From assembly GCF_003977615.1 (NCBI RefSeq), contig NZ_RYZR01000003.1:372001-436000 (forward strand): a DNA stretch of 64,000 bases. Direction: 5' to 3'. Position 1 is the stretch's first letter. Each line of letters opens with the position of its first letter. Both the position numbers and the translations under genes were made by a program. Of the stretch, positions 1 through 64,000 are shown piece by piece. The stretch is from Dyella dinghuensis. Lineage in GTDB: Bacteria > Pseudomonadota > Gammaproteobacteria > Xanthomonadales > Rhodanobacteraceae. A model generated the notes under the pieces. That model was not told the origin of the DNA and did no database searches. It saw only the letters and a program-made list of their open reading frames with translations.

Positions 1-2
1 GT

Positions 3-284
3 GTCCTTCACCATGTGAAGTACAAGGGTGAACCCATCGTCAAAGGAAAACGGGTGACGGGGTTCACCAATACCGAAGAAGAAGCGGTAGGGCTCACAAA
101 AGTCGTTCCGTTCCTGGTCGAGGACGAGCTCAAGCGTCTTGGCGGCAAATTTGAAAAGGTTGCCGATTGGCAGAGCTTTGCCATCGTCGATGGCCGTCTT
201 ATCACCGGGCAGAATCCCGCATCGTCGGAAGCTTCGGCCAAGGCTCTGATGAGTGTAATGAACGCGCACAAAGCCGCAGCCTGA
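3..284 (+). CDS. DJ-1/PfpI family type 1 glutamine amidotransferase-like protein (5' truncated by window edge)
   Basis: The reading frame is already open at the left edge and ends in TGA at 284, so only the C-terminal ~93 residues are visible. The motifs VTGFTNTEEEAVGLT, VVPFLVEDELKRLGG and LITGQNPASS are typical of the C-terminal half of Hsp31/PfpI-type proteins (class I glutamine amidotransferase fold, chaperone or deglycase roles proposed for relatives). The nucleophile-elbow cysteine would lie just upstream, outside the window. The GTG at 15 is an internal valine codon and not a real start, because the family sequence continues upstream of it. The family is confident; the exact activity is not. 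Confidence 0.8.
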   Translation, partial: VLHHVKYKGEPIVKGKRVTGFTNTEEEAVGLTKVVPFLVEDELKRLGGKFEKVADWQSFAIVDGRLITGQNPASSEASAKALMSVMNAHKAAA

Positions 285-303
285 GCCACTGCGTGGCGGA
301 GAG

Positions 304-355
304 AAAAGGGTCAGGGTGCTTTTTCTATCTGGGAAAGGTGCTCTGATTCTTTTTT
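304..355. repeat. REP/RAYT-like imperfect palindrome (copy 1)
   Basis: The left arm AAAAGGGTCAGGGTGC and the reverse complement of the right arm (AAAAAAGAATCAGAGCACC) match imperfectly. The GGTCAG(A/G)GTGC core recurs at 18.77, 21.07 and 24.37 kb. Lying just after the DJ-1 gene it could also end transcription. No transposase is adjacent. Confidence 0.5.
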
Positions 356-529
356 GCACGCGTGAGCTCGTTCGATGCTCGCGCCAATACGATACGTTTC
401 AATCGCTTGAAGAATGTGGAGATACCGTCGTCACTCGCCTCCTCGATACCCCTCACATTCAAGAGTCGCAGCATTTTGTCGATACCCACTACATAGCGCC
501 AATTGAGACATGCGGTTCGTGGGGGAGTT

Positions 530-1099
530 ATGACGACATTGCCATTCGTTGCCGAACCGTCTGACGACGGAACACCGAGCAACGTCGTGCCGTTTCCCTT
601 CCGCGGACGCGACACACGCACGACGAGTGCGCCGTTTTCACGATCATGGATCGTAGGCACACCTTCCGCGAGAAAAAACACCGTTGATCTCGAGCCCCAG
701 GATCGCCGTCTGGCCAGGCGGTTGGAGCGCGTTCTATGGGCCCTTCTCTATCATTCCCTGCATGAGTCACCCGATCTACGCGGATCGAAGTCGCAGTCCA
801 TTGAAAAACGCGTAAATCGCCTGGTTTCGCCGGGGAGGCTGCAAGCAGTGGCGCGGGCCGCCATCGACCTCGGCATGACCGCGGATCTGGCTCGCCTGGC
901 TGCAGCGGTCGTAGTGTTCGAGCTTCAAGCGCAATCCCGGTTGTGGAGCAAGGTGATGCGCCTGTTTGTGGCGGAGCGTCGGCAAGCCAGAGAAGACACC
1001 CTCGCGATAGCGCAAATGCTTGCCTCGGATCTTGAAGCCTTAAAAGTCCGTCCTATCGATCAGCTCGCCAAATCGCTTGCGGACACGCGTTGGGATTGA
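530..1099 (+). CDS. hypothetical protein (189 aa)
   Basis: I do not recognise this protein. The open frame extends to a TTG at 503, but the ATG at 530 is preferred because GGGGGAG at 521-527 stands just upstream. The N-terminal ~60 residues look disordered and basic; the rest is predicted mostly alpha-helical (segments such as [44 protein letters not shown]) without membrane spans. No catalytic motif is visible. The translation has normal composition and the frame is clean to TGA, which supports a real gene. Confidence 0.6.
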
Positions 1100-1280
1100 T
1101 CAACACGTCGAGTCGCTTTCGCCTGAAGAACAAGGCCCCGCGCTGAGGCACGGAACAAATCGGGCCGTGAAAGCCACGCGAATCAACCCCAATTGGCTAC
1201 TTCCGAAACACACTATTTGGCCTCTGAAGCCGCCCACTGAAACCCCTACACTGGCGAACATCACCAGAGGGGGCGGATGG

Positions 1281-2060
1281 ATGCGCATCGCAAGCGTGGG
1301 GCACGCAGTCTTCGCCGTTACCATGATCGCACTGGGCATCCAGTGTCTGATCACAGGTCATTACGCAGCACTCTGGCAACCGCTCGATCTTAGCGCTCCC
1401 GGTAACGCGGCATTGCCTTATCTGTGTGCCCTCATCACGCTGGGATGCGGCATAGGTCTGCTTTGGCAGCGGGCAGACGCCGCGCTCACGTTACTTGTGT
1501 ATTTTCTGGCGTGGCTGCTGCTGTTCAGAGCACCCATCCTCTTTGCGGCCCTCGCCACCGCCGGTCCTTGGTACGGTATCGCCGAATGCGCGGTGTATAT
1601 AGCCGCCACCTGGGTGTTATTCGCCTGGTTCGCAACAAACTGGAAGATGCCATCGCTTCTTCGTTTCATTAACGGCAACAGCGGCGTGCGTATTGCCAGA
1701 GTGCTGTACGCGTTGGCGATGATTTTCTTCGGACTGGGGCACTTCATCTATTTCAATGAGACCGTATCCCTGGTGCCTGCGTGGTTGCCCTGGCATGCAG
1801 GATGGGCGGCCTTCACCGGCGGTGCGTATATCGCCACCGGCATCGCGATGCTCATAGGCGTGCATGCACGTTTGGCGGCGACACTTTCTGCGTGGGAGAT
1901 GGCCGCGCTCACGTTGCTTGTCTGGCTACCTATTGTGATGACTGGCGCTAATGCCTTCCAATGGAGCGAATGCGTTGACTCCTGGACGTTGACGGCATGC
2001 GGCTGGGTCGTCGCGAATTCTTATCGCGGGATGCCGTGGCTGGCTATCGGCAAGCGCTGA
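1281..2060 (+). CDS. polytopic membrane protein, possibly DoxX-like (259 aa)
   Basis: ATG at 1281 follows AGAGGGGGCGG, a usable ribosome binding site; the frame is open further upstream to 1077 but that part overlaps the preceding gene and lacks a binding site. The product has about seven hydrophobic segments and appears to contain two similar halves, each starting RIA.V...AM/TMI.LG, followed by small-residue-rich helices. This two-half layout and the GLGHF / [10 protein letters not shown] stretches recall DoxX/DoxD-type membrane proteins of unknown transport function. The family assignment is weak; an integral inner-membrane protein is secure. Confidence 0.65.
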
Positions 2061-2068
2061 TTCCGCAC

Positions 2069-2512
2069 CTAAGTGTTCTTGATCGACGGATTCGGGCTGT
2101 TCATCCCGCCGCAGCAGAATGTCAGCGGCACGCCGTACACCTTGCCGCCAAATCTCGCGAAAAGCTGGTACTGCCATAGACCTTCACTGCTCTTGTCGTA
2201 GTGATGGTTATGGATGGTCAACTTGGTCTTTCCGATCAAATGAAGTTTGTGAAAAATTTTTTCGCGAGGCGTTCTCACCAGCCATAGAAACCCCGGATTG
2301 TCGGCCTCATCAAGCGCACAAAATTCACCCCCACTGGCGTTACCTGTAAGCGTCCAGGTGATCGTATGCGCATGATTGGCATCTTTGATTTTTTCAAAAA
2401 TCTGGTGGTGATTTCCACTGTTGACGACCAGCAGATTGTCTTCCCCGCCATCGCGAAAATCGTGTGCCAGCTCGACACTAAGCTCGATATGCTTCTCGCC
2501 GCTATTGCTCAT
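2069..2512 (-). CDS. hypothetical protein downstream of the TIR gene (147 aa)
   Basis: I do not recognise a named family. ATG at 2512 has the binding site AGGAG about seven bases upstream. The protein is soluble, histidine-rich and looks beta-rich (TITWTLTG, FLWLVRTP, KTKLTIHNHHYD, WQYQLFARFGGKVYGV), ending in NPSIKNT. The C-terminal pattern faintly resembles small bacterial beta-sandwich proteins that end in D/N-P-x-I-x-N, but this is only an impression. It begins 35 bases after the stop of the TIR-TPR gene on the same strand, so it is probably co-transcribed with it and could be its partner or regulator. Confidence 0.6.
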   Translation of the reverse strand: MSNSGEKHIELSVELAHDFRDGGEDNLLVVNSGNHHQIFEKIKDANHAHTITWTLTGNASGGEFCALDEADNPGFLWLVRTPREKIFHKLHLIGKTKLTIHNHHYDKSSEGLWQYQLFARFGGKVYGVPLTFCCGGMNSPNPSIKNT

Positions 2513-2547
2513 GATGAACTCCTACCGGAGATGGGATGGATGCCGCG

Positions 2548-4758
2548 TCAGCGATCACGCTCGCCACTTACTGCCAGCAAGCGACTTTGAAGTGCCGTAT
2601 TCACCGGGTAGTCGATGTGCTCGCGATTCAACAAGGCGATTAGCCCGGCGTCACGGTATCCGCTATTCCAGAGCAGCCTGATCAGTGGTTTCGCATCGGA
2701 AACATTGCCGAGTGCCAACGTCGCTTCGACCTGCAGCGAAAGCAGGCGTGGATCGCTACGCCCACTCGATTGCGCAGTCGCCTCTCTAACGACGTCGCGG
2801 CGTAGCTGCATGGCCACGCGTGAATCGGTACTGACATTTGCGGACAATAGCTGCGCGGTCATCGTGGCGAGCAAGGTCGCGCGATCGTGAGGTTTTTGCG
2901 CCAGCAAATGATCAAGCGTGCTCTGCGCGACCTGTACTTGCGTGCGTGCGGCCTCAATGTCTCCGACAGCAAGAAACTCAGCCGCCTGCTCCGTTTGTGC
3001 TTCGGCCAGCTCGCGTTGCAATTCCGCGTTGCTGGGTGCGATTCGCACGAGTCCCGTAAACATCGACAACGCCTGTGCGGTGAGTGCCCGCGCCGAATCA
3101 AGGTCGCCGCTGAGACGTTTCAGCCGTGCGAGCTGCTGTATGTACCGGGCGAGATCTTCACGCAGATCGTTATTGTCGGGGTTGTCCTTGATAAGGCCAG
3201 CCGCGATGTCGACGGCCTGCTGCAGATAACGGATGCCGGTGGCATCTTCCCCTGCGAGTGCGAGTGTGCGCCCGAGAATCGCGTGAACGGTAAGCATCGT
3301 GTCGCGCTGGCTGTTGTCTTTCGGATCGCGCGCCGACAATCTGGATTCGATAGCGTCGTCTGCGCTGTACTCAGCGATGGCGGTAGCAAGGTCGCCATGC
3401 AGAAGCGCGAGTTTTCCCAGGTTGTTGTGCGCGCCGCCGAGTTCCACCGCCCATTGGCTGTTGTTCGGATCGGCCGCAACCAGTTTCTTGGATAAAGCAA
3501 GCGCGCTGCCGTAAGGCACCGCGGATTCATCGAGCTGACCACGCGCCTCCATCACATGACCGATGTTGTTGTCGAGCATCTCAAGCTCAAACTGCAACGC
3601 CAGATCGTTGGGAGCGTGCTGGGCCGCGTGCGACAGGATGCTCTGCGCCTGGTCAAAAACCTTTTGTGCTGCGTCGAGCTGCCCCTGATACCAATACGTA
3701 TAGCCAATGAACGACAACGTGCGCGCGTAGTGCAACTGTCTGGCCGTATCTGCAGGTGCCGACGCGGCCAGGGCGCTATCAATTTTGGCGGCGGCTTGAA
3801 ACGATGTCAGGGCTTCGGGCAGATGCCCTTGCAACTGCCGCACCTTGCCGATTTTTTCGAACGCCTTCGCGCGCTGCTCGAGCGCCTGATCGGTCACGTC
3901 CTTCGTAGGCAGCGAGGCGAAATAGGCCATCGCCTTGTCGTCGACGGCCTCCATGATGTCCAGGCGTTCGACCTGATATAGCTTGTCGTTGAGATCGCCA
4001 AGCATGAAATCGACCAGGTCTTCGGCTTGTTTCTGACGGCGTTCGGCATCGATGCGCGCAACGTCGGCGGCGTGACGTGCAAACAGCGCGGCGATGGCCA
4101 GTGTGGTCGTCGCTGCCATCACGATCAGCGCCAGCGCGGTAATCGCAGTCATTCGTCGATTGCGACGTTGCAGCTCGCGTTGCCTAAGGCTATCGAAACC
4201 AATGTCGAGCATGCCGGCAATCAGTTTCAGCTTGGCTTTGCGACGACCATCTTTGCCAGCACGCGCATCCGCGGCAATGGGTTCTGTGCGCTCGGTAGTG
4301 GGTTGCCCGTTTGCATCCAGACGAAAACGCAGCGCTGATACGAAGCACTCTTCCGTTTCGCGACCGGGCACATCGCTGGCGTTGGGTTCGCCATCGACGA
4401 TCAAGCAGAAAATACGTTCGCTGCGACCCAGCTGTTTGAACGCCTGTACTTCCGATTGCACCCAGCGCGAAGCCGCCGAACGTGGCGAGCAGATCACGAT
4501 TAGATTCGCGGCTTGTTCCAGCGCTTCGTTGACCTTGCGCCCGAGATCGGTTGCGCTGGCCAATTCATCGCGGTCGCGGAAAATCGGTGTGAGGCGGCGC
4601 GGAATGGTACCTGCGGCCGTTTGCGTACCCACCAGGCGCGCGGGAACGCGATACGTTTCCAGTGCCTTATGCAACCAGTCGGCCCAGGCCTTGTCCTGGT
4701 GGCTGTAGCTGATGAAAGCGTGGTATCTGAAAACCGATACCACGGGGGCCTGCGTCAT
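2548..4758 (-). CDS. TIR domain - transmembrane - TPR repeat protein (736 aa)
   Basis: The N-terminal ~120 residues are a bacterial TIR domain: YHAFISYSHQDKAWADWLHKAL forms strand A and helix A, and SPRSAASRWVQSEV carries the W-x-x-x-E glutamate (E103) that aligns with the catalytic glutamate of NAD-cleaving TIR domains. A basic linker (AKLKLIAGMLDIGFDSLRQRE) precedes one membrane span (about residues 205-227), then some 500 residues of helical TPR-like repeats (EALTSFQAAAKID, AQKVFDQAQSIL, AIAEYSADDAIES). ATG 4758 is chosen over the longer frame to 4848 because the TIR fold begins shortly after it; GGGAG lies about 11 bases upstream. It is divergent from the SLOG-like gene. TIR proteins can make NAD-derived signals in defence, which is inferred here, not shown. 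Confidence 0.8.
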   Translation of the reverse strand: MTQAPVVSVFRYHAFISYSHQDKAWADWLHKALETYRVPARLVGTQTAAGTIPRRLTPIFRDRDELASATDLGRKVNEALEQAANLIVICSPRSAASRWVQSEVQAFKQLGRSERIFCLIVDGEPNASDVPGRETEECFVSALRFRLDANGQPTTERTEPIAADARAGKDGRRKAKLKLIAGMLDIGFDSLRQRELQRRNRRMTAITALALIVMAATTTLAIAALFARHAADVARIDAERRQKQAEDLVDFMLGDLNDKLYQVERLDIMEAVDDKAMAYFASLPTKDVTDQALEQRAKAFEKIGKVRQLQGHLPEALTSFQAAAKIDSALAASAPADTARQLHYARTLSFIGYTYWYQGQLDAAQKVFDQAQSILSHAAQHAPNDLALQFELEMLDNNIGHVMEARGQLDESAVPYGSALALSKKLVAADPNNSQWAVELGGAHNNLGKLALLHGDLATAIAEYSADDAIESRLSARDPKDNSQRDTMLTVHAILGRTLALAGEDATGIRYLQQAVDIAAGLIKDNPDNNDLREDLARYIQQLARLKRLSGDLDSARALTAQALSMFTGLVRIAPSNAELQRELAEAQTEQAAEFLAVGDIEAARTQVQVAQSTLDHLLAQKPHDRATLLATMTAQLLSANVSTDSRVAMQLRRDVVREATAQSSGRSDPRLLSLQVEATLALGNVSDAKPLIRLLWNSGYRDAGLIALLNREHIDYPVNTALQSRLLAVSGERDR

Positions 4759-4893
4759 CACGCATTGCACTCCCGCTGGGGCCACAGCCCTCCATTGCCA
4801 GGAAATGCCCGTTTCATCCGACCGGCGATCAGGTGCCGATCCCGCCAAAGGGCTGTATCGGGAGCCCTTCTAGGGGCACCCTACCACAGAAAG

Positions 4894-4909
4894 TGTGACG
4901 TAGATCACA
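4894..4909. promoter_or_regulatory. CRP/Clp-type binding site TGTGA-N6-TCACA
   Basis: TGTGACGTAGATCACA is a perfect two-arm match to the CRP-family consensus, flanked by AAG and TTT as in strong sites. It lies in the 282-base gap between the divergent TIR-TPR (start 4758) and SLOG-like (start 5041) genes, about 135 bases from each start. In Xanthomonas the CRP homologue Clp uses the same half-sites and responds to c-di-GMP. Which promoter it controls cannot be told from sequence. Confidence 0.7.
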
Positions 4910-5040
4910 TTTCGCGTGGTACCCTCCCCGGCGACAAGCCATGGGACGTCCGGGCCGGTAGCGACTGGTCTGCTGTCCGATGGACAGGGATTCCGTGCAA
5001 GGGATGGCTGACCTTTCTGCGATCTCGCTCGGAAGCGGCC

Positions 5041-6723
5041 ATGACTCCTTTGATCATCGGCGTCACCAGCCATCGCAATATCGCCGCGTCCGAGATCGAG
5101 CCGATCCGGCAGCGCGTTCGCGATTTCTTCTCCTTGATTCAACACGAATGTCCCACCCTCCCGTTAGTGGCATTGTCTGCATTGGCCGAAGGCGGCGATC
5201 AGCTGTTTGCAACCGAGGCGCTGATAGCGGGTGCGCGATTGGTTGTGCCGCTGCCGCTGCCGAAGGATTTATATCTCGACGACTTTACCGACCCAACAGT
5301 GCTTCGCGAATTCGAAGCGTTGTGCGAGCAGGCCGAGATCATTCGATTACCGCTGCTGAAAGGCCACTCGCGCGCCGATATCGAATCGCATGGGCTGGAA
5401 CGCGACCGGCAGTATGCAAAAGCCGGCGTATTTATCGCCAGTCACTGCCATATCTTGCTGACCATGTGGGATGGCAAGGATTCCGGCCGGCTTGGTGGCA
5501 CGGCGCAGATTGTGAAGTATTACCTCAGCGGCGCGATGCCTGGACTGATCGAGCGGCATCGCGAGGCGCGTCATGTGATCGCCGTCGGCGATGAGCACTT
5601 GCTCTACCACATCGTCTGTTCGCGCGAAGGTGCCGATGCCACCGTCGCGCCAGGTCTTTCTACATTGCAGACGATATGGCGCACCAGCGACACGCTTTCC
5701 ACTAACAGCGATACACCCGATGAATTCCGCCTGATGTTCAAGCATATGGCGGAGTTCAATGACGATTGCGAGAAGTATCGCGACGACATCGCGGATGCGG
5801 CACGCGCGCACCACGATCCTTCACCGGAAACGCCCGATAACGTCGAACACCTTTTTCGCTGCGCCGACTGGCTGGCCATCCATTTTCAGCGGCGCGTGTT
5901 GTTAGCCCTGCGCGCGACGTACACGCTTGCGGCCCTGATGGGTATCGCCTTCGCCTTCTACGCGCATCTCGCCGCGCAGAACAATCTGATCTACCTCTTT
6001 CTGCTGCTTTTTGCGATCGGCGGTTTCGTTGCCATCGTCGCCCGACGCCGCGACTGGCATCGCAAGTATCTGGATTACCGCGCTTTGGCAGAAGGTTTGC
6101 GCATTCAGTCGTACTGGCGCCGCGCTGGTATTTCGACCAGCAGCGATCATGAGTTTGCGCACGACAACTTCTTACAGCGGCAGAACATCGAGCTTGGATG
6201 GATCCGCAACGTCATGCGCACGGTTGGCTTGCACCCACCCGCCAAGCCGTTACCCGATGCACTCGCCGAAGTGATTGCGGAATGGGTCGGCGAATCGGGG
6301 AAATCGGGGCAGCTTCATTATTTCGAACGTAAGACGGTCGAACGCACGGGTTTGCATCACATCACCGAGACCATCGGCTCTATCAGCCTGTGGGGCGGCA
6401 TCTCGATCAGCGTATTTCTCGCCGTGTTCGCGCTGCGGCTTCCAGAAAGCACCAAGACGATCCTGGTGCTGATCATGGCGGTGCTTTCCATCATGGCGGC
6501 CGTCCGCGAGGCCTACGCTTATCGCAAAGCGGACAAGGAGTTGATCCGGCAATATCGATTCATGCAGCGCATTTTCAGCAGTGCGCGCGCTGCGCTCGAC
6601 CGCACCAGCGAACCCGCCGAACAACGCGACATTCTACGGTCACTCGGCGACGCCGCACTCACCGAACACGCCGAGTGGACATTGATGCACCGCGAACGGC
6701 AGGTGGAGCACAGCAAGTTATAG
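5041..6723 (+). CDS. SLOG-like N-terminal domain fused to two 2TM modules (SLATT-like), 560 aa
   Basis: The N-terminal ~170 residues resemble a Rossmann-like SLOG nucleotide-ligand-binding domain: LIIGVTSHRNI at the first strand, LSALAEGGDQLFATEAL after it, and GRLGGTAQIVKYYL at the third motif. Residues ~287-335 hold two membrane spans followed by RDWHRKYLDYRALAEGLRIQSYW, and ~447-491 hold two more followed by REAYAYRKADKELIRQYRFM. This 2TM-plus-helix pattern matches the SLATT / DUF4231 type of pore-forming effectors that accompany SMODS and SLOG domains. ATG 5041 has GGAAG six bases upstream; the longer frame overlaps the divergent TIR gene. A ligand-gated membrane effector is inferred from domain logic. 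Confidence 0.7.
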   Translation: MTPLIIGVTSHRNIAASEIEPIRQRVRDFFSLIQHECPTLPLVALSALAEGGDQLFATEALIAGARLVVPLPLPKDLYLDDFTDPTVLREFEALCEQAEIIRLPLLKGHSRADIESHGLERDRQYAKAGVFIASHCHILLTMWDGKDSGRLGGTAQIVKYYLSGAMPGLIERHREARHVIAVGDEHLLYHIVCSREGADATVAPGLSTLQTIWRTSDTLSTNSDTPDEFRLMFKHMAEFNDDCEKYRDDIADAARAHHDPSPETPDNVEHLFRCADWLAIHFQRRVLLALRATYTLAALMGIAFAFYAHLAAQNNLIYLFLLLFAIGGFVAIVARRRDWHRKYLDYRALAEGLRIQSYWRRAGISTSSDHEFAHDNFLQRQNIELGWIRNVMRTVGLHPPAKPLPDALAEVIAEWVGESGKSGQLHYFERKTVERTGLHHITETIGSISLWGGISISVFLAVFALRLPESTKTILVLIMAVLSIMAAVREAYAYRKADKELIRQYRFMQRIFSSARAALDRTSEPAEQRDILRSLGDAALTEHAEWTLMHRERQVEHSKL

Positions 6724-6763
6724 CGTCGCGACGACTGCAAAAGGCGTGGGAGTGCTTGCTGCA

Positions 6764-7015
6764 CTAACCCCTGTTTCCGTGCAAAATCTGTTCAAGGTAA
6801 TACACCACCAGTCCGCCGAACCCACACGCGCACATCTCCTGCGGTGTGCGGCCGCCAAACTCGGCGATGGTTTCTGCGCGATACCACCGGCGCACCCGGC
6901 CGCTGTCACGGTCGATCATCAAGGCCAGACGAAGGACATCGCGCCGTTGCGGCACTGCTGGCCATACGGAGCGTGTACTCTCATCACGTTTCATCTGCAC
7001 TCGTGCATTACGCAT
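6764..7015 (-). CDS. small protein, possibly MbcA/ParS/Xre antitoxin-like toxin-binding domain (DUF2384-like)
   Basis: The C-terminal part, RWYRAETIAEFGGRTPQEMCACG followed by GGLVVYYLEQILHG, resembles the DUF2384 pattern (W..TP..LGGRTP.EL......V...L..I..G) of toxin-binding antitoxin C-termini. No toxin gene of the RES or ParT type stands beside it, so a toxin-antitoxin role is not supported by context. ATG 7015 is preferred over GTG 7021; GTAGG is upstream at moderate spacing. It is convergent with the SLOG-like gene. Function remains open; it could be an orphan regulator. Confidence 0.5.
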   Translation of the reverse strand: MRNARVQMKRDESTRSVWPAVPQRRDVLRLALMIDRDSGRVRRWYRAETIAEFGGRTPQEMCACGFGGLVVYYLEQILHGNRG

Positions 7016-7132
7016 GATCACTACCTACTTTCTGTTCGTGTTCAAAAACTGAAGCTCAAGCATTTAGACAGCGACAACAACGCGGTCGCCGCGCTGAAAT
7101 GGTTTTCCCGCGTGGGTGCACGGAGAATGGAA

Positions 7133-7573
7133 TCAGCCCTCGTGGCTGCTTACTCGCGCGAGAATGCGGCGAAGGTGTGCAAGGTCGGTCTTGGAAAGGT
7201 GCTGGAACGCAGGCGGCGCATCGTCGCGTACTGTGCGTTGTAACAACTCGACAAGCTCCTTGCCTGCGGACGTAAGCGACACCAGTTTTGTGCGCCGGTT
7301 GTCGGGATGGGGATTGCGTTCGACCAGTCCGCGATTTTCAAGATCGTTAATGGCGACGGTGGTGGCGGGTGCGTCGCTACTGGTGATATACGCAATCTGC
7401 GTCAAGGTCTTCGGCTCATCGAGCAGCCGCCACAGTATGCGTGCGCGGCTGAAGGGCAAACCGGTGACGTCGATGACTTTACGGCGCCACTCCCCGCGGG
7501 TTTCCCACACCAGGGCAACCATCATCTGCCAGATGCGATCGGCTTCGCTACCACTAGGTGTGCGCCCGATCAC
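7133..7573 (-). CDS. MarR family transcriptional regulator (146 aa)
   Basis: A winged-helix MarR protein: helices IWQMMVALVWETRGEWRRKV, the DNA-reading segment LTQIAYITSSDAPATTVAINDLENRGLVER, then the wing with DNRRTKLVSLTSAGKEL. Length is normal for the family. Its ATG overlaps the stop of the MFS gene (ATGA), so the two are translated from one message, with the exporter first. It most likely represses this operon by binding the inverted repeats at the exporter start (8999-9033) and is released by the exported compound, the usual MarR/EmrR logic. The ligand is unknown. Confidence 0.9.
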   Translation of the reverse strand: MIGRTPSGSEADRIWQMMVALVWETRGEWRRKVIDVTGLPFSRARILWRLLDEPKTLTQIAYITSSDAPATTVAINDLENRGLVERNPHPDNRRTKLVSLTSAGKELVELLQRTVRDDAPPAFQHLSKTDLAHLRRILARVSSHEG

Positions 7574-9012
7574 GTCGTCGCTCCAACCGTCGTTTCTTCC
7601 AGCAAGTGCGCAGCATGTCGGGTGGTGTCATGCGCCCAGCGCGTGTTGGACAACCACGCCAGCAACAACACGGTTGCGCCGCCACCGGTAATCAACCACC
7701 AGAACGGATGCGACGCCTCGGCGAAACCGTTATGGATGTGTGCACCCAGGATGGTGCCCGCGAGCGCTACGCCGAGCGACGCGCCGATCTGCCTGCTGGT
7801 GGAAGCAACCGCCGCCGCAAGACCCGCCTGCGCCTTGGGCATGCCCGACACAGCCGTGTTGGTAATCGGTGCATTCACCATGCCGAAACCAATACCAAAA
7901 ATCACATACGTCAACAACAGAAATGGCAGCGGCGTCGTGGCCGTCAGCTGCGTCATCATCAGCGCGCTGACGAGCGTAGCCGTGCCGGAGGTCAGCAATG
8001 AAGGTCGTGTGCCGTGTGTGCCGACCAGCCGCCCGGAGAGTGGCGAGCAGAGAATCGTCGCCAATGCGAGCGGCAACGTGCACAAACCGGTTTGGAACGC
8101 CGACAGTCCACGCACTTCCTGCAAGTACAGCGCATTGAGAAACAGGAAGCCGGAGAATGCCGAGAAGCTGCACACCGCGATCACGGTTGCGCTGCTGAAA
8201 GGCGCACTGCGGAAGAACCGCACATCGATCAACGGTTCATGGCGGCGAGGTTCGTAGACAAGCAACGCGATCAGCGCAAACGCGGCAGCCGCGAACAGGC
8301 CAATGATCGTCGGTGAATTCCACCCAGCATGCGGGCCTTCGATCACCGCATACGTGACCATCGCCAACAGCGCAAACACGAGCAATTGCCCGATCGGATC
8401 GACGCGCCGCGGATGCGGTGCCTTGGATTCCGGAATGTAGCGCGCAGCCAGCAGCATCGCCGCAGCACCGACAGGCAGGTTCACCCAGAAGATCGAGCGC
8501 CAGCCAACGCTTTCTGTCAGCGCTCCGCCGATGACCGGACCCAGCGCCATCGATACACCAGCGACCGCCCCCCAGATGCCGATGGCGCGTGCGCGTGCTT
8601 TCGGTTCGTGGAAGGTGTTGGCAATGATCGACATGGCGACCGGATTAAGCATGGTCGCGCCTAGCGCCTGCACAACGCGAAATGCCACAAGGCCATGAAT
8701 ATTTGGTGCAAGACTGCACAGCAGCGAGCCCAGCATAAACAGCGCCATGCCGGTCTGGAACACACGGCGACGCCCAAACCGGTCGGCCATCGACCCGGCC
8801 AGCATCAGCAGGCTTGCCACCACCATCGTGTAGGCGTCGATCACCCACTGCAGCCCCGATATCGACGCGGCAAGATCGTGCCGGATCGACGGCAGCGCGA
8901 CATTGACGATGGTGGCGTCCATCGCAACCATCAGCAGGCTGAGGCAGCAAATGCCGAGAATCAGGTTTGGATGGGCCTCAGCCCGTCTGGCGTCGCGAAT
9001 AGTTGTGTTCAT
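7570..9012 (-). CDS. MFS drug exporter, DHA2 (14-TM, EmrB/QacA) family (480 aa)
   Basis: The sequence shows the DHA2 motif A in GSMADRFGRRRVFQTGM, motif D1 near the N-terminus (MVAMDATIVNVALPSI) and motif C (GAVAGVSMALGPVIGG), followed by evenly spaced hydrophobic helices consistent with 14 spans. Proton-driven export of toxic compounds across the inner membrane is the family role. No EmrA-type membrane fusion gene or outer-membrane channel is adjacent, so it may act alone. ATG 9012 is chosen instead of the upstream 9033 codon; it lies inside a perfect MarR-type inverted repeat, implying direct repression. Confidence 0.88.
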   Translation of the reverse strand: MNTTIRDARRAEAHPNLILGICCLSLLMVAMDATIVNVALPSIRHDLAASISGLQWVIDAYTMVVASLLMLAGSMADRFGRRRVFQTGMALFMLGSLLCSLAPNIHGLVAFRVVQALGATMLNPVAMSIIANTFHEPKARARAIGIWGAVAGVSMALGPVIGGALTESVGWRSIFWVNLPVGAAAMLLAARYIPESKAPHPRRVDPIGQLLVFALLAMVTYAVIEGPHAGWNSPTIIGLFAAAAFALIALLVYEPRRHEPLIDVRFFRSAPFSSATVIAVCSFSAFSGFLFLNALYLQEVRGLSAFQTGLCTLPLALATILCSPLSGRLVGTHGTRPSLLTSGTATLVSALMMTQLTATTPLPFLLLTYVIFGIGFGMVNAPITNTAVSGMPKAQAGLAAAVASTSRQIGASLGVALAGTILGAHIHNGFAEASHPFWWLITGGGATVLLLAWLSNTRWAHDTTRHAAHLLEETTVGATT

Positions 9013-9033
9013 ACAACTATTGTAGATTGACAA
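8999..9033. promoter_or_regulatory. two MarR-type operators over the MFS start
   Basis: ATAGTTGT (8999-9006) and ACAACTAT (9013-9020) form a perfect 8-base inverted repeat with a six-base gap that contains the start codon of the exporter. A second, weaker repeat follows: TTGT (9020-9023), six bases, ACAA (9030-9033), with ACAACTAT repeated at 9030-9037. TAGTTG/CAACTA half-sites are common for MarR proteins, and the marR gene is in the same operon. Confidence 0.72.
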
Positions 9034-9333
9034 CTATTTCCGGTCAACGGGCTGGCCGCGACTCGCGAATGACATGCTTGACCTTGCCGACGCCGATGCG
9101 CGTAAGCTGCACGCGTGCTCCCTTCGCCGTTTGAATGGTTCTGGCGACGAGGCATGACTCGGCTAGGAATTGTCTGAAGGCCATTCGTGGCCGGGGGCAC
9201 TAGAGTTCCGTCGCGCGCAGGCCATTACCGGTTTTGTCGCCTGCGGAGTCGGCGGTGGTTGTGCGCGCTTTTCGTCCCTCGCCGCCGGCGATGGGGTAGT
9301 ACCCACCGTTCGAACCCTTTCGGAGTAGCGTCA
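9013..9333. other. intergenic region between divergent MFS and glsB genes
   Basis: Besides the MarR operators at its left end, this 321-base gap must hold the promoters of the MFS-marR operon (leftward) and glsB (rightward). I see no protein-coding frame with a convincing start and no clear -35/-10 pair. Confidence 0.5.
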
Positions 9334-9588
9334 ATGGGATCTCATGACATCATTGCTTGGCTGATTATCGGTGCCATCGCCGGCTGGCTTGCCGGCAAGC
9401 TTGTAAAAGGCAGTGGCTTCGGATTGCTGGTCGATATCATCGTCGGCATCGTCGGCGCTTTTATCGGTGGCTGGCTGGCAGGCGTGCTGGGCATCAGTCT
9501 GGGTGCAGGCTGGATCGCATCAATCATCACCGCCACGATCGGCGCGATCATCCTTATTTTTATCGTGCGCTTGTTCAAGCGAGCCTGA
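9334..9588 (+). CDS. GlsB/YeaQ/YmgE family small membrane protein (84 aa)
   Basis: Three hydrophobic, glycine-rich helices (IIAWLIIGAIAGWLAGKLVKG, LLVDIIVGIVGAFIGGWLAGVLG, WIASIITATIGAIILIFIVRLFKR) match the transglycosylase-associated protein family (PF04226) in length and sequence. Despite the family name no enzymatic activity is established; relatives are often stress induced. ATG 9334 has GGAG nine bases upstream. The 3' end overlaps a convergent small ORF. Confidence 0.9.
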   Translation: MGSHDIIAWLIIGAIAGWLAGKLVKGSGFGLLVDIIVGIVGAFIGGWLAGVLGISLGAGWIASIITATIGAIILIFIVRLFKRA

Positions 9589-9870
9589 GCAACGCGCCGC
9601 TCGCCAGATGTAATGCACGTTGCCGTCCGCATTGGCGGGCGGCAACGTTTCGCCCAGTTCGCCCCACGTTTTGACGGCTTCGGCCAGACTGCTGCACCAA
9701 CCCGTGCGCCGCTCGCACACGCATTCCAACTGGTGCCTGTCATCCATGTTTCCGAAGGTTGGCCACTCATGGCGGGCGCTTCCGTGCGCCGTGTAATGGC
9801 GTGGCTCTTTTCTACACGCCGCGCACGCAGCGAAGAGTCCCGGTGCGTGTGTCACCTGTCGTTGGAACAT
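9520..9870 (-). CDS. hypothetical cysteine-containing protein (116 aa)
   Basis: The start FQRQVTHAPGLFAACAACRKEPRHY with CxxC, then HQLECVCERRTGWCSSLAEAVKTWG, looks like a small zinc-binding protein; I recall similar short proteins from Xanthomonadales, but no function. ATG 9870 has CGGAGG upstream. The last ~23 codons overlap the end of glsB on the other strand and read as charged low-complexity sequence, so the true homologous part may end near 9590. Reality of the gene is likely but not certain. Confidence 0.55.
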   Translation of the reverse strand: MFQRQVTHAPGLFAACAACRKEPRHYTAHGSARHEWPTFGNMDDRHQLECVCERRTGWCSSLAEAVKTWGELGETLPPANADGNVHYIWRAARCSGSLEQAHDKNKDDRADRGGDD

Positions 9871-9965
9871 AGGCGAATCAGCGCCTCCGGCCGATCACAA
9901 CGCGGTGCACAAGCGACGTTGCGCTAACCGTTGGCATGTATCTGTGCGGATCACCTGCGATCGCA

Positions 9966-11378
9966 TTAAGCATTGAACAGCGCCCCTTCCACCGAATGGC
10001 TGTAGACGGTGTTGCGGCCCGCAAGCTTGGCGGCATAAAGCGCCTGGTCGGCGACGTACAAGAGCGCTTCGGCGTCGGCGAGCAGTCCCCATGACGCGGA
10101 GAATGGATCGAGCGTCGCCACGCCGATACTGAGTGTGACCCGTCCGTACTCGCTTTCCGGATGCGGCATATTCATGTCAGCGGTTGCTTCAAGCACCGAC
10201 TCGGCGATCTTCACCGCACCGACCACATCGGTACCCGGCAGGATGGCGACGAACTCCTCGCCACCGTAACGCCCCACGAAATCGCCATGCCGATGCAGCA
10301 CGCTCTTCAGCTGCGCCGCGACCGTGCGCAGGCACTCGTCGCCAACCAGGTGACCGTAGCGGTCGTTGTAGCGCTTGAAGAAATCCACATCGACCATCAG
10401 CAGCGATAGCGGATGCCGGTCGCGTACGGCGCGCCCGACTTCTTCGACCAGCATGCTATCGACATGACGACGATTCGCCAGGCCCGTCAGATAGTCGTGC
10501 ATGGCGTAGTGCTCGAGTTGCCGATTGGTCTCGGCCAGCGCCTGTTCCGCACGTTTGCGTTCGGTGATATCCATCAGTGCCGTCGTAATACCGGTCACCT
10601 GCCCCATCAGGTTGAGCAACGGCTTGACCGACACCTGATACACCTTGCTGCGATAGATGATCTCGTGCGCCGGCACATCCACACCAGCATCCATGCATTT
10701 GAGATCTTTTCGGATGAAATCCGCCGCACCGGGCTGGAGTTCTTCCATTTTTCGCCCGACCAAGGCTTCGGATGACAGACCGTAGATCGATGCGTACGCG
10801 GTGTTGGCCGCAAGGTAACGTCCATCGCGCCCGACCAGGCATAGCGCAGCCGGCGCTGTGTCGTAGATCGCTTTCATTCGATACACGCTTTCGCTCTCCA
10901 TCGGATCGAAATGCGCCACGGCGTGTGCGATGCCGTAGTAACCCTGCAGCGCGCCGTTGTCGTCGTGCATGGGCACGGCGCACGATTCGATCGCCACCGT
11001 GGTGCCGTCCGGCCGCAGGTGGTGCGAGATCGCGCCGGAATACGGCAAGCCCGCCTTCGCGTGAAGCAGACGGGAAACGCGTGCTGCTTCCTCCGGCGTC
11101 ATGAAGTCGACGACGTGCTTGCCCAGAACGTCATCGCGTTCGCGGCCAAGCAAAGCCAGCAGACTCTGCGCGACGTCGGTGTAGCGATACTGTTTGTCGA
11201 CCTGCCAGCGCCATTCGGGATGAGTGCGAATCAGTTGCTGCAGCCGGTCGAGTCCCTCTTTGGTCTGTACGGGAAACATCGGACGTCTCGTGATGTGCGA
11301 TAACTTCGTAACGCTGTCACTGCGGCTTTGCTTCAGTGCAATGCGCTCGCGTAATGCTTGCGTCGCTGCATGGGCCAT
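9966..11378 (-). CDS. PAS-PAS-GGDEF diguanylate cyclase (470 aa)
   Basis: Two PAS domains (WRWQVDKQYRYTDVAQSLLALLG...; AIYDTAPAALCLVGRDGRYLAANTAYASIYG... ending in MDITERKRAEQAL) precede a GGDEF domain with an intact GGEEF signature and DYLTGLANRRH at its start. RHGD five residues before GGEEF is an RxxD inhibitory I-site, so product feedback is expected. It makes c-di-GMP from two GTP in the cytoplasm; no membrane span is present. ATG 11378 has AAGGAGG at ideal spacing and is preferred to the 11474 frame start. The PAS ligand is unknown. Confidence 0.93.
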   Translation of the reverse strand: MAHAATQALRERIALKQSRSDSVTKLSHITRRPMFPVQTKEGLDRLQQLIRTHPEWRWQVDKQYRYTDVAQSLLALLGRERDDVLGKHVVDFMTPEEAARVSRLLHAKAGLPYSGAISHHLRPDGTTVAIESCAVPMHDDNGALQGYYGIAHAVAHFDPMESESVYRMKAIYDTAPAALCLVGRDGRYLAANTAYASIYGLSSEALVGRKMEELQPGAADFIRKDLKCMDAGVDVPAHEIIYRSKVYQVSVKPLLNLMGQVTGITTALMDITERKRAEQALAETNRQLEHYAMHDYLTGLANRRHVDSMLVEEVGRAVRDRHPLSLLMVDVDFFKRYNDRYGHLVGDECLRTVAAQLKSVLHRHGDFVGRYGGEEFVAILPGTDVVGAVKIAESVLEATADMNMPHPESEYGRVTLSIGVATLDPFSASWGLLADAEALLYVADQALYAAKLAGRNTVYSHSVEGALFNA

Positions 11379-11463
11379 GGATTTACAACCTCCTTGCCGT
11401 ACTACGCCGCCGATCACACCCACGGCTCGACCATAACGAAGGTCTTCGGCACATCGGATGAGC

Positions 11464-11514
11464 GACATGACCAAGACCGCCCGGGCTGCGCGCCGAGGCG
11501 GTCTTGGTCATGTC
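11464..11514. repeat. perfect 18-bp inverted repeat, 15-base loop
   Basis: GACATGACCAAGACCGCC (11464-11481) is the exact reverse complement of 11497-11514. The loop contains CGG and CCG, which could extend the stem. There is no T-tract on either side, so it is not a typical intrinsic terminator. It lies 86 bases upstream of the diguanylate cyclase start, in its probable leader. Confidence 0.75.
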
Positions 11515-11826
11515 TTCCATGCTGCTTATGCAAAGCAATGCGCGTACATCGCTTGGTCACTTCCATGTGCATAGACACACCGCGTCCTGGCACTTCACGC
11601 CCGATCCCTTTCTACAACTGAATCCCAACAGGCATGTCACACAGGGGGGCTGCATGCCTGCTGCCGACGTAGACTCGCCGACACACACCCTTCCATAGGC
11701 GTACGGGAAGACCCGGATGAACATCTTTTGGGAACGGACGAATCGCCCGAAACACCGCCGATAAACACCGCTTCATGGGTAAGCAGAATGCGACCCGGCG
11801 AGGGGCGTCTGTATCGGACGATTCCT

Positions 11827-11868
11827 AAAAATTCGGTGCCGCATCATCCTGGCATGCACCAGGCACCG
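11827..11868 (-). terminator. probable terminator of the NarL-type regulator gene
   Basis: On the minus strand CGGTGCC pairs with GGCACCG, with an inner CCTGG/CCAGG stem in the loop, followed by AATTTTTA. It lies about 60 bases after the stop codon of the leftward gene at 11931. Confidence 0.5.
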
Positions 11869-11930
11869 GCTTTGCAGGGGAAACCGATGATGAAGCGAGG
11901 TGTCGCGCCACGCGGTAACCCGCACAGTCG

Positions 11931-12650
11931 CTACAACAATCCGTACGCCCGCGCGTATTCGAATAGCTGGGTATTGCTGGTGATGCCAAGCTTGCGCATC
12001 GCATCGTTCTTCTGCTGGCTGACCGTCTTGACGCTGCGGTGAACGTGTTCGGCAATCTGCGTAACGGTAAGCCCCTGCGCATACAGCCGCACCACTTCGG
12101 CCTCACGCTGAGACAGGATCGCCGGATCGTTGCTCGCCGCCGGCTGGGACGCGTCGGCCTGCGTGCGTGAGATCACGCGGTCGCCGACGTCCTCGCGCAT
12201 GCTCTCGCAGATGTACATGCGCCCATTCATTACCGCGCCGATCGCCAGCAGCAGCTCTTTCATCATCGCGACCTTGCCGACCATGCCATTGACGCCCGCG
12301 GCCAGCATGCCGCGAACCAATGCGGGGTTATGCACCATGGTGAGCACGATGATCGGCAACGCCGGGTGATCGCGACGCAACCTGCGCAGCAGCAAGAGGC
12401 CGTCGCCGGCATCGTCTTCGTAGGGCATCGAAAAATCGGTGATCAGCAAATCGCAGGGCGTGGATGCAAGCAGGGCTACCAATTCGGCACCACTGCTCGC
12501 CTCACCCACCACTTCCATATTGCCGCGGCCCTTCAGCAAGGCCTGAACGCCGAGCATCACGACGGGATGATCATCGGCGATGACGATCCGGGTGGTCGGA
12601 TTGCTGTGTGATATGGCCAAGGTCGCTACAGACTCCAGAACCGGCGGCAC
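11931..12650 (-). CDS. NarL/FixJ-type response regulator, RcsB-like (239 aa)
   Basis: A receiver domain (RIVIADDHPVVMLGVQALL, phosphate-accepting aspartate in LLITDFSMP, LTMV and K in GKVAMM) is followed by a LuxR-type HTH: LSQREAEVVRLYAQGLTVTQIAEHVHRSVKTVSQQK. The DFSMPYEDDAGDG loop is RcsB-like. The start is GTG 12650 with GGGGG about eight bases upstream; a shorter start is possible because the receiver begins ~20 residues in. It is divergent from the hybrid kinase at 12816, whose Hpt domain is the likely phosphodonor. Targets are unknown. Confidence 0.88.
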   Translation of the reverse strand: MPPVLESVATLAISHSNPTTRIVIADDHPVVMLGVQALLKGRGNMEVVGEASSGAELVALLASTPCDLLITDFSMPYEDDAGDGLLLLRRLRRDHPALPIIVLTMVHNPALVRGMLAAGVNGMVGKVAMMKELLLAIGAVMNGRMYICESMREDVGDRVISRTQADASQPAASNDPAILSQREAEVVRLYAQGLTVTQIAEHVHRSVKTVSQQKNDAMRKLGITSNTQLFEYARAYGLL

Positions 12651-12815
12651 GCATCGCGCCCCCTGTTTGGCCAGAGTCTACCCAAACGCGCTGCATTCCA
12701 GTGATTTCGCGCATCGATTGATCTTGCGCGTCAAACAGGCATGATGAACGGCGTGGCCGCCCAATTGCCGAGGCGGTCTTTCCACGCATCCGGCTGACTT
12801 GATCGAACCATTGTC

Positions 12816-15686
12816 GTGCACCTAGCCATCATCATTCGTGCCGCAGAAACGGGCTGGTTCGATGCTGGCCCGCTGTCCGTTTCCGTCACCGTGGCGGTGC
12901 TTGCCGGTTTGCTGAGCCTTACCGCGCTGCTGGCGTTGCTGATTCTTCGCATGGCCTTTCTGCAACGCCAAAAACTGGCGCAGGCCGAGCAGGCCTTGCA
13001 CCAGCAGGCAACCGCGATGCAGGCGATGCTGGACGCGATTCCGTTTCCCATCCTGATCAAGGACACCACCTCGACCTATCGCGCGCTCAACACCGCGTGC
13101 GATCGCAGGCTGGGCATTGCGACGGCGCAGGCCATCGGACAGACAAGCTTGGGGCTGGATACGCATCGCTGGCTTCCGCTGGCTGACGGCACGCCGGTCA
13201 TGCAACGCCTGCATCAGCTGGGGTTGGACGCCTTGCGCGACGACAAGGTACAACGCTGCGAACTCGACTACCTCAGTGCCGATGGCCAACAGCGCACCGG
13301 GCTATTCCTCGAATCACCCACCCACGCAGCGAACGGCGCCCTCACCGGCACGGCCGGCGTCTTGCTCGACATCACCGAATATCGCCAGATAGAACTCCAG
13401 GCCCGCGCCACCGAGCAAAGTCTGCGCGATATCACGCGGCGCATTCCGGTGGTGGTTTTTGCGGTACGCCGCGGCAACGACCGTTTGCAGCGATTGGCCT
13501 TCATCGCCGGCAACCTGCACGCGCTGTTTGGCCTGGAAACATCGGACCTGGTTGAAACGGGCGACGTACTGCGCGATTGGCCGTTCCATGATCGCGTGCA
13601 TGCCGAAGATGCCCCCGCATTGCGGCGGCAGCTGCAGCACGCCAGGCGGCATATGCGCACCTCGACGCTGGATTTCCGCGCGTATGGCGCCGATGGGTTG
13701 CGCTGGATCCATCTCGTGATGGGCGCGCGCCGTCTGCCCGACCACGGCGTAGAGTGGATCGGCTATTTCATCGACACCACCAGCATCAATGCGCACAACG
13801 AAGCACTGGTGGCTGCGCGCGACGCAGCCGAACGCGCCTCCAAGGCCAAGGCGGATTTTCTTGCCACCATGAGCCACGAAATCCGCACGCCGATGAACGG
13901 CGTGATCGGCATGCTCGAATTGCTGGGCCGCACGCCGCTCGATTCAGAGCAGCACGAACTGGTGCACGCGGTCGAAGATTCGGCCGGTGTGCTGATGCAG
14001 GTGCTGAACGATGTGTTGGATTTTTCCAAACTCGAAGCGGGCAATCTTCGTCTGGACGATGCGCCGTTCGATCTGCGCACGCTGGTCGACAACGTGGTCG
14101 GCATGATGACCGGCTCGATGCACAAGAAAGGGTTGCAGATCGACGTCGGCGCCGACGCGGCACTGGCCGGAAAGCTGCTGGGCGACAGTGTGCGCATACG
14201 GCAGATCCTGCTCAATCTGCTGAACAACGCCAGCAAGTTCACGGAGCGTGGCGGCGTGGCGGTGAGTCTGCGTGTCGTCGGTGACGACGGTCATTTCCAG
14301 CGCCTACGCTTGAGCGTCACGGATACCGGCATCGGCATCGCCGCCGACAAACAAGCCAATCTCTTTACGCCGTTCTCGCAAGCCGAGTCGTGGACCACGC
14401 GCCGCTACGGCGGCACTGGCCTTGGCCTCGCGATCTGCCGCCATCTGGTGCAATTGATGGACGGCAGCATCGAACTGAGCAGCCGCCTGGGCGAAGGCAC
14501 CAAGGTGGTGATCGAGTTGCGCCTGCCGATCGCCCAGCGCGATATCGAACAGGCCACCGAATTCGCCGGCCGGCACGCGATCGTGCGACTGAAAGCCATC
14601 GATACCGCCAACGCACTGGCCGCGCATTTGACCGCACTGGGTTTCACTGTCGAACAGATACCGCCGGAGCAACCGATGCGGCGCGGCATTGCGGCCAACG
14701 TGCTGTTCATTGATCCTGATGATTCGCAAAGCGCGGGGCTTATCGCGGCACAAGCGATTCTGGTCGACACGCAAGCGGGCAGCCCAAGCGGTCACCTCGA
14801 CGACGAACGCATCTGGCTCAATGCCAATCCGCTGAAATGGCAAGCCGTCGTGCGGGTTTGTCTGCAAGCGCTCAGGCCGCTCAGCGCCGCAACGCACGAC
14901 AGATTGCCTGCGACGGCAATCGATGCTGTTGCGAATATCGCCGCTCCCGCACCCAAAACCGGACGCATTCTCGTCGCAGAAGACCACCCCATCAGCCAAT
15001 CGTTGATACGCCGCCAACTCGACCTGCTGGGCTGGTCCTGCGATGTCGTCGCGGATGGCCGCGCCGCATACGACGCGCTCTGCGCTGGCGAGTACGCGAT
15101 GCTCATGACCGATTGCCACATGCCGCTGATGAACGGTTACGAGTTGGCGAAGGCGTGGCGCCTGCATGAATCAGAAGGTCGCCGCCACACTCGCCTGCCA
15201 ATCATCGCGATGACGGCCAACGCCCTCGACGGCGAGATCGAACGCTGCCGCGAAGCAGGCATGGACGATCATCTGAGCAAGCCCGTGCAACTGCGCCAGC
15301 TCGAGGAAAAGATCCTGTCGTGGATGCCCCGTGCCACAACAGACCCGGCAACGGCACCGAACCACGACGACGTCTTCGCCGAACCCGGCATGCAGGAAAT
15401 GCGCGCCGAGATGCTGCGGATGCTGGTCCAGACCGGCGATACGGACCTGCGCAAACTCGAACAAGCCGTGGCCGATGGCGACAGCCGTCAAGCGACGCAG
15501 GCGCTGCATCGCTTGCTGGGCGCGCTGCAACTGTTCACCGCTGACCGGGTGATCGCCGATGGACGCGCCTGGCTGGAACGTTTGAGCAGTGACGATGCCG
15601 CTCAAGCGCTTCGCGAGATGCCCGCCTATCTCAAAAACCTGCGAAACGTCCTGGTCAGGTTGGCGCAAGAAACCACCGCTTCGTGA
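12816..15686 (+). CDS. hybrid sensor histidine kinase: TM-PAS-PAS-HisKA-HATPase-REC-Hpt (956 aa)
   Basis: One N-terminal membrane span (about residues 24-46) leads to two PAS regions, the HisKA box FLATMSHEIRTPMNGVIGML (H354), the HATPase N/G boxes (LLNLLNNASKFTERG, DTGIGI, GGTGLGLAI), a receiver with D766 in MTDCHMPLMNG, and a C-terminal Hpt-like helix bundle with H898 in ALHRLLGALQLF. The usual lysine in the Hpt HxxKG motif is leucine here. The layout is that of RcsC/BarA/EvgS phosphorelay kinases. GTG 12816 is the start; the response regulator at 12650 is divergent 165 bases away and is the obvious partner. The sensed signal is unknown. Confidence 0.92.
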   Translation: MHLAIIIRAAETGWFDAGPLSVSVTVAVLAGLLSLTALLALLILRMAFLQRQKLAQAEQALHQQATAMQAMLDAIPFPILIKDTTSTYRALNTACDRRLGIATAQAIGQTSLGLDTHRWLPLADGTPVMQRLHQLGLDALRDDKVQRCELDYLSADGQQRTGLFLESPTHAANGALTGTAGVLLDITEYRQIELQARATEQSLRDITRRIPVVVFAVRRGNDRLQRLAFIAGNLHALFGLETSDLVETGDVLRDWPFHDRVHAEDAPALRRQLQHARRHMRTSTLDFRAYGADGLRWIHLVMGARRLPDHGVEWIGYFIDTTSINAHNEALVAARDAAERASKAKADFLATMSHEIRTPMNGVIGMLELLGRTPLDSEQHELVHAVEDSAGVLMQVLNDVLDFSKLEAGNLRLDDAPFDLRTLVDNVVGMMTGSMHKKGLQIDVGADAALAGKLLGDSVRIRQILLNLLNNASKFTERGGVAVSLRVVGDDGHFQRLRLSVTDTGIGIAADKQANLFTPFSQAESWTTRRYGGTGLGLAICRHLVQLMDGSIELSSRLGEGTKVVIELRLPIAQRDIEQATEFAGRHAIVRLKAIDTANALAAHLTALGFTVEQIPPEQPMRRGIAANVLFIDPDDSQSAGLIAAQAILVDTQAGSPSGHLDDERIWLNANPLKWQAVVRVCLQALRPLSAATHDRLPATAIDAVANIAAPAPKTGRILVAEDHPISQSLIRRQLDLLGWSCDVVADGRAAYDALCAGEYAMLMTDCHMPLMNGYELAKAWRLHESEGRRHTRLPIIAMTANALDGEIERCREAGMDDHLSKPVQLRQLEEKILSWMPRATTDPATAPNHDDVFAEPGMQEMRAEMLRMLVQTGDTDLRKLEQAVADGDSRQATQALHRLLGALQLFTADRVIADGRAWLERLSSDDAAQALREMPAYLKNLRNVLVRLAQETTAS

Positions 15687-15876
15687 ATCAACGCCGCGGC
15701 CCTCTTTCAGCCGCATTGGTATTTGTGCTGCAACTGCATCAAAATTAGCCCCAATCCATTCGATCCACACTGGCTGACCCCCGGACCAAGGTCACCTGTC
15801 GACGATCGATCCGTGACGTAGGGGGCGTCTCGCTAGTGCGGTTTCCGCACCGCACGGGATTTCAGGGGGAAACACC

Positions 15877-17529
15877 ATGCATCCCACCCGGAACAAGCTG
15901 CTATGGCAGCGGCTTGCCCTCATGCTTTTCATCTTGTCGATCATGCCGATGGTTTCGGCTGCGGACTGGACCTATCGCGTTCGCCTGCACGACAACATCT
16001 GGGATCTGTCCAGCCGCTATCTGAAGCCCGACGTGCCGTGGCAGAAGCTGCAGGACTACAACAAGGTCGCCGATCCGTATCACCTCCCGCCCGGCATGAC
16101 ACTGCATGTGCCGATCGAATGGTTGCGCGTGCAACCAGCCAACGCGCAAGTGATTGCGGTGATCGGCAACGCGCACGTACAACTGCCCGGCCAGACGCAA
16201 TCCGTTCCCGTAACGACGGGCATGACGCTGGCCTACGGCGCGCACTTGAACACCGACGCCAACGCCAGCCTATCCCTGCAATTCGCCGACGGCTCGCGCG
16301 TGCTGATGCAGGACAACAGCGAGCTCGATCTCGATCAGATGAGAGCATACGGACGCACCGGCATGGTGGATACAAGGCTGCGCCTGCAACACGGCCGTGT
16401 GTCCAGCGCGGTGACACCAATGACCGGCGCCGCCGCGCATTTCAGCGTGGAAACACCCGGCACGGTCTCAAGCGTGCGCGGCACGCATTTCCGCGTGGCG
16501 GCGGATGCCGATACGTCGCAAACGGAAGTAATCACCGGACGCGTCGAAGTCGCGGGTGATCACGCGGGCGTACTCGTGCAGAAAGGACTCGGCGTCGCCG
16601 TTGCCAACGGTTCGCGCCCGACACAGGCACAACCGCTACTCGCCGCGCCCGACCTGCACTGCCCCGCGCAACCGATCAATCAACTGCCCTATGCCTTTGC
16701 GTGGGCGCCGCTCGCTGGCGCGACAAACTATCGCGTGCAGATGGCCGTCAACGATCGCTTCGAAGCCTTGCTGCTCGATCACATCACCAGCTCGCCGCAA
16801 GCGGCGTTGCCCGATGTACCGGATAGCGATTACGCCGTGCGTGTGCGTGGTATCGACGCCAGTAAACTCGAAGGCGAGGACAGCATCTGCGTGCTGCACA
16901 TCAGCGGCCATCCGCAACCGCCGCTGGTGATGGAACCGCTGCCTGGCAGCAAGGTGCGCGATACGCGTCCACGTTTCCGCTGGACCGAAAACCTGCAGGC
17001 CATTTCGTATGTGTGGCAGCTCGCCAGCGATACGCAATTCACCCAGTTGCTGGATTCGGAAACGAAAGTCACCGGCGACAACGTGCGCGCCTCGCAAGCG
17101 TTACCATACGGCCGCTATTACTGGCGCATTGCCAGTCGCGACAGCAACGGAAAACAAGGGCCTTTCAGCGATCCCATGCCCTTCGATCTGGTGCCGCAAC
17201 CGCCTGCGCCGGAGGTTGGCAAATCGACGTCATCACATCATCAGGTGAGCCTGGGCTGGCAGACAGGCACACCCGGTCAGCGTTATCACATCCAGTTGGA
17301 TCGCGATTCCCACTTTACGCATCCGCAAGTGGATCAGACGCTGGATCAACCTGTCCTGCAAATCCAAAAGCCCGGTTCCGGCACGTGGTTCGTGCGCGTG
17401 CAGACCATCGATACGGACGGCTATGCAGGCCCCTGGGGCGAAGTGCAGAAGATCCACATCGCCTGCATCTCCTGCCGCATCGCCGCCGTCGCAGGCGGTG
17501 GCGCCGTGGTGTTGTGGATCTTGCTATAA
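15877..17529 (+). CDS. LysM-like/FecR domain secreted protein (550 aa)
   Basis: ATG 15877 follows CAGGGGGAAACACC. A signal peptide (LALMLFILSIMPMVSA) is followed by a LysM-like stretch (YRVRLHDNIWDLSSRYL...LPPGMTLHVP), a FecR domain (IAVIGNAHVQLPG..., LQFADGSRVLMQDNSELDLD, VETPGTVSSVRGTHFRVAA), and about 300 residues of fibronectin-like beta repeats (FAWAPLAGATNYRVQMA, FRWTENLQAISYVWQLA, LGWQTGTPGQRYHIQLD) before a terminal hydrophobic helix. Such proteins are periplasmic or cell-wall-bound sensors. It is followed after 66 bases by the CHASE2 gene, an association seen in other Proteobacteria, so both probably serve one sensory pathway. Confidence 0.85.
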   Translation: MHPTRNKLLWQRLALMLFILSIMPMVSAADWTYRVRLHDNIWDLSSRYLKPDVPWQKLQDYNKVADPYHLPPGMTLHVPIEWLRVQPANAQVIAVIGNAHVQLPGQTQSVPVTTGMTLAYGAHLNTDANASLSLQFADGSRVLMQDNSELDLDQMRAYGRTGMVDTRLRLQHGRVSSAVTPMTGAAAHFSVETPGTVSSVRGTHFRVAADADTSQTEVITGRVEVAGDHAGVLVQKGLGVAVANGSRPTQAQPLLAAPDLHCPAQPINQLPYAFAWAPLAGATNYRVQMAVNDRFEALLLDHITSSPQAALPDVPDSDYAVRVRGIDASKLEGEDSICVLHISGHPQPPLVMEPLPGSKVRDTRPRFRWTENLQAISYVWQLASDTQFTQLLDSETKVTGDNVRASQALPYGRYYWRIASRDSNGKQGPFSDPMPFDLVPQPPAPEVGKSTSSHHQVSLGWQTGTPGQRYHIQLDRDSHFTHPQVDQTLDQPVLQIQKPGSGTWFVRVQTIDTDGYAGPWGEVQKIHIACISCRIAAVAGGGAVVLWILL

Positions 17530-17595
17530 GGATGGCATGAGGGTTACCGACAACCATTCCTGCTGCCCCCATCCATCGCGGATCGCGAGGCGCTG

Positions 17596-18729
17596 ATGCC
17601 CAACAGCGCCTTCGCGTGGCTCGTGCGCAGCATGATGTGGATGGCCGCCACCGGCCTGCTCGTCTTGTTGCTGATCAGCGGTGTGACAACACCCGTCGAC
17701 AACGCGATCTACGATCTGCACGCACGCATCTGGCGTTACACGCCAGATGACGACGTCGTCATCATAGCCATCGACGCCAAGAGCCTCGATGCAGTGGGTC
17801 GCTTCCCTTGGCCGCGCTCCGTGTACGCGCAAGTCATCGACCGTCTGACCGCCGATGGCGTGCGCGGCATCGGCATGGACGTGACCATGTCCACACCCGA
17901 GTCCGACAACCCGCACAACGATCAACTGCTCGCCGATGCCATGCGTCGCAACGGCAAGGTCGTGATGCCGGTGTTCGCCGAAGCGGTTGCCTTAGGCGGC
18001 GCATTGCAGGAAGCACTGCCGGTGCCGCCGATTGCGCAAAACGTTGCCGCGCTCGGCCAGGTCGATGTCGCCAAGGATTCGGATGAAATCGTTCGTGGCG
18101 CGTATCTGAAAGCCGGCCTGGGCAGCGCATATTGGCCGTCACTGGCGTTGGCGCTGCAACAACTCGATCACACCGCACCTACCGCCCTGCCCGGACTGCG
18201 CGATCCGCTGGACAATGATGCTTCGCCGTATCTTTGGATGCGCGACAATTATGTCCTGCTGCGCTACGCGGGCGGGGACGGCACGTTCGGCCGTCTATCC
18301 TTCACCGATGTTCTCAACGGCAACGTTCCCGCTTCCTTGCTCAAAGGACGCTGGGTGTTGATCGGTGCAACAGCGGAAGGCCTGGGCGATATTCTGCAGA
18401 CGCCCGATTCGCCAATGCCCGGCGTGGAATACCAAGCCAACGTGCTGGAATCCCTGCATCGCGGCCTGCTGGTCACGCCGCTCAACTTCATCGCACAACT
18501 TGTGGTGGCGAGCGTCGCACTCGTCATCCCGCTGTTGTTGTACGGATTGCCCGGGCTACGACGCAACTGGCAATTGCTGCTGCTTTCGGCGCTGGTGGCA
18601 CTCACCGTATGCGTGGTATTGCTTCGCGTTTTCTATTTGTGGTGGCCACCCACCACATGCCTATCCATCATCGGCATCGCTTTTCTAGCGTGGAGCGTGT
18701 TTATCCGAGGCCCATCGCGCGCTGTATAA
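17596..18729 (+). CDS. CHASE2 sensor domain membrane protein without output domain (377 aa)
   Basis: An N-terminal span (about 8-30), a large extracytoplasmic CHASE2 domain (IYDLHARIWRYTPDDDVVIIAIDAKSLDAVGRFPWPRSVYAQVID, PMPGVEYQANVLESL) and three C-terminal spans are present; the protein then stops at FIRGPSRAV. CHASE2 normally feeds a histidine kinase, cyclase or kinase in the same chain. None follows, and the next 110 bases contain a REP-like palindrome, so the output domain may have been lost by rearrangement at the border of the accessory stretch. Alternatively it works as a stand-alone partner of the FecR protein. Confidence 0.85.
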   Translation: MPNSAFAWLVRSMMWMAATGLLVLLLISGVTTPVDNAIYDLHARIWRYTPDDDVVIIAIDAKSLDAVGRFPWPRSVYAQVIDRLTADGVRGIGMDVTMSTPESDNPHNDQLLADAMRRNGKVVMPVFAEAVALGGALQEALPVPPIAQNVAALGQVDVAKDSDEIVRGAYLKAGLGSAYWPSLALALQQLDHTAPTALPGLRDPLDNDASPYLWMRDNYVLLRYAGGDGTFGRLSFTDVLNGNVPASLLKGRWVLIGATAEGLGDILQTPDSPMPGVEYQANVLESLHRGLLVTPLNFIAQLVVASVALVIPLLLYGLPGLRRNWQLLLLSALVALTVCVVLLRVFYLWWPPTTCLSIIGIAFLAWSVFIRGPSRAV

Positions 18730-18749
18730 ACGGCAACCGCTCGCGCATT

Positions 18750-18820
18750 AAAAAAAGCAGAGGGGCGGAGCGCACTTTCTATCGCATATCAAAACAGAAG
18801 GTGCACCCTGATCCGTATTT
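18750..18820. repeat. REP/RAYT-like palindrome (copy 2)
   Basis: The left arm GGGGCGGAGCGCACTTTCT and the reverse complement of the right arm (GGATCAGGGTGCACCTTCTG) match imperfectly. It shares the GTCAGAGTGCACTTTC-type core with the copies at 304, 21050 and 24357. It starts 20 bases after the CHASE2 stop and may serve as its terminator. Confidence 0.6.
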
Positions 18821-18836
18821 CACTGTTTATCGTCAA

Positions 18837-19106
18837 TCAATGCGCTTGTACGTGATCCATGCACGGCATGGTCTTGGCGACATCCTCCAATACATCATCA
18901 ATCTGAAAACTCAGGTCGCCGAAGAGTTGGCCGATCAGGCTGCGGCGAATGAAAAGCAACGTGTCGTGATCGCCATTGGATGTGGCGGTGCCGGCGAGTT
19001 GTGCCATCAGCAGAAGCTTGTCGCGAATCGTGCACAGTTCGTCGTAGTGATCGCGGGATAGCACGAAGCTTGCCGGGTGGAACAGCTCGTGGGGTTTCTG
19101 ATTCAT
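18837..19106 (-). CDS. XAC0095-like small protein (89 aa)
   Basis: The segment FVLSRDHYDELCTIRDKLLLMAQLAG resembles the conserved helix of the small XAC0095 family found in Xanthomonadales; the family has no established function. The protein is soluble and helical. ATG 19106 is the first in the frame; a 9-bp hairpin (19130-19154) lies in the leader just upstream. It is convergent with the CHASE2 gene across the palindrome. Confidence 0.6.
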   Translation of the reverse strand: MNQKPHELFHPASFVLSRDHYDELCTIRDKLLLMAQLAGTATSNGDHDTLLFIRRSLIGQLFGDLSFQIDDVLEDVAKTMPCMDHVQAH

Positions 19107-19679
19107 GGACGTTTTCCATCACGTTAGGTCGCGCCACGTATTGCGCGTGGCGCGAAGGGCTTGCAGGAAAAACCCTGCACGTAGAAATGGGACTTTCTGA
19201 TTTCGTTTTCTACGTTTGCCCACTATCGCTCGACGCCGCGCAGTATGAGCGGCGGTGAAGCAGGACAAATATCGGCTTGGTGGGAGCACGCATGTGCGTG
19301 CGTGCCGTATGATCGAGCATAACCATGGTCAACTTTTCCGTAGTTGGTTGTGGCCAGCGGATCGTTTGGGTGCCAGCCCAGGCGATCCGCGCTACTTCAC
19401 TCATGTCGGGCGTGTCGTGCTCATCAAGCTCGGATGGGCACGCCCGACGAAAGCACCATCGCATAAATGCGACGCGATCATCTGTCAGGGGACGCGGATT
19501 GGTGTTGACGGGAAAGCTGATTGGCTGTGCTTTGACTGCTGCATCGGTTCGCGATTTCTAACCTTGATATGCAAAGACACCGGATGACCGGCATGCGCCG
19601 TTGTAAAGTGTTTCCCGCCTTCGCGGGAATGACAGATTGGCGCGGCACACTTGGAGAGTTAACCTGACCCCAGTTCTCA
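19107..19679. other. 573-base region without a recognisable gene
   Basis: It contains an inverted repeat CGCGCCACG / CGTGGCGCG at 19130-19154, and at its left-strand end a REP-type hairpin (19612-19629) and half of a RAYT-like motif (19652-19679). Short frames on both strands (for example 19210-19464 minus and 19325-19561 plus) match nothing I know and lack binding sites. Confidence 0.5.
19612..19679. repeat. REP hairpin plus single RAYT-like half-motif
   Basis: TTCCCGC-CTTC-GCGGGAA (19612-19629), followed by AATGAC, is the widespread Xanthomonadales REP hairpin. At 19652-19679 the minus strand reads GAACTGGGGTCAGGTTAACTC, a variant of the GGGGTCAG motif seen elsewhere in the window, here without its inverted partner. 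Confidence 0.5.
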
Positions 19680-20378
19680 TCAAGTCGTAGCAGACAGTTC
19701 ACGTGCTGCGTATTCCTGTCCGTGAACTACAGGATCCTTAAGCGGCGGCTGATCTTCGCCGAGCTTATTGAAGGCAAGCCACGCATGCCTAGCATAGTCA
19801 GCTAAATCCGTTAGTTCCGACACCAAGAAATCTCTCTGCTGTTGTTTCTTAGGATCTGGCCATTTTGGAATTTCTTCATAAATGGCTTTGGCTTGAAGCG
19901 ATAGAAAGTTAATCATCGTGTATGCCTGACCAAAAATCCTAGCCTCGTTGGCGTCAAAAATATCTATTTTCGAGAGAAGCGAATCGAGCATCGACGTGTC
20001 GTAAATAGCCAAGCGTCTGGCTAAGTTGTAGAGAGTAATTCTTGAGTCTTTTGCGAGTATCTTCCAAGCCTCGCCGTTAGATGCCAAGACGTAGATCGGA
20101 TTGAGGTAAGCCGAAGCTATAGCTTGTTGCTTAAGCTTGAGTTCCCTTACTTTATCGGTGCGCTCTATGGAAGCAGAGTGGAGCGCGGCCCACGCTGCTT
20201 GAAAGGTGGCGATAGCCGCAGCAATGCCACCAATCCCCGCAAGCCAGATAGGGAATTGTTCAGTGCGGAACGGACCACAGGCGAATTGCGGTAAATGAAA
20301 AACTGCGCAACCAATCAAGATTCCAATAGCGCACGCCCCAATGTGCGTAGTTGCCCAGCGGTAAAGATAAGCTTTCAT
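19680..20378 (-). CDS. hypothetical membrane protein (232 aa)
   Basis: I do not recognise this protein. Two hydrophobic helices near the N-terminus (IGACAIGILIGCAVFHL; FPIWLAGIGGIAAAIATFQAAWAAL) anchor a ~160-residue helical cytoplasmic domain. The codon use is visibly more AT-rich than in the housekeeping genes around it, and it is bounded on both sides by REP-like elements, so recent acquisition is likely. The start at ATG 20378 fits the membrane-anchor layout. Phage-related or defence-associated membrane proteins often look like this, but there is no direct evidence of that. Confidence 0.6.
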   Translation of the reverse strand: MKAYLYRWATTHIGACAIGILIGCAVFHLPQFACGPFRTEQFPIWLAGIGGIAAAIATFQAAWAALHSASIERTDKVRELKLKQQAIASAYLNPIYVLASNGEAWKILAKDSRITLYNLARRLAIYDTSMLDSLLSKIDIFDANEARIFGQAYTMINFLSLQAKAIYEEIPKWPDPKKQQQRDFLVSELTDLADYARHAWLAFNKLGEDQPPLKDPVVHGQEYAARELSATT

Positions 20379-20418
20379 GTCGCCCCCGAGATCGTCTTAC
20401 CGCTTGGTGTCATTGCGG

Positions 20419-20475
20419 AAAAAGGGGACGGAGGTAATTGAGCAAATCGTACTTAACTACCTCCGCCCTTTTTTT
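20419..20475. repeat. RAYT-like palindrome, GGGGACGGAGGTAATT type, also terminator-like
   Basis: AAAAAGGGGACGGAGGTAAT at the left and CTTAACTACCTCCGCCC followed by a T-run at the right form an imperfect inverted repeat. The GGGGACGGAGGTAATT motif is a second class of the repeats common near REP-associated transposases. It lies right after the stop of the leftward gene at 20479 and has T-runs on both sides, so it can end transcription. Confidence 0.65.
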
Positions 20476-20478
20476 AAC

Positions 20479-20922
20479 TCACTGACAACTTTCTTTTCTC
20501 TCGTTGTCGGACAAGCCAATGATGACCCAGCGATCCTGAAGCTTGCCCAGAGTGATCACGTCTGTCCCGCAATGATCCACGCGGCCATTGATGGTGAACG
20601 TGTAAGACGCCCACACGACCGCGAGGTTCTGGTCGACGTGTACCTGTGGATCATGGATGTGTTCGGCGATGGGGCCACTTTTGTGTGCCGCTATGGCATC
20701 GGCCAGCTTTTCAATACTCAGTCGATGCAATTCATTTTCGTGCATGCTCGTGATTTCGATATTCGGCGCGACCACGGCCAGCAAGCCGGTCCTGTCCTGT
20801 TTGCTAAGGGCCTCGAAAAAACGCAGCACCGGATCCATCACCTGGGTGTTTTGATCGGCCGCGCTACAGCTCCATGCACACCCTAGCGCGGCGGCAGCGA
20901 AGACGAATAAACGAAGGTTCAT
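20479..20922 (-). CDS. secreted SnoaL/NTF2-like protein (147 aa)
   Basis: A signal peptide (MNLRLFVFAAAALGCAWSCSA) is followed by an NTF2-like alpha+beta domain: PVLRFFEALSKQDRTGLLAVVAPNIEITSMHENE, then HDPQVHVDQNLAVVWASYTFTINGRVDHCGTDVITLGKLQDRWVIIGLSD. This is the standard pattern of SnoaL-like proteins that bind small molecules or act as accessory subunits. No catalytic residues can be named. Unlike its neighbours its base composition is close to the host average. Confidence 0.75.
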   Translation of the reverse strand: MNLRLFVFAAAALGCAWSCSAADQNTQVMDPVLRFFEALSKQDRTGLLAVVAPNIEITSMHENELHRLSIEKLADAIAAHKSGPIAEHIHDPQVHVDQNLAVVWASYTFTINGRVDHCGTDVITLGKLQDRWVIIGLSDNERKESCQ

Positions 20923-20953
20923 GGCAGACGTCCTTTTGCGCTCAGCTGGTCAT

Positions 20954-20976
20954 GGGTTGGCGCAGCGTAACCCAAC
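20954..20976. repeat. GGGTTGGCGCAGCGTAACCC palindrome
   Basis: GGGTT and AACCC flank GGCGCAGCGT. The reverse complement, GTTGGGTTACGCTGCGCC, is a motif repeated in intergenic regions of many Proteobacteria. Only one copy is seen in this window. Confidence 0.5.
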
Positions 20977-21049
20977 AAATTACCGTTGACGCAAGCAACC
21001 TCGGATGAGGTGATAAGCGTCCCACTTCGGCAACGCACACAAACTTCAA

Positions 21050-21136
21050 AAACAGGGGTCAAAAACAGAGGTCAGAGTGCATTTCCTGTTTTGAACCCTG
21101 CGATACGACAGAAAGTGCACTCTGAATCCAGTTTTA
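21050..21136. repeat. REP/RAYT-like palindrome (copy 3)
   Basis: AACAGAGGTCAGAGTGCATT at the left is the imperfect inverse of AAGTGCACTCTGAATCCAGT at the right. It is the clearest copy of the GGTCAGAGTGCA family and begins directly after the stop codon of the OLD-like gene. A shorter GGGGTC repeat precedes it. Confidence 0.65.
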
Positions 21137-21137
21137 C

Positions 21138-23048
21138 CTAGGGCCGGCTTTTCTTAAGAACAAATTGCTCAATTTCCCGTAAGTGCTCAACGCACTTCCA
21201 GCGCAAATCTTCTTCTTTTAGACCAGGAAATTCGAGTGCGCTTTGCATTATGGCAACTTTGTTTGTCCACAAACTCTTACCAAGTGATTTTCCATCTGCG
21301 CTCGTAATACTTTGAGACACCAGGTATTCATCTAACACCTCATCAAAGGATTCGTACTGACCAACATCGAAGTCAGTCGACCCTAGCTTTTGGTGATGGT
21401 CCTTCGACGACTTCCAGACCGATATCATGGCGTGTTTGATGGAAGCATTTGGTAGATAGTTTTCAACCTCTCTGCCTTGCGTAATCAGGAAGCAACCTGC
21501 TTCCGCCCGATCTTTGTTCATCGATGCGATTCCATCGTGCATTTTTTGCGCGCCTGTTTTCAACAATTCACGAATCGGAGTGGCGCCGGGGCCAGAGTCG
21601 CGATCCCAATCAACCAAAACAATTGGGTGTCGGCAAACGCTTAACAGATCAAAAGTCGACTCAAATTGATCATGATCTGCAACAGACAAGTAGTTGATAA
21701 GAGCTCCGCCATATTGCATGTACGTGTAATGAAATCCTTCATGCAAATTGTGGCTGCTCAAACGCGGCGTAAGCCAATGTCGATAGAACAAAAGCTCAGT
21801 AGGTCCTTCCACCCAGATTACGACATTGGCCGTGAAAAGCGTCCTGGCCGGATGAACACCTAGGATTTCGAGAGCGTCGAACGCATCGCGCCGATTGGCG
21901 ATACGTTCTGCATACAATTTGACATTTGCATCGTCGAAAGCGGACGTGCAGCGAAATACTCGCCCGTCGTTATTGAAAACCGGGGCAAATTCCGGAGCGT
22001 GACTCGCTACGATGAATTGTCTCGAATCCTCAAACATCAATTCAAGCAACCTGTGTCTGCGGGTCGGATGCAAACCATTTTCGGGTTCGTCCCACAGAAC
22101 AACGCAATTACTTTCATCAAGCCTTGTGACGCCATAGAACGACAACGCAACTAAAGTTCCCGCTGATGCTTTTCGATACTCTATGTCGTTGACGGTTAGG
22201 AAATTTTTACCATGTCTTTGGTAAACATCGACTTGCGCTTGAAGGACGTGCTTAAGCTTCTCTATAGCATCTAAGTATTTATCGAACTCTTTTCGCTGGG
22301 ATGACTTCTGAACAAATAAATGATCGACTAGTCCTTGGATACGATCATTGTGATTTGCGTCAGTACCAATGTATCGAAACATCGGAAAGCCAATTTCTCC
22401 AAGAAGAAGATCAGCCTGTTCGCGCGTCAACTCACGACTTGGCCGTAAATCACTGAATTCAAATTCAAGTTTATTAAATTCATTAAACCGCGATTTCGCA
22501 CTCTCCAAATTGCTCTGAAGAGTTGTTGCGTTCGCCCTCCATGCCTGGACTTGGCTGATCATATGCTGTGCTTGTTGGTTTTGCTGAATGCTGGCTTGGT
22601 TTTTCTTTATCTCATCTTCTATTTGACTTATCTCCGATTCAACCTTACTTAGGTTAGTCTTCGTAGGAATGGATTGCGGCGAAGACATTGAAACGCCACG
22701 GACAGTAAGCGATTCAATTAATGATGTCTTTTCGTCACACGTAATGACTACGGTGATCGGTCCTTCTTCTCCTGAAAAGATATCTGTAACCAGCTTTCCG
22801 AAAGCGGGCTCATCGTAAGTGAACGAGAGTGTCGCTTTGGAGAACCGGTACCAATCTTCGTGGTCCGGAAGCTCGTCGCAGCAAGTTCTTTTTTTAAGAA
22901 TCTCGAAGGCGAGACGGATTGCGCGAAGAGTCGTACTCTTTCCACTTCCATTAGGGCCTATTAACGTGGTCACTCGTTTCAAATCAGTGAGTTCAAGTTT
23001 TTCAAAGCCTTTCAAGCCTTCGAAATTGCAGCTAGATAGCCGAAGCAT
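21138..23048 (-). CDS. OLD-like ATPase with C-terminal TOPRIM nuclease domain (636 aa)
   Basis: An SMC/ABC-type ATPase: Walker A GPNGSGKST (residues 31-39), a coiled-coil insertion (about 131-195), an ABC-like signature region KASAGT (~293-298), Walker B VVLWDEPENGLHP (~316-328) and H-loop IVASHAPEF. The C-terminal part has the TOPRIM glutamate in VVIWVEGPTELLF (E414) and the acidic DWDRD cluster (~480-484). This is the class 1 OLD layout shared with phage P2 Old and Gabija GajA. No UvrD-like GajB gene is adjacent; instead a GNAT gene precedes it by 18 bases. It is AT-richer than the host genes. DNA cleavage in anti-phage defence is inferred. Confidence 0.85.
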   Translation of the reverse strand: MLRLSSCNFEGLKGFEKLELTDLKRVTTLIGPNGSGKSTTLRAIRLAFEILKKRTCCDELPDHEDWYRFSKATLSFTYDEPAFGKLVTDIFSGEEGPITVVITCDEKTSLIESLTVRGVSMSSPQSIPTKTNLSKVESEISQIEDEIKKNQASIQQNQQAQHMISQVQAWRANATTLQSNLESAKSRFNEFNKLEFEFSDLRPSRELTREQADLLLGEIGFPMFRYIGTDANHNDRIQGLVDHLFVQKSSQRKEFDKYLDAIEKLKHVLQAQVDVYQRHGKNFLTVNDIEYRKASAGTLVALSFYGVTRLDESNCVVLWDEPENGLHPTRRHRLLELMFEDSRQFIVASHAPEFAPVFNNDGRVFRCTSAFDDANVKLYAERIANRRDAFDALEILGVHPARTLFTANVVIWVEGPTELLFYRHWLTPRLSSHNLHEGFHYTYMQYGGALINYLSVADHDQFESTFDLLSVCRHPIVLVDWDRDSGPGATPIRELLKTGAQKMHDGIASMNKDRAEAGCFLITQGREVENYLPNASIKHAMISVWKSSKDHHQKLGSTDFDVGQYESFDEVLDEYLVSQSITSADGKSLGKSLWTNKVAIMQSALEFPGLKEEDLRWKCVEHLREIEQFVLKKSRP

Positions 23049-23066
23049 TACGCCCCCAAATTTTTC

Positions 23067-23594
23067 TTATCCATCGATGGTGAGAAAATATCCAATAGGC
23101 GGCTCACGTACGAATAGTTGAAGCTTGTACCCGCCGCGTCGTGAAGAGTACGCGTTGCCTGAACTCGAAAAACCAAGTTTCCCAAGAGTGCGATGCATCA
23201 AAGGATTGTCAGCGCGGGAGGTGGCAAAGACACCTTCAGTGCCGGCAGAAGCAAGAAGAGCTTTTGAAATAAGCAACGAGTACTTTTTACCTCTAGCGCT
23301 AGGCAGAATGAACACCCAGCCAAGCTCGTAGGGGAAATTTGAGCTGGGTAGCGCGAAACCGGCCATTGACGCGACGCTCGAACGGTATTCGCTATTCGGC
23401 CGCTTGAGCGCGGCAACACCTACAAGACTTTCACCTTCACGGAGAAAGCTCAACCGCACGGCTGATCTAACGCGATTCTCAAGGCCTTGCTGCGTCACTT
23501 CGCCACCAGCGAGAACGAGCACCATAAAATCAGCAATCTCTGCGTCGGAGCAGTTACTTGGAGATTTGGATTCCGGCTTTCCAATGTAGTCCAT
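23067..23594 (-). CDS. GNAT family N-acetyltransferase (175 aa)
   Basis: The GNAT core shows beta4 with ELGWVFILPSARGKKYSLLISKALL (the acyl-CoA-binding R/Q-x-x-G-x-G/A region reads PSARGKKY) and the later NPLMHRTLGKLGFSSSGN strand. The substrate is unknown. It starts immediately after an integron attC site and ends 18 bases before the OLD-like ATPase, so the two genes are probably one transcript and possibly one mobile cassette. Stand-alone GNATs next to nucleases can be resistance, toxin or defence proteins; sequence does not decide. Confidence 0.72.
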   Translation of the reverse strand: MDYIGKPESKSPSNCSDAEIADFMVLVLAGGEVTQQGLENRVRSAVRLSFLREGESLVGVAALKRPNSEYRSSVASMAGFALPSSNFPYELGWVFILPSARGKKYSLLISKALLASAGTEGVFATSRADNPLMHRTLGKLGFSSSGNAYSSRRGGYKLQLFVREPPIGYFLTIDG

Positions 23595-23599
23595 GTGCC

Positions 23600-23656
23600 G
23601 CCTGACGCCTGAGTTAAGCGGCGGCGAAGCCGTCCGCCTTGAACGAATTGTTAGCC
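23600..23656 (-). repeat. integron attC recombination site
   Basis: On the minus strand this 57-base element reads GGCTAACAATTCGTTCAAGG, then GCGGACGG-CTTCG-CCGCCGC as the paired stem, then CTTAACTCAGGCGTCAGGC. It has the two outer 7-base R boxes (GGCTAAC and GTCAGGC), the inner TTCGTTCAAG and CTTAACTCAG stretches typical of aadA-type attC sites, and the imperfect palindrome that folds the bottom strand. It sits three bases after the stop of the membrane-protein gene and five bases before the GNAT start, exactly where a cassette junction belongs. Confidence 0.78.
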
Positions 23657-23659
23657 CGA

Positions 23660-24124
23660 TTAACCAATCCCCAAAAGCTTAAGGCAGATTGCAATGACTG
23701 TGCTGACAACAACGCCGGCACCGAAGAGCCAATAATCTCTCCACGCGCTGCGCTTTTCGCCCGCCTCTATGAGCTCGGCGAAGTATTCCGCCGCTGGAAG
23801 CGGCACTTTCTTGAGTTGCTCGATTCTCTGCCTGGCGTCTTTCTCTTTCGATTCCAACTCCAAAAGGCTTGCCTCCAACCCCTGGACTGTTTTCTCGCGC
23901 TGACTAGCAACCTGCGCCATTTCAGCGAGAATTGCGTCGACCTTCTTCGAGGCTGCAGAAAGAGCTTCGGTAAGTTCGTTCAATTGCTCGCTGTACGATT
24001 TCCGCGGCTCGGGACGTTTGAGAACAGTCCTTAGGATTTTTTGGATGAATTCGGTTGAAGCAACGCCTCCCGCAACCATGCTCAACACCGCTGCAAGCAC
24101 TGAGGTGAGCAAATCGAGATCCAT
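23660..24124 (-). CDS. membrane-anchored coiled-coil protein, integron cassette gene (154 aa)
   Basis: No family recognised. An N-terminal hydrophobic helix (LLTSVLAAVLSMVAGGVAS), a long charged coiled coil (about residues 40-105, heptads such as LNELTEALSAASKKVDAIL and LEASLLELESKEKDARQRIEQL) and a C-terminal membrane helix (YWLFGAGVVVSTVIAICLKLLGIG) are clear. ATG 24124 has AGGGGA five bases upstream. It is followed by attC and, in the same direction, by GNAT-OLD. It could be a membrane partner of that pair or an unrelated cassette cargo. Confidence 0.65.
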   Translation of the reverse strand: MDLDLLTSVLAAVLSMVAGGVASTEFIQKILRTVLKRPEPRKSYSEQLNELTEALSAASKKVDAILAEMAQVASQREKTVQGLEASLLELESKEKDARQRIEQLKKVPLPAAEYFAELIEAGEKRSAWRDYWLFGAGVVVSTVIAICLKLLGIG

Positions 24125-24136
24125 GTTTTCCCCTGA

Positions 24137-24177
24137 GGCTAACTACCCAATAGACGGACGTGCAGGTCCGGTTATAC
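24137..24177 (-). repeat. possible degenerate second attC
   Basis: Minus-strand GTATAAC at one end, GGAC-CTGCAC-GTCC in the middle and GTTAGCC at the other end give an attC-like but short (41-base) layout just upstream of the membrane-protein cassette start. The first box deviates from RYYYAAC, so this is tentative. Confidence 0.35.
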
Positions 24178-24356
24178 ACCTACCCACATTTGCTGAATGC
24201 AGCCCAAAAAGCACTGTGCTCTTTAAGCTTTACTCGCCCCACGTCCGGCTAACAATCAAGCGCAAAAGCTGACGTCGATTACCGGCGCTGGAGGTCCGCG
24301 CTGGGTCGGAAGCAGACCTTTTCAGAAGATAACCGCTGGTGCCTGACACGAGAAAA

Positions 24357-24411
24357 GCGAGAAAACGAGAAAAGGGGTCAGAGCCCTTTTTTCTACAACG
24401 CACTCTGCCGC
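24357..24411. repeat. REP/RAYT-like palindrome (copy 4)
   Basis: GAAAAGGGGTCAGAGCCCTT with a partial inverse ACGCACTCTGCCGCCC. It belongs to the same GGGTCAGAG(T/C) family and marks the right-hand end of the accessory stretch beside tRNA-Leu. Confidence 0.5.
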
Positions 24412-24414
24412 CCA

Positions 24415-24440
24415 TAAAAAAACCCACCTCTCGGTGGGTT
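24415..24440 (-). terminator. intrinsic terminator of secG-tRNA-Leu transcript
   Basis: Minus strand: AACCCACC-GAGA-GGTGGGTT followed by TTTTT. It lies 40 bases after the 3' end of tRNA-Leu(GAG). Confidence 0.85.
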
Positions 24441-24480
24441 TCTCTACGTTTTCGCCATGCCTACCAGCGAAAACTTCTGT

Positions 24481-24565
24481 TGGTGCCCAAGGGGGGACTC
24501 GAACCCCCACGACTTGCGTCGCTACCACCTCAAGGTAGTGCGTCTACCAATTCCGCCACCTGGGC
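24481..24565 (-). tRNA. tRNA-Leu (anticodon GAG)
   Basis: Minus strand begins GCCCAGGTGGCGGAATTGGT and ends CTTGGGCACCA with the CCA encoded. The acceptor stem GCCCAGG/CTTGGGC (one G-U), anticodon stem CTACC/GGTAG with loop TTGAGGT, a long leucine-type variable arm and a T arm with GTTCGAGTC are all present. It follows secG as leuU does in E. coli. Confidence 0.96.
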
Positions 24566-24581
24566 AGGTGTTTTTTCGTTT

Positions 24582-25064
24582 TTAGTGCTTGCCGGTGGGT
24601 GCTGGCGTTGCCGCCGGAACGTCACCTTGCGTCTTGGCCGAGCCCGGCGCCGGTTGGGCGGCTGGCACGTCGCCGTTGCCTGCTGCCGGAGCGGCGGGAG
24701 CTGCTGCCGGAACGGCCGCATTGGGCTGAGCCGGGGTTGCGGGCTGCGCATTTTGCGGCTTGGCGGCGTTGTTGCCAAGGTTTGCCATCACGCCGAGATC
24801 GGCATTGGCGGCTTTGGGCTGAATCTGGCCGCCGTGCATCTTGAGGTAGATGCCCATGGCGAGGCTGAGCGCAAAGAACAGCGCCGCCAGCACCGCGGTG
24901 GAACGCGACAGGAAGTTGGCCGAACCGCGGGCGCCAAAGACCGTTGCAGAGGCGCCGGCGCCGAAGCCGGAACCTGCATCTGCACCAGCACCGCGCTGCA
25001 TAAGGATCAGCACGATCATGGCCGCAGCGATCAGGATGTAGAACACACTGAAGATGACGAACAT
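24582..25064 (-). CDS. secG: preprotein translocase subunit SecG (160 aa)
   Basis: Two membrane helices (FVIFSVFYILIAAAMIVLILMQRG; STAVLAALFFALSLAMGIYL) flank the conserved FGARGSANFLSR loop of SecG, a subunit of the SecYEG channel. The family is usually ~75-110 residues; the extra ~70 C-terminal residues here are Pro/Ala/Gln-rich and low in complexity, as in other Xanthomonadales. It lies 27 bases after tpiA and 16 bases before tRNA-Leu(GAG), a layout conserved across gammaproteobacteria. Confidence 0.95.
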   Translation of the reverse strand: MFVIFSVFYILIAAAMIVLILMQRGAGADAGSGFGAGASATVFGARGSANFLSRSTAVLAALFFALSLAMGIYLKMHGGQIQPKAANADLGVMANLGNNAAKPQNAQPATPAQPNAAVPAAAPAAPAAGNGDVPAAQPAPGSAKTQGDVPAATPAPTGKH

Positions 25065-25091
25065 GGTGTCTCGCGTAGGGTCGGGTGTTGC

Positions 25092-25841
25092 TCAGTGAGC
25101 GGCGTTGCAAATGGCCAGGAAATCGGCTGCCACGAGTGAGGCGCCCCCGATCAAACCACCATCTACGTCCGGCTGCGCGAAGAGCTCTGCAGCATTGGCC
25201 GCCTTGACGCTGCCGCCATAAAGCAGCCGGGTCAGACGGGCAATCATAGCATCCTCAGGCGCGAGTTGGCTACGGATGAAGGCGTGCATCTCCTGCGCCT
25301 GCTGGGGCGTCGCGGTGCGGCCTGTACCAATGGCCCAGACCGGTTCATAGGCGATCACGGCGGTGTCGAAACTGGCGACGCCGTTCAGCGCCAGCACGGC
25401 CTGCAATTGGCGGGCGATGACGGCTTCGGTTTCGCCTGCCTCGCGCTGTTCCAGCGTCTCGCCGACGCAGAGAATGGGGGTAACGCCGGCTGCGCGCGCG
25501 GCAGCAAATTTACGGGCGATACGCTCGTCGCTTTCGCGGTGAAGGTGGCGGCGCTCTGAGTGCCCCACCAGCGTCCACTTTGCCCCCACGTCCGCGATCA
25601 TCGCTGCGGAGACTTCGCCGGTATAGGCGCCCTGCCCCTCATGCTCGCTCACGTCCTGGGCGCCGAAGCCCAGACCAGACCCGACGTGCGCAGCGGCGAG
25701 TGCGGCAATGTAGGGGAACGGCGGGAACACCAGCACGTCGATACCGGCCGGCATGCCCTCCACGATCTCTTGCACGAGCCCTTCGGCCATCGAGCGGCTG
25801 CCGTGCATTTTCCAGTTACCCGCGACCAGCTTCTTGCGCAT
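25092..25841 (-). CDS. tpiA: triosephosphate isomerase (249 aa)
   Basis: Interconverts dihydroxyacetone phosphate and glyceraldehyde-3-phosphate in glycolysis. The N-terminal GNWKMHG lysine, the catalytic histidine in VGHSERR, the glutamate in AYEPVWAIGTG and the phosphate-binding YGGSV and GGLIGGASL loops are all intact. Length matches the family. It heads the tpiA-secG-tRNA-Leu transcript. Confidence 0.98.
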   Translation of the reverse strand: MRKKLVAGNWKMHGSRSMAEGLVQEIVEGMPAGIDVLVFPPFPYIAALAAAHVGSGLGFGAQDVSEHEGQGAYTGEVSAAMIADVGAKWTLVGHSERRHLHRESDERIARKFAAARAAGVTPILCVGETLEQREAGETEAVIARQLQAVLALNGVASFDTAVIAYEPVWAIGTGRTATPQQAQEMHAFIRSQLAPEDAMIARLTRLLYGGSVKAANAAELFAQPDVDGGLIGGASLVAADFLAICNAAH

Positions 25842-25907
25842 AGCAGCATCCCACCCGGCGAAAACGCGCCAGCTTAGCCAGCGGAAACGATAGGAGCAAC
25901 GTTCGCC

Positions 25908-26453
25908 CTATTCCTGGGATGGAAGACCGTCTGAGGGAACGCGGAATGCGCCCATGTCCAGTTCTTCCTTGATGCGCGTGGCCATGCTTCGTGCATCGAC
26001 GTTGTCGCTGCTCAAGACGTGGCGCGGATGGGCATCGAATAGTGCGTAGAAGTCGTGATAAGGGGCGTAATTCTCGATCTTTCCCTCCGCACGATTCGCA
26101 GCGCGCGCTTCGCATACATCCAGGTCGGGTTTCAGCACGACATAGTCCAGCGGAATGTCTTTGAGAATTTTCCGCGCGGTGGGAAGAAAGTGCGGCGGTA
26201 TCGAAAAGTCGATCAGTACGGTGTAACCGCTTTTTGCGAAGGGTAAGGCTGCCGCCGTCATCGAGCGCATCAGCAACGTGAAATGCTCACGTCGATCTTT
26301 CCCGGCGGGTGTGGCGATGAAACGCCAGAACTTGTCGCCTTCGATATGCGTGAGCGGGCCGGCGAGCTGCTTTACCAACTCCTGCGCAACCGTGGTCTTG
26401 CCGGCGCCGATCGGTCCAGCCAGATAGATGACGGTACCCAAACGATCAGTCAC
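25908..26453 (-). CDS. P-loop NTPase / small-molecule or zeta-like kinase (181 aa)
   Basis: A Walker A motif GPIGAGKTT stands at the N-terminus, followed by HIEGDKFWRF (an aspartate suited to phosphoacceptor binding), TVLIDFSIPP and LDYVVLKPDLDVCEARAANR, a lid with several arginines. This is the pattern of shikimate/gluconate kinase-like and AAA_33 proteins. The substrate is unknown. It lies upstream of tpiA with a 66-base gap, so it may have its own transcript. Confidence 0.75.
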   Translation of the reverse strand: MTDRLGTVIYLAGPIGAGKTTVAQELVKQLAGPLTHIEGDKFWRFIATPAGKDRREHFTLLMRSMTAAALPFAKSGYTVLIDFSIPPHFLPTARKILKDIPLDYVVLKPDLDVCEARAANRAEGKIENYAPYHDFYALFDAHPRHVLSSDNVDARSMATRIKEELDMGAFRVPSDGLPSQE

Positions 26454-26612
26454 GTCGCCTCCGCGAAAGCCAGCGGTTTACATCGGCGCATCATCCGCGT
26501 GAGTCGTGACACACTCAAGACCCATGCATCCGACACGGCCGATGGTTGAAAACGACCTGCGAACGTCTATCGTAGCCAACTTGCCTGTTCACAGCCCCAG
26601 GATCTGCCATTC

Positions 26613-27419
26613 ATGAGCAAAGAGCGCCCTCTCAGTTTGATTACCGGTGCATCGGCTGGCATCGGCGCTGCCTTTGCACGCGCACTCGCCGCGCGCGGTC
26701 ATGATCTTGTGCTGACGGCGCGCCGCACGGATCGTCTGCAAGCATTGGCTGACGATCTGCAACGTGAGCACGGTACACGTTGCACGGTGCTCACTGCCGA
26801 CCTGGCTGATCCGCATGCGGTGGAGCAGTTGTGCCAGACGTTGGATCAGCAGGATTTGCACGTCGACTGGCTGATCAATAACGCGGGTTATGGCGTGCCC
26901 GGCCGCTTCGATGCGAACGATTGGCAAGTCCATGCCGATTTCATTCGTGTGCTGATGACGGCGCCGACGGAGCTGGCATGGCGTCTCATCCACGGCATGC
27001 GCAAGCGTGGTTACGGACGCATCGTCAATGTCGCATCGCTAGCCGGGCACGTACCTGGCTCGGCAGGACATACGCTCTATGCCGCGAGTAAGGCGTATCT
27101 GATCAAGTTCTCGCAGTCACTGGCGCTGGAGAATCTGGAAACCGGCGTGAACGTATCGGCATTGTGCCCCGGCTTTACGCGTTCGGAATTTCACGACGTG
27201 ACGGGCACGCGCCCGCTGGTCAGCAAGATGCCGGGCTTCATGTGGCAAAACGCGGAGGATGTCGTCGAGGAAGGCATCCGGGCCGTCGAGCGCGGTGAAG
27301 CGGTGCACGTGACGGGACGCTTCAATCGTACGGTCAAAGGCCTCTTCAAATTGATGCCGGACAAGCTCGCCTTGAGGATATCGGCGAAGCAGTCGCGCCG
27401 GTATCGCGCGCAGGAATAA
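26613..27419 (+). CDS. short-chain dehydrogenase/reductase (268 aa)
   Basis: Rossmann cofactor motif TGASAGIG near the N-terminus with ARRTDR after the second strand (NADP preference), NNAGYG, the catalytic serine in NVASLAGHVPGSAGH and the YAASKAYL Tyr-x-x-x-Lys pair. It is similar to the DltE/YdfG-like SDRs. The alcohol or ketone substrate is not known. The gene is isolated: divergent from the P-loop kinase and convergent with the VIT-family gene. Confidence 0.9.
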   Translation: MSKERPLSLITGASAGIGAAFARALAARGHDLVLTARRTDRLQALADDLQREHGTRCTVLTADLADPHAVEQLCQTLDQQDLHVDWLINNAGYGVPGRFDANDWQVHADFIRVLMTAPTELAWRLIHGMRKRGYGRIVNVASLAGHVPGSAGHTLYAASKAYLIKFSQSLALENLETGVNVSALCPGFTRSEFHDVTGTRPLVSKMPGFMWQNAEDVVEEGIRAVERGEAVHVTGRFNRTVKGLFKLMPDKLALRISAKQSRRYRAQE

Positions 27420-27423
27420 TTCG

Positions 27424-28131
27424 CTACGCGCTGATCCAACGTGCGAGAAAGAACGCCGCGGCCGATGCGAGGCCGCCGACGAAGACGGTCTGCAGTGCGC
27501 CACGCAACATGCTGATGCCGGTGAAGCGGGCTTTGGCCGCGCCAAAAATCGCCAGTGCGATCAGCGTGCAGATGACGGACAGGTGCAGCGCTGGCTGCAG
27601 CCCATCGATCAACATGTACGGCAGCAGCGGGACAAGGCCGCCGACGATGTAGGCACCGCCAATGGTCAATGCGCTGCGCAATGCGCGGCCAGGTTGTGGT
27701 TTTTCCAGCCCGAGCTCGTAGCGCATCATGAAATCCACCCACGCCTCGTGATCGTTGTGGAAGTGTTCCAGTACCGGCTTGCATGCGTCGCGCGTCAGGC
27801 CGTATTGCGCAAAAATCTGCACGATTTCGTTTTCTTCTTCGCGCGCCAGTTCGCGCACTTCACGCAGTTCGCGGCGTCGTTCGGCGTCGTAGTGATCGGC
27901 ATCGCCGCGTGCCGCGAGATAGCCACCAAGGCCCATCGCAATCGCACCGGCTGCGATTTCCGCTACGCCCGCCACCACCACGACACGGCTGGCAACGGCT
28001 GCGCCGGAAAGGCCTGCGGCCAATGCAAACGGAACCGTCAGGCCGTCAGCCATACCGATGACGAGGTCGCGCACGACATCGGAGGCCATGAAATGGCGTT
28101 CCGTATGATGGTGATGATGCTTGGGTGACAT
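27424..28131 (-). CDS. VIT1/CCC1 family iron/manganese transporter (235 aa)
   Basis: Start ATG 28131 (AGGGAG upstream); the frame reaches 28251 but lacks a binding site there. The N-terminus SPKHHHHHTERHF is histidine-rich and may bind metal. RDLVIGMADGLTVPFALAAGLSGA is the hallmark first helix of the VIT/CCC1 family, followed by AGAIAMGLGGYLAARGDADHY and three C-terminal spans. The middle section REVRELAREEENEIVQIFAQYGL is the acidic cytoplasmic metal-binding domain. Transport of Fe2+ or Mn2+ out of the cytosol is the family role. Confidence 0.9.
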   Translation of the reverse strand: MSPKHHHHHTERHFMASDVVRDLVIGMADGLTVPFALAAGLSGAAVASRVVVVAGVAEIAAGAIAMGLGGYLAARGDADHYDAERRRELREVRELAREEENEIVQIFAQYGLTRDACKPVLEHFHNDHEAWVDFMMRYELGLEKPQPGRALRSALTIGGAYIVGGLVPLLPYMLIDGLQPALHLSVICTLIALAIFGAAKARFTGISMLRGALQTVFVGGLASAAAFFLARWISA

Positions 28132-28205
28132 GGCAAACGCTCCCTGTGACGCGCGCCACTTTAACGGCAAGCGTCGAAAAACGCGGCAATGAGAAACACA
28201 CGCAT

Positions 28206-28241
28206 TGTCTTTCGCACCACGGTTACGTGATGCGAAAGACA
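28206..28241. terminator. 11-bp hairpin after the oxygenase gene
   Basis: TGTCTTTCGCA (28206-28216) pairs perfectly with TGCGAAAGACA (28231-28241). It lies 13 bases after the stop of the leftward oxygenase gene. There is no strong T-run, so termination or 3'-end protection is inferred. Confidence 0.5.
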
Positions 28242-28254
28242 GGCATGGCAACGA

Positions 28255-29202
28255 TCAGATCAGCTTGATCTCGCGCAGGCGCTGCATGAGATACTCATGC
28301 GAGCTGATGGCGGTGTCGTAGCGGCGCGGGTTGTCCGTGGTAATGCATTGGGGCAACGGGTCGAGCATCACATCCGGATTCGGATGCAGGAAGTACGGCA
28401 CCGAATAGCGCGGCTTGCGTGCGTTGGCGTTCTGCGGATTCACCACGCGATGCGTCGTGGACGGATACACATGGTTGCTCAGGCGCTGCAGCATGTCGCC
28501 GATGTTCACCACAATGGCATCGCCTTCCGTGGTAATAGGCAGCCAGTTGCCTTCGCGCGTGAGCACTTCCAGACCTTCCGCACTGGCACCGACGAGCAGC
28601 GTGATGAAGTTGATGTCTTCATGCGCGCCGGCGCGTACGTTCGGAATGTTTGCTTCGGCGATCGGCGGATAGTGAATCGGACGAAGGATGGAGTTGCCTT
28701 CGTTGATCTTGCCCTCGAAGTACTCTTCCGGCAGATCGATATGCAGCGCCAGCGCGCGTAATACGCGGCTGCCAAGGTAATCGAGCGCCTCGAACAGTTC
28801 GTAGCCGTATTCGTGAAAACCGGGGACTTCGGCCGGCCAGATGTTCGGCGGCATGACGTCCGCAAATTTCGAATTGCGATCGATTTCGCGGCCGATGTGC
28901 CAGAACTCTTTCAGATCTGGATAGCGGCTGTCTTTGGCGGTTTCGATCTTGAAGGGCGTGTAGCCGCGCGCGCCGCCTGTACCAGGCATGTGGTACTTCA
29001 TCTTGGTTTCGGCAGGTAGCGCGAAGAAACGCGCGAAGGCGTCGTACGCGCCGTCGATCAATTCGGGATTGATGCCGTGACCGCTGATGCAGCAGAAACC
29101 GAACTCGCGATAGGCGGCGCCCAGTTCGGCGACGAACGCGTCGCGGTCAGTGTCGAATCGACGGATATCGAGAGTCGGAACTCGTTTGGTTGCAATGTCC
29201 AT
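28255..29202 (-). CDS. 2-oxoglutarate/Fe(II) oxygenase, isopenicillin N synthase-like (315 aa)
   Basis: The N-terminal VPTLDIRRF...FGFCCISGHGI is the DIOX_N domain. The iron ligands are in AHEDINFITLL (H-x-D) and STTHRVVNP (H), with the 2OG-binding arginine in KPRYSVPYFLHP. Bacterial members of this family are dispersed and mostly uncharacterised; the presence of beta-lactam or other biosynthetic neighbours would support antibiotic synthesis but there are none here. Length is typical. The gene appears monocistronic. Confidence 0.88.
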   Translation of the reverse strand: MDIATKRVPTLDIRRFDTDRDAFVAELGAAYREFGFCCISGHGINPELIDGAYDAFARFFALPAETKMKYHMPGTGGARGYTPFKIETAKDSRYPDLKEFWHIGREIDRNSKFADVMPPNIWPAEVPGFHEYGYELFEALDYLGSRVLRALALHIDLPEEYFEGKINEGNSILRPIHYPPIAEANIPNVRAGAHEDINFITLLVGASAEGLEVLTREGNWLPITTEGDAIVVNIGDMLQRLSNHVYPSTTHRVVNPQNANARKPRYSVPYFLHPNPDVMLDPLPQCITTDNPRRYDTAISSHEYLMQRLREIKLI

Positions 29203-29322
29203 AGCTTTTCCACAGGTATTGGCGTGCGGTCAATGTGTGTTCCGCCACCGCAGGGGCGTTGCACGTCGGGCCTGTTCCTTGGCGACCTGGGTACCTGAGT
29301 GCGGGGCATCGGCCCCGCTGGT

Positions 29323-30681
29323 TCACGAGCGTTCGGCTACGGATTTTACGACGTCTGCCAGCTTTTGCGCCAATTGTTTCACTTCCGCTTCGTCAGCCGC
29401 TTCTACGGTGACCCGAGCCATCGGCTCGGTGCCGGACGCACGCAGCACGACGCGGCCACGGCCATGCAAGGCCTGTTCGGTCTCGGCAAGCGCTTTCTTC
29501 ACGTCCTCGCTATGGAGTGCTTCGCGTGCGCCTTTGGCGCGGACGTTGATCATGACCTGGGGCATCTTGTGCAGCCCCTGACGCGCGGCGACGAGATCCT
29601 GGCCGTCGAATTTCAGGGCTTCGAGCACGGCCAGCGCCGCGACAATACCGTCGCCAGTGGTCGCGCGGTCCATGCACAGCATGTGACCGGAGGTTTCACC
29701 GCCGAGCACGCCATCGTGTTCCTTCAGCTTCTGCAGAACGAAACGATCGCCCACGTTGGCGCGGATGAAATCGATGCCGGATTCGGTCAAGGCCTGCTGC
29801 AAACCGAAGTTGCTCATCGACGTGCCGACGACGGGGCCTTTGAGCATGCCGCGTTTGTGCCAGCTGCGCGCGAGCACATAGAGCATGTCATCGCCATCGC
29901 CGATGACGCCGTTGCGATCGACCATCTGTACGCGATCGCCGTCGCCGTCGAACGCAAAGCCGATATCCGCCTTGTTTTCCAGCACCGCGCGCTGCAGTGC
30001 TTGCGGGTGCATCGAGCCCACATCGTGATTGATATTGAAGCCGTCGGGCTTATCGCCGATGACGTACAACTGCGCGCCCAATTCCGCAAAAACCTTGGGA
30101 GCGGCCTGATACGTGGCGCCATGCGCGCAATCGAGCGCGATCTTCATGCCGGCGAGCGTGAAATCTTCCGGCACGGTGGTTTTGCAGAATTCGGCGTAGC
30201 GTGTGACGGCGTCGGTTACGCGCACCACTTTGCCCAGATCGTCGGAATCGACGGTGGTGAATTGCGCATCGGCTTCACGCTCGATCGCGTGCTCGATCTC
30301 GTCGGAAAGTTTTTCGCCGTGGGCGGAAAAAAACTTGATGCCGTTGTCGTGATGCGGGTTGTGCGACGCGCTGATCACCAAACCCGCATCGGCACGCAGG
30401 CTGCGCGTAAGGTAGGCGACGGCAGGCGTGGGCATCGGGCCGAACAAACGCACGTCGACGCCCGCAGCGGCCAGCCCCGCTTCCAGTGCGGATTCGAACA
30501 TGTAGCCGGACACGCGCGTGTCCTTGCCGATCAACACCAGCGGATGACCCGGCGTTTTCTTCTGCTGACGGAGCACCACGCCGAGCGCGCGTCCAAGACG
30601 CAACATGAAATCCGCACTGATGGGCCATTGGCCAACGCGGCCGCGAATGCCATCGGTACCAAAGTATTTACGCTGTGTCAT
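29323..30681 (-). CDS. glmM: phosphoglucosamine mutase (452 aa)
   Basis: Converts glucosamine-6-phosphate to glucosamine-1-phosphate for peptidoglycan and LPS. The phosphoserine loop ISASHNPHHDNGIKFF, metal-binding loop FDGDGDRV and sugar-binding GETSGH are intact; GTDGIRGRVG at the N-terminus and RASGTEPMARV at the C-terminus are diagnostic. It starts 14 bases after folP, the conserved folP-glmM pair. Confidence 0.98.
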   Translation of the reverse strand: MTQRKYFGTDGIRGRVGQWPISADFMLRLGRALGVVLRQQKKTPGHPLVLIGKDTRVSGYMFESALEAGLAAAGVDVRLFGPMPTPAVAYLTRSLRADAGLVISASHNPHHDNGIKFFSAHGEKLSDEIEHAIEREADAQFTTVDSDDLGKVVRVTDAVTRYAEFCKTTVPEDFTLAGMKIALDCAHGATYQAAPKVFAELGAQLYVIGDKPDGFNINHDVGSMHPQALQRAVLENKADIGFAFDGDGDRVQMVDRNGVIGDGDDMLYVLARSWHKRGMLKGPVVGTSMSNFGLQQALTESGIDFIRANVGDRFVLQKLKEHDGVLGGETSGHMLCMDRATTGDGIVAALAVLEALKFDGQDLVAARQGLHKMPQVMINVRAKGAREALHSEDVKKALAETEQALHGRGRVVLRASGTEPMARVTVEAADEAEVKQLAQKLADVVKSVAERS

Positions 30682-30695
30682 GACTTACCTGCTTG

Positions 30696-31601
30696 TTATT
30701 CGTCGTCCGGCCAGCGCGGCACATTGGGCGCGTCGCGGCGTTCGGGCTTGTCGCCCGATTGCACGGCATGCCACACCTTCAGCGCATCCACCGTGGCGGC
30801 CACATCGTGGACGCGTACCATGCGTGCGCCACGCTGAACGGCGATCAACGCCGCAGCCACGGAACCTGCAGCGCGATCGGCGGGCTCCTTGCGGCCGGTG
30901 AGCGTGCCGATCATGGATTTGCGCGACAAACCGACGTAAACACCGCTACCGAGATCGGCAAAACGTTCCAGCCGGCGCAGCAGTGCCAGGTTGTGCTCCA
31001 GGTCTTTGCCGAAGCCGAAGCCCGGATCGACCATCACCTTGCGCCGGTCGATCCCGGATATTTCGCAGGAGAACAGTCGATCGGTCAGGAACCGATGCAC
31101 TTCGCCGACAACATCGTCGTAGTGCGGCGCGTCCTGCATGCTGCGTGGCTCGCCTTGCATGTGCATCAGACAGACCGGCACGCGCAATTCGGCCACCGCG
31201 TCCATCGCGCCTTCGCGGCGCAAGGCATAGACGTCGTTGATCATGCCCGCGCCGGCAGCGACGGCAGCGCGCATCACTTCCGGCTTGGACGTATCGATGG
31301 CGATGGGTAGCGATGTACGCGCGACAAGTTGTTCGATCACCGGAATGACGCGCTTGAGTTCGTCATCGACGGAAACATCGTCGGCACCGGGCCGGGTTGA
31401 TTCGCCGCCGATATCGAACATATCCGCGCCCTCTTCTGCCAGGCGCAGGCCGTGAGCGACCGCGGCCTCCACGTCGGCAAACTGGCCGCCGTCGGAAAAC
31501 GAATCCGGCGTCACGTTGATGATGCCGACCACGCGCGGACGATCGAGCGTCAACGCGCGGCCATTGCAATCAAGCACCGTGGCAAACAGATCCGTCGACA
31601 T
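30696..31601 (-). CDS. folP: dihydropteroate synthase (301 aa)
   Basis: Joins 4-aminobenzoate to the pterin pyrophosphate in folate synthesis; sulfonamide target. GIINVTPDSFSDGG, DIGGESTRPGA, MINDVYAL and VDPGFGFGKD are the family signatures. A GTG at 31607 abuts the orn stop, but the ATG at 31601 has GGAG (inside the orn end) at nine bases and is preferred. It is translated directly after orn and before glmM, so orn-folP-glmM is one operon. Confidence 0.97.
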   Translation of the reverse strand: MSTDLFATVLDCNGRALTLDRPRVVGIINVTPDSFSDGGQFADVEAAVAHGLRLAEEGADMFDIGGESTRPGADDVSVDDELKRVIPVIEQLVARTSLPIAIDTSKPEVMRAAVAAGAGMINDVYALRREGAMDAVAELRVPVCLMHMQGEPRSMQDAPHYDDVVGEVHRFLTDRLFSCEISGIDRRKVMVDPGFGFGKDLEHNLALLRRLERFADLGSGVYVGLSRKSMIGTLTGRKEPADRAAGSVAAALIAVQRGARMVRVHDVAATVDALKVWHAVQSGDKPERRDAPNVPRWPDDE

Positions 31602-31607
31602 GCTCAC

Positions 31608-32168
31608 TTACTCCGCGCCGCCGAGCTGGCCCATGAACTGGCGGTAGTAACGCAGCTCGTCGATGGAATCGCGAATATCCGAGAGGGCCGTATGCGCCGA
31701 CTCTTTATTGAAGCCGCGACCGATCATCGGCGCCCAGCGACGCGCCAGCTCCTTGAGCGTGGACACATCCAGGTTGCGATAGTGGAAAAATCGCTCCAGT
31801 TGCGGCATCTGCCGATGCATGAAACGGCGGTCCTGGCAGATGGAGTTGCCGCACATCGGCGATTTGCCGGGCATCACCCATTGCTTGAGGAAACTCACCG
31901 TCGCCTGCTCTGCCGCGGCATGATTGACCGAGGAATTGATCACCTGATCCCACAGCCCCGAACGACGGTGCTGATTGCGGTTCCAGGTGTCCATCGCCTC
32001 CAGCCGCTCCGTCTCGTGGCGGATAGCGAACACGGGACCTTCGGCCAGAATGGTCAGGTCCTTGTCGGTAACGATGGTGGCGATTTCGAGGATCGAGTCG
32101 TTGTCCGTATCCAGACCGGTCATTTCGAGGTCGATCCAGACGAGATTGTCTTCGTTGACTTGGCTCAT
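31608..32168 (-). CDS. orn: oligoribonuclease (186 aa)
   Basis: A DEDDh 3'-5' exonuclease that removes the last dinucleotides (including pGpG from c-di-GMP breakdown). [10 protein letters not shown] gives the first D and [16 protein letters not shown] the second D and [11 protein letters not shown] the H and last D. ATG 32168 matches the E. coli length; the frame extends far upstream (to 33119) only because it lies antisense to sbcB. Divergent from sbcB with a 63-base gap. Confidence 0.97.
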
Positions 32169-32231
32169 GCGCCCTCCCGGCGCGAAGTCTAGCAGAGGCC
32201 GCCACAGGGCTTCGCATGCGATGATCGGCTG

Positions 32232-33677
32232 ATGCAGACCCTCTTCTGGCACGACTACGAAACCTTCGGCACGGATTCGCGGCGAGACCGGCCCATTCAA
32301 TTTGCCGGTATCCGCACCACGCTGGAGCTGGAAGTGGTGGACGAGCCGGTGATGTTCTTCGCCAAGCCGCCCCGCGAGATGCCGCCCAGCCCGGAATCGT
32401 GCCTGATCACCGGTATTACCCCGCAGCAGGCCGAACGGGATGGTGTGATCGAGGCCGACTTTGCCGCGCGCGTGCACGAACAGCTGGCGGCGCCGGGCAC
32501 GTGCGGTGTTGGCTATAACTCGCTCCGCTTCGACGATGAATTCACACGGCAGCTGCTCTATCGCAACTTCTTTGAGCCCTATGCTCGGGAGTGGGAAAAC
32601 AGCAACTCGCGCTGGGATCTGATCGACCTGGTGCGCATGTGCGAAGCCCTGCGTCCCGAAGGCATCGTGTGGCCGACGCACGACGACGGCGCGCCGAGCT
32701 TCAAACTGGAACACCTTGCGCGGGCCAATCACCTGCAGCAGGAACGCGCGCACGATGCCTTGTCGGACGTGCATGCCTTGATCGATCTCGCGCGCCTGAT
32801 TCGCGTGCGCCAACCGCGCCTGTGGGATTGGCATTACGGCCTGCGCCGCAAGCAACGCGTCTTCGAATTGCTCGATCTGACGAGCATGACGCCTGTCGTG
32901 CATGTGTCGTCGCGCTATCCGGCAAGCCGGCATTGTCTGGCGGTGATCATTCCGCTCGCGGTGCATCCGAACCGTTCGGGTGAAATCATTGTCTACGACC
33001 TTTCGCAGGACCCTGCCGATCTGCTTTCGTTGGATGCAGATGACATCGCCGACCGCATGTTTACGCCGCGCGCCGATCTGCCAGAGGGCATCGAGCGCAT
33101 TGCGCTGAAGACGATCCATGCCAATCGCTCGCCTGCACTGGCGCCCTTATCGGTGCTGAAAGGCGTCGATATGCAGCGGCTTCAGCTGGATATGGATCGC
33201 TGCCTCGCCCATGCGGAAACACTGCGTGCGGCAACAGGACTCGGCGAGAAACTGCGCAGCATTTTTCAGCACGCGGCCGACCTGCCGCCACCGGAAGACC
33301 CTGAGCTTGCCCTGTACAGCGGCTTTCTTCCCGACTCCGACAAAAAACTGCTGCGCGACGTACGTGGAACGCCGCCCGATCAGTTGGGACAGAAGACCTT
33401 CGCGTTCCGCGATCCGCGCTATGCGGAGCTGCTGTTCCGCTACCGCGCACGAAACTGGCCAGACACGCTATCTGTCGAAGAACGCGAGCGCTGGGAAACA
33501 TTCCGGCAACAGCGTCTAACGCGCCCGACACCGCTTACCGTGTTGACCTTGCCCGATTACTTCGCGCAAGTCTCGGCCTTGCGCAACGACCCGGCCAGAA
33601 GCGATAAATGGCCTTTGCTGGATCAACTGCAAGCCTGGGGCGGACAACTCGCCGCCGAAGCTGGTATTGCCGCCTGA
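32232..33677 (+). CDS. sbcB: exodeoxyribonuclease I (481 aa)
   Basis: Degrades single-stranded DNA 3' to 5'; role in recombination and mismatch repair. FWHDYETFG (D and E ligands), [13 protein letters not shown] and [20 protein letters not shown] (H and D) form the DEDDh nuclease core; the ExoI SH3-like and C-terminal domains follow with full length. ATG 32232 is the first codon of the frame near the family N-terminus. Divergent to orn. Confidence 0.96.
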
Positions 33678-33695
33678 CACACGGAACCGAACCCG

Positions 33696-34382
33696 ATGCC
33701 TCGTGCTTATTTTTCACCTGCCACATTTCGTTTTCTGCGCGCGTTGGCGCGCAACAACAATCGCGAATGGTTTCAAGCGCACAAACCGGATTACGAACGC
33801 GATGTGCGCGATCCGTTTCTTGAACTGATCACGGATATGCAGGGCCCGCTGGCGAAAATCAGTTCGCACTATCGTGCCGAGCCGAAGAAGAATGGTGGCT
33901 CGCTGTTTCGCATCTATCGGGATACACGGTTTTCCGGCGACAAGGAGCCTTACAAGCCGTGGGCGAGCGCGCGGTTTTATCACGAGCGCCGGCACGAGAT
34001 TTCGGCGCCGTCGTTCTACATCCACATCCAGCCCGGTGATTGCTTTATCGGTGGCGGCATGTGGCGGCCGGATGCAGATCCGTTGAAGCGTATTCGTGCC
34101 TTTCTTGCCGACAACCCGGCAGCTTGGAAACGCGCTACGCAAAGCAAAGCGTTCAAGGATCATTTCGAGTTCTGGGGCGAATCGTTGACGCGGCCGCCGC
34201 GTGGGTTCGATGCGAATCACGAGCTTATTGAGGATTTGAAGCGCAAGGATTTCGCGGCGGGTGCAGCCTTTGACGAGAAGCTGGCGTGCTCGTCGGAGTT
34301 GTTGCCGTATATGGTGGCTAGCTACAAGCGTATTGCGCCGATGATTGATTATTTGTGTGCGTCGCAGGAGCTTGATTTCTGA
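33696..34382 (+). CDS. DUF2461 family protein (228 aa)
   Basis: The signature FLRALARNNNREWFQAHKPDYE at the N-terminus and SLFRIYRDTRFSGDKEPYKPWASARF, then FYIHIQPGDCFIGGGMWRPDADPLKRIRAFL define TIGR02453/DUF2461. The biochemical function of the family is unknown. It begins 18 bases after sbcB and is likely co-transcribed. Ends before a REP doublet and a bidirectional terminator. Confidence 0.92.
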   Translation: MPRAYFSPATFRFLRALARNNNREWFQAHKPDYERDVRDPFLELITDMQGPLAKISSHYRAEPKKNGGSLFRIYRDTRFSGDKEPYKPWASARFYHERRHEISAPSFYIHIQPGDCFIGGGMWRPDADPLKRIRAFLADNPAAWKRATQSKAFKDHFEFWGESLTRPPRGFDANHELIEDLKRKDFAAGAAFDEKLACSSELLPYMVASYKRIAPMIDYLCASQELDF

Positions 34383-34403
34383 CAAATCCACCTCACCCCG
34401 CTC

Positions 34404-34504
34404 GTCATTCCGGCGTAGGCCGGAATCCAGTGGCTAGAGCGTGTGACAGTCGTCGCCCTATCCAAGCTTGACGACACTGGATTCCGGCCTGCGCCGGAAT
34501 GACG
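34404..34504. repeat. REPIN-like pair of inverted REP elements
   Basis: GTCATTCCGGCGTAGGCC (continuing GGAATCCAGTG, 34404-34432) and its near-perfect inverse CACTGGATTCCGGCCTGCGC (34475-34504) enclose a 42-base spacer. Each half is itself a small hairpin (CCGGC/GCCGG). This is the doublet form mobilised by REP-associated tyrosine transposases in trans; no such gene is in the window. Confidence 0.8.
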
Positions 34505-34536
34505 GCAAAGAGGGTGGTCGCTTGAGTGTGCGCATT

Positions 34537-34565
34537 AAAAAAACCCGCTTTTGCGGGCTTTTTTT
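34537..34565. terminator. bidirectional intrinsic terminator between DUF2461 gene and lysS
   Basis: A-run, CCCGC-TTTT-GCGGG, C and a seven-T run; symmetric, so it can end both the rightward sbcB-DUF2461 message and the leftward lysS message (stop at 34568). Confidence 0.88.
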
Positions 34566-34567
34566 AA

Positions 34568-36085
34568 TCACGCTTCGGGACGCATATAAGGGAACAACAG
34601 CACATCCCGAATCGACGACGAATTGGTCAGCAGCATCACCAAGCGATCGATGCCAATCCCCAATCCACCCGTCGGCGGCAACCCCACTTCCAGCGCACGA
34701 ATGTAATCCGCATCAAAGTGCATCGCTTCGTCATCGCCGGAATCCTTCGCATCCACCTGCGCCTGGAAGCGCGCGGCCTGATCTTCCGGATCGTTCAATT
34801 CGGAGAAGCCATTGGCGATCTCCTTGCCGTTGACGAACAACTCGAAGCGATCGGTAATGCCCTTGTCCGTATCGTTCTCGCGCGCAAGCGGCGACACTTC
34901 CACCGGATGATCGATGATGAAAGTCGGCTGGATCAGCGTGTGCTCGACGGTCTTCTCGAAGATTTCCAGCAGCAGCTTGCCCCAGCCGTAACCCGCCTTC
35001 ACATGCACACCCAGGCGTTTGGCGTGCGTGGCCATAGCGTCGCGATTGCGCAGTTCTTCGCGCTTGATCTCCGGATTGAGTTCCAGCACCGCATCTTCCA
35101 TGCGCCAGCGACGGAAGGCCGGGCCGACATCGATGCCCTCACCGTCCCACTCCAGCTGTGTCGTGCCCAACACGTTTTGCGCCGTATCGCGAATCACCGA
35201 CTCGGTGAGATCCATGATCTCGTGGTAGGTCGCGTATGCCTGATACAACTCCAGCATGGTGAATTCAGGATTGTGTCGCGTGGACACACCTTCATTGCGG
35301 AAGTTGCGGTTGATTTCGTAGACGCGATCAAAGCCGCCGACCACCAGGCGCTTCAGATAAAGCTCCGGCGCCACGCGTAGGAACAGATCGATATCCAGCG
35401 CGTTGTGATGCGTGATGAACGGACGCGCCGTGGCACCGCCGGGGATGATATGCATCATCGGCGTTTCCACTTCCATGAAGCGGCGCGGTCCGGCTTCCAG
35501 CCACTGACGCATGTAGCCGATGATCTTCGAGCGCAATGCGAACGTGCGGCGCGCTTCTTCGGTGACGATCAGATCGACATAACGCTGGCGATAGCGCTGC
35601 TCGACATCGGCAAGGCCATGCCACTTGTCGGGTAGCGGACGCAGACTCTTGGTGAGCAGGCGCACGCTATGGACCTTGACCGACAGTTCACCGGTCTTGG
35701 TGCGCATCAGCACGCCCTCGGCACCGATGATGTCGCCGACGTCCCAGCCCTTGAAGGCCTTGTAGGTGTCCTCGCCAACCGTGCCCTGATGGATAAACAG
35801 CTGGATACGGCCGCTGAAATCCTGGATTGGCACGAACGCAACTTTGCCCTGATCGCGCTTGATCATGATGCGGCCGGCGACTTTCACATGACGCGCAGCC
35901 GCTTCGACCGCTTCTGCCGTGTGCGTGTCTTTGTCGGCAAATTCGGCCTGCAAATCGCCCGCGAAAGCATCGACCTTGAAATCGTTCGGAAACGCGATAC
36001 CGCTCTCGCGCAGCGCGCGCAGTTTCTCGCGGCGCTCGGCGATCAGCTTGTTTTCGTCGATCGGGGTGTCGGTGGGTTCAGTCAT
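34568..36085 (-). CDS. lysS: lysyl-tRNA synthetase, class II (505 aa)
   Basis: Charges tRNA-Lys. The N-terminal OB-fold ([31 protein letters not shown]) is followed by the class II core with motif 2 in [31 protein letters not shown] and motif 3 in [13 protein letters not shown]. Length is typical. It lies downstream of prfB on the same strand, separated by the small secreted-protein gene at 36195. Confidence 0.98.
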
Positions 36086-36194
36086 GGATAGTCCGTGTTA
36101 TGTCGACACGCCATCGGGGCGTCGAGTACTGCTTTATAGAGGGTTTGATGTCCTGACACCGCTTGATGGTTCACTTGCCAAGCAAGACTAACCG

Positions 36195-36512
36195 TCAATC
36201 GCCTTTGTGAAACACTTGCTTGACCGCGTGCGTGGTGGCGTTCCAGCCCTCATGCGCGCCATGCGCGATGCCGTGACCGACTTGCGCTGCGCCATGACCA
36301 ACCGATTTGGCTGCATTCGCCGTGCCATGTCCGACTGCCCGCGCCGCGTTCGCCGTGCCGTGCCCGACGTCGCGGGCACCGTTGCCGATGCCCTGTCCTG
36401 CCGTCTTCGTGTCCTGCTTGATGTCCTGGCCGACACTGGCACTCGCCGCACTGGCAAACGACGCGAACAACGCACACATCGGTAGCACTACGAAAATCTT
36501 CTTGCCGTTCAT
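36195..36512 (-). CDS. secreted small protein with GHG repeats (105 aa)
   Basis: Start ATG 36512 with CGGAG nine bases upstream. Signal peptide KIFVVLPMCALFASFASAASA is followed by a repetitive mature part in which VGHGTANAARA- and VGHGAAQ-type units recur about every 11 residues (six GHG motifs). No known domain; the repeats suggest an amphipathic helical periplasmic protein, similar in spirit to small stress proteins of the CsbD/YtxH type. It sits between prfB (39 bases upstream) and lysS, where most relatives have no gene. Confidence 0.7.
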   Translation of the reverse strand: MNGKKIFVVLPMCALFASFASAASASVGQDIKQDTKTAGQGIGNGARDVGHGTANAARAVGHGTANAAKSVGHGAAQVGHGIAHGAHEGWNATTHAVKQVFHKGD

Positions 36513-36551
36513 GCGATGACTCCGTGTTCGGTGGTCAAGCACATCCGTCAC

Positions 36552-37677
36552 TTAAGCGTCTAAACGCTTGGCACCGGCATCCAGGCCGGATTTCAAACTG
36601 GCTTCCACGAATTCGTCCAGATCGCCGTCCAGCACTTTCTGCGTGTCGGTGCGTTCGATGCCGGTGCGCAGATCCTTGATGCGGCTCTGGTCGAGCACGT
36701 AGTTGCGGATTTGGCTGCCCCAGCCAATATCGGACTTGGTGGCTTCCAGCGCATCTTTCTCGGCGTTGCGCTTCTGGATCTCGATTTCGTACAGCTTGGC
36801 TTTCAGCATTTTCATCGCGCGGTCGCGGTTGGCGTGCTGGCTGCGCTCGGTCTGGCATGCCACCACCACGCCGCTAGGCACGTGCGTAATACGCACGGCG
36901 GACTCGGTCTTGTTGACGTGCTGGCCACCGGCGCCCGACGAACGGTAAACGTCGGTCTTCAAATCGGCCGGATTGATCTCGATGTCGATATCGTCGTCGA
37001 CTTCCGGCGCCACGAAGACCGAGGTGAAGCTGGTGTGACGGCGGTTGTCGGAGTCGAACGGGCTTTTGCGCACGAGGCGATGCACGCCGATTTCGGTCTT
37101 CAACCAGCCGTAGGCGTAATCGCCTTCCACGCGGAACGTGGCGGATTTGATGCCGGCCACTTCACCCGCGCTCGCTTCCATCAGCTCGACCTTCCAGCCG
37201 CGCGATTCACACCAGCGCAAGTACATGCGCAGCAGGATTTCGGCCCAGTCCTGCGCTTCGGTGCCGCCGGCGCCAGCCTGGATGTCGACGAAGGCGTTGG
37301 CCGAGTCCATCTTGCCGGAGAACATGCGCTGGAATTCCAGCTTGCCGACTTCGGCGTCGATCTTGGCGACGTCACCTAGTACCGCGTTGACGGTGGCTTC
37401 GTCACCGTCGGCGGCGGCCATTTCCAGCAGCTCGCCGGCATCATTGAGGCCGCCAGTGATGCGGTCGATGCCACTGACGATGGTGTCGAGGCGGGCGCGT
37501 TCGCGGCCCAGTTCCTGCGCGCGCGGCGGATCGTCCCAGACGTTGGGGCTTTCCAGTTCGCGGCTTACTTCTTCCAGACGCTCACGCTTGGTGGCGTAGT
37601 CAAAGATACCCCCTAAGCGACTCGATGCGGCCCGTGAGGTCCGCAATCTGCGCGAGGATCGGATTGGTCTCAATCAT
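36552..37677 (-). CDS. prfB: peptide chain release factor 2, programmed +1 frameshift (374 aa)
   Basis: Recognises UGA and UAA stop codons. Translation starts at ATG 37677 ([24 protein letters not shown]), meets TGA at codon 26 (37602-37600) and shifts +1 to continue [15 protein letters not shown] in [11 protein letters not shown] reads the stop codon; [16 protein letters not shown] carries the GGQ tripeptide. The two reading frames join 25 codons to 349. Length fits the family. The gene is divergent from the retropepsin-like gene at 37823. Confidence 0.97.
37600..37613 (-). promoter_or_regulatory. prfB: prfB programmed +1 frameshift site
   Basis: Minus strand AGGGGGTATCTTTGAC: an internal Shine-Dalgarno AGGGGG, three bases, then CTT TGA C. 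This is the classical RF2 autoregulation site: low RF2 lets the ribosome pause at UGA and slip from CUU to UUU. Confidence 0.96.
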
Positions 37678-37822
37678 GTGGCGTAAAACCCGATGTTGTG
37701 GCGCCAGACAGGCGCGAAACAAACGATTATCGTAGCAAACCGGGTGAGTAAGGCCTAGACGACCTTGCCGGGATCGCACCCTCGCGAGGGATCGCATCCG
37801 CTTGAGAAGGAGGCTATTCACG

Positions 37823-39127
37823 GTGAAACACCCGGGCCTTTCATCAGGTCGGGGATGGCTGATGCTCGGCCTTGGCCTGTTTCCGAGCAGCACACCCGCC
37901 GACCTTACCCCCTCCTCCAGCGCCGCCGGCACACCGCAAGCCAGCAGGCCCAATCCCATGCAGCGCGTGGAAACGGCGATGGAAAAAGGCGACGTACTGG
38001 GACTCTATCGCCTCTACAACACGTCCCCGGACGCGGTCACGCACGTGCTCGCCGCGATGGCGCTGGAACGCCTAAACCTGCATCTGGACAACGCCACGCG
38101 TGACGCCAGCCAATGCGAAAAGGTGTTGTTCGATTCGCAACCTGACGTCGCTTATTACTGCGCGCTTTTTCAAAGCGGCGACGTGCGCCTGTCTGGTCAG
38201 GAAAAGCGCGCCGATAACATGGATCTGTCCATCGCCCAGCGGTATCAAGGCAAGATCGGTGCGGCGATTTTGACCACGCTCGCCGACAACGCGACACACC
38301 GCGCACAGCTACCGGAATTTCAGGTGCAGCGGCCGGATCACACCCTCGTGCTGCCACTCACGACGGACTTCGATAGCACGTCGGTCTATCTCAGCGCTCA
38401 GGCCAATGGCAAATCGATGCTGCTGGCGCTCGACACCGGCGCATCCTGGTTGGTGCTGGATGAACGGGCGGCCCGCAAATGGAATGTGCGCTACATAGAC
38501 CATCATCCCAGCTATATCCAGGGTTATTTCGCGAAGAAGATTCAGGTGCAGGAAGGATGGCTCGACAGCCTGGAACTTGGCGGCATCACGATGCAAAACG
38601 TGCCGGTCTATGTGATTCCACACGCGCCTAGAATCATTGGCATCGATTTGCTTCGCCGGCTTGGCGCTTTGCGTATCAGCAAAGATGAGCTGACCATCTA
38701 TGCCGCCAGCGATGTAAAGCCGCCGTGCAACGATGCGCTGCTTGCATCCAGCCAATACAACGGAAATTTCCTGCGACTACTCACCAACATTGCTATCAAC
38801 GGCAATGTGCAACCTGCGATGCTCGACACTGGCAGCAGTACGTATTTGAGCGGTAACGCCGCCGTCCTGTCTCAATACAAGAGTGGGATAAGCGGTCATC
38901 TCATGATGCGCGACATCAGTTCGCAGACCCAGGAAACCCGGGCGCGACTGGCAACGGAAACCGTCGTTATCGGTCATCAGCCGATCCGGATGACGTTTGT
39001 CGTATTCGAAGACGACACGCTCCCGTGGGGTTACGTATTAGGCAATCTCGTCCTGCAGGATATGGATTTCTTCTTCGATTTCGACAATCGGCATACGTGC
39101 CTGCTCTTGCACAAGCGCCTGCATTGA
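37823..39127 (+). CDS. two-lobe retropepsin-like aspartic protease (434 aa)
   Basis: GTG 37823 with AAGGAGG nine bases upstream is preferred to the TTG at 37802. After an N-terminal ~20-residue hydrophobic segment and a helical Sel1/TPR-like region (about 45-160), two similar lobes follow: LALDTGASWLVL with IIGIDLL (first DTG at about residue 204) and AMLDTGSSTYLS with YVLGNLV (second DTG at about 335). Each has the catalytic aspartate and the hydrophobic-hydrophobic-Gly motif of retropepsins. A single chain with both aspartates is a pepsin-like arrangement. Likely exported; substrate unknown. Confidence 0.8.
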   Translation: MKHPGLSSGRGWLMLGLGLFPSSTPADLTPSSSAAGTPQASRPNPMQRVETAMEKGDVLGLYRLYNTSPDAVTHVLAAMALERLNLHLDNATRDASQCEKVLFDSQPDVAYYCALFQSGDVRLSGQEKRADNMDLSIAQRYQGKIGAAILTTLADNATHRAQLPEFQVQRPDHTLVLPLTTDFDSTSVYLSAQANGKSMLLALDTGASWLVLDERAARKWNVRYIDHHPSYIQGYFAKKIQVQEGWLDSLELGGITMQNVPVYVIPHAPRIIGIDLLRRLGALRISKDELTIYAASDVKPPCNDALLASSQYNGNFLRLLTNIAINGNVQPAMLDTGSSTYLSGNAAVLSQYKSGISGHLMMRDISSQTQETRARLATETVVIGHQPIRMTFVVFEDDTLPWGYVLGNLVLQDMDFFFDFDNRHTCLLLHKRLH

Positions 39128-39181
39128 TTCCGTAGACGCAGCGACGCCTGCAACATGCGGATCACGTTGCAGGCGCTTAAC

Positions 39182-40858
39182 TCATGTCGCCGTTTCCAAC
39201 GCATGGCTGTGCACATCACGCACGGCGCGTCCGGACGGGTCGGCCATCTTCGCAAACGCCGGGTCCCAGGCCAGCGCAGCCGATGACGAGCAGGCAATCG
39301 ATTTGCCACCCGGCACCGTCGCTGCGCAGGCTTCTCCCGGGAAGTGCTTTTCGAAGATGCGGCGGTAGAGATACGCCTCTTTGGTCGCCGGCGTGTTGAA
39401 CGGATAACGCGCCGCGGCCGCGGCAAATTCGCGATCGCTGATCGCCTGTTCGGCATGTGCCTTCAATCCATCGATCCAGCCGTAGCCGACCCCGTCGCTG
39501 AATTGTTCTTTCTGCCGCCAGAGAATCGATTCGGGTAAGGCGCCATCGAAGGCTTCGCGCAATACGGCTTTTTCAATCCGCCCGTTGCCTGCCATCTTGT
39601 GTTTGGCATCCATGCCCATGGCGACTTCCATAAACTCGAGGTCCAGGAACGGCACGCGCGCTTCCACACCCCACGCCATCATCGACTTGTTGGCGCGCAG
39701 GCAATCGTAGCTGTGCAAGGCATCGAGCTTGCGGATGGTTTCCTCGTGAAACGCTTCGGCAGATGGCGCTTTGTGAAAATACAGATAGCCGCCGAAGATT
39801 TCGTCGGAGCCTTCGCCCGACAAGACCATCTTCACGCCCATTGCCTTGATCCGTCGCGCAAGCAGGTACATTGGCGTCGATGCGCGGATGGTGGTGACGT
39901 CGTAGGTTTCGATATGCCGGATCACTTCCGGCAGCGCGTCGAGGCCTTCCCAGAAGGTGTAGATGAAACCGTGATGCACGGTGCCCAAGGCATCGGCCAC
40001 CACTTTCGCCGCGGCCAGATCGGGCGAACCTTCCAGACCGATGGCGAAGGAATGTAACCGTGGCCACCATGCTTCGCTGCGATCGTCGTCTTCAACGCGT
40101 TCGCGTGCGAAACGCGATGCACATGCGGCAACCAGCGAGGAATCCAGACCACCCGACAGCAGCACGCCATACGGAACGTCCGTCATCAGTTGACGATGTA
40201 CGGCCTTCTCGAAAGCTTCGCGCAATTCACCTGGACCCGGCGATTGCCCTTTCGTTACGCCGTAGTCGCGCCACGGGCGGCTGTAGTAGCTACGCAAGCG
40301 GCCATCGGCGCTGTCGTAGACGTGTCCGGGCGGAAATGGCGCGACATCCGCACATACGCCAACGAGGGCCTTCATCTCCGATGCAACGCACAGACGACCG
40401 TGTGAATCGTGCCCCCAGTACAGCGGGCAAACGCCAATGGGATCGCGGGCAATCACATATCGCTGCGCGGCGCCATCCCACAGCGCGAAGGCAAAAATGC
40501 CGTTGAGCTTGCCGAGGAAATCGACTCCATGTTCCTTGTAAAGCGCATTGATGACTTCGCAATCCGAACCCGTGGTGAAGTCATAGCTGCTCTTTGCGCG
40601 CAGCTCGCGGTGGTTGTAGATCTCGCCGTTCACCGCCAGCGCAAGTTGCCCGTCACGCGAACGCAGCGGCTGCGCACCACTGGCCGGATCGACAATGGCA
40701 AGACGTTCGTGCACCAGGATCACCCCCGCGTCCACGAAGACACCGCTCCAGTCCGGTCCACGGTGCCGCTGACGTTGCGACAGTTCCAGTGCCTGCAGAC
40801 GTAACGCAGCCAGGTCATCGCCCGGCTGCAGATCGAACATTCCAAATATGGCGCACAT
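39182..40858 (-). CDS. asnB: asparagine synthetase B, glutamine-hydrolysing (558 aa)
   Basis: Makes asparagine from aspartate, ATP and glutamine. Cys2 of MCAIFGMFDL is the glutaminase nucleophile, with RGPDWSG, NGEIYNH and the synthetase P-loop GVLLSGGLDSSLVAACASR; EVRVPFLD-like AWGVEARVPFLDLEFMEV and GEGSDEIFGGYLYF are present. Length equals E. coli AsnB (554). ATG 40858 has AAGGGA eight bases upstream. The leader contains an asparagine-rich peptide gene and a terminator hairpin, so expression is probably controlled by attenuation. Confidence 0.97.
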   Translation of the reverse strand: MCAIFGMFDLQPGDDLAALRLQALELSQRQRHRGPDWSGVFVDAGVILVHERLAIVDPASGAQPLRSRDGQLALAVNGEIYNHRELRAKSSYDFTTGSDCEVINALYKEHGVDFLGKLNGIFAFALWDGAAQRYVIARDPIGVCPLYWGHDSHGRLCVASEMKALVGVCADVAPFPPGHVYDSADGRLRSYYSRPWRDYGVTKGQSPGPGELREAFEKAVHRQLMTDVPYGVLLSGGLDSSLVAACASRFARERVEDDDRSEAWWPRLHSFAIGLEGSPDLAAAKVVADALGTVHHGFIYTFWEGLDALPEVIRHIETYDVTTIRASTPMYLLARRIKAMGVKMVLSGEGSDEIFGGYLYFHKAPSAEAFHEETIRKLDALHSYDCLRANKSMMAWGVEARVPFLDLEFMEVAMGMDAKHKMAGNGRIEKAVLREAFDGALPESILWRQKEQFSDGVGYGWIDGLKAHAEQAISDREFAAAAARYPFNTPATKEAYLYRRIFEKHFPGEACAATVPGGKSIACSSSAALAWDPAFAKMADPSGRAVRDVHSHALETAT

Positions 40859-40893
40859 GTCAGATTCCCTTTGGCAGATCAAACGTGAAAAAC

Positions 40894-40922
40894 AAAAGGG
40901 CCCGCTTTTGGCGGGCCCTTTT
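40894..40922 (-). terminator. attenuator terminator upstream of asnB
   Basis: Minus strand AAAAGGGCCCGC-CAAAA-GCGGGCCCTTTT followed by GTTTTT: a 12-bp stem with T-run lying 36 bases before the asnB start. A competing pairing is possible: minus-strand GGTGGGCC at 40964-40957 (within leader codons 36-38) is complementary over 8 bp (one G-U) to GGCCCGCC at 40917-40910, i.e. the 5' arm of this terminator. This is the mutually exclusive pair required for attenuation. Confidence 0.85.
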
Positions 40923-40947
40923 GCGTGTGTATGTTTGTTGCTTTCGT

Positions 40948-41076
40948 CTACACGCCGGCCCACCCGTAGTGACAGGTATTATTATTGGCGTTGTTATTCA
41001 GACCGTTTGCAGCCACGACCACGCCGGCCAGAATGGCGGCGATGGCGATGGCGAAGCTGGCGACGGAAGCGTTCAT
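40948..41076 (-). CDS. asparagine-rich leader peptide of asnB (42 aa)
   Basis: Reading ATG 41076 to TAG 40948 gives a 42-codon peptide whose codons 24-33 read N-G-L-N-N-N-A-N-N-N, seven asparagines in ten codons; the N-terminal part is a hydrophobic Ala/Val/Ile stretch and the end is TCHYGWAGV. The stop lies 25 bases before the terminator. By the his/thr/leu operon precedent, ribosomes stalled at Asn codons would leave the antiterminator free and switch asnB on when Asn-tRNA is scarce. The binding site before ATG is weak (CCGAG). The hydrophobic segment is unusual for a leader peptide and might mean a small membrane peptide instead. Confidence 0.72.
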   Translation of the reverse strand: MNASVASFAIAIAAILAGVVVAANGLNNNANNNTCHYGWAGV

Positions 41077-41114
41077 GACTCGGACTTAATCACAAGCCGG
41101 TGCGGGGCGCAAGC

Positions 41115-41132
41115 TGTATCAACTTCGATACA
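41115..41132. promoter_or_regulatory. operator-like inverted repeat upstream of the asnB leader
   Basis: TGTATC-AACTTC-GATACA is a perfect 6-base inverted repeat 39 bases upstream of the leader ATG. It could be a regulator site for asnB; no known consensus matched. Confidence 0.4.
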
Positions 41133-41327
41133 TGCCCTTGTGACGCCAGACGCACCGGCCTATTTTCACACCCGCTTATCCTGAAAATTGTTCATATCCA
41201 ACGGGAACCTTAGCGTTCGACCGGCTAGCCATCAGGTCCATGGGGACAATCAAAGCTTTCGCAAAACCGACATAAGGCATCGTCTAGTGGCCCGCTAACC
41301 GGGCTGTCCGTTCTTGGGGAGCGAACG

Positions 41328-42842
41328 ATGAGACGGATGAAATGCTTGAGTGGTTTGCTGATGTTGACCGCGTTGTCGCCTGCTTATGCGCAGACCGGCA
41401 CGCAGACCCTGCAAAAGGAAGTCGATGACCTCAAGACGACGGTCAAGGAACTGCAGGCCGAGGTCAAGGAATTGAAGTCCGAGCGCGCCACGTCGGCGCA
41501 ACAGCCCGCGGTCACCGCTGCGCCAACGACAAGTGCTCCGACAACGCCGTCATCGGCACCTGCGCAACAAGTTGCAACTGCAACTACCGCTGTACCCAGC
41601 TTGCAAGTCAATGCGATCCAGATGGGCGATGGCGAAGCCTCACCGCTACCACCGCAACAGAGCGTTTCGGAGAATGCCGACTCCGCATCGCGCGTCGATA
41701 ACGAAGCGCCTCCGACTAATCCGGATTTGAAAGGCTTCATACAAATACCTGGCACACAGACGATTGTGCGTTTAGGCGGCTACGCCAAGCTGGACACTAT
41801 CTACGACACGGGCGCCATCGGCTACCCCGATGCGTTTGTGACCTCGACAATACCGATACCCCGGCCGCGCGACGACGCCGGCAATTTCACGATGCAAGCG
41901 CGCCAGACTCGCCTGAGCCTGGAAATACGACGACCCACGGTCTTCGACGACAGTCTGCGCTTCTATTTCGAAACCGATCTATTTGGCGGCGGGGCTGGCA
42001 ACTATGGGCTGCGTTTGCGTCAAGCGTATGGACAACTCGGCAACACCTATGCAGGTTTTGGCTGGTCGTCCTTTGCGGATTTGGACGCACTCCCCGACAC
42101 ACTGGATTTCGAAGGTCCACCCGGCGCCATCGCGCCACGTCAGGCCGGTATCCACCAGTTCATCCGCCTTGATGAAAGCAACAGCCTGACGATTGCCGCT
42201 GAGAATCCCACCTCGCAAGTCAGCGCTTATCAGCCCGTTACGCCTGACGTCATCGTCGACACTGTGCACGCGACGCAACATGTACCGGACATCATCGTCG
42301 CCCTGCGCACCGAGCATACATGGGGTCATTTGCAACTGGGTGGCGTACTGCGCCAGCTTGGCTACACCAACTACGAACAAAGCGACCGCATAGTGGCGGG
42401 CGGCGCGCAATTGAGCGGTTCGTTCAAGCTCGGTCCCTCCGATCCGTATAGCGATCTGCTGATGTTCGCCGCAGGCTGGGGCAAGGGCATCGCACGCTAC
42501 ATGGCCGACACCGACGGGCTTAACCTGGATGCATTGGTCGGCCCGGACGGCAAGCTGCACACACTCGACGACATCGGTGCGCACCTGGCTTATACGCACT
42601 ACTGGAGCAGCAACTGGCGCAGCAATCTGGTCTACGGCATTGCGCGCATCGAGCATTCGCCGTTGCTTTCCTACGATGCGTACCACGATGCCAACTACGG
42701 CGCGATCAACCTGCTTTGGACGCCAGCGCCTACGTTCACCGCAGGCATCGAGTTGTTGCACGGGCGGTTGATGGAACAGAACAATCGCTCCAACGATGAC
42801 ACGCGTATCCAAGGTTCGGTGCAATACAGCTTCATCAAATGA
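41328..42842 (+). CDS. DcaP-family outer-membrane porin (504 aa)
   Basis: A signal peptide (CLSGLLMLTALSPAYA), a coiled-coil periplasmic segment (LQKEVDDLKTTVKELQAEVKELK) that trimerises DcaP-like porins, an Ala/Pro/Thr-rich linker, and a 16-strand barrel-like domain with aromatic girdle residues ending in QYSFIK. The DcaP signature region is GFIQIPGTQTIVRLGGYAKLDTIYD. Relatives carry dicarboxylates, phthalate or other small acids. Its own promoter lies between 41133 and 41327. Confidence 0.87.
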   Translation: MRRMKCLSGLLMLTALSPAYAQTGTQTLQKEVDDLKTTVKELQAEVKELKSERATSAQQPAVTAAPTTSAPTTPSSAPAQQVATATTAVPSLQVNAIQMGDGEASPLPPQQSVSENADSASRVDNEAPPTNPDLKGFIQIPGTQTIVRLGGYAKLDTIYDTGAIGYPDAFVTSTIPIPRPRDDAGNFTMQARQTRLSLEIRRPTVFDDSLRFYFETDLFGGGAGNYGLRLRQAYGQLGNTYAGFGWSSFADLDALPDTLDFEGPPGAIAPRQAGIHQFIRLDESNSLTIAAENPTSQVSAYQPVTPDVIVDTVHATQHVPDIIVALRTEHTWGHLQLGGVLRQLGYTNYEQSDRIVAGGAQLSGSFKLGPSDPYSDLLMFAAGWGKGIARYMADTDGLNLDALVGPDGKLHTLDDIGAHLAYTHYWSSNWRSNLVYGIARIEHSPLLSYDAYHDANYGAINLLWTPAPTFTAGIELLHGRLMEQNNRSNDDTRIQGSVQYSFIK

Positions 42843-42890
42843 CGTAACAGCTAAGTCAGCTATGCATAAGGGAGCACCGACATAACCGGC

Positions 42891-43793
42891 ATGGACACCA
42901 CTCTTGAGCAGGCACAATTACGCTTCTCGATAGCGATCACGTTTCTCGTCGGCGCATCGAGCATTGCCATTGGTTTATTTCTGCGCTCGCAATCCATCGC
43001 GTTCGACGGCTTTTATTCGCTGGTTGATGTGGTGCTGACTACCGGATCGCTCGCGGTATCGCGTCTTATCTCGCAGGACGGCAGCCGCCGCTTTCAGTTT
43101 GGCTACTGGCATCTGGAGCCATTGGTGGTTGTGCTAAATGCTGCCGTCCTGACAACGACATGTGCCTACGCCGCGATCACGGCGGTACACGATCTGTCCG
43201 ACGGCGGTCACGAAATCCGGTTTGGCATCGGTGCCGCGTGGGTGGCGCTGATCGGCGTTTTCAGCATGATCATGGCGCTGAATCTGCGGCGCAAAGCGCA
43301 AACACTTGGCTCGGCGCTGTTGAATCTGGACGCGAAGGGCTGGTTTATCGGCGCGAGCATCAGTATCGCGGTGCTGGTTGGTTTCGGTATCGCGGCCCTG
43401 ATCCGCGGCGGACGCTTCGATCATTTGACTCCGTATATCGATTCCAGCGTGTTATTGCTGCTTACGATCGCCCTATTACCGCTGCCCTTGGGTAGCTTGT
43501 GGCAAGCCATGCGCGAAGTGTTGCAACTGGCGCCCAATGCGCTGGATCAGCAGGTACAAAACGTCATGCGCGCCATTGTGAGCGAGCGCGGTTACCTGGA
43601 TTTCGCCAGTTACGTCGCAAAAATCGGACGCATGCGTTTTATCGACATCCATATTCTTCTGGCGCCGGATGCCGAATTGGGAACCATCGCCTCGGTCGAC
43701 GACATTCGCGCGGATATCGCTGCGCGTCTGGGCGGGGATATCCGGGCCGAATGGTTGAACATCATGTTCACCAGCAAGCGTGCATGGATGTAG
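42891..43793 (+). CDS. cation diffusion facilitator family transporter (300 aa)
   Basis: Spans one to five are evident; SIAFDGFYSLVDVVLTTGSL gives the TM2 metal site (DxxxD variant) and LLNLDAKGWFIGASISIAVL the TM5 region. The N-terminus LRFSIAITFLVGASSIAIGLFLRSQS is typical of the bacterial YdfM-type branch. The C-terminal cytoplasmic domain (~85 residues) is present. It starts 48 bases after the porin gene and may be co-transcribed. Export of Zn2+, Fe2+ or Mn2+ is the family role; specificity is unknown. Confidence 0.85.
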   Translation: MDTTLEQAQLRFSIAITFLVGASSIAIGLFLRSQSIAFDGFYSLVDVVLTTGSLAVSRLISQDGSRRFQFGYWHLEPLVVVLNAAVLTTTCAYAAITAVHDLSDGGHEIRFGIGAAWVALIGVFSMIMALNLRRKAQTLGSALLNLDAKGWFIGASISIAVLVGFGIAALIRGGRFDHLTPYIDSSVLLLLTIALLPLPLGSLWQAMREVLQLAPNALDQQVQNVMRAIVSERGYLDFASYVAKIGRMRFIDIHILLAPDAELGTIASVDDIRADIAARLGGDIRAEWLNIMFTSKRAWM

Positions 43794-43801
43794 TGCGCCG
43801 A

Positions 43802-44170
43802 CTAATCCAGTTGCGACACCCAGCGCAGTGCGTCATCGAGTTCGGCGTTGGAAAAAAGCTTGAAATGCGTCGGCATGGCAAATCCGAACATACCGGACAT
43901 GACACGTATCCAGCCTACGTCGGTAACCAGCGCAGTACGTTCCCAGCCCGACCAATGGCGAAATCCGAGTTTCACGTCGTCCCACATCGCACCCGGCGCA
44001 AAGCCGGTGAAGTCATCACCGGCATGCACCACGATGCGTAATTTAGGATTCAACGCGAACGCTGCTTCGATATCCGGCACCATGACGTTCTCGTAATCGG
44101 CAGCCGTCACAAGCCCGCGCATCCGAAAGCCCAGCACACCGGCCGGCAGAGTGGGAAGTTGTTCGATCAT
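43802..44170 (-). CDS. STAS/SEC14-like (SpoIIAA-like) domain protein (122 aa)
   Basis: ATG 44170 has AAGGAGG at ideal spacing; the longer frame to 44263 lacks one. The pattern GVLGFRMRGLVTAADYENVMVPDIEAAFALNPKLRIVVHAGDDFTGF...ALVTDVGWIRVMSGMFGFAMPTHFKLF is the SpoIIAA-like/DUF3478 family, which folds like anti-sigma-antagonist STAS domains but lacks a conserved phosphorylated serine. Function unknown. Confidence 0.85.
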   Translation of the reverse strand: MIEQLPTLPAGVLGFRMRGLVTAADYENVMVPDIEAAFALNPKLRIVVHAGDDFTGFAPGAMWDDVKLGFRHWSGWERTALVTDVGWIRVMSGMFGFAMPTHFKLFSNAELDDALRWVSQLD

Positions 44171-44267
44171 GACGCGCCTCCTTCGTTGCGGGTTGCACCA
44201 TCCAAGCGCTATTAACGCACGGGCGCAAGCTGCAGCGCGTGAATACGCGCCTACGGCACTCAAACGC

Positions 44268-45989
44268 TCAGACTGACTCGATATGGCGGAGCAACAAGCG
44301 CGGTGATTCGCGTCCTTGCCAGTCGTTGATGGTCAGCTCGTAGGCGGCACGCAGCATGGTCGGCGGCGGCTTGCCGTCATAGGCATTGAACATGACGGCT
44401 TCGTACAAGCCGTCATCGCGCGGATCGCGCAGGCTCAATCGAAGATGCCGTTCGCCCATCGGTTTCCAGCTGAAGCATTCGAAGCGGTTTTCAAAGACCG
44501 GTTCCGGAAAGGCCTGGCCCCAAGGACCGGCGAAACGTAAAAGTCGGGCCGTTTCGAGCGTAAACATGCCTGCCGGCATTTCGCCATCGGTATAAAGCAC
44601 GGCTTGCAGCTGTTCCTCGTTCAGCCACTCCCGCGCAACCGCATCGAAAGCTTCTGCAAATCGCGGATAGTCGGTTGTGCGCAAGCTGAGACCCGCAGCC
44701 ATCGCGTGACCGCCGAAGCGCTCGATAAGACCCGGATGGCGCGCATCGACAGCCGCCAATGCATCGCGAATATGAAATCCGGAAATGGAACGCGCCGAAC
44801 CGCGAAGATGATCGGGGTCGTCTTCGCCCGCCGGTGCAAATGCGATGACGGGCCGGTGCAACCGCTCTTTCAACTTGGATGCCACCAACCCCACCACGCC
44901 CGCGTGCCAACTCGGCTCAAACAGGGTGACGCCTAGCGTTTGCGCGTCGACATGCGATGCGCTTGCGACCATCACTTCGGCTTCGGCCACCATCGCGGCC
45001 TGCAGCTCGCGGCGCTCCTGGTTGATCGAGCTCAACAGTTCGGCATAGCGACGCGCTTGCACGGGGTCGTCGGTGAGCAAGCATTCCACGCCAAGCCGCA
45101 TATCTTCCAGGCGACCGGCAGCGTTCAAACGTGGTCCCACCGCGTAACCCAGGTCGCTGGTGCACGCGGTCGACACAGCACGCTGGCTTGCTTCGACCAA
45201 TGCAGTGATACCTGCGCAGCCGCGGCGGCTGCGCAATCGTTTCATGCCAGCCTCGACAAGAATGCGATTGTTGAAATCCAGCGGCACGAGATCGGCAACG
45301 GTTCCTAGCGCCACAAGATCCAACAGCGACGAAAGATCCGGTTCGGCGCCCGACGCGAAACTCCCCTGCTCGCGCATGTACGCGCGCAGCGCGAGCAGCA
45401 CGTAGAACATCACGCCAACACCAGCCAATGCCTTGCTGGGAAAACCATCCTCATGAAGGTTGGGATTGACGATGGCGTCGGCCATCGGCAATTGCTCGCC
45501 CGGCAGATGATGATCCGTGACGATCACCTTCATGCCGCGTGCCTTCGCCGCAGCAACACCGGCGACGCTCGCAACGCCGTTATCGACCGTTACAACTAGT
45601 TGAGCGTGCGATGGCAGCGATGCAACGAGTTCCGGCGTAAGTCCATAGCCGTGCACGAAGCGGTTTGGCACCACATAATCAACACGCTTGGCGCCCAGCA
45701 GCCGTAATCCACGGATAGCCACGGCGGTGCCAGTTGCGCCGTCGCAATCGTAATCACCGGCGATGATGACGGATACATCGTCGCGTATCGCTTCCGCCAA
45801 CAAAGCAACGGCACGCTCGATTCCGCCCAGTTGTTGCGGCGACAAAAGACGATTCAGCCGATGCTCGGCCTGATCCGGACCGAAAACACCGCGCGCTGCG
45901 TAAATGCGTTGCAAAAGCGGATGCAGCGAGTCGCCCCATCCCGCCGGCTCGCCCAGCAGAGGACGACGACGCAGCTGCAACGAACTCAT
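44268..45989 (-). CDS. recJ: single-stranded-DNA exonuclease RecJ (573 aa)
   Basis: 5'-3' exonuclease of the DHH family used in recombination and repair. IAGDYDCDGATGTA (motif I), VTVDNGVAS, VTDHHLPG (DHH), and the DHHA1-type FGGHAMAAGLSL motif are all intact. ATG 45989 overlaps the rpfE stop as ATGA and gives the usual length (E. coli 577); the longer start at 46040 would overlap rpfE by 55 bases. Confidence 0.97.
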   Translation of the reverse strand: MSSLQLRRRPLLGEPAGWGDSLHPLLQRIYAARGVFGPDQAEHRLNRLLSPQQLGGIERAVALLAEAIRDDVSVIIAGDYDCDGATGTAVAIRGLRLLGAKRVDYVVPNRFVHGYGLTPELVASLPSHAQLVVTVDNGVASVAGVAAAKARGMKVIVTDHHLPGEQLPMADAIVNPNLHEDGFPSKALAGVGVMFYVLLALRAYMREQGSFASGAEPDLSSLLDLVALGTVADLVPLDFNNRILVEAGMKRLRSRRGCAGITALVEASQRAVSTACTSDLGYAVGPRLNAAGRLEDMRLGVECLLTDDPVQARRYAELLSSINQERRELQAAMVAEAEVMVASASHVDAQTLGVTLFEPSWHAGVVGLVASKLKERLHRPVIAFAPAGEDDPDHLRGSARSISGFHIRDALAAVDARHPGLIERFGGHAMAAGLSLRTTDYPRFAEAFDAVAREWLNEEQLQAVLYTDGEMPAGMFTLETARLLRFAGPWGQAFPEPVFENRFECFSWKPMGERHLRLSLRDPRDDGLYEAVMFNAYDGKPPPTMLRAAYELTINDWQGRESPRLLLRHIESV

Positions 45990-46906
45990 CGAACGCCTCG
46001 CCGCCAGAAACGCAGGCGATGCCACGGGCGATGCAGCCACCGTTCACCGCTCGCGAAAGACAGCTTCAATGGCTGTCGCTTTGCCAGGGCTTGCAACGAT
46101 GGCCACCAAGTTGCGGTGATTTCTTCTGCACTCTGGTCTTGCAGATCGATCAACCAACCGGGGCGTGCAGCATTGACCGAAGCAACGTCGCGCGATTCAA
46201 CGGGAATGCCCGCGCGTCTTGCCAATGCCGAAAGAAGGAGGTCATCCCCGATGACGCCCGACAAACGTGTTGTAACGCGTTGCGGCAACGGGCCGCCACC
46301 CCACAACCATAGGCTGTTAACCGGCGGCAGGCCGCGCGCACGACGCTCTGCGTTGACGGGATGCTGATGCAGGATCACCTGCACTTCATTGAACAACGCA
46401 CGCCAGCGTCTGCCATCGTGTCCTTGCGGAAGATGTTCGTATAAGTCTTCACCGAGCGCCTGTTCTGGCGCTGCAAATTCTGGCAACGGCGATTGCGAAA
46501 GCAAACGCAGATGCCAGCGATCGGGCGATGAAATCTCCAGGATCATTCCGGCGTCGCCGAAAACGGGCTTCAAAGGCCTCGCCAGCGATTGCGCCTCGTC
46601 CATGGTGAGTTGCAATTGACCGCATGCGAGCAGCCGTGCACCGCTGAGATCAGGTTGTATCCATGCCGGATCGGCACTAAGCCAGCTGGCGTCTCCGGCG
46701 TCGCCAAGCAAATGCTCGCGCGTGAGTGCTGCTGCGGGAATACCACCACGACACGGAAAGTAATCGGCGAGACCACCAAGATAACCCACGGCGCCGTCTT
46801 CAAGACGATCGCCACGTGCAAGCAATAGGCGCAAAGGATGCGAAGGATCGAAGCGCTGCAAGTTCGGCAGCCAGCATTCGATCGAGTTGGATGATGTATC
46901 GGTCAT
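45986..46906 (-). CDS. rpfE: RpfE-type protein (COG4255, phosphoglycerate-mutase-like), 306 aa
   Basis: ATG 46906. The sequence NLQRFDPSHPLRLLLARGDRLEDGAVGYLGGLADYF and RGLPPVNSLWLWGGG match the conserved proteins found just upstream of recJ in Xanthomonas (RpfE); COG4255 members are sometimes annotated as phosphoglycerate mutase because of WLWGGG-like motifs shared with ApgM, without biochemical proof. It overlaps recJ by four bases and follows the ABC-F gene after four bases, so the three are one transcript. The gene symbol rests on synteny. Confidence 0.8.
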   Translation of the reverse strand: MTDTSSNSIECWLPNLQRFDPSHPLRLLLARGDRLEDGAVGYLGGLADYFPCRGGIPAAALTREHLLGDAGDASWLSADPAWIQPDLSGARLLACGQLQLTMDEAQSLARPLKPVFGDAGMILEISSPDRWHLRLLSQSPLPEFAAPEQALGEDLYEHLPQGHDGRRWRALFNEVQVILHQHPVNAERRARGLPPVNSLWLWGGGPLPQRVTTRLSGVIGDDLLLSALARRAGIPVESRDVASVNAARPGWLIDLQDQSAEEITATWWPSLQALAKRQPLKLSFASGERWLHRPWHRLRFWRRGVR

Positions 46907-46910
46907 CGAC

Positions 46911-48806
46911 TCAGGCTTCGAGCAATTCGTAAAGCTGAAGCCACTCGGCTTCGAGCGTTTCCTTTTCTTTGCGCAACTCGGCCTGACGCTGACCAAGTTT
47001 CATCAACTGCGCCGTCGGACCGTTGTAGGTTCCGGGCTCGGCGAGCTTTTGCTCCAGCGTGGTCAGCTCTTCATCAATCGCTGCGACGCGCGTTTCGATT
47101 TTCTTGACACGCTGACGCGTGACCTTCTCGTTTTCACGCTGCGCAGCGGCAGCACGGCGGCGGTCGGCGGCGGATTCGATGGGTGTCGCGGCAGCTTCTG
47201 CGTTTTTCTTAGGGGCCGCGCCACGCGCACGCAACCAGCGTGCGTAGTCGTCCAGATCGCCGTCGAACGACTCGACCTTGCCGTCTGCGACGCGCCAGAA
47301 GCTGTCGCAAACCATGCCCAGCAGGTGGCGGTCATGCGAAACTAGCACCAGCGCACCGTCAAAATCTGCGAGTGCGTCAGCCAGTGCTTCGCGCATGTCG
47401 AGATCGAGATGGTTGGTCGGTTCGTCGAGCAACAGCAGGTTCGGTTTGTCCCACGCGATCAGCGCCAATGCTAGACGCGCACGCTCGCCACCGGAAAACC
47501 CGTCGACGGATTCGAATGCGCGATCGCCGGCGAAATTCCAGCCGCCGAGGAAATCGCGCAATGCTTGGGCTGCGACGCCCGGCGCTTTTTCCTGCAGATG
47601 ATCGAATGGGCTGGAACCCTCGTGCAGGCTTTCGACGGTGTGCTGCGCGAAGTAGCCGATCTTCAGATCCTTATGCGCTTTGCGCTCGCCATGGAGCGGC
47701 GCCAACTCACCCACCAACGTTTTGACGAGTGTGGATTTACCCGCGCCGTTTGGACCAAGCAAACCGATACGCTCGCCGGCTTCCAGACGGAATCGCACGT
47801 CGTGCAGAATCGACACCGGTAGCTGCCCTGCTTCACCCGGATAACCGGCTTCCACCTCTTCCAGTTGCAGCATCGAATCAGGCAGACGATCCGGCACGGC
47901 GAACTGGAAATGGAACGCACGCTCGGCGCGAACCGCTTCCGTTCCGGCCATTTTTTCCAGGCGCTTCATGCGCGATTGCGCCTGCTTGGCTTTGCTGGCT
48001 TTTGCCTTGAAGCGATCGATAAACGATTGGAGATGCGCACGCTCGGCTTGCTCACGCTCGTGCGCGATAGCCTGCAGACGCAGCTGCTCGGCACGCTGCC
48101 GCTCAAACGCGCTGTAATTACCGGCGTAAAGCTTCGCCCTGCCTTCGTTGAGGTGCAGCGTATGCGTGATCACGCCGTCGAGAAATTCGCGATCGTGCGA
48201 AATGACCAGCAAGGTGCCTTGATAACGGCGCAACCACTCTTCCAGCCAAAGCACGGCATCGAGATCAAGGTGATTCGTCGGCTCGTCCAGCAGCAGCAAT
48301 TCGGACGGTGCCATCAGTGCACGCGCAAGGTTGAGGCGTACGCGCCAGCCGCCGGAAAATTCGCGCACGGCACGCTCGTGTGTTTCCGCCTTGAAGCCTA
48401 GGCCGTGCAACAGACGGCCCGCGCGTGCGCGTGCATCGTAGCCATGCAGCTCTTCGATGCGGTGATGCGCGCGCGCCATCGCTTCGGTATCGCCACGCGC
48501 CTGCGCGTCGAATTCGTCGCGCAAGGCCGCCGCAAGCTCGACGTCGCCGCCCATCACGTATTCGATGGCCGGGTCAGGCAGCGCGGGCGTTTCCTGCGCT
48601 ACGGAGGCCAGTCGCAACTTCGCCGGCATATCCAGCTCGCCTGAATCCGACTCGATGTGCCCCTGCAGTGCCGCGAACAGACTCGACTTGCCGCAACCGT
48701 TCCGGCCGACGACACCCAGCCGCCAGCCGCTCTGGATTACCAGGTCGATATCGGAAAGCAGCAAACGGCTGCCGCGGCGCAGAGCAAAGTGGCGAAAGGC
48801 AATCAT
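46911..48806 (-). CDS. ABC-F ATPase, YheS-like (631 aa)
   Basis: Two soluble ABC cassettes: GRNGCGKSSLFAAL with FSGGWRVRLNLARAL and LLLLDEPTNHLDLDAVLWLEEWL, then GPNGAGKSTLVKTL with FSGGERARLALALIAW and LLLLDEPTNHLDLDMREAL. They are joined by the P-site tRNA interaction (Arm/linker) helices, with a ~90-residue basic coiled-coil tail (RQRVKKIETRVAAIDEELTTLEQKL). ABC-F proteins act on stalled ribosomes. Start ATG 48806 is the family N-terminus (MIAFRHFALRRG). Confidence 0.9.
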   Translation of the reverse strand: MIAFRHFALRRGSRLLLSDIDLVIQSGWRLGVVGRNGCGKSSLFAALQGHIESDSGELDMPAKLRLASVAQETPALPDPAIEYVMGGDVELAAALRDEFDAQARGDTEAMARAHHRIEELHGYDARARAGRLLHGLGFKAETHERAVREFSGGWRVRLNLARALMAPSELLLLDEPTNHLDLDAVLWLEEWLRRYQGTLLVISHDREFLDGVITHTLHLNEGRAKLYAGNYSAFERQRAEQLRLQAIAHEREQAERAHLQSFIDRFKAKASKAKQAQSRMKRLEKMAGTEAVRAERAFHFQFAVPDRLPDSMLQLEEVEAGYPGEAGQLPVSILHDVRFRLEAGERIGLLGPNGAGKSTLVKTLVGELAPLHGERKAHKDLKIGYFAQHTVESLHEGSSPFDHLQEKAPGVAAQALRDFLGGWNFAGDRAFESVDGFSGGERARLALALIAWDKPNLLLLDEPTNHLDLDMREALADALADFDGALVLVSHDRHLLGMVCDSFWRVADGKVESFDGDLDDYARWLRARGAAPKKNAEAAATPIESAADRRRAAAAQRENEKVTRQRVKKIETRVAAIDEELTTLEQKLAEPGTYNGPTAQLMKLGQRQAELRKEKETLEAEWLQLYELLEA

Positions 48807-48963
48807 GAGGACCTGAGTAAAAACCGGGCAAGGGATACCCGCAGCCGCACATGATACCGGGTGATAACGGTTGATCGGGTCACATCTGGCCATTTTGCGG
48901 ATAGCATGGTGCTGGTAGTTCTGCTACAACGACGCAGCAAACGCTTCGCGCGGAGAGGGGACC

Positions 48964-49305
48964 ATGTTCAAGCACCGTTACAGCCTGCCTTTGCTGGCAG
49001 CCATCGCTATCGGCACCGGCATGGCCGGGATGACCGTACACGCCCAGGACTCGATCCAGCAGCGCGTGCAGGACGAAAAAGGCATGAACCTGCCTGCCCG
49101 CGGCCTGAGCATGTCCCAGGTCGAGAAGCGGTACGGGGCGCCGCTGCGCAAGCTGTCGCCGCGTGGCGGCGACAGCTCCAAGCACCCGACGATCAACCGC
49201 TGGGAATACTCGACTTTCATCGTGTATTTCGAAAACAGTCACGTGATCCACGCGGTGCTCAATACGCCGGCTGGAAACAACACGAATCCGGCTTCGGCCA
49301 ACTGA
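48964..49305 (+). CDS. periplasmic small protein (113 aa)
   Basis: Signal peptide KHRYSLPLLAAIAIGTGMAGMTVHA, cleaved before QDS. The mature ~85 residues contain GLSMSQVEKRYGAPLRKLSPRGG and RWEYSTFIVYFENSHVIHAVLN, a layout (helix, GAP turn, WEY...F...V) like SmpA/BamE-type small beta proteins, but no specific family is certain. ATG 48964 has GAGAGGGGAC. A hairpin follows the gene. Confidence 0.7.
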   Translation: MFKHRYSLPLLAAIAIGTGMAGMTVHAQDSIQQRVQDEKGMNLPARGLSMSQVEKRYGAPLRKLSPRGGDSSKHPTINRWEYSTFIVYFENSHVIHAVLNTPAGNNTNPASAN

Positions 49306-49318
49306 TTCTCGCCACACC

Positions 49319-49351
49319 CGGCGGGTGATTCAGCCCAGCTGTCACCCGCCG
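49319..49351. terminator. 10-bp hairpin between the periplasmic protein gene and aguA
   Basis: CGGCGGGTGA (49319-49328) pairs exactly with TCACCCGCCG (49342-49351). No T-run follows; it may be a weak terminator or RNA stability element. Confidence 0.5.
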
Positions 49352-49430
49352 TACGCGCTCTTCCCTTAAACTTGCGCCCTTGCCTGCCCGGCGAACGCTG
49401 GGCGCGTTCCGTTGCGCGAGTGTTGCCCCA

Positions 49431-50465
49431 ATGACCGATTCCACCCTCCGCCTGCCGGCCGAATGGGAGCCTCAGGCTGCCGTATTGATAGCGTGGCCGC
49501 ATGCCGACACCGACTGGGCCGAACGCCTTGAAGCGGTCGAGTCCACGTATGTCGCGCTTGCCGCCGCGGTGACGCGCTTCCAGCCGCTGATCATCGTCGT
49601 CGCGGGCGAAACGCTGCGCGCGCATGTCATGAGCCAACTGCAAGCGACGAATGCCGATCTTTCGCGCATCCGTTTTGTCGAACTCCCGTACGACGATACA
49701 TGGCTGCGCGATTCCGGCCCCATCACATTGCGTAACAACGGCAATCGCTTTCAGCTCACCGACTTTCGATTCACCGGCTGGGGCGGCAAATTCGGCGCCG
49801 AGCAGGACGATGCGTTGATCGCAGGCCTGGTCGATGCAGGCGTGTTTGGATCGGCCGCGCACAAGCGCATCGATTGGGCGCTGGAAGGTGGCGGCATCGA
49901 AAGCGATGGCGACGGCACGATCCTGACAACGTGGCGCTGCCTGGTGCAGCGTCATCCGGAACAGTCGCGCGATGAGATGAGCACTATCCTGCGCGACAGT
50001 CTCAACGCGCAGCGCGTGTTATGGCTCGATTACGGCTATCTGGAAGGCGACGATACCGACGCGCATATCGATACGCTGGCGCGTTTCGCGCCGGATCATC
50101 GCATCGTGTATCAGGCGTGCGACGATGCGAGCGACGTGCACTACGACGAATTGAAGCGCATGGGCGAAGAACTCGCCACACTGCGCACGGCCGATGGAAA
50201 GCCGTACACGCTTTATCCGTTGCCGTGGGCAAAACCGATCGTCGATGAAGGTCGCCGTCTGGCCGCCTCGTATGCCAATTATCTGATCGTCAACGGCGCC
50301 GTACTCGTACCGGCGTATGGCGATGCCGCTGACGACGAAGCCGCGCGCATCATCGGCGAGGCTTACCCGGGACGCACCGTCGTACAGGTGCCATGTCGCC
50401 CGCTGATCTGGCAGAACGGCAGCCTGCACTGCATCACCATGCAGCTTCCCGCCGGGCTGGTCTAA
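49431..50465 (+). CDS. aguA: agmatine deiminase (344 aa)
   Basis: Hydrolyses agmatine to N-carbamoylputrescine. LPAEWEPQAAVLIAWPH, LPYDDTWLRDSGPI (catalytic Asp and substrate loop), GWGGKF, ALEGGGIESDGDGTIL and the nucleophile cysteine in WQNGSLHCITMQ are the guanidine-modifying-enzyme signatures. ATG 49431 fits the family N-terminus. It is followed by aguB, making a two-gene putrescine route. Confidence 0.97.
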   Translation: MTDSTLRLPAEWEPQAAVLIAWPHADTDWAERLEAVESTYVALAAAVTRFQPLIIVVAGETLRAHVMSQLQATNADLSRIRFVELPYDDTWLRDSGPITLRNNGNRFQLTDFRFTGWGGKFGAEQDDALIAGLVDAGVFGSAAHKRIDWALEGGGIESDGDGTILTTWRCLVQRHPEQSRDEMSTILRDSLNAQRVLWLDYGYLEGDDTDAHIDTLARFAPDHRIVYQACDDASDVHYDELKRMGEELATLRTADGKPYTLYPLPWAKPIVDEGRRLAASYANYLIVNGAVLVPAYGDAADDEAARIIGEAYPGRTVVQVPCRPLIWQNGSLHCITMQLPAGLV

Positions 50466-50527
50466 AAGCCCATCAACCCCCATCTACTAGCGTTGCACAG
50501 ATAAAAAGCCCGCTTCAGGACGTTCCC

Positions 50528-51418
50528 ATGACTCGCAAGCTCCTCAAAGTTGCCCTGCTCCAAGAAACCCATCGCGGAAGCCGCGATGCGAATCTCGATG
50601 CGATCGAGGCAGGTTTGCGCGAAGCGGCGGCCGCGGGCGCCGAGCTGGTGCTGCTGCAAGAGCTGCATAACGGTCCGTATTTCTGCCAGCACGAATCGGT
50701 CGACGAATTCGATCTGGCGGAAACCATTCCCGGGCACAGCACGGCGCGCATCGGCAAACTCGCCGAGGAATTGAAGCTGGTGGTGGTTGCGTCGCTGTTC
50801 GAAAAACGCGCGGCGGGCCTGTATCACAACACCGCGGTGGTGTTTGACCGCTCGGCGAACATCGCCGGCAAGTACCGCAAGATGCACATTCCGGATGATC
50901 CTGCGTTCTACGAAAAGTTCTACTTCACGCCGGGCGATCTTGGTTTTGAACCGATTGATACCTCGGTGGGCCGTCTGGGCGTGCTGGTGTGTTGGGATCA
51001 GTGGTATCCGGAGGCCGCTCGCCTGATGGCGCTGGCCGGTGCGGAGTTACTGCTTTATCCGACGGCTATCGGCTGGGATCCGAAAGACGATCAGGCCGAG
51101 AAAGATCGCCAGCGCGAAGCGTGGGTCACGGTGCAGCGTGGTCATGCGGTGGCCAATGGCTTGCCCCTGCTGGCTTGCAATCGCACGGGCTATGAGGCCG
51201 ATCCGTCGAATGTAGGGTCCGGCATTCAGTTCTGGGGCACCAGTTTCGTGGCCGGCCCACAAGGCGAGTTCCTGGCCAAGGCGAATACGGACAAGCGCGA
51301 ATTGCTCGTGACCGAGATCGATATGGCACGTAGCGAGCACGTTCGCCGAATTTGGCCGTTTCTGCGTGATCGTCGCATCGACGCCTACAACGATCTGCTG
51401 CGTCGTTTCCGCGATTAA
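50528..51418 (+). CDS. aguB: N-carbamoylputrescine amidohydrolase (296 aa)
   Basis: Completes agmatine conversion to putrescine, CO2 and ammonia. Nitrilase fold with the Glu in ELVLLQELHNG, Lys in AGKYRKMHIPDDP and Cys in GVLVCWDQWYPEAARL. The specific AguB features FCQHESVDEFDLAETIPG and NVGSGIQFWGTSFVAGP are present. It begins 62 bases after aguA. Confidence 0.97.
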   Translation: MTRKLLKVALLQETHRGSRDANLDAIEAGLREAAAAGAELVLLQELHNGPYFCQHESVDEFDLAETIPGHSTARIGKLAEELKLVVVASLFEKRAAGLYHNTAVVFDRSANIAGKYRKMHIPDDPAFYEKFYFTPGDLGFEPIDTSVGRLGVLVCWDQWYPEAARLMALAGAELLLYPTAIGWDPKDDQAEKDRQREAWVTVQRGHAVANGLPLLACNRTGYEADPSNVGSGIQFWGTSFVAGPQGEFLAKANTDKRELLVTEIDMARSEHVRRIWPFLRDRRIDAYNDLLRRFRD

Positions 51419-51514
51419 GCGTTCAGGCTCAAACCTGTCAAAATCGACTGGCTTGCACCCCATCCCCGGTATCCCCATGCTGGGACCTATCCCCATAGCC
51501 GACGCAACCACTGC

Positions 51515-52747
51515 ATGAGCGTGACCGAGTCCGACCTCCTTCCCTCGCACGACCTGCGCGACCAGCCGATCGAACGCGTGCATCGCGACGGGGTGGAATA
51601 TGTCGTGCTCGGCACCGCGCACGTGTCGCGCAGCAGCGTGGAAGCGGTGCACACGCTACTTTCAATAGAGAAGTTCGACGCCATCGCCGTGGAACTGTGC
51701 GAAAGCCGCGCCCAGGGCATGCGCGATCCGGAAGCGTTCAAACAGATGGATCTGTTTCGCGTGATTCGCCAAGGCAAAGCCGGCATGGTGGCGGCCAGCC
51801 TGGTGCTGTCGACCTTCCAGAAGCGGCTGGCCGATCAATACGGCATCGAACCGGGCGCCGAAATGAAAGCGGCGATGGAAGGCGCAGAGCAACGGAATGT
51901 GCCGTTGTGGCTGATCGATCGCGAAGTGGGCACCACGCTTAAGCGCGCGTGGCACAGCGTCGGCTTCTGGCAGCGTTTCAGCTTGCTTGGCGGCATGCTG
52001 GCCAGTGTGTTCGAGCGCGAGACGATCGACGAAAAAGAGATCGAAAAGCTCAAGCAAGGCGACATGCTCGAAAGCGCCTTCAGCGAGTTCGCCAGCGAAT
52101 CCGCACCGCTCTATCGCAGCCTGATCGCCGAACGCGACGCATTCATGGCGGCGCGTCTGCGTCAGGAAGCGGGTAGCTCCATCACTGCCAATCCGTGCAA
52201 GGTGCTGGTGGTGATAGGCGCCGGACACCTCAAAGGTCTAAGCGAAAACTTACGCGTGCAGCAAGGCGACGCCGCGGACACCGCGGCAGAACTCGCGCGC
52301 ACGCCACCGAAAGCGCGCTGGCCCAAATGGGTGGCGGTCGCCCTGGTGCTGGCCGTGTTCGGCGCGATTGCCTACGCCTTTCATCGCAACACAGCGCTGG
52401 GCGCGCAAGCACTGCGCGATTGGGTGCTGTTCACCGGCGGCTTTGCCGCGCTGGGCGCTGTGGTGGCTGGCGCTCATCCTTTAAGCATTCTCGCGGCGTT
52501 TATTGCCGCACCGATCAAGCCGTTCCGGCCCGGCATTCCCGCTGGTGGCATCAGCGCCATGGTGGAAGCCTGGGTACGCCGCCCGCGCGTGGTGGACTTC
52601 GAAACGCTGCGCGACGACATCGTGCACTGGAGCGGCTGGTGGAGGAACCGCGTGGCGCGCACGCTGCTGAACTTCTTCCTGGTCAGCCTGGGCACGGTGA
52701 TCGGCGAGTACGCCGCCGGCATCCATATCATCAAGAGCATTTTCTGA
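51515..52747 (+). CDS. TraB/GumN family membrane-bound protein (410 aa)
   Basis: GTAHVSRSSVEAV, AVELCESRAQGM and VLVVIGAGHLKGL are the TraB signature motifs of a predicted EreA/ChaN-like metallopeptidase fold. Its C-terminal third has several hydrophobic helices (VAVALVLAVFGAIAYAF, WVLFTGGFAALGAVVAGAHPLSILAAFIAAPI, TLLNFFLVSLGTVIGEYAAGI). Founding TraB proteins shut down sex pheromone; the bacterial housekeeping role is unknown. ATG 51515. Confidence 0.85.
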   Translation: MSVTESDLLPSHDLRDQPIERVHRDGVEYVVLGTAHVSRSSVEAVHTLLSIEKFDAIAVELCESRAQGMRDPEAFKQMDLFRVIRQGKAGMVAASLVLSTFQKRLADQYGIEPGAEMKAAMEGAEQRNVPLWLIDREVGTTLKRAWHSVGFWQRFSLLGGMLASVFERETIDEKEIEKLKQGDMLESAFSEFASESAPLYRSLIAERDAFMAARLRQEAGSSITANPCKVLVVIGAGHLKGLSENLRVQQGDAADTAAELARTPPKARWPKWVAVALVLAVFGAIAYAFHRNTALGAQALRDWVLFTGGFAALGAVVAGAHPLSILAAFIAAPIKPFRPGIPAGGISAMVEAWVRRPRVVDFETLRDDIVHWSGWWRNRVARTLLNFFLVSLGTVIGEYAAGIHIIKSIF

Positions 52748-52865
52748 TCATTCGCGGGCGGGGCCTGCGACCCACTGTCGCGCGATATTGTGAGCGCTCT
52801 GTGGCAACCTCTATACTCCGGGGAATACGTTGCATGCGTCCGCTGGAACCGTGGGGATCCTCTTG

Positions 52866-53192
52866 ATGACTCGATTGCAATTGGTTGGCGTGGCTGTAGC
52901 CACTGCGTTTGCTTTAACGGGCACCGCCCATGCCGCTGGCGACAAAGCCAATGGCCGCACACTCGTTTATACGTGCAATGGTTGCCACGGCGTGCCGGGC
53001 ACCAACAACGCGTACCCGCAGTATCCTGTGCCGAAAATCGCCGGCCAGAACGCGCAATACATCATCAGCGCGCTGCATGAATACAAGTCGGGCGATCGCA
53101 CGCATCCGACCATGATGGCGCAGGGGCAAAGCCTCTCCGATCAAGAGATCGAAGATATTGCCGCCTACCTGTCGAGCATCAGTCCGAAGTAA
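52866..53192 (+). CDS. periplasmic c-type cytochrome, c4/c555-like (108 aa)
   Basis: ATG 52866; signal peptide TRLQLVGVAVATAFALTGTAHA, then one heme site CNGCH with the distal methionine likely in PTMMAQGQSLSDQEIEDIAAYLSS. Short, single-heme class I cytochrome. It precedes another such gene by 20 bases. Function: electron carrier to terminal oxidases or a c-type partner. Confidence 0.92.
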   Translation: MTRLQLVGVAVATAFALTGTAHAAGDKANGRTLVYTCNGCHGVPGTNNAYPQYPVPKIAGQNAQYIISALHEYKSGDRTHPTMMAQGQSLSDQEIEDIAAYLSSISPK

Positions 53193-53212
53193 TTGCCAAG
53201 GATTCCAACTGC

Positions 53213-53563
53213 ATGAAACGCGCTATTACGCTGCTCTCGTTTGGTATCGCCCTGGCATTCGCTTCGGCTCCGTTATTTGCCAGCGGCGATGCCGACAACG
53301 GCAAAACCAAGGCAGCGACCTGTGTGGCCTGCCACGGTGCCGATGGCAACGCCATCGACCCGCAATATCCACGGCTGGCCGGTCAGTACAACGAATACAT
53401 CCAGCAGGCCTTGCACGAATACAAAGACGGCCGCCGCAATAACACCGTCATGAAAACGCAGGTTGCCAATCTTTCCGATCAGGATATCGAAGACATCGCT
53501 GCTTACTTCTCCGCGATGCCAACGAAGCTGGATACGCTGAAGGGACATATCCAGGGCGATTGA
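53213..53563 (+). CDS. periplasmic c-type cytochrome (116 aa)
   Basis: Signal peptide KRAITLLSFGIALAFASAPLFA, heme motif CVACH, QYPRLAGQYNEYIQQALHEYKDG, and the distal-side methionine in NNTVMKTQVANLSDQDIEDIAAYFSAM. It is a paralogue of the gene before it: the PQYP...LAGQ..YI..ALHEYK.G.R stretch is shared. The pair resembles the two halves of a cytochrome c4. Confidence 0.93.
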   Translation: MKRAITLLSFGIALAFASAPLFASGDADNGKTKAATCVACHGADGNAIDPQYPRLAGQYNEYIQQALHEYKDGRRNNTVMKTQVANLSDQDIEDIAAYFSAMPTKLDTLKGHIQGD

Positions 53564-53590
53564 TTCCACCCGAATCACTCACTCAAAAGC

Positions 53591-53620
53591 AAAAGCCCGC
53601 AACTCACATTGCGGGCTTTT
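53591..53620 (+). terminator. intrinsic terminator after the cytochrome genes
   Basis: AAAAGCCCGCAA-CTCACA-TTGCGGGCTTTT, a 12-bp perfect stem, 27 bases after the cytochrome stop. Confidence 0.88.
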
Positions 53621-53667
53621 GTGTTTCCGGGCGATGATTCCTGCGGAATTTCCTTGAGAACACCCGA

Positions 53668-53826
53668 ATGGGTTGCCTACCTTTACCCATCCTGTTTGTG
53701 CTGGGTGCGCTGATTGGCCGCTTTATCGGCGGAGACAACGGCATGCTGTGGGGATCGGGTATCGGCTTGTTACTCGGCGTTGTTTCAGCCGGCGTGTTTA
53801 TCTGGCTGATTCGACGCGGTAAGTAA
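53668..53826 (+). CDS. small two-helix membrane protein (52 aa)
   Basis: Too short for most gene finders. ATG 53668 to TAA 53826 encodes two hydrophobic segments (LPLPILFVLGALIGRFIGG; GIGLLLGVVSAGVFIWLI) separated by DNGMLWGS and ending in RRGK. The hydrophobic-glycine pattern and the absence of stop codons favour a real small membrane protein; the binding site (TTGAGAA) is weak. Confidence 0.5.
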   Translation: MGCLPLPILFVLGALIGRFIGGDNGMLWGSGIGLLLGVVSAGVFIWLIRRGK

Positions 53827-53841
53827 TCAACCATCGCGCAA

Positions 53842-54450
53842 TCAACCCATCGCGGATTGGCCTTCCTTCTTGCTGTAGTACGGATTGCTGCCACCCGCAT
53901 GATCGGTGGCATCGCGCACTTCGGTAATTTCCGGCACGCGCTCGCGCAGCGTTTTTTCCACGCCATGCTTGAGGGTGACGTCCACCATGCCGCAGCCGTG
54001 GCAACCGCCGCCGAATTGCAGAAGCACGACGCCATTTGCATCGATTTCCAGCAGACTCACGCGACCGCCGTGTGCAGCAATGCGCGGATTGACTTCGGCT
54101 TCGAGCACGTAACGCACGCGCTCGACCAAACCCGCTTCCATGCCTGGAATCTCGCCTTTGATCCGTGGCGCGCGAATATTTAGCTGGCCACCCGTCTGAT
54201 TCGGTTCGTAATCGATCGTCGCGCCTTCGAGCCACGGCGCACTATCTCCGTCGATGTGGAATTCGAAGCCTTTGCACTCGATCGTCCATTCGCCGCCGGT
54301 CAGCTCATGACGCTCGCAAAATTCCAGCTCGCAGTCGGCTGCAGGCGTTCCCGGTGACGTCACCCGCAAACGGATACCCGAACCTTCGATACCCTGTTGC
54401 GAAAGTAGGCGCAGAAAATGGTCTTGTGCGCGTTGGGAAATCTCGATCAT
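53842..54450 (-). CDS. nfuA: Fe-S biogenesis protein NfuA (202 aa)
   Basis: Carries [4Fe-4S] clusters to target enzymes. N-terminal degenerate A-type domain (MIEISQRAQDHFLRLLSQQ...GIRLRV) and C-terminal Nfu domain with the conserved CxxC in LLQFGGGCHGCGMVDVTLK. Length and domain order match E. coli NfuA (191 aa). It lies convergent with the small membrane protein. Confidence 0.96.
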   Translation of the reverse strand: MIEISQRAQDHFLRLLSQQGIEGSGIRLRVTSPGTPAADCELEFCERHELTGGEWTIECKGFEFHIDGDSAPWLEGATIDYEPNQTGGQLNIRAPRIKGEIPGMEAGLVERVRYVLEAEVNPRIAAHGGRVSLLEIDANGVVLLQFGGGCHGCGMVDVTLKHGVEKTLRERVPEITEVRDATDHAGGSNPYYSKKEGQSAMG

Positions 54451-54588
54451 GCCTGCTCCGGAACTGCCATCATTGCCCGGTGTGCCGGGCCATACAGCAC
54501 CATTTTAGTCCTGTTTCGCGACGAATGTTCGATTTCCGATTTTTCGCGTACAGTTTCGGCGCTTTAGCGCCTGCCAATGGAGACCACC

Positions 54589-54930
54589 ATGACCGCCCTT
54601 CCGCTCGCCGCCCAACACTGCCAGCCACGCAAGGGGAAGGAGCACGCGCTCGACGAGGCTGCTGTAGGCGCGCTGTTACCAATGGTTCCCGGCTGGAAAC
54701 TGTCGGAGCAGCACGATGCGCTGGTCAAGGATTACCGCTTCGAAAACTTCCATCACACACTGGGATTCATCAACGCGGTCGGCTTCATGGCCAATCACGA
54801 AGATCATCATCCCGATATCGAGGCGGGCTACGGCCATTGCAAGTTGCGCTGGTCGACGCACGACGTCGGCGGCTTGTCGTTGAACGATTTCATTTGCGCC
54901 GCGCGCGTTGACGCCCTGTTCGCCCGTTGA
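54589..54930 (+). CDS. phhB: pterin-4a-carbinolamine dehydratase (113 aa)
   Basis: Recycles the pterin cofactor of phenylalanine hydroxylase. ANHEDHHPDIEAGYGHCKLRWSTHDVGGLSLNDFICAARVD is the complete PCD signature with HHPD. ATG 54589 has GGAG at seven bases; the upstream ATG at 54577 overlaps that site and is less likely. Its TGA overlaps the TTG start of the next gene. Confidence 0.95.
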   Translation: MTALPLAAQHCQPRKGKEHALDEAAVGALLPMVPGWKLSEQHDALVKDYRFENFHHTLGFINAVGFMANHEDHHPDIEAGYGHCKLRWSTHDVGGLSLNDFICAARVDALFAR

Positions 54931-56435
54931 ACGCGACGCGGCGCCTGTCGACAGTATGGACCGCAGCCGGTTATCTGCTGGCTGCGGTTATTGTTTGTGT
55001 GGCGCTCAGCGTATTGGCAGCGCGGATGACGGCCGGGCAATTGCAAGATCAGGCGCAATGGCAGCTTGCACGCGTTCAAGCCAGTGAACCGCTTTGGGAA
55101 TGGCGGTTTCGCAAACCGCACGATCTGATCGCGGGTCGCGCATTCGGAAACGCAAAGGTTTCCGTCGACGACGATGCGCTGACGATCACCAGCAGCGACG
55201 GCACGCCTTACGAACTTGGCCTGCCTGTCGCGTGGTCATTGGACCTTGCCCATTGGCCCTTGTTGCAACTCGAGCTCAAAAGTTCCGATCGCGGCGAGCT
55301 TGGATTGGTGGTAACGAACCCTTCCGGCGTATCGTGCATGGCGCTCACTGCTGGTGCGCTTTCACCAGACACCGCCTCACTGCGTATCGATTTGCGTGGT
55401 TTGACATGGAAGAACACCAGCGGCGCGCCGTGTCCAACGCCTGGCGTCGTGCAGATGTTGCGCCTACGCATTCAGGCACCCGAACACGCAACGCTACGAC
55501 TTGCGTCGGTGTCGCTGCTGACGACCGAGCCGATGCAACTGTCGCAACAAAGCACCATCGATTTGCCGGATGAAGCGACGGGCACGGGCGTTGATCGATT
55601 TGTCGATGGCGCACAAAACGTGGCCATGCCGCTGTTCCATTTGCCCGCTGGCATCGATGCCGAAGCGATGCTGTCCTTGCGCGATCAGCTGCGCACGCGC
55701 TGGCCGGCTGCGTTGATCGTGCCCGCAGGTGTAACACCGCAAGCAGTCACGCCCTCATCGCACCATTCCATCTGGTGGGCTGCGTGCGTCGTTTACGTGC
55801 TGACGCTGGTCTGGCTTGCTTTCCGACCCTTCAAAGGGAATTGGCGCGCATGGCTTGAAATCGCCGGATGCCTTTTGGGTCCGTTGTGGTTGATCGCGGG
55901 CGTGCATTGGGGGCTTTATCCCACGCCGCTCGGATTTACCGCATTCGGTGCGGGTTTGCTCTTTGCATTCGTTATCGAACGCCGGCATCTGCCTCGGCTG
56001 TGGCGATGGCCATCGTCATGGCGCGATTGGCTATGGCCCTTCGCGCCCCTCATCCTCACCGTGCTGCTGACCATTCTTTACGGTCACACGCTGTCGCTAC
56101 TGCCGCTTGGTCATACGTTCGCCTATTTCGGCTGGGCATGGGTGCAGCAATGGCTGATGCTGATCGTGATCATGCGGCGCTTCGAACAAGTGCTTTATCG
56201 CCCCGGTTGGGCGGTGATCGCAACAGCGATCGTCTTCGCGCTGCTCCACACGCCCAACGGCATGCTGATGCAATTGTGCTTCGTTGGCGAACTCTGGTGG
56301 GCGTGGTGTTTCCTGCGTTCGCGCAGCGTGCTGCCCATCGCGCTGGCGCATGCGGCCTGCGCGTTGCTGGTCGAATCGGGACTGGTGGGCGGACTGGTGC
56401 GCTCGCTGGAAGTCAGCGCCCGCTTCTTCCTTTAG
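54927..56435 (+). CDS. CPBP/CAAX-like intramembrane protease homologue with large N-terminal domain (502 aa)
   Basis: Start TTG 54927 overlaps the phhB stop (TTGA), implying translational coupling. One N-terminal span, about 220 extracytoplasmic beta-rich residues (carbohydrate-binding-like), then eight or so spans. The last third has two of the CPBP motifs, FALLHTPN (F-x-x-x-H) and LAHAACALL (H-x-x-x-small), but the first EExxxR motif reads RRFEQVLYR with only one glutamate. It may therefore be a membrane protein of this fold with altered catalysis. The gene runs 23 bases into the convergent rluC. Confidence 0.72.
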   Translation: MNATRRLSTVWTAAGYLLAAVIVCVALSVLAARMTAGQLQDQAQWQLARVQASEPLWEWRFRKPHDLIAGRAFGNAKVSVDDDALTITSSDGTPYELGLPVAWSLDLAHWPLLQLELKSSDRGELGLVVTNPSGVSCMALTAGALSPDTASLRIDLRGLTWKNTSGAPCPTPGVVQMLRLRIQAPEHATLRLASVSLLTTEPMQLSQQSTIDLPDEATGTGVDRFVDGAQNVAMPLFHLPAGIDAEAMLSLRDQLRTRWPAALIVPAGVTPQAVTPSSHHSIWWAACVVYVLTLVWLAFRPFKGNWRAWLEIAGCLLGPLWLIAGVHWGLYPTPLGFTAFGAGLLFAFVIERRHLPRLWRWPSSWRDWLWPFAPLILTVLLTILYGHTLSLLPLGHTFAYFGWAWVQQWLMLIVIMRRFEQVLYRPGWAVIATAIVFALLHTPNGMLMQLCFVGELWWAWCFLRSRSVLPIALAHAACALLVESGLVGGLVRSLEVSARFFL

Positions 56436-57381
56436 CCGCCAAGGCATCGAGGAAGTCTTTCAGATCGTCGGGCAGCGGCGCCGAAAACCCGTACGCACGG
56501 CCATCCAACTCGAACGACATGTGCGAGGCGTGCAGAAAAAGCCGGTTCAGGCCCAGCTTGCGGAAGCGCTTGTTGGCCTCCTTGTCACCGTACTTTGGGT
56601 CGCCCGCGAGCGGGTGGCCGATATGGGCAGCATGGACACGAATCTGATGCGTGCGCCCGGTACCCAGCGTCGCCTGCATCAGACGGGCGCCCGAGTACTG
56701 CTCCATCTCATGGAAAAAAGTCAGCGATGGCTTGCCGCCCTCGGAGACCCTAACCATCCGCTCGCCGCCCTGAAGGATCGATTTCTGCAGCGGTACATTC
56801 ACGTCAAAACGTGCCTTGGGCGGATGCCCAACCATCAGGCAGAGATACTGCTTGGTCACCTCGTTGGCGCGGATCGCAGCCTGAAGACCGGTCAGCCCGG
56901 CGCGAGTTTTTGCGAAAACCAGCACGCCGCTGGTGTCCCGGTCCAGCCGATGAACGAGTTCGAGATGCTCTTTCGGGCGCGCCTGCCGGAGCAACTCGAT
57001 CGCCCCGTGACTCACCCCGCTGCCGCCGTGACTGGCCATCCCGGTCGGCTTGTCGATGACCAGGAAGTGCTTGTCTTCGAAGATGACTGCCTCGGCGGCC
57101 GCGGCCATGGCCCCCTGCGAGGCCTCCTGTTCAGCCGTACGCTCGGCCACCCGAACCGGCGGAATGCGCAGCATATCGCCCTGGGTGAGACGGGTATCGG
57201 GCTTGGCCCGCTTGCCGTTCACACGCACCTGCCCGGTGCGCAAAAGGCGGTAAATCATGCTCTTGGGCACGCCCTTGAGTATGGTCATCAATGCGTTGTC
57301 GATGCGCTGGCCGTCGCGTTCCGGGCCTATCTCGACTTGACGCACCCCATGAGGTACATCGGGGGAAGTTGCCGTCTGCAT
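56413..57381 (-). CDS. rluC: 23S rRNA pseudouridine synthase RluC (322 aa)
   Basis: Modifies U955, U2504 and U2580 (E. coli numbering) in 23S rRNA. An S4 domain (RIDNALMTILKGVPKSMIYRLLRTGQVRVNGKRAKP) and the catalytic aspartate in ELVHRLDRDTSGVLVFAK mark the RluA/C/D family. It is divergent from rne, as in E. coli, which supports the C type. Confidence 0.95.
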   Translation of the reverse strand: MQTATSPDVPHGVRQVEIGPERDGQRIDNALMTILKGVPKSMIYRLLRTGQVRVNGKRAKPDTRLTQGDMLRIPPVRVAERTAEQEASQGAMAAAAEAVIFEDKHFLVIDKPTGMASHGGSGVSHGAIELLRQARPKEHLELVHRLDRDTSGVLVFAKTRAGLTGLQAAIRANEVTKQYLCLMVGHPPKARFDVNVPLQKSILQGGERMVRVSEGGKPSLTFFHEMEQYSGARLMQATLGTGRTHQIRVHAAHIGHPLAGDPKYGDKEANKRFRKLGLNRLFLHASHMSFELDGRAYGFSAPLPDDLKDFLDALAAKGRSGR

Positions 57382-57721
57382 TGAAAAAAACCTGGGTAGA
57401 GAGGATACTCGTACAGCGCTCAGCCGGGTCCGCTGACGTTGTTGTTAGGGCCTGGCGCCCGCCTGTTACACCGGCGAGGTTTGGGCCGGTCGCCATCACG
57501 GCAGCCGGTTTGCAAACACCTTATGTATCGTAACGGTTCGGGTAGCCGCTTGTCCGGTCTCATGTAGACAGACAAATCGGCGTGCGTGCCCAAGAATCAC
57601 CCCCGGTATCGGGAACGTTACCGTTTATTTGCCGCTTTACCGCAGCGGCGCGATCCCCGGAACGGCCGCCACACCAGGCGCCACCGCGGCGCGCGACGAG
57701 CGGCCAAGCCGAGGAATTACA
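57382..57721 (+). other. 340-base rluC-rne intergenic region, probable long rne 5' UTR
   Basis: No coding frame is convincing. In E. coli the long rne leader folds into hairpins that let RNase E cleave its own message; the length here is compatible. A GC-rich inverted segment (57600-57710) and the binding site GAGGA seven bases before ATG 57722 are visible. Promoter boxes were not assigned. Confidence 0.5.
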
Positions 57722-60700
57722 ATGAAAAGAATGCTGATCAACGCAACTCAGCGTGAAGAGTTGCGTGTGGCTATCGTGGATGGCCAAACGCTTTACGATC
57801 TTGATATCGAAATCCCTTCCCGCGAACAAAAAAAGGCCAATATCTACAAAGGCCGCATCACTCGCGTAGAACAATCCCTTGAAGCCTGCTTTGTCGACTA
57901 TGGCGCCGAGCGCCATGGCTTCCTGCCGCTGAAGGAAGTCGCCCGCGAGTACTTCACGCCGGGTCTGGATCCCTACAAGTCGAACATCCGTGACCTGATC
58001 AAGGAAGGTCAGGAAGTGGTCGTTCAGGTCGAGAAGGAAGAGCGCGGCAATAAAGGCGCCGCCCTGACCACCTTCATCAGCCTGGCCGGCCGCTACATGG
58101 TGCTGATGCCGAACAACCCGAAGGCCGGCGGCGTATCCCGTCGCATCGAGGGTGAAGACCGGCAGGCGCTGAAGGAAGCGCTGGAGCACCTGACCGTTCC
58201 GGACGACATGGGCCTCATCGTGCGCACCGCCGGCATGGGCCGCGATGCCGAAGAGCTCCAGTGGGACCTCGATTACCTGCTCCAGTTGTGGAAGGCGATC
58301 TCTGGCGCCGCTCAGGCCCAGAAAGCGCCGTTCCTGATCTACCAGGAATCGAAGCTGTTCATCCGCGCGCTTCGCGATTACTTGCGCAGCGACATCGGCG
58401 AGATCCTGATCGACGAAGAGTCGCTGTATCAGGACGCGCGCGACTTCATGCAGCAGGTGATGCCCAATGCCCTGCGCAAGTTGAAGCTGTACAAGGACGA
58501 CACCCCGCTCTTCTCGCGCTATCAGATCGAAACGCAGATCGAGAGCGCCTTCGACCGCAGCGTGCGCCTGCCCTCCGGCGGTTCGATCGTGATCGACCAG
58601 ACCGAAGCGCTCACCGCCGTCGACATCAACTCCTCGAAGGCCACCAAGGGTGGCGACATCGAAGAGACCGCGTTCAACACCAATCTCGAAGCCGCGAGCG
58701 AAATCGCGCGCCAATTACGCATTCGCGATGCCGGCGGCCTGATCGTGATCGATTTCATCGACATGGACAGCCCCAAGCATCAGCGCGAGGTGGAAGAGCG
58801 CCTCAAGGACGCGCTGAAACTGGATCGCGCCCGCGTGCAGATCGGCCGTATCTCGCGCTTCGGGCTGCTTGAAATGTCGCGTCAGCGCCTGCGCCCGTCG
58901 CTGGGCGAAGCCACGCAGATCGTTTGTCCGCGTTGCGATGGCCACGGCCACATCCGCAGCGTGGAATCGCTGTCGCTGTCGACACTGCGTCTGATCGAAG
59001 AACACGCGATGAAGGACAACACCGGCCAGGTGCTGGTGCAGGCGCCGCCGACCGTCGCCAACTTCATGCTCAACGAAAAGCGTGCGAGCGTGGTCGAGAT
59101 CGAACTGCGCAACAAGGTGCACGTGGTGATCGTGGCGGACGACAAGCTCGACACGCCGCACATCGAAATCCAGCGCATCCGCGAAGCGGACATGGGCGAG
59201 CACAGCAAGCCGAGCTACGAGCGCCTCACCGCGCAGGAAGAAACGGCCGTGCCGAAGATGGGCCAGATGCTCGGCAGCAACGAGCAACCGGCTGTCAGCG
59301 GCATCGTGCCGGCAAGTCCGGCCCCTGTGCGCGAAGAAGATGTCACTGCTACGGCTCCCGCAGCCCCAGTCGCGAAGCGTCAACCCGCTGCAGCGCCTGC
59401 CGCAGCGCCCGCGCCAAGTGGCGGCTTCCTTGCCCGACTCTTCGGCATGTTCCGCAGTGAACCTGCCGCAGCGCCCGCCCCTGCACCGGCCCCTGCTGCA
59501 AATCGTCAGGACTCCTCGCGCGGCAAGCCGCAGGACAACCGCCGCAACGATCGTACGCGCAGCGATGGCCAGCAGCAGCGTCAAGGCCAGCAGCGTGATC
59601 GCGATGCGCAGCATGGCAATACGCGCGGTGCCCAGCAGCAAAGCAAGAATCAGAACCCGAATCAGCGTCAGCGCAACGAGCAGCAGGCGAATCCGAACAA
59701 GCAACAACAGCAGCCCGGTAACAAGCAGGAACCGCGTCAGCCCAAGCAAGCACAGCCGGCGACTGACGCAGCAGCTACCGAGCGCAACAAGTCGCAACAG
59801 CCGAACGCCAACAAGCAACAACAACAACGCGCACCGCAAGGTGAGCGTCCCCAGCAAGCCGCTGTGCAGCCCGCGAACAAGCCAGCCGAAGCGCCGAAAC
59901 CTGCCGAAGCAAGCACGCCCGTGATTGCCGTGCCGGAAGGCGTTGAAGCCGCTGCTACGGCTGAAAACGAGAGCAGTCAGTCGCGCCGCCGCCGCGGTCG
60001 CCGGGGTGGCCGTCGCCGTCGCCGTCACGATGGTGCCGTCGCAGCACCCGGTATGGAGACGAACGAACAGATCAACGCGGCTGAAGTCGATGACGAAGAT
60101 CGCGATGACGACGCACCTTTCGCCATCGAACAAACGCCGCAAGTAAAGCGCGAGCCGGAAACTGCACACGTTGTCGAAACGACGCCTGTCGCTCTCTCGC
60201 CTGCGCCAGTGTTCAAACCGGAACCGGAAATCGCTGCGCCGTCGTTCTCAGCGCCGTCCCATGAAAATCATGAGCATTTCGCCAAGCCGACCACGGAAAC
60301 CGATGCATTTACGGTTTCGGTCGAACCAGGTGTGCGTCCGTCGATCCTCGCGGAGGAAAACCCCGCGGCGCCGGTCATCATCGCCCCTGCGCCGGTGCCC
60401 GCTTCGTTCAATCTCCCCGTTTTGCCGCCGATTCCGGTGATTCACGAAACGGTCGCGACATCTGAAAGCGAAAGCAGCGTTGAAGCCACTGCACATGTCG
60501 AGACACCTGCGCCACAGACGCAGACCGTCACGGTGACCGTGCATCAGGACGCCGAACCGGCCGCCAACGAAGCGAACGTTACGGCACCCATCGAATCGAT
60601 CGTTGTGCCGGAAGTTGCAACAACCGCTGCGGAACCGGTGATTCACCATCCGGAACCCGAGGCGGTTGTCGTTGCACCCACGCCGCTGATTCATCAGCCG

Positions 60701-60832
60701 GAACAAGGTGACCTGCTCTCCTCGCCGCTGCAGCATCACGCTTCCCCGGCCGAACACATCGAGGAAACGAAAGAACCGGAGTCTGACGAAGAGAATACGC
60801 ATTCCGAACATCGGGATAGTCGTCTCTCGTAA
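57722..60832 (+). CDS. rne: ribonuclease E (1036 aa)
   Basis: Core endonuclease of the RNA degradosome. S1 domain ([30 protein letters not shown]), the DNase I-like catalytic aspartates D301 (TAVDINSSK) and D344 ([10 protein letters not shown]), and the Zn-link C402-P-R-C405 are intact (E. coli D303, D346, C404, C407). After ~residue 530 the chain is disordered: a Pro/Ala stretch, a Gln/Asn/Arg-rich part (~600-730), an arginine cluster [15 protein letters not shown] (~755-770) for RNA binding, and a long acidic Pro/Val/Glu-rich tail. Microdomains for enolase or RhlB were not identified. Confidence 0.97.
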
Positions 60833-60857
60833 GGGAAACTCCGTACGCGACGCAAAG

Positions 60858-60885
60858 AAAAGGCCGCATCATGTGCGGCCTTTTT
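60858..60885 (+). terminator. intrinsic terminator of rne
   Basis: AAAAGGCCGCA-TCATG-TGCGGCCTTTTT, 11-bp stem with a T-run, 25 bases after the rne stop. Confidence 0.9.
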
Positions 60886-60910
60886 GCATTGTCGCAGTCG
60901 AAGAACGGAG

Positions 60911-61561
60911 TCAGTTTCCGACCTGATTGTTGTGCGTATCCAGCAAGCCATGCACCGTCATCAGATGCGCCAGGCTGATCACGTGATCTACCTGCAGCTT
61001 TTCCATCAGACGCTGCTTGTACGTCGACACCGTTTTCGGGCTGAGATTGAGTTGTTCGCCGATAGCCGTCAGCGCCTTGCCGCGCACCAGCATCATCGCC
61101 ACTTCCAGCTCGCGGCTGGAAAGCACGTCGAACGGCGAACCTTCGCCATCCAGCGTGGCTAATGCCAGCTGCTGCGCCACAGCAGGCGCCAGGTAGCGGC
61201 GCCCACCAGCCACCTGGCGAACCGCGTTGAGCAATTCTTCAGCAGCGCAGCTCTTGGTCAGGTAACCATGCGCGCCGGCATCCAGCAGACGCTTGGGAAA
61301 GCGGGCATCGTCGACCACGGTCACCACGATCACGTGCGTGGGCAGGTTGGCGCGCGCCACACGCTCGGTGAGCTCGATACCGCTCATCCCTGGCATGTGG
61401 ACGTCGACCAGCGCGATATGCGGCTTGGTCGCCCGGATGAGACGTAGCCCTTCTTCAGCGGTCCCAGCCTCGCCGCAAATACGTATATCCGGTTGCTGCA
61501 GGATCATCCTGAAACCGGTGCGAACCAACTCGTGATCGTCCACGAGTACGACGTCGATCAT
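60911..61561 (-). CDS. response regulator, UvrY/GacA-like (216 aa)
   Basis: Receiver domain (VVLVDDHELVRTGFRMIL, aspartate in IALVDVHMPGMSG) and a LuxR-type HTH (LSSRELEVAMMLVRGKALTAIGEQLNLSPKTVSTYKQRLMEKL). The sequence GFRMIL and the VLSSRELEVAMMLVRG stretch are those of GacA/UvrY, which activates small regulatory RNAs. No kinase (BarA/GacS) lies nearby, as is usual. It converges on the rne terminator. The upstream 240 bases are AT-rich and hold its promoter. Confidence 0.87.
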   Translation of the reverse strand: MIDVVLVDDHELVRTGFRMILQQPDIRICGEAGTAEEGLRLIRATKPHIALVDVHMPGMSGIELTERVARANLPTHVIVVTVVDDARFPKRLLDAGAHGYLTKSCAAEELLNAVRQVAGGRRYLAPAVAQQLALATLDGEGSPFDVLSSRELEVAMMLVRGKALTAIGEQLNLSPKTVSTYKQRLMEKLQVDHVISLAHLMTVHGLLDTHNNQVGN

Positions 61562-61805
61562 CTCGCGCTCTTCCTAAAAAGGTAATGTGCCTACGCAAAG
61601 TAGGCCTGTCACTGACACATTGCAAGCTCGTAAGCTCTAGTTTTAAAAGGATTTTTTATATAACTCCTAAGCTCACAAAACAAATCAGAAATTGCTTACA
61701 TGCAAGTACTAAAAATCAATGTCATTATTAGCGAAGTAACACAGTTGTAGCTCGTATCGCACACCCCAGTAAGGCTAGTCGTACTAACCGGAATGGAGCG
61801 TTTCG

Positions 61806-62045
61806 ATGGTGATCTACTCGCTCAGACAATCGCCCGATGGTGATTGGAGCATCCGCCGAGATTCGGCAACTTTGTTTAGCCAGCTTCGCCTGGGTCCTGC
61901 CATTCAATTAGCTCGTGAAGCTGCCCGCGACGAACACACGCGTTCCGGCCGCAGCACCTGCGTTGAAATGCCTGGCCCCAGTTCCACGATCCGTCTCGCC
62001 CAGTACGCACGCCCCGGCATGCCGATCGAAAGCGCTGTGGCCTGA
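61806..62045 (+). CDS. small DUF2188-like protein (79 aa)
   Basis: VIYSLRQSPDGDWSIRRDSATLFSQLRLGPAIQLAREAARDEHTRSGRSTCVEM has the two-strand, one-helix, one-strand order of DUF2188-like proteins (W.v...g......a..AA...A). Function unknown. ATG 61806 is preceded by ATGGAGCGTTTCG. It lies ahead of tRNA-Leu(TAA). Confidence 0.65.
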   Translation: MVIYSLRQSPDGDWSIRRDSATLFSQLRLGPAIQLAREAARDEHTRSGRSTCVEMPGPSSTIRLAQYARPGMPIESAVA

Positions 62046-62138
62046 CGTTATCGATATCAATCAGGCCATTCGCTCGTTGGAATCGGCCTCACATGCTACG
62101 ATCGCGCGCCTGCAGCCGGTCGTCCGGCAAGTATCCCC

Positions 62139-62225
62139 GCCCGGATGGCGAAATAGGTAGACGCAAGAGACTTAAAATCTCTCAACCGCAAGGTTATGCC
62201 GGTTCGATTCCGGCTCCGGGCACCA
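62139..62225 (+). tRNA. tRNA-Leu (anticodon TAA)
   Basis: GCCCGGATGGCGAAATAGGT at the 5' end with acceptor GCCCGGA/TCCGGGC, anticodon stem GAGA/TCTC with loop CTTAAAA (anticodon TAA), long variable arm, GGTTCGATTCC T arm and encoded CCA (62223-62225). Confidence 0.96.
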
Positions 62226-62695
62226 ATAAAAACAATAAGTTAGCCTCGCCGCCGGCCAGATCTCTTGCCATACCACTTCGCTGTTTGTGGCTTATTTGCC
62301 GTTTGATATGTGGCATCAATGGGGCCTGCAGAAATTTCATCGGGCAAATCAGAGTAAATCCCTTTGGCGTCAAGCTAAGTAGGCACGATTCGGTCTCACG
62401 CTATTGAGCCCTACCCTTGCAGCTAGATGCAAAGTAAATGAACTTGCCGCAGCGCTAGGCGAGCGTGTTTATCAGCGGTACCCATCTGATCGCGCCAAAG
62501 TGACAAACACCAACGCATCTATCGCGAAGCTGTCGGATAGTTACTCGTACCATGCGCGCAACCGCTCATGTAAAAATAACGGGCGACACGTCGAGCGCTT
62601 TTAAAAACAGGGAGAGCTTGTAGACGCAGTCTGCAAGCTCGTAAATGGGGCTCGGAAGCGATTCCGAATGTGAGACAAAGCTAAGGGGACGAGGT
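62226..62695. other. 470-base region between tRNA-Leu(TAA) and the S53 peptidase gene
   Basis: Less GC-rich than the surroundings. One 66-codon frame (62404-62604, plus) has no binding site and no recognisable similarity. No integrase or attachment repeat is visible, though sites next to tRNA-Leu are frequent integration points. The peptidase promoter should be here. Confidence 0.4.
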
Positions 62696-64000
62696 GTGCG
62701 AAATAATCTGCGCATGAAGAAACTCGCGGCGGCGATGATGCTTGCTGCGTGCAGCATATCCACCAGTGCTATGGCACAAGCGGCACGCGGCACGAAGACA
62801 GCCGCTAGCAGTCCGCTAGTAACATTGCATCCCGCAGTCAGTCTGCAGACAGGCGATACAGTGCTCGGACCGGTGGCCGTTTCGCAGCCGATACATGTTG
62901 TCGTAACGCTAAAGCTGCGCAACGAGCAACAGCTTGATGATTACATTGCGAAGCCCGGCTTTCGGCCACTGACATCCGGTCAATTCCAGTTGCTGTACAG
63001 CCCGACGAGTCAACAGGCCCAGACCGTCGCCGACTACTTGACGAAGGCCGGCTTCAGCAATGTAACCATTTCGCGCGATCATGCACTGGTGCAAGCCGAC
63101 GGCCGTGCTGACACGGTGCAGGCAGCTTTTCATACGTCGCTCGTGCATGTGGCCACCCACGATGGTCGCGATGCCTTTGCCAACAACAGTGCGATACAGA
63201 TTCCGGTAGCTCTGCAAGACACGGTGCACGCGGTGCTCGGCCTGCAAACCGTGCATGCCGTCAGCGGCTCTGCCAGCGCGCCCGACCCGCTTATTCCCCA
63301 TGCCATGCAGCCCATGGACCTATCCGCGGGATCGGCGGTGGCACATCAACCCTCCGACTTCCCGATGATTTACGGTGCCAGCGGCATGCCCGCCGTCACC
63401 TCCGTTCCGGTGGGCTCCATTTCTGTCGGATCGATGACCAATGTGCTGGCGGATTTGAAGTCGCTGTATCCCAATGTCACGGTCACCCTGGAGGGTGACA
63501 CCAGCGCCGGTTATGGCAGCGACAACAGCGGTGGCGATGCGTTATGGGACATGGATAGCCAAGCCATCATTGCCTTCACCGGTGCCTCGCAGTATTACTT
63601 CTATGTTGCCGCCTACAACACGGATGCGAGTCTGGAAACGGCGATATCACAAGTCGTGTCGGATAACCTGGTGAAGGTGATCGCCCTATCCTTCGGCGAA
63701 TGCGAAAGTTCCGCGGAGGAGGATGGCGCGGTGTCAGCCATGGACACCTCGTTCAAGCAAGCCGTTGCGCAGGGACAAACGTTCTTTGCGTCATCCGGAG
63801 ACGGCTGCATCACCTATACCATGCCAGAGTGGCCGGCGAGTTCGCAGTACGTCACGGCGGTGGGCGGCACCGAGCTCTATACCAGTTCCAACACCACGTG
63901 GCAGGGCGAAGTGGCGTTCGACGATATCCCGCAACACGGAGGTGCCACGAGTGGTGCTCAGAGCCAATTCGAGCCGCTACCGAGCTGGCAGAAAAACGTC
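62696..64000 (+). CDS. S53 family serine-carboxyl peptidase (sedolisin), 3' truncated by window edge
   Basis: Open to the end of the window (435 codons shown). GTG 62696 has AAGGGGA at good spacing; ATG 62714 is the alternative. A signal peptide (KKLAAAMMLAACSISTSAMA) leads to the S53 pro-domain (LRNEQQLDDYIAKPGFRPLTSGQFQLLYSPTSQQAQTVADYLTKAGF) and the mature domain (MIYGASG..., DALWDMDSQAIIAF, IALSFGECE, FFASSGDGCITY, PASSQYVTAVGGTEL). The SSGDG motif carries the oxyanion aspartate; the catalytic serine region (SGTS) lies beyond the window. The position usually occupied by the catalytic glutamate before WD-x-D reads leucine. Secreted acid protease is the family role. Confidence 0.88.
   Translation, partial: MRNNLRMKKLAAAMMLAACSISTSAMAQAARGTKTAASSPLVTLHPAVSLQTGDTVLGPVAVSQPIHVVVTLKLRNEQQLDDYIAKPGFRPLTSGQFQLLYSPTSQQAQTVADYLTKAGFSNVTISRDHALVQADGRADTVQAAFHTSLVHVATHDGRDAFANNSAIQIPVALQDTVHAVLGLQTVHAVSGSASAPDPLIPHAMQPMDLSAGSAVAHQPSDFPMIYGASGMPAVTSVPVGSISVGSMTNVLADLKSLYPNVTVTLEGDTSAGYGSDNSGGDALWDMDSQAIIAFTGASQYYFYVAAYNTDASLETAISQVVSDNLVKVIALSFGECESSAEEDGAVSAMDTSFKQAVAQGQTFFASSGDGCITYTMPEWPASSQYVTAVGGTELYTSSNTTWQGEVAFDDIPQHGGATSGAQSQFEPLPSWQKNV

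Follow-up and report, generated by a model that had tools for sequence, protein, structure and literature searches.

An asparagine-rich leader peptide and alternative RNA pairings point to a ribosome-mediated attenuator in front of asnB in Dyella and its relatives

The window, a 64,000-nt stretch of the Dyella dinghuensis genome, carries asnB on its minus strand, preceded by a short frame rich in asparagine codons and by a hairpin next to T-rich sequence (Table 1). The open frame of asnB extends to 593 codons, which places its start too far upstream, and the gene start was set at 40858; asnB is the sole match in the genome. A divergent neighbour (41328-42842, plus strand) encodes a 504-aa frame that, as an impression from its sequence, resembles an outer-membrane porin. 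Elsewhere in the window, the short first frame of prfB (37680-37585, minus strand) ends with AGGGGGTATCTTTGAC, which we take to be the programmed +1 frameshift site of release factor 2. An initial annotation of this DNA had described a 42-codon frame with seven Asn codons in ten, a 12-bp terminator with a T-run before asnB, and an 8-bp pairing of the leader end with the terminator 5′ arm, and all three were found where it had placed them.

Table 1. Features of the asnB upstream region in the window, in the direction of transcription
Feature	Positions	Strand	Basis or remark
-35-like hexamer TTGCGC of leader promoter	41107..41112	minus	sequence; TTGC kept in relatives
Extended -10-like TG-A-TTAAGT	41084..41092	minus	17 nt after -35, 7 nt before leader ATG
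Leader peptide frame	40948..41076	minus	42 codons, Asn-rich; probably leaderless
Control codons 24-33, of which 7 are Asn	40978..41007	minus	sequence
1:2 hairpin TACCTGT-CACT-ACGGGTG	40961..40978	minus	fold; competes with segment 2
Segment 2, outer antiterminator arm GGTGGGCC	40957..40964	minus	folds; between-family comparison
Segment 2, inner antiterminator arm GCGTGT	40950..40955	minus	overlaps stop TAG (40950-40948); fold of 40975-40909
Segment 3, inner antiterminator arm ACACGC	40923..40928	minus	fold; alignment
Segment 3, outer antiterminator arm GGCCCGCC	40910..40917	minus	common to terminator 5′ arm
Terminator 5′ arm GCAAAAGGGCCCGC	40911..40924	minus	fold -26.9 kcal/mol; covariation
Terminator 3′ arm (segment 4) GCGGGCCCTTTTGT	40892..40905	minus	fold; covariation
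T-tract TTTTGTTTTT	40888..40897	minus	sequence
Shine-Dalgarno-like AAAGGGAA of asnB	40865..40872	minus	sequence
asnB, glutamine-hydrolysing asparagine synthetase B, 558 aa	39182..40858	minus	NF006949 864 bits (asparagine synthase B); PF00733

Asparagine occupies codons 24, 27-29 and 31-33 of the leader frame, the stop codon of which lies 23 nt from the hairpin. Across the six frames of the window, every 10-codon stretch with at least five Asn codons falls at this site, and first-order Markov copies of the window (n = 20) reached a maximum of 5 per 10 codons. Genome-wide, the pattern AAYAAYAAY-N(0-9)-AAYAAY occurs at four sites, of which the asnB leader is the only one in a short frame; the remaining sites, within open frames of 273, 330 and 593 codons, were ruled out as leaders. 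A search of the genome for His runs, used as a control for other leaders, gave no clear leader.

Upstream regions were collected from 60 relatives and 80 named genome contigs, giving 124 regions, 108 of them distinct, with one (L082) dropped because no start was found. A stretch with at least 4 Asn in 10 codons together with a terminator was present in 75 of the 108, or 74 after we removed by hand a spurious Gemmatimonadetes record (L105) that is leader-like by chance. The Asn codons are thus kept in 74 of 108 distinct regions, and their absence falls mainly at divergent asnB genes: 23 regions free of a leader belong to genes of 61-68% identity. Seven more regions have weaker or displaced forms, in that the tail is under threshold in three (L034, L096, L097), three carry 3 Asn (L107, L084, L085), and in L024 the leader lies 495 nt upstream behind inserted repeats; L071 is truncated by its contig end. 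Named carriers include Dyella, Rhodanobacter, Frateuria, Fulvimonas, Luteimonas, Lysobacter and Vulcaniibacterium, and a genome of the same genus encodes an AsnB 94% identical to that of the window. L084 and L085 have a Dokdonella-like asnB with the leader reduced to 3 Asn in 10 and the terminator intact, and their attenuator is possibly decaying or retuned. Two exceptions, in records titled Rhodococcus maanshanensis and Prescottella subtropica (L083, L086), are asnB genes for proteins 81% and 78% identical, without a leader, reflecting either transfer between phyla or misassigned contigs.

The 74 leaders carry a mean of 7.05 Asn, and both codons are in use (AAC 297, AAT 225), which indicates that the residue is kept and not the DNA. 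Residues 7-20 from the C-terminus are 43.8% Asn across 80 leaders, and the stop is TAG in 71 of 75. In relatives the frame is kept with its ATG and a stop upstream of the terminator, as predicted for a translatable frame. The leaders gave no support for a conserved hairpin near the start of the frame, which beat 95% of shuffles in 20 of 63.

The 12-bp terminator stem of the window (40922-40911/40905-40894) extends to 14 bp when folded alone (-26.9 kcal/mol, z -6.6), with T-rich sequence next to it. Among 78 leaders, 97.1% of cells in the helix are paired and 81 cells are double-changed, against 20.8 in shuffles; for the 56 Rhodanobacteraceae the values are 97.2% and 64 against 21.8. A consensus promoter and terminator scan of 40600-41400 reported neither element; both can be made out by hand: the T-tract overlaps the stem, and the -10 deviates from TATAAT. 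From the terminator stem to the asnB ATG there are 33 nt in the window, which leaves no room for a full promoter, so asnB is unlikely to have a promoter beyond the terminator there; the gap is under 60 nt in 47 of 74 leaders. In five Rhodanobacteraceae regions (L024, L062, L069, L073, L099), the attenuator is separated from asnB by ∼50-bp repeats (GGCCATGGATGGCCGGTATGCCGGAAACGCAGGAGC...), and several copies in L024 account for the displacement of its leader.

Folding the piece of the window that begins beyond the Asn run and ends at the terminator loop gave two nested helices, GGTGGGCC/GGCCCGCC outside (8 pairs, one of them G-U) and GCGTGT/ACACGC inside, at -22.8 kcal/mol, a value equalled by 2 of 200 shuffles. 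The second helix, predicted at the stop codon, is an addition to the model of the initial annotation. Since the two-state design and register shifts defeat RNAalifold, which recovered the terminator alone from alignment A1, we folded the leaders singly, leaving out L039, L105, L110, L114 and L123 by hand. In 79 of the 80 leaders folded, the leader end pairs over at least 5 bp with the terminator 5′ arm, and the mean energy of the antiterminator is -23.4 kcal/mol, compared with -16.7 kcal/mol after shuffling of the leader part. For 58 of the 80 leaders no more than 5 of 100 shuffles were as good, while the remaining 22 failed to beat at least 95 of 100. Two leaders, L003, where 85 of 100 shuffles were as good, and L088, which showed no pairing, had been cut at a late Asn by the folding rule.

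The same two helices persist in the alignments, where pairing reaches 91.3% (outer) and 69.9% (inner) in A1 and 98.0% and 80.6% in A2 (56 Rhodanobacteraceae); when both are slid, pairing falls from 90.5% to 29-58%. In A1 the covariation score was 0.110 vs 0.090 in shuffles (reached by 0 of 500), with double-changed pairs (48/500) and pair types (288/500) unexceptional against shuffles. Of the covariation that the initial annotation had looked to in this pairing, the part within Rhodanobacteraceae did not hold, as the score of the 56 leaders was reached by 187 of 500 shuffles and the sequence there is simply conserved. What did hold is that antiterminator and terminator are jointly rewritten in distant members. 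Between families, segments 2, 3 and 4 change together and segment 2 copies segment 4, as judged from 98 tabulated leaders in which the best helix was picked per leader without a shuffle comparison (30 loci dropped). The variants include GCGGGC/GCCCGC, GCGGGT/ACCCGC, GATGCGGGT/ACCCGCATC (L165-L168) and GCAGG/CCTGC, the last followed by GCAGG in L092 and L170 and occurring with GCGGG in L163. This joint change is the strongest argument for the predicted antiterminator.

A 1:2 hairpin, also an addition to the earlier description, would compete for segment 2. Among the 56 Rhodanobacteraceae it covaries (score 0.263 vs 0.117 in shuffles), though a slid control comes close to it in the share of cells paired (56.8 vs 61.3%). 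The hairpin beats 95% of shuffles in 42 of 74 leaders and is weak in many from Lysobacter and Luteimonas; that of the window, folded alone, does no better than shuffles (z -0.39).

The distribution of the leader was followed with a covariance model (R1) built from 78 leaders, which genomes giving training rows match by construction. At E <= 1e-7 it matched 128 of 299 genomes of the order, all in families f1 (65/76), f2 (60/78) and f3 (3/3), with 0/142 in other families. When 20 matches in f1 and f2 were opened, 19 preceded asnB and one (L173) was a plain terminator. From the genomes without a strong match, 28 were searched for asnB, leaving out the weak-scoring G253 and G264: 6 gave no match, 10 partial matches only and 12 a full-length gene. 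Full-length genes at 77-78% identity had an Asn leader in 5 of 6 cases and a reduced one in the sixth (L189), while those at 63-67% identity had one in 0 of 6; by these comparisons, the leader and one asnB clade go together. Twelve secondary matches among those listed (L176-L187, E 8.9e-7 to 7.6e-6) were considered as the same leader before other genes and rejected, since none has asnB and all lie at the ends of ordinary open frames as plain terminators. A class-wide search of 369 genomes gave nothing convincing outside the order: of nine matches at E <= 1e-5, four are G000, G037, G048 and G057, three (G519, G545, G577) are weak, and G548 and G616 were rejected as asnB leaders, there being no asnB at either.

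Upstream of the leader frame, a TTGC or TTGT box and a -10-like box precede an in-frame start in all 78 leaders, a count favoured by the procedure, which picked the start among in-frame ATG and GTG codons by fit and required TTGC or TTGT nearby. In 74 of the 78, 6 or 7 nt separate the -10 from the leader start; 68 have a spacer of 17 and 58 an extended TG. Under a strict promoter rule, 67 of 78 leaders pass vs 4 of 2112 ATGs of the window. A gap of 6-7 nt would place the RNA start at the ATG or within 1-2 nt of it, so the leader mRNA is probably leaderless, with a predicted start site, and this seems to correct the picture drawn in the initial annotation.

We consider it highly probable that these elements form a ribosome-mediated transcription attenuator of four segments, through which asnB expression follows tRNA-Asn charging, and the conserved Asn run, the terminator and the alternative pairing support the attenuator reading first proposed for this sequence. 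Transcription would start at the leader ATG or next to it. When Asn-tRNA is short, the leading ribosome would stall in the Asn run and cover segment 1, leaving segment 2 (the last leader codons and the stop) to pair with segment 3 in the two-helix antiterminator, and RNA polymerase would continue into asnB. When Asn-tRNA is plentiful, a ribosome at the stop codon would cover segment 2, segment 3 would pair with segment 4, and transcription would end at the T-tract. If the leader is not translated, the 1:2 hairpin would hold segment 2, making termination the default. A shortage of charged asparagine tRNA would thus very probably turn asnB on.

A leaderless start would make the terminated RNA a small leaderless mRNA of ∼190 nt, like rnTrpL as described in passages of PMC7298713. 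There is accordingly a slim chance that, besides the cis switch as proposed, the terminated leader RNA or the Asn-rich peptide acts in trans like rnTrpL/peTrpL, against which stands the variability of the peptide outside the Asn run (80 leaders). We give a similarly low probability to the combined reading in which the leader is leaderless clade-wide, with one promoter setting both RNA start and start codon, and the terminated mini-mRNA is also trans-acting as RNA or peptide. Less belief still attaches to a rival in which the frame codes for a small membrane or secreted protein that has a function of its own, the hairpin being no more than the terminator of this gene. The first half of the window peptide is hydrophobic, its hydropathy of 2.19 being the highest of 80 leaders, and the initial annotation had suggested from this a second role. 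However, the trait is peculiar to the window genome (median 0.52; above 1.0 in 14 of 80), so a second role of the peptide finds no support, and conservation lies in the Asn run, in how far it is from the stop, and in the pairing between the last codons and the terminator; the peptide had no NCBIfam match, and its single Pfam match, DUF1218 (E 0.036), fell below cut-off. Least probable of all is an attenuator independent of the leader peptide, as a terminator before a biosynthetic gene would fit a T-box, a riboswitch or a protein-bound RNA alike, but each leaves the Asn codons unexplained, and the region has no Rfam match at gathering, its best match at a lax threshold being Thr_leader (25.7 bits vs gathering 55), with Trp_leader below threshold (19 bits vs 41) and no T-box family match upstream of asnB at either threshold.

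The proposed ribosome-mediated attenuator fits the gene content of these genomes. AsnRS (asnS) was found in 26 of 26 genomes checked. Neither gatB nor asnA was found in the 16 genomes of the genus; among all 26, four have a gatB match and one an asnA match, the latter below cut-off. The window genome lacks both and has AsnRS and one asnB. With this gene content, Asn-tRNA should depend on free Asn made by AsnB, so sensing of charging should close the loop. Three genomes (G039, G042, G044) show the opposite of the genus genomes (G000-G015), with gatB over the cut-off and no full-length match to the window AsnB, and a trade-off between two routes to Asn-tRNA is possible.

The asnB leader resembles the trp, his, thr, leu, ilv and phe attenuators of Proteobacteria in its short frame with a cluster of codons specifying the product, its 1:2, 2:3 and 3:4 alternative pairings and its intrinsic terminator before a biosynthetic gene, and differs from them in having Asn codons and asnB as its gene. 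The two-helix antiterminator, with its inner helix at the stop codon, may be a further difference. Asn-specific T-boxes precede asparagine genes of Firmicutes, binding tRNA directly and needing no leader peptide. As in those T-boxes, the asnB leader would sense uncharged tRNA-Asn through a terminator and antiterminator, although it has no T-box match. A start geometry like the one predicted here is that of trpL of Sinorhizobium meliloti (rnTrpL/peTrpL), the leader frame of which starts at the transcript 5′ end and is thus leaderless, as stated in passages of PMC7298713. Here that trait is predicted, whereas there the start site was measured, the codons are Trp, the gene is trpE(G) and the host is an alphaproteobacterium. 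Leaderless leader peptides occur in Streptomyces lividans as well, where passages of PMC8079986 describe LeuL, TrpL, IlvL, MetL, ThrL and AlaL as RNA-seq-supported and several of them as leaderless; none there is for Asn, the words asparagine and asnB being absent from its main text.

The initial annotation knew of no Asn attenuator for asnB, and our search of the PMC literature likewise found none, though an earlier mention in the proteobacterial survey of Vitreschak 2004 is possible; the main text of a further attenuator survey (PMC2965389) contains neither asparagin- nor asnB. Our verdict, drawn from sequence comparison, is that the asnB leader is a predicted ribosome-mediated attenuator with a new amino acid and a new target gene. 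Asparagine and asnB would then join the amino acids and genes known under leader-peptide control, across environmental and plant-associated Gammaproteobacteria, and the leader would be a ready sensor of Asn-tRNA charging. The promoter geometry further suggests that, in these Gammaproteobacteria, a leaderless mRNA can carry classical attenuation.
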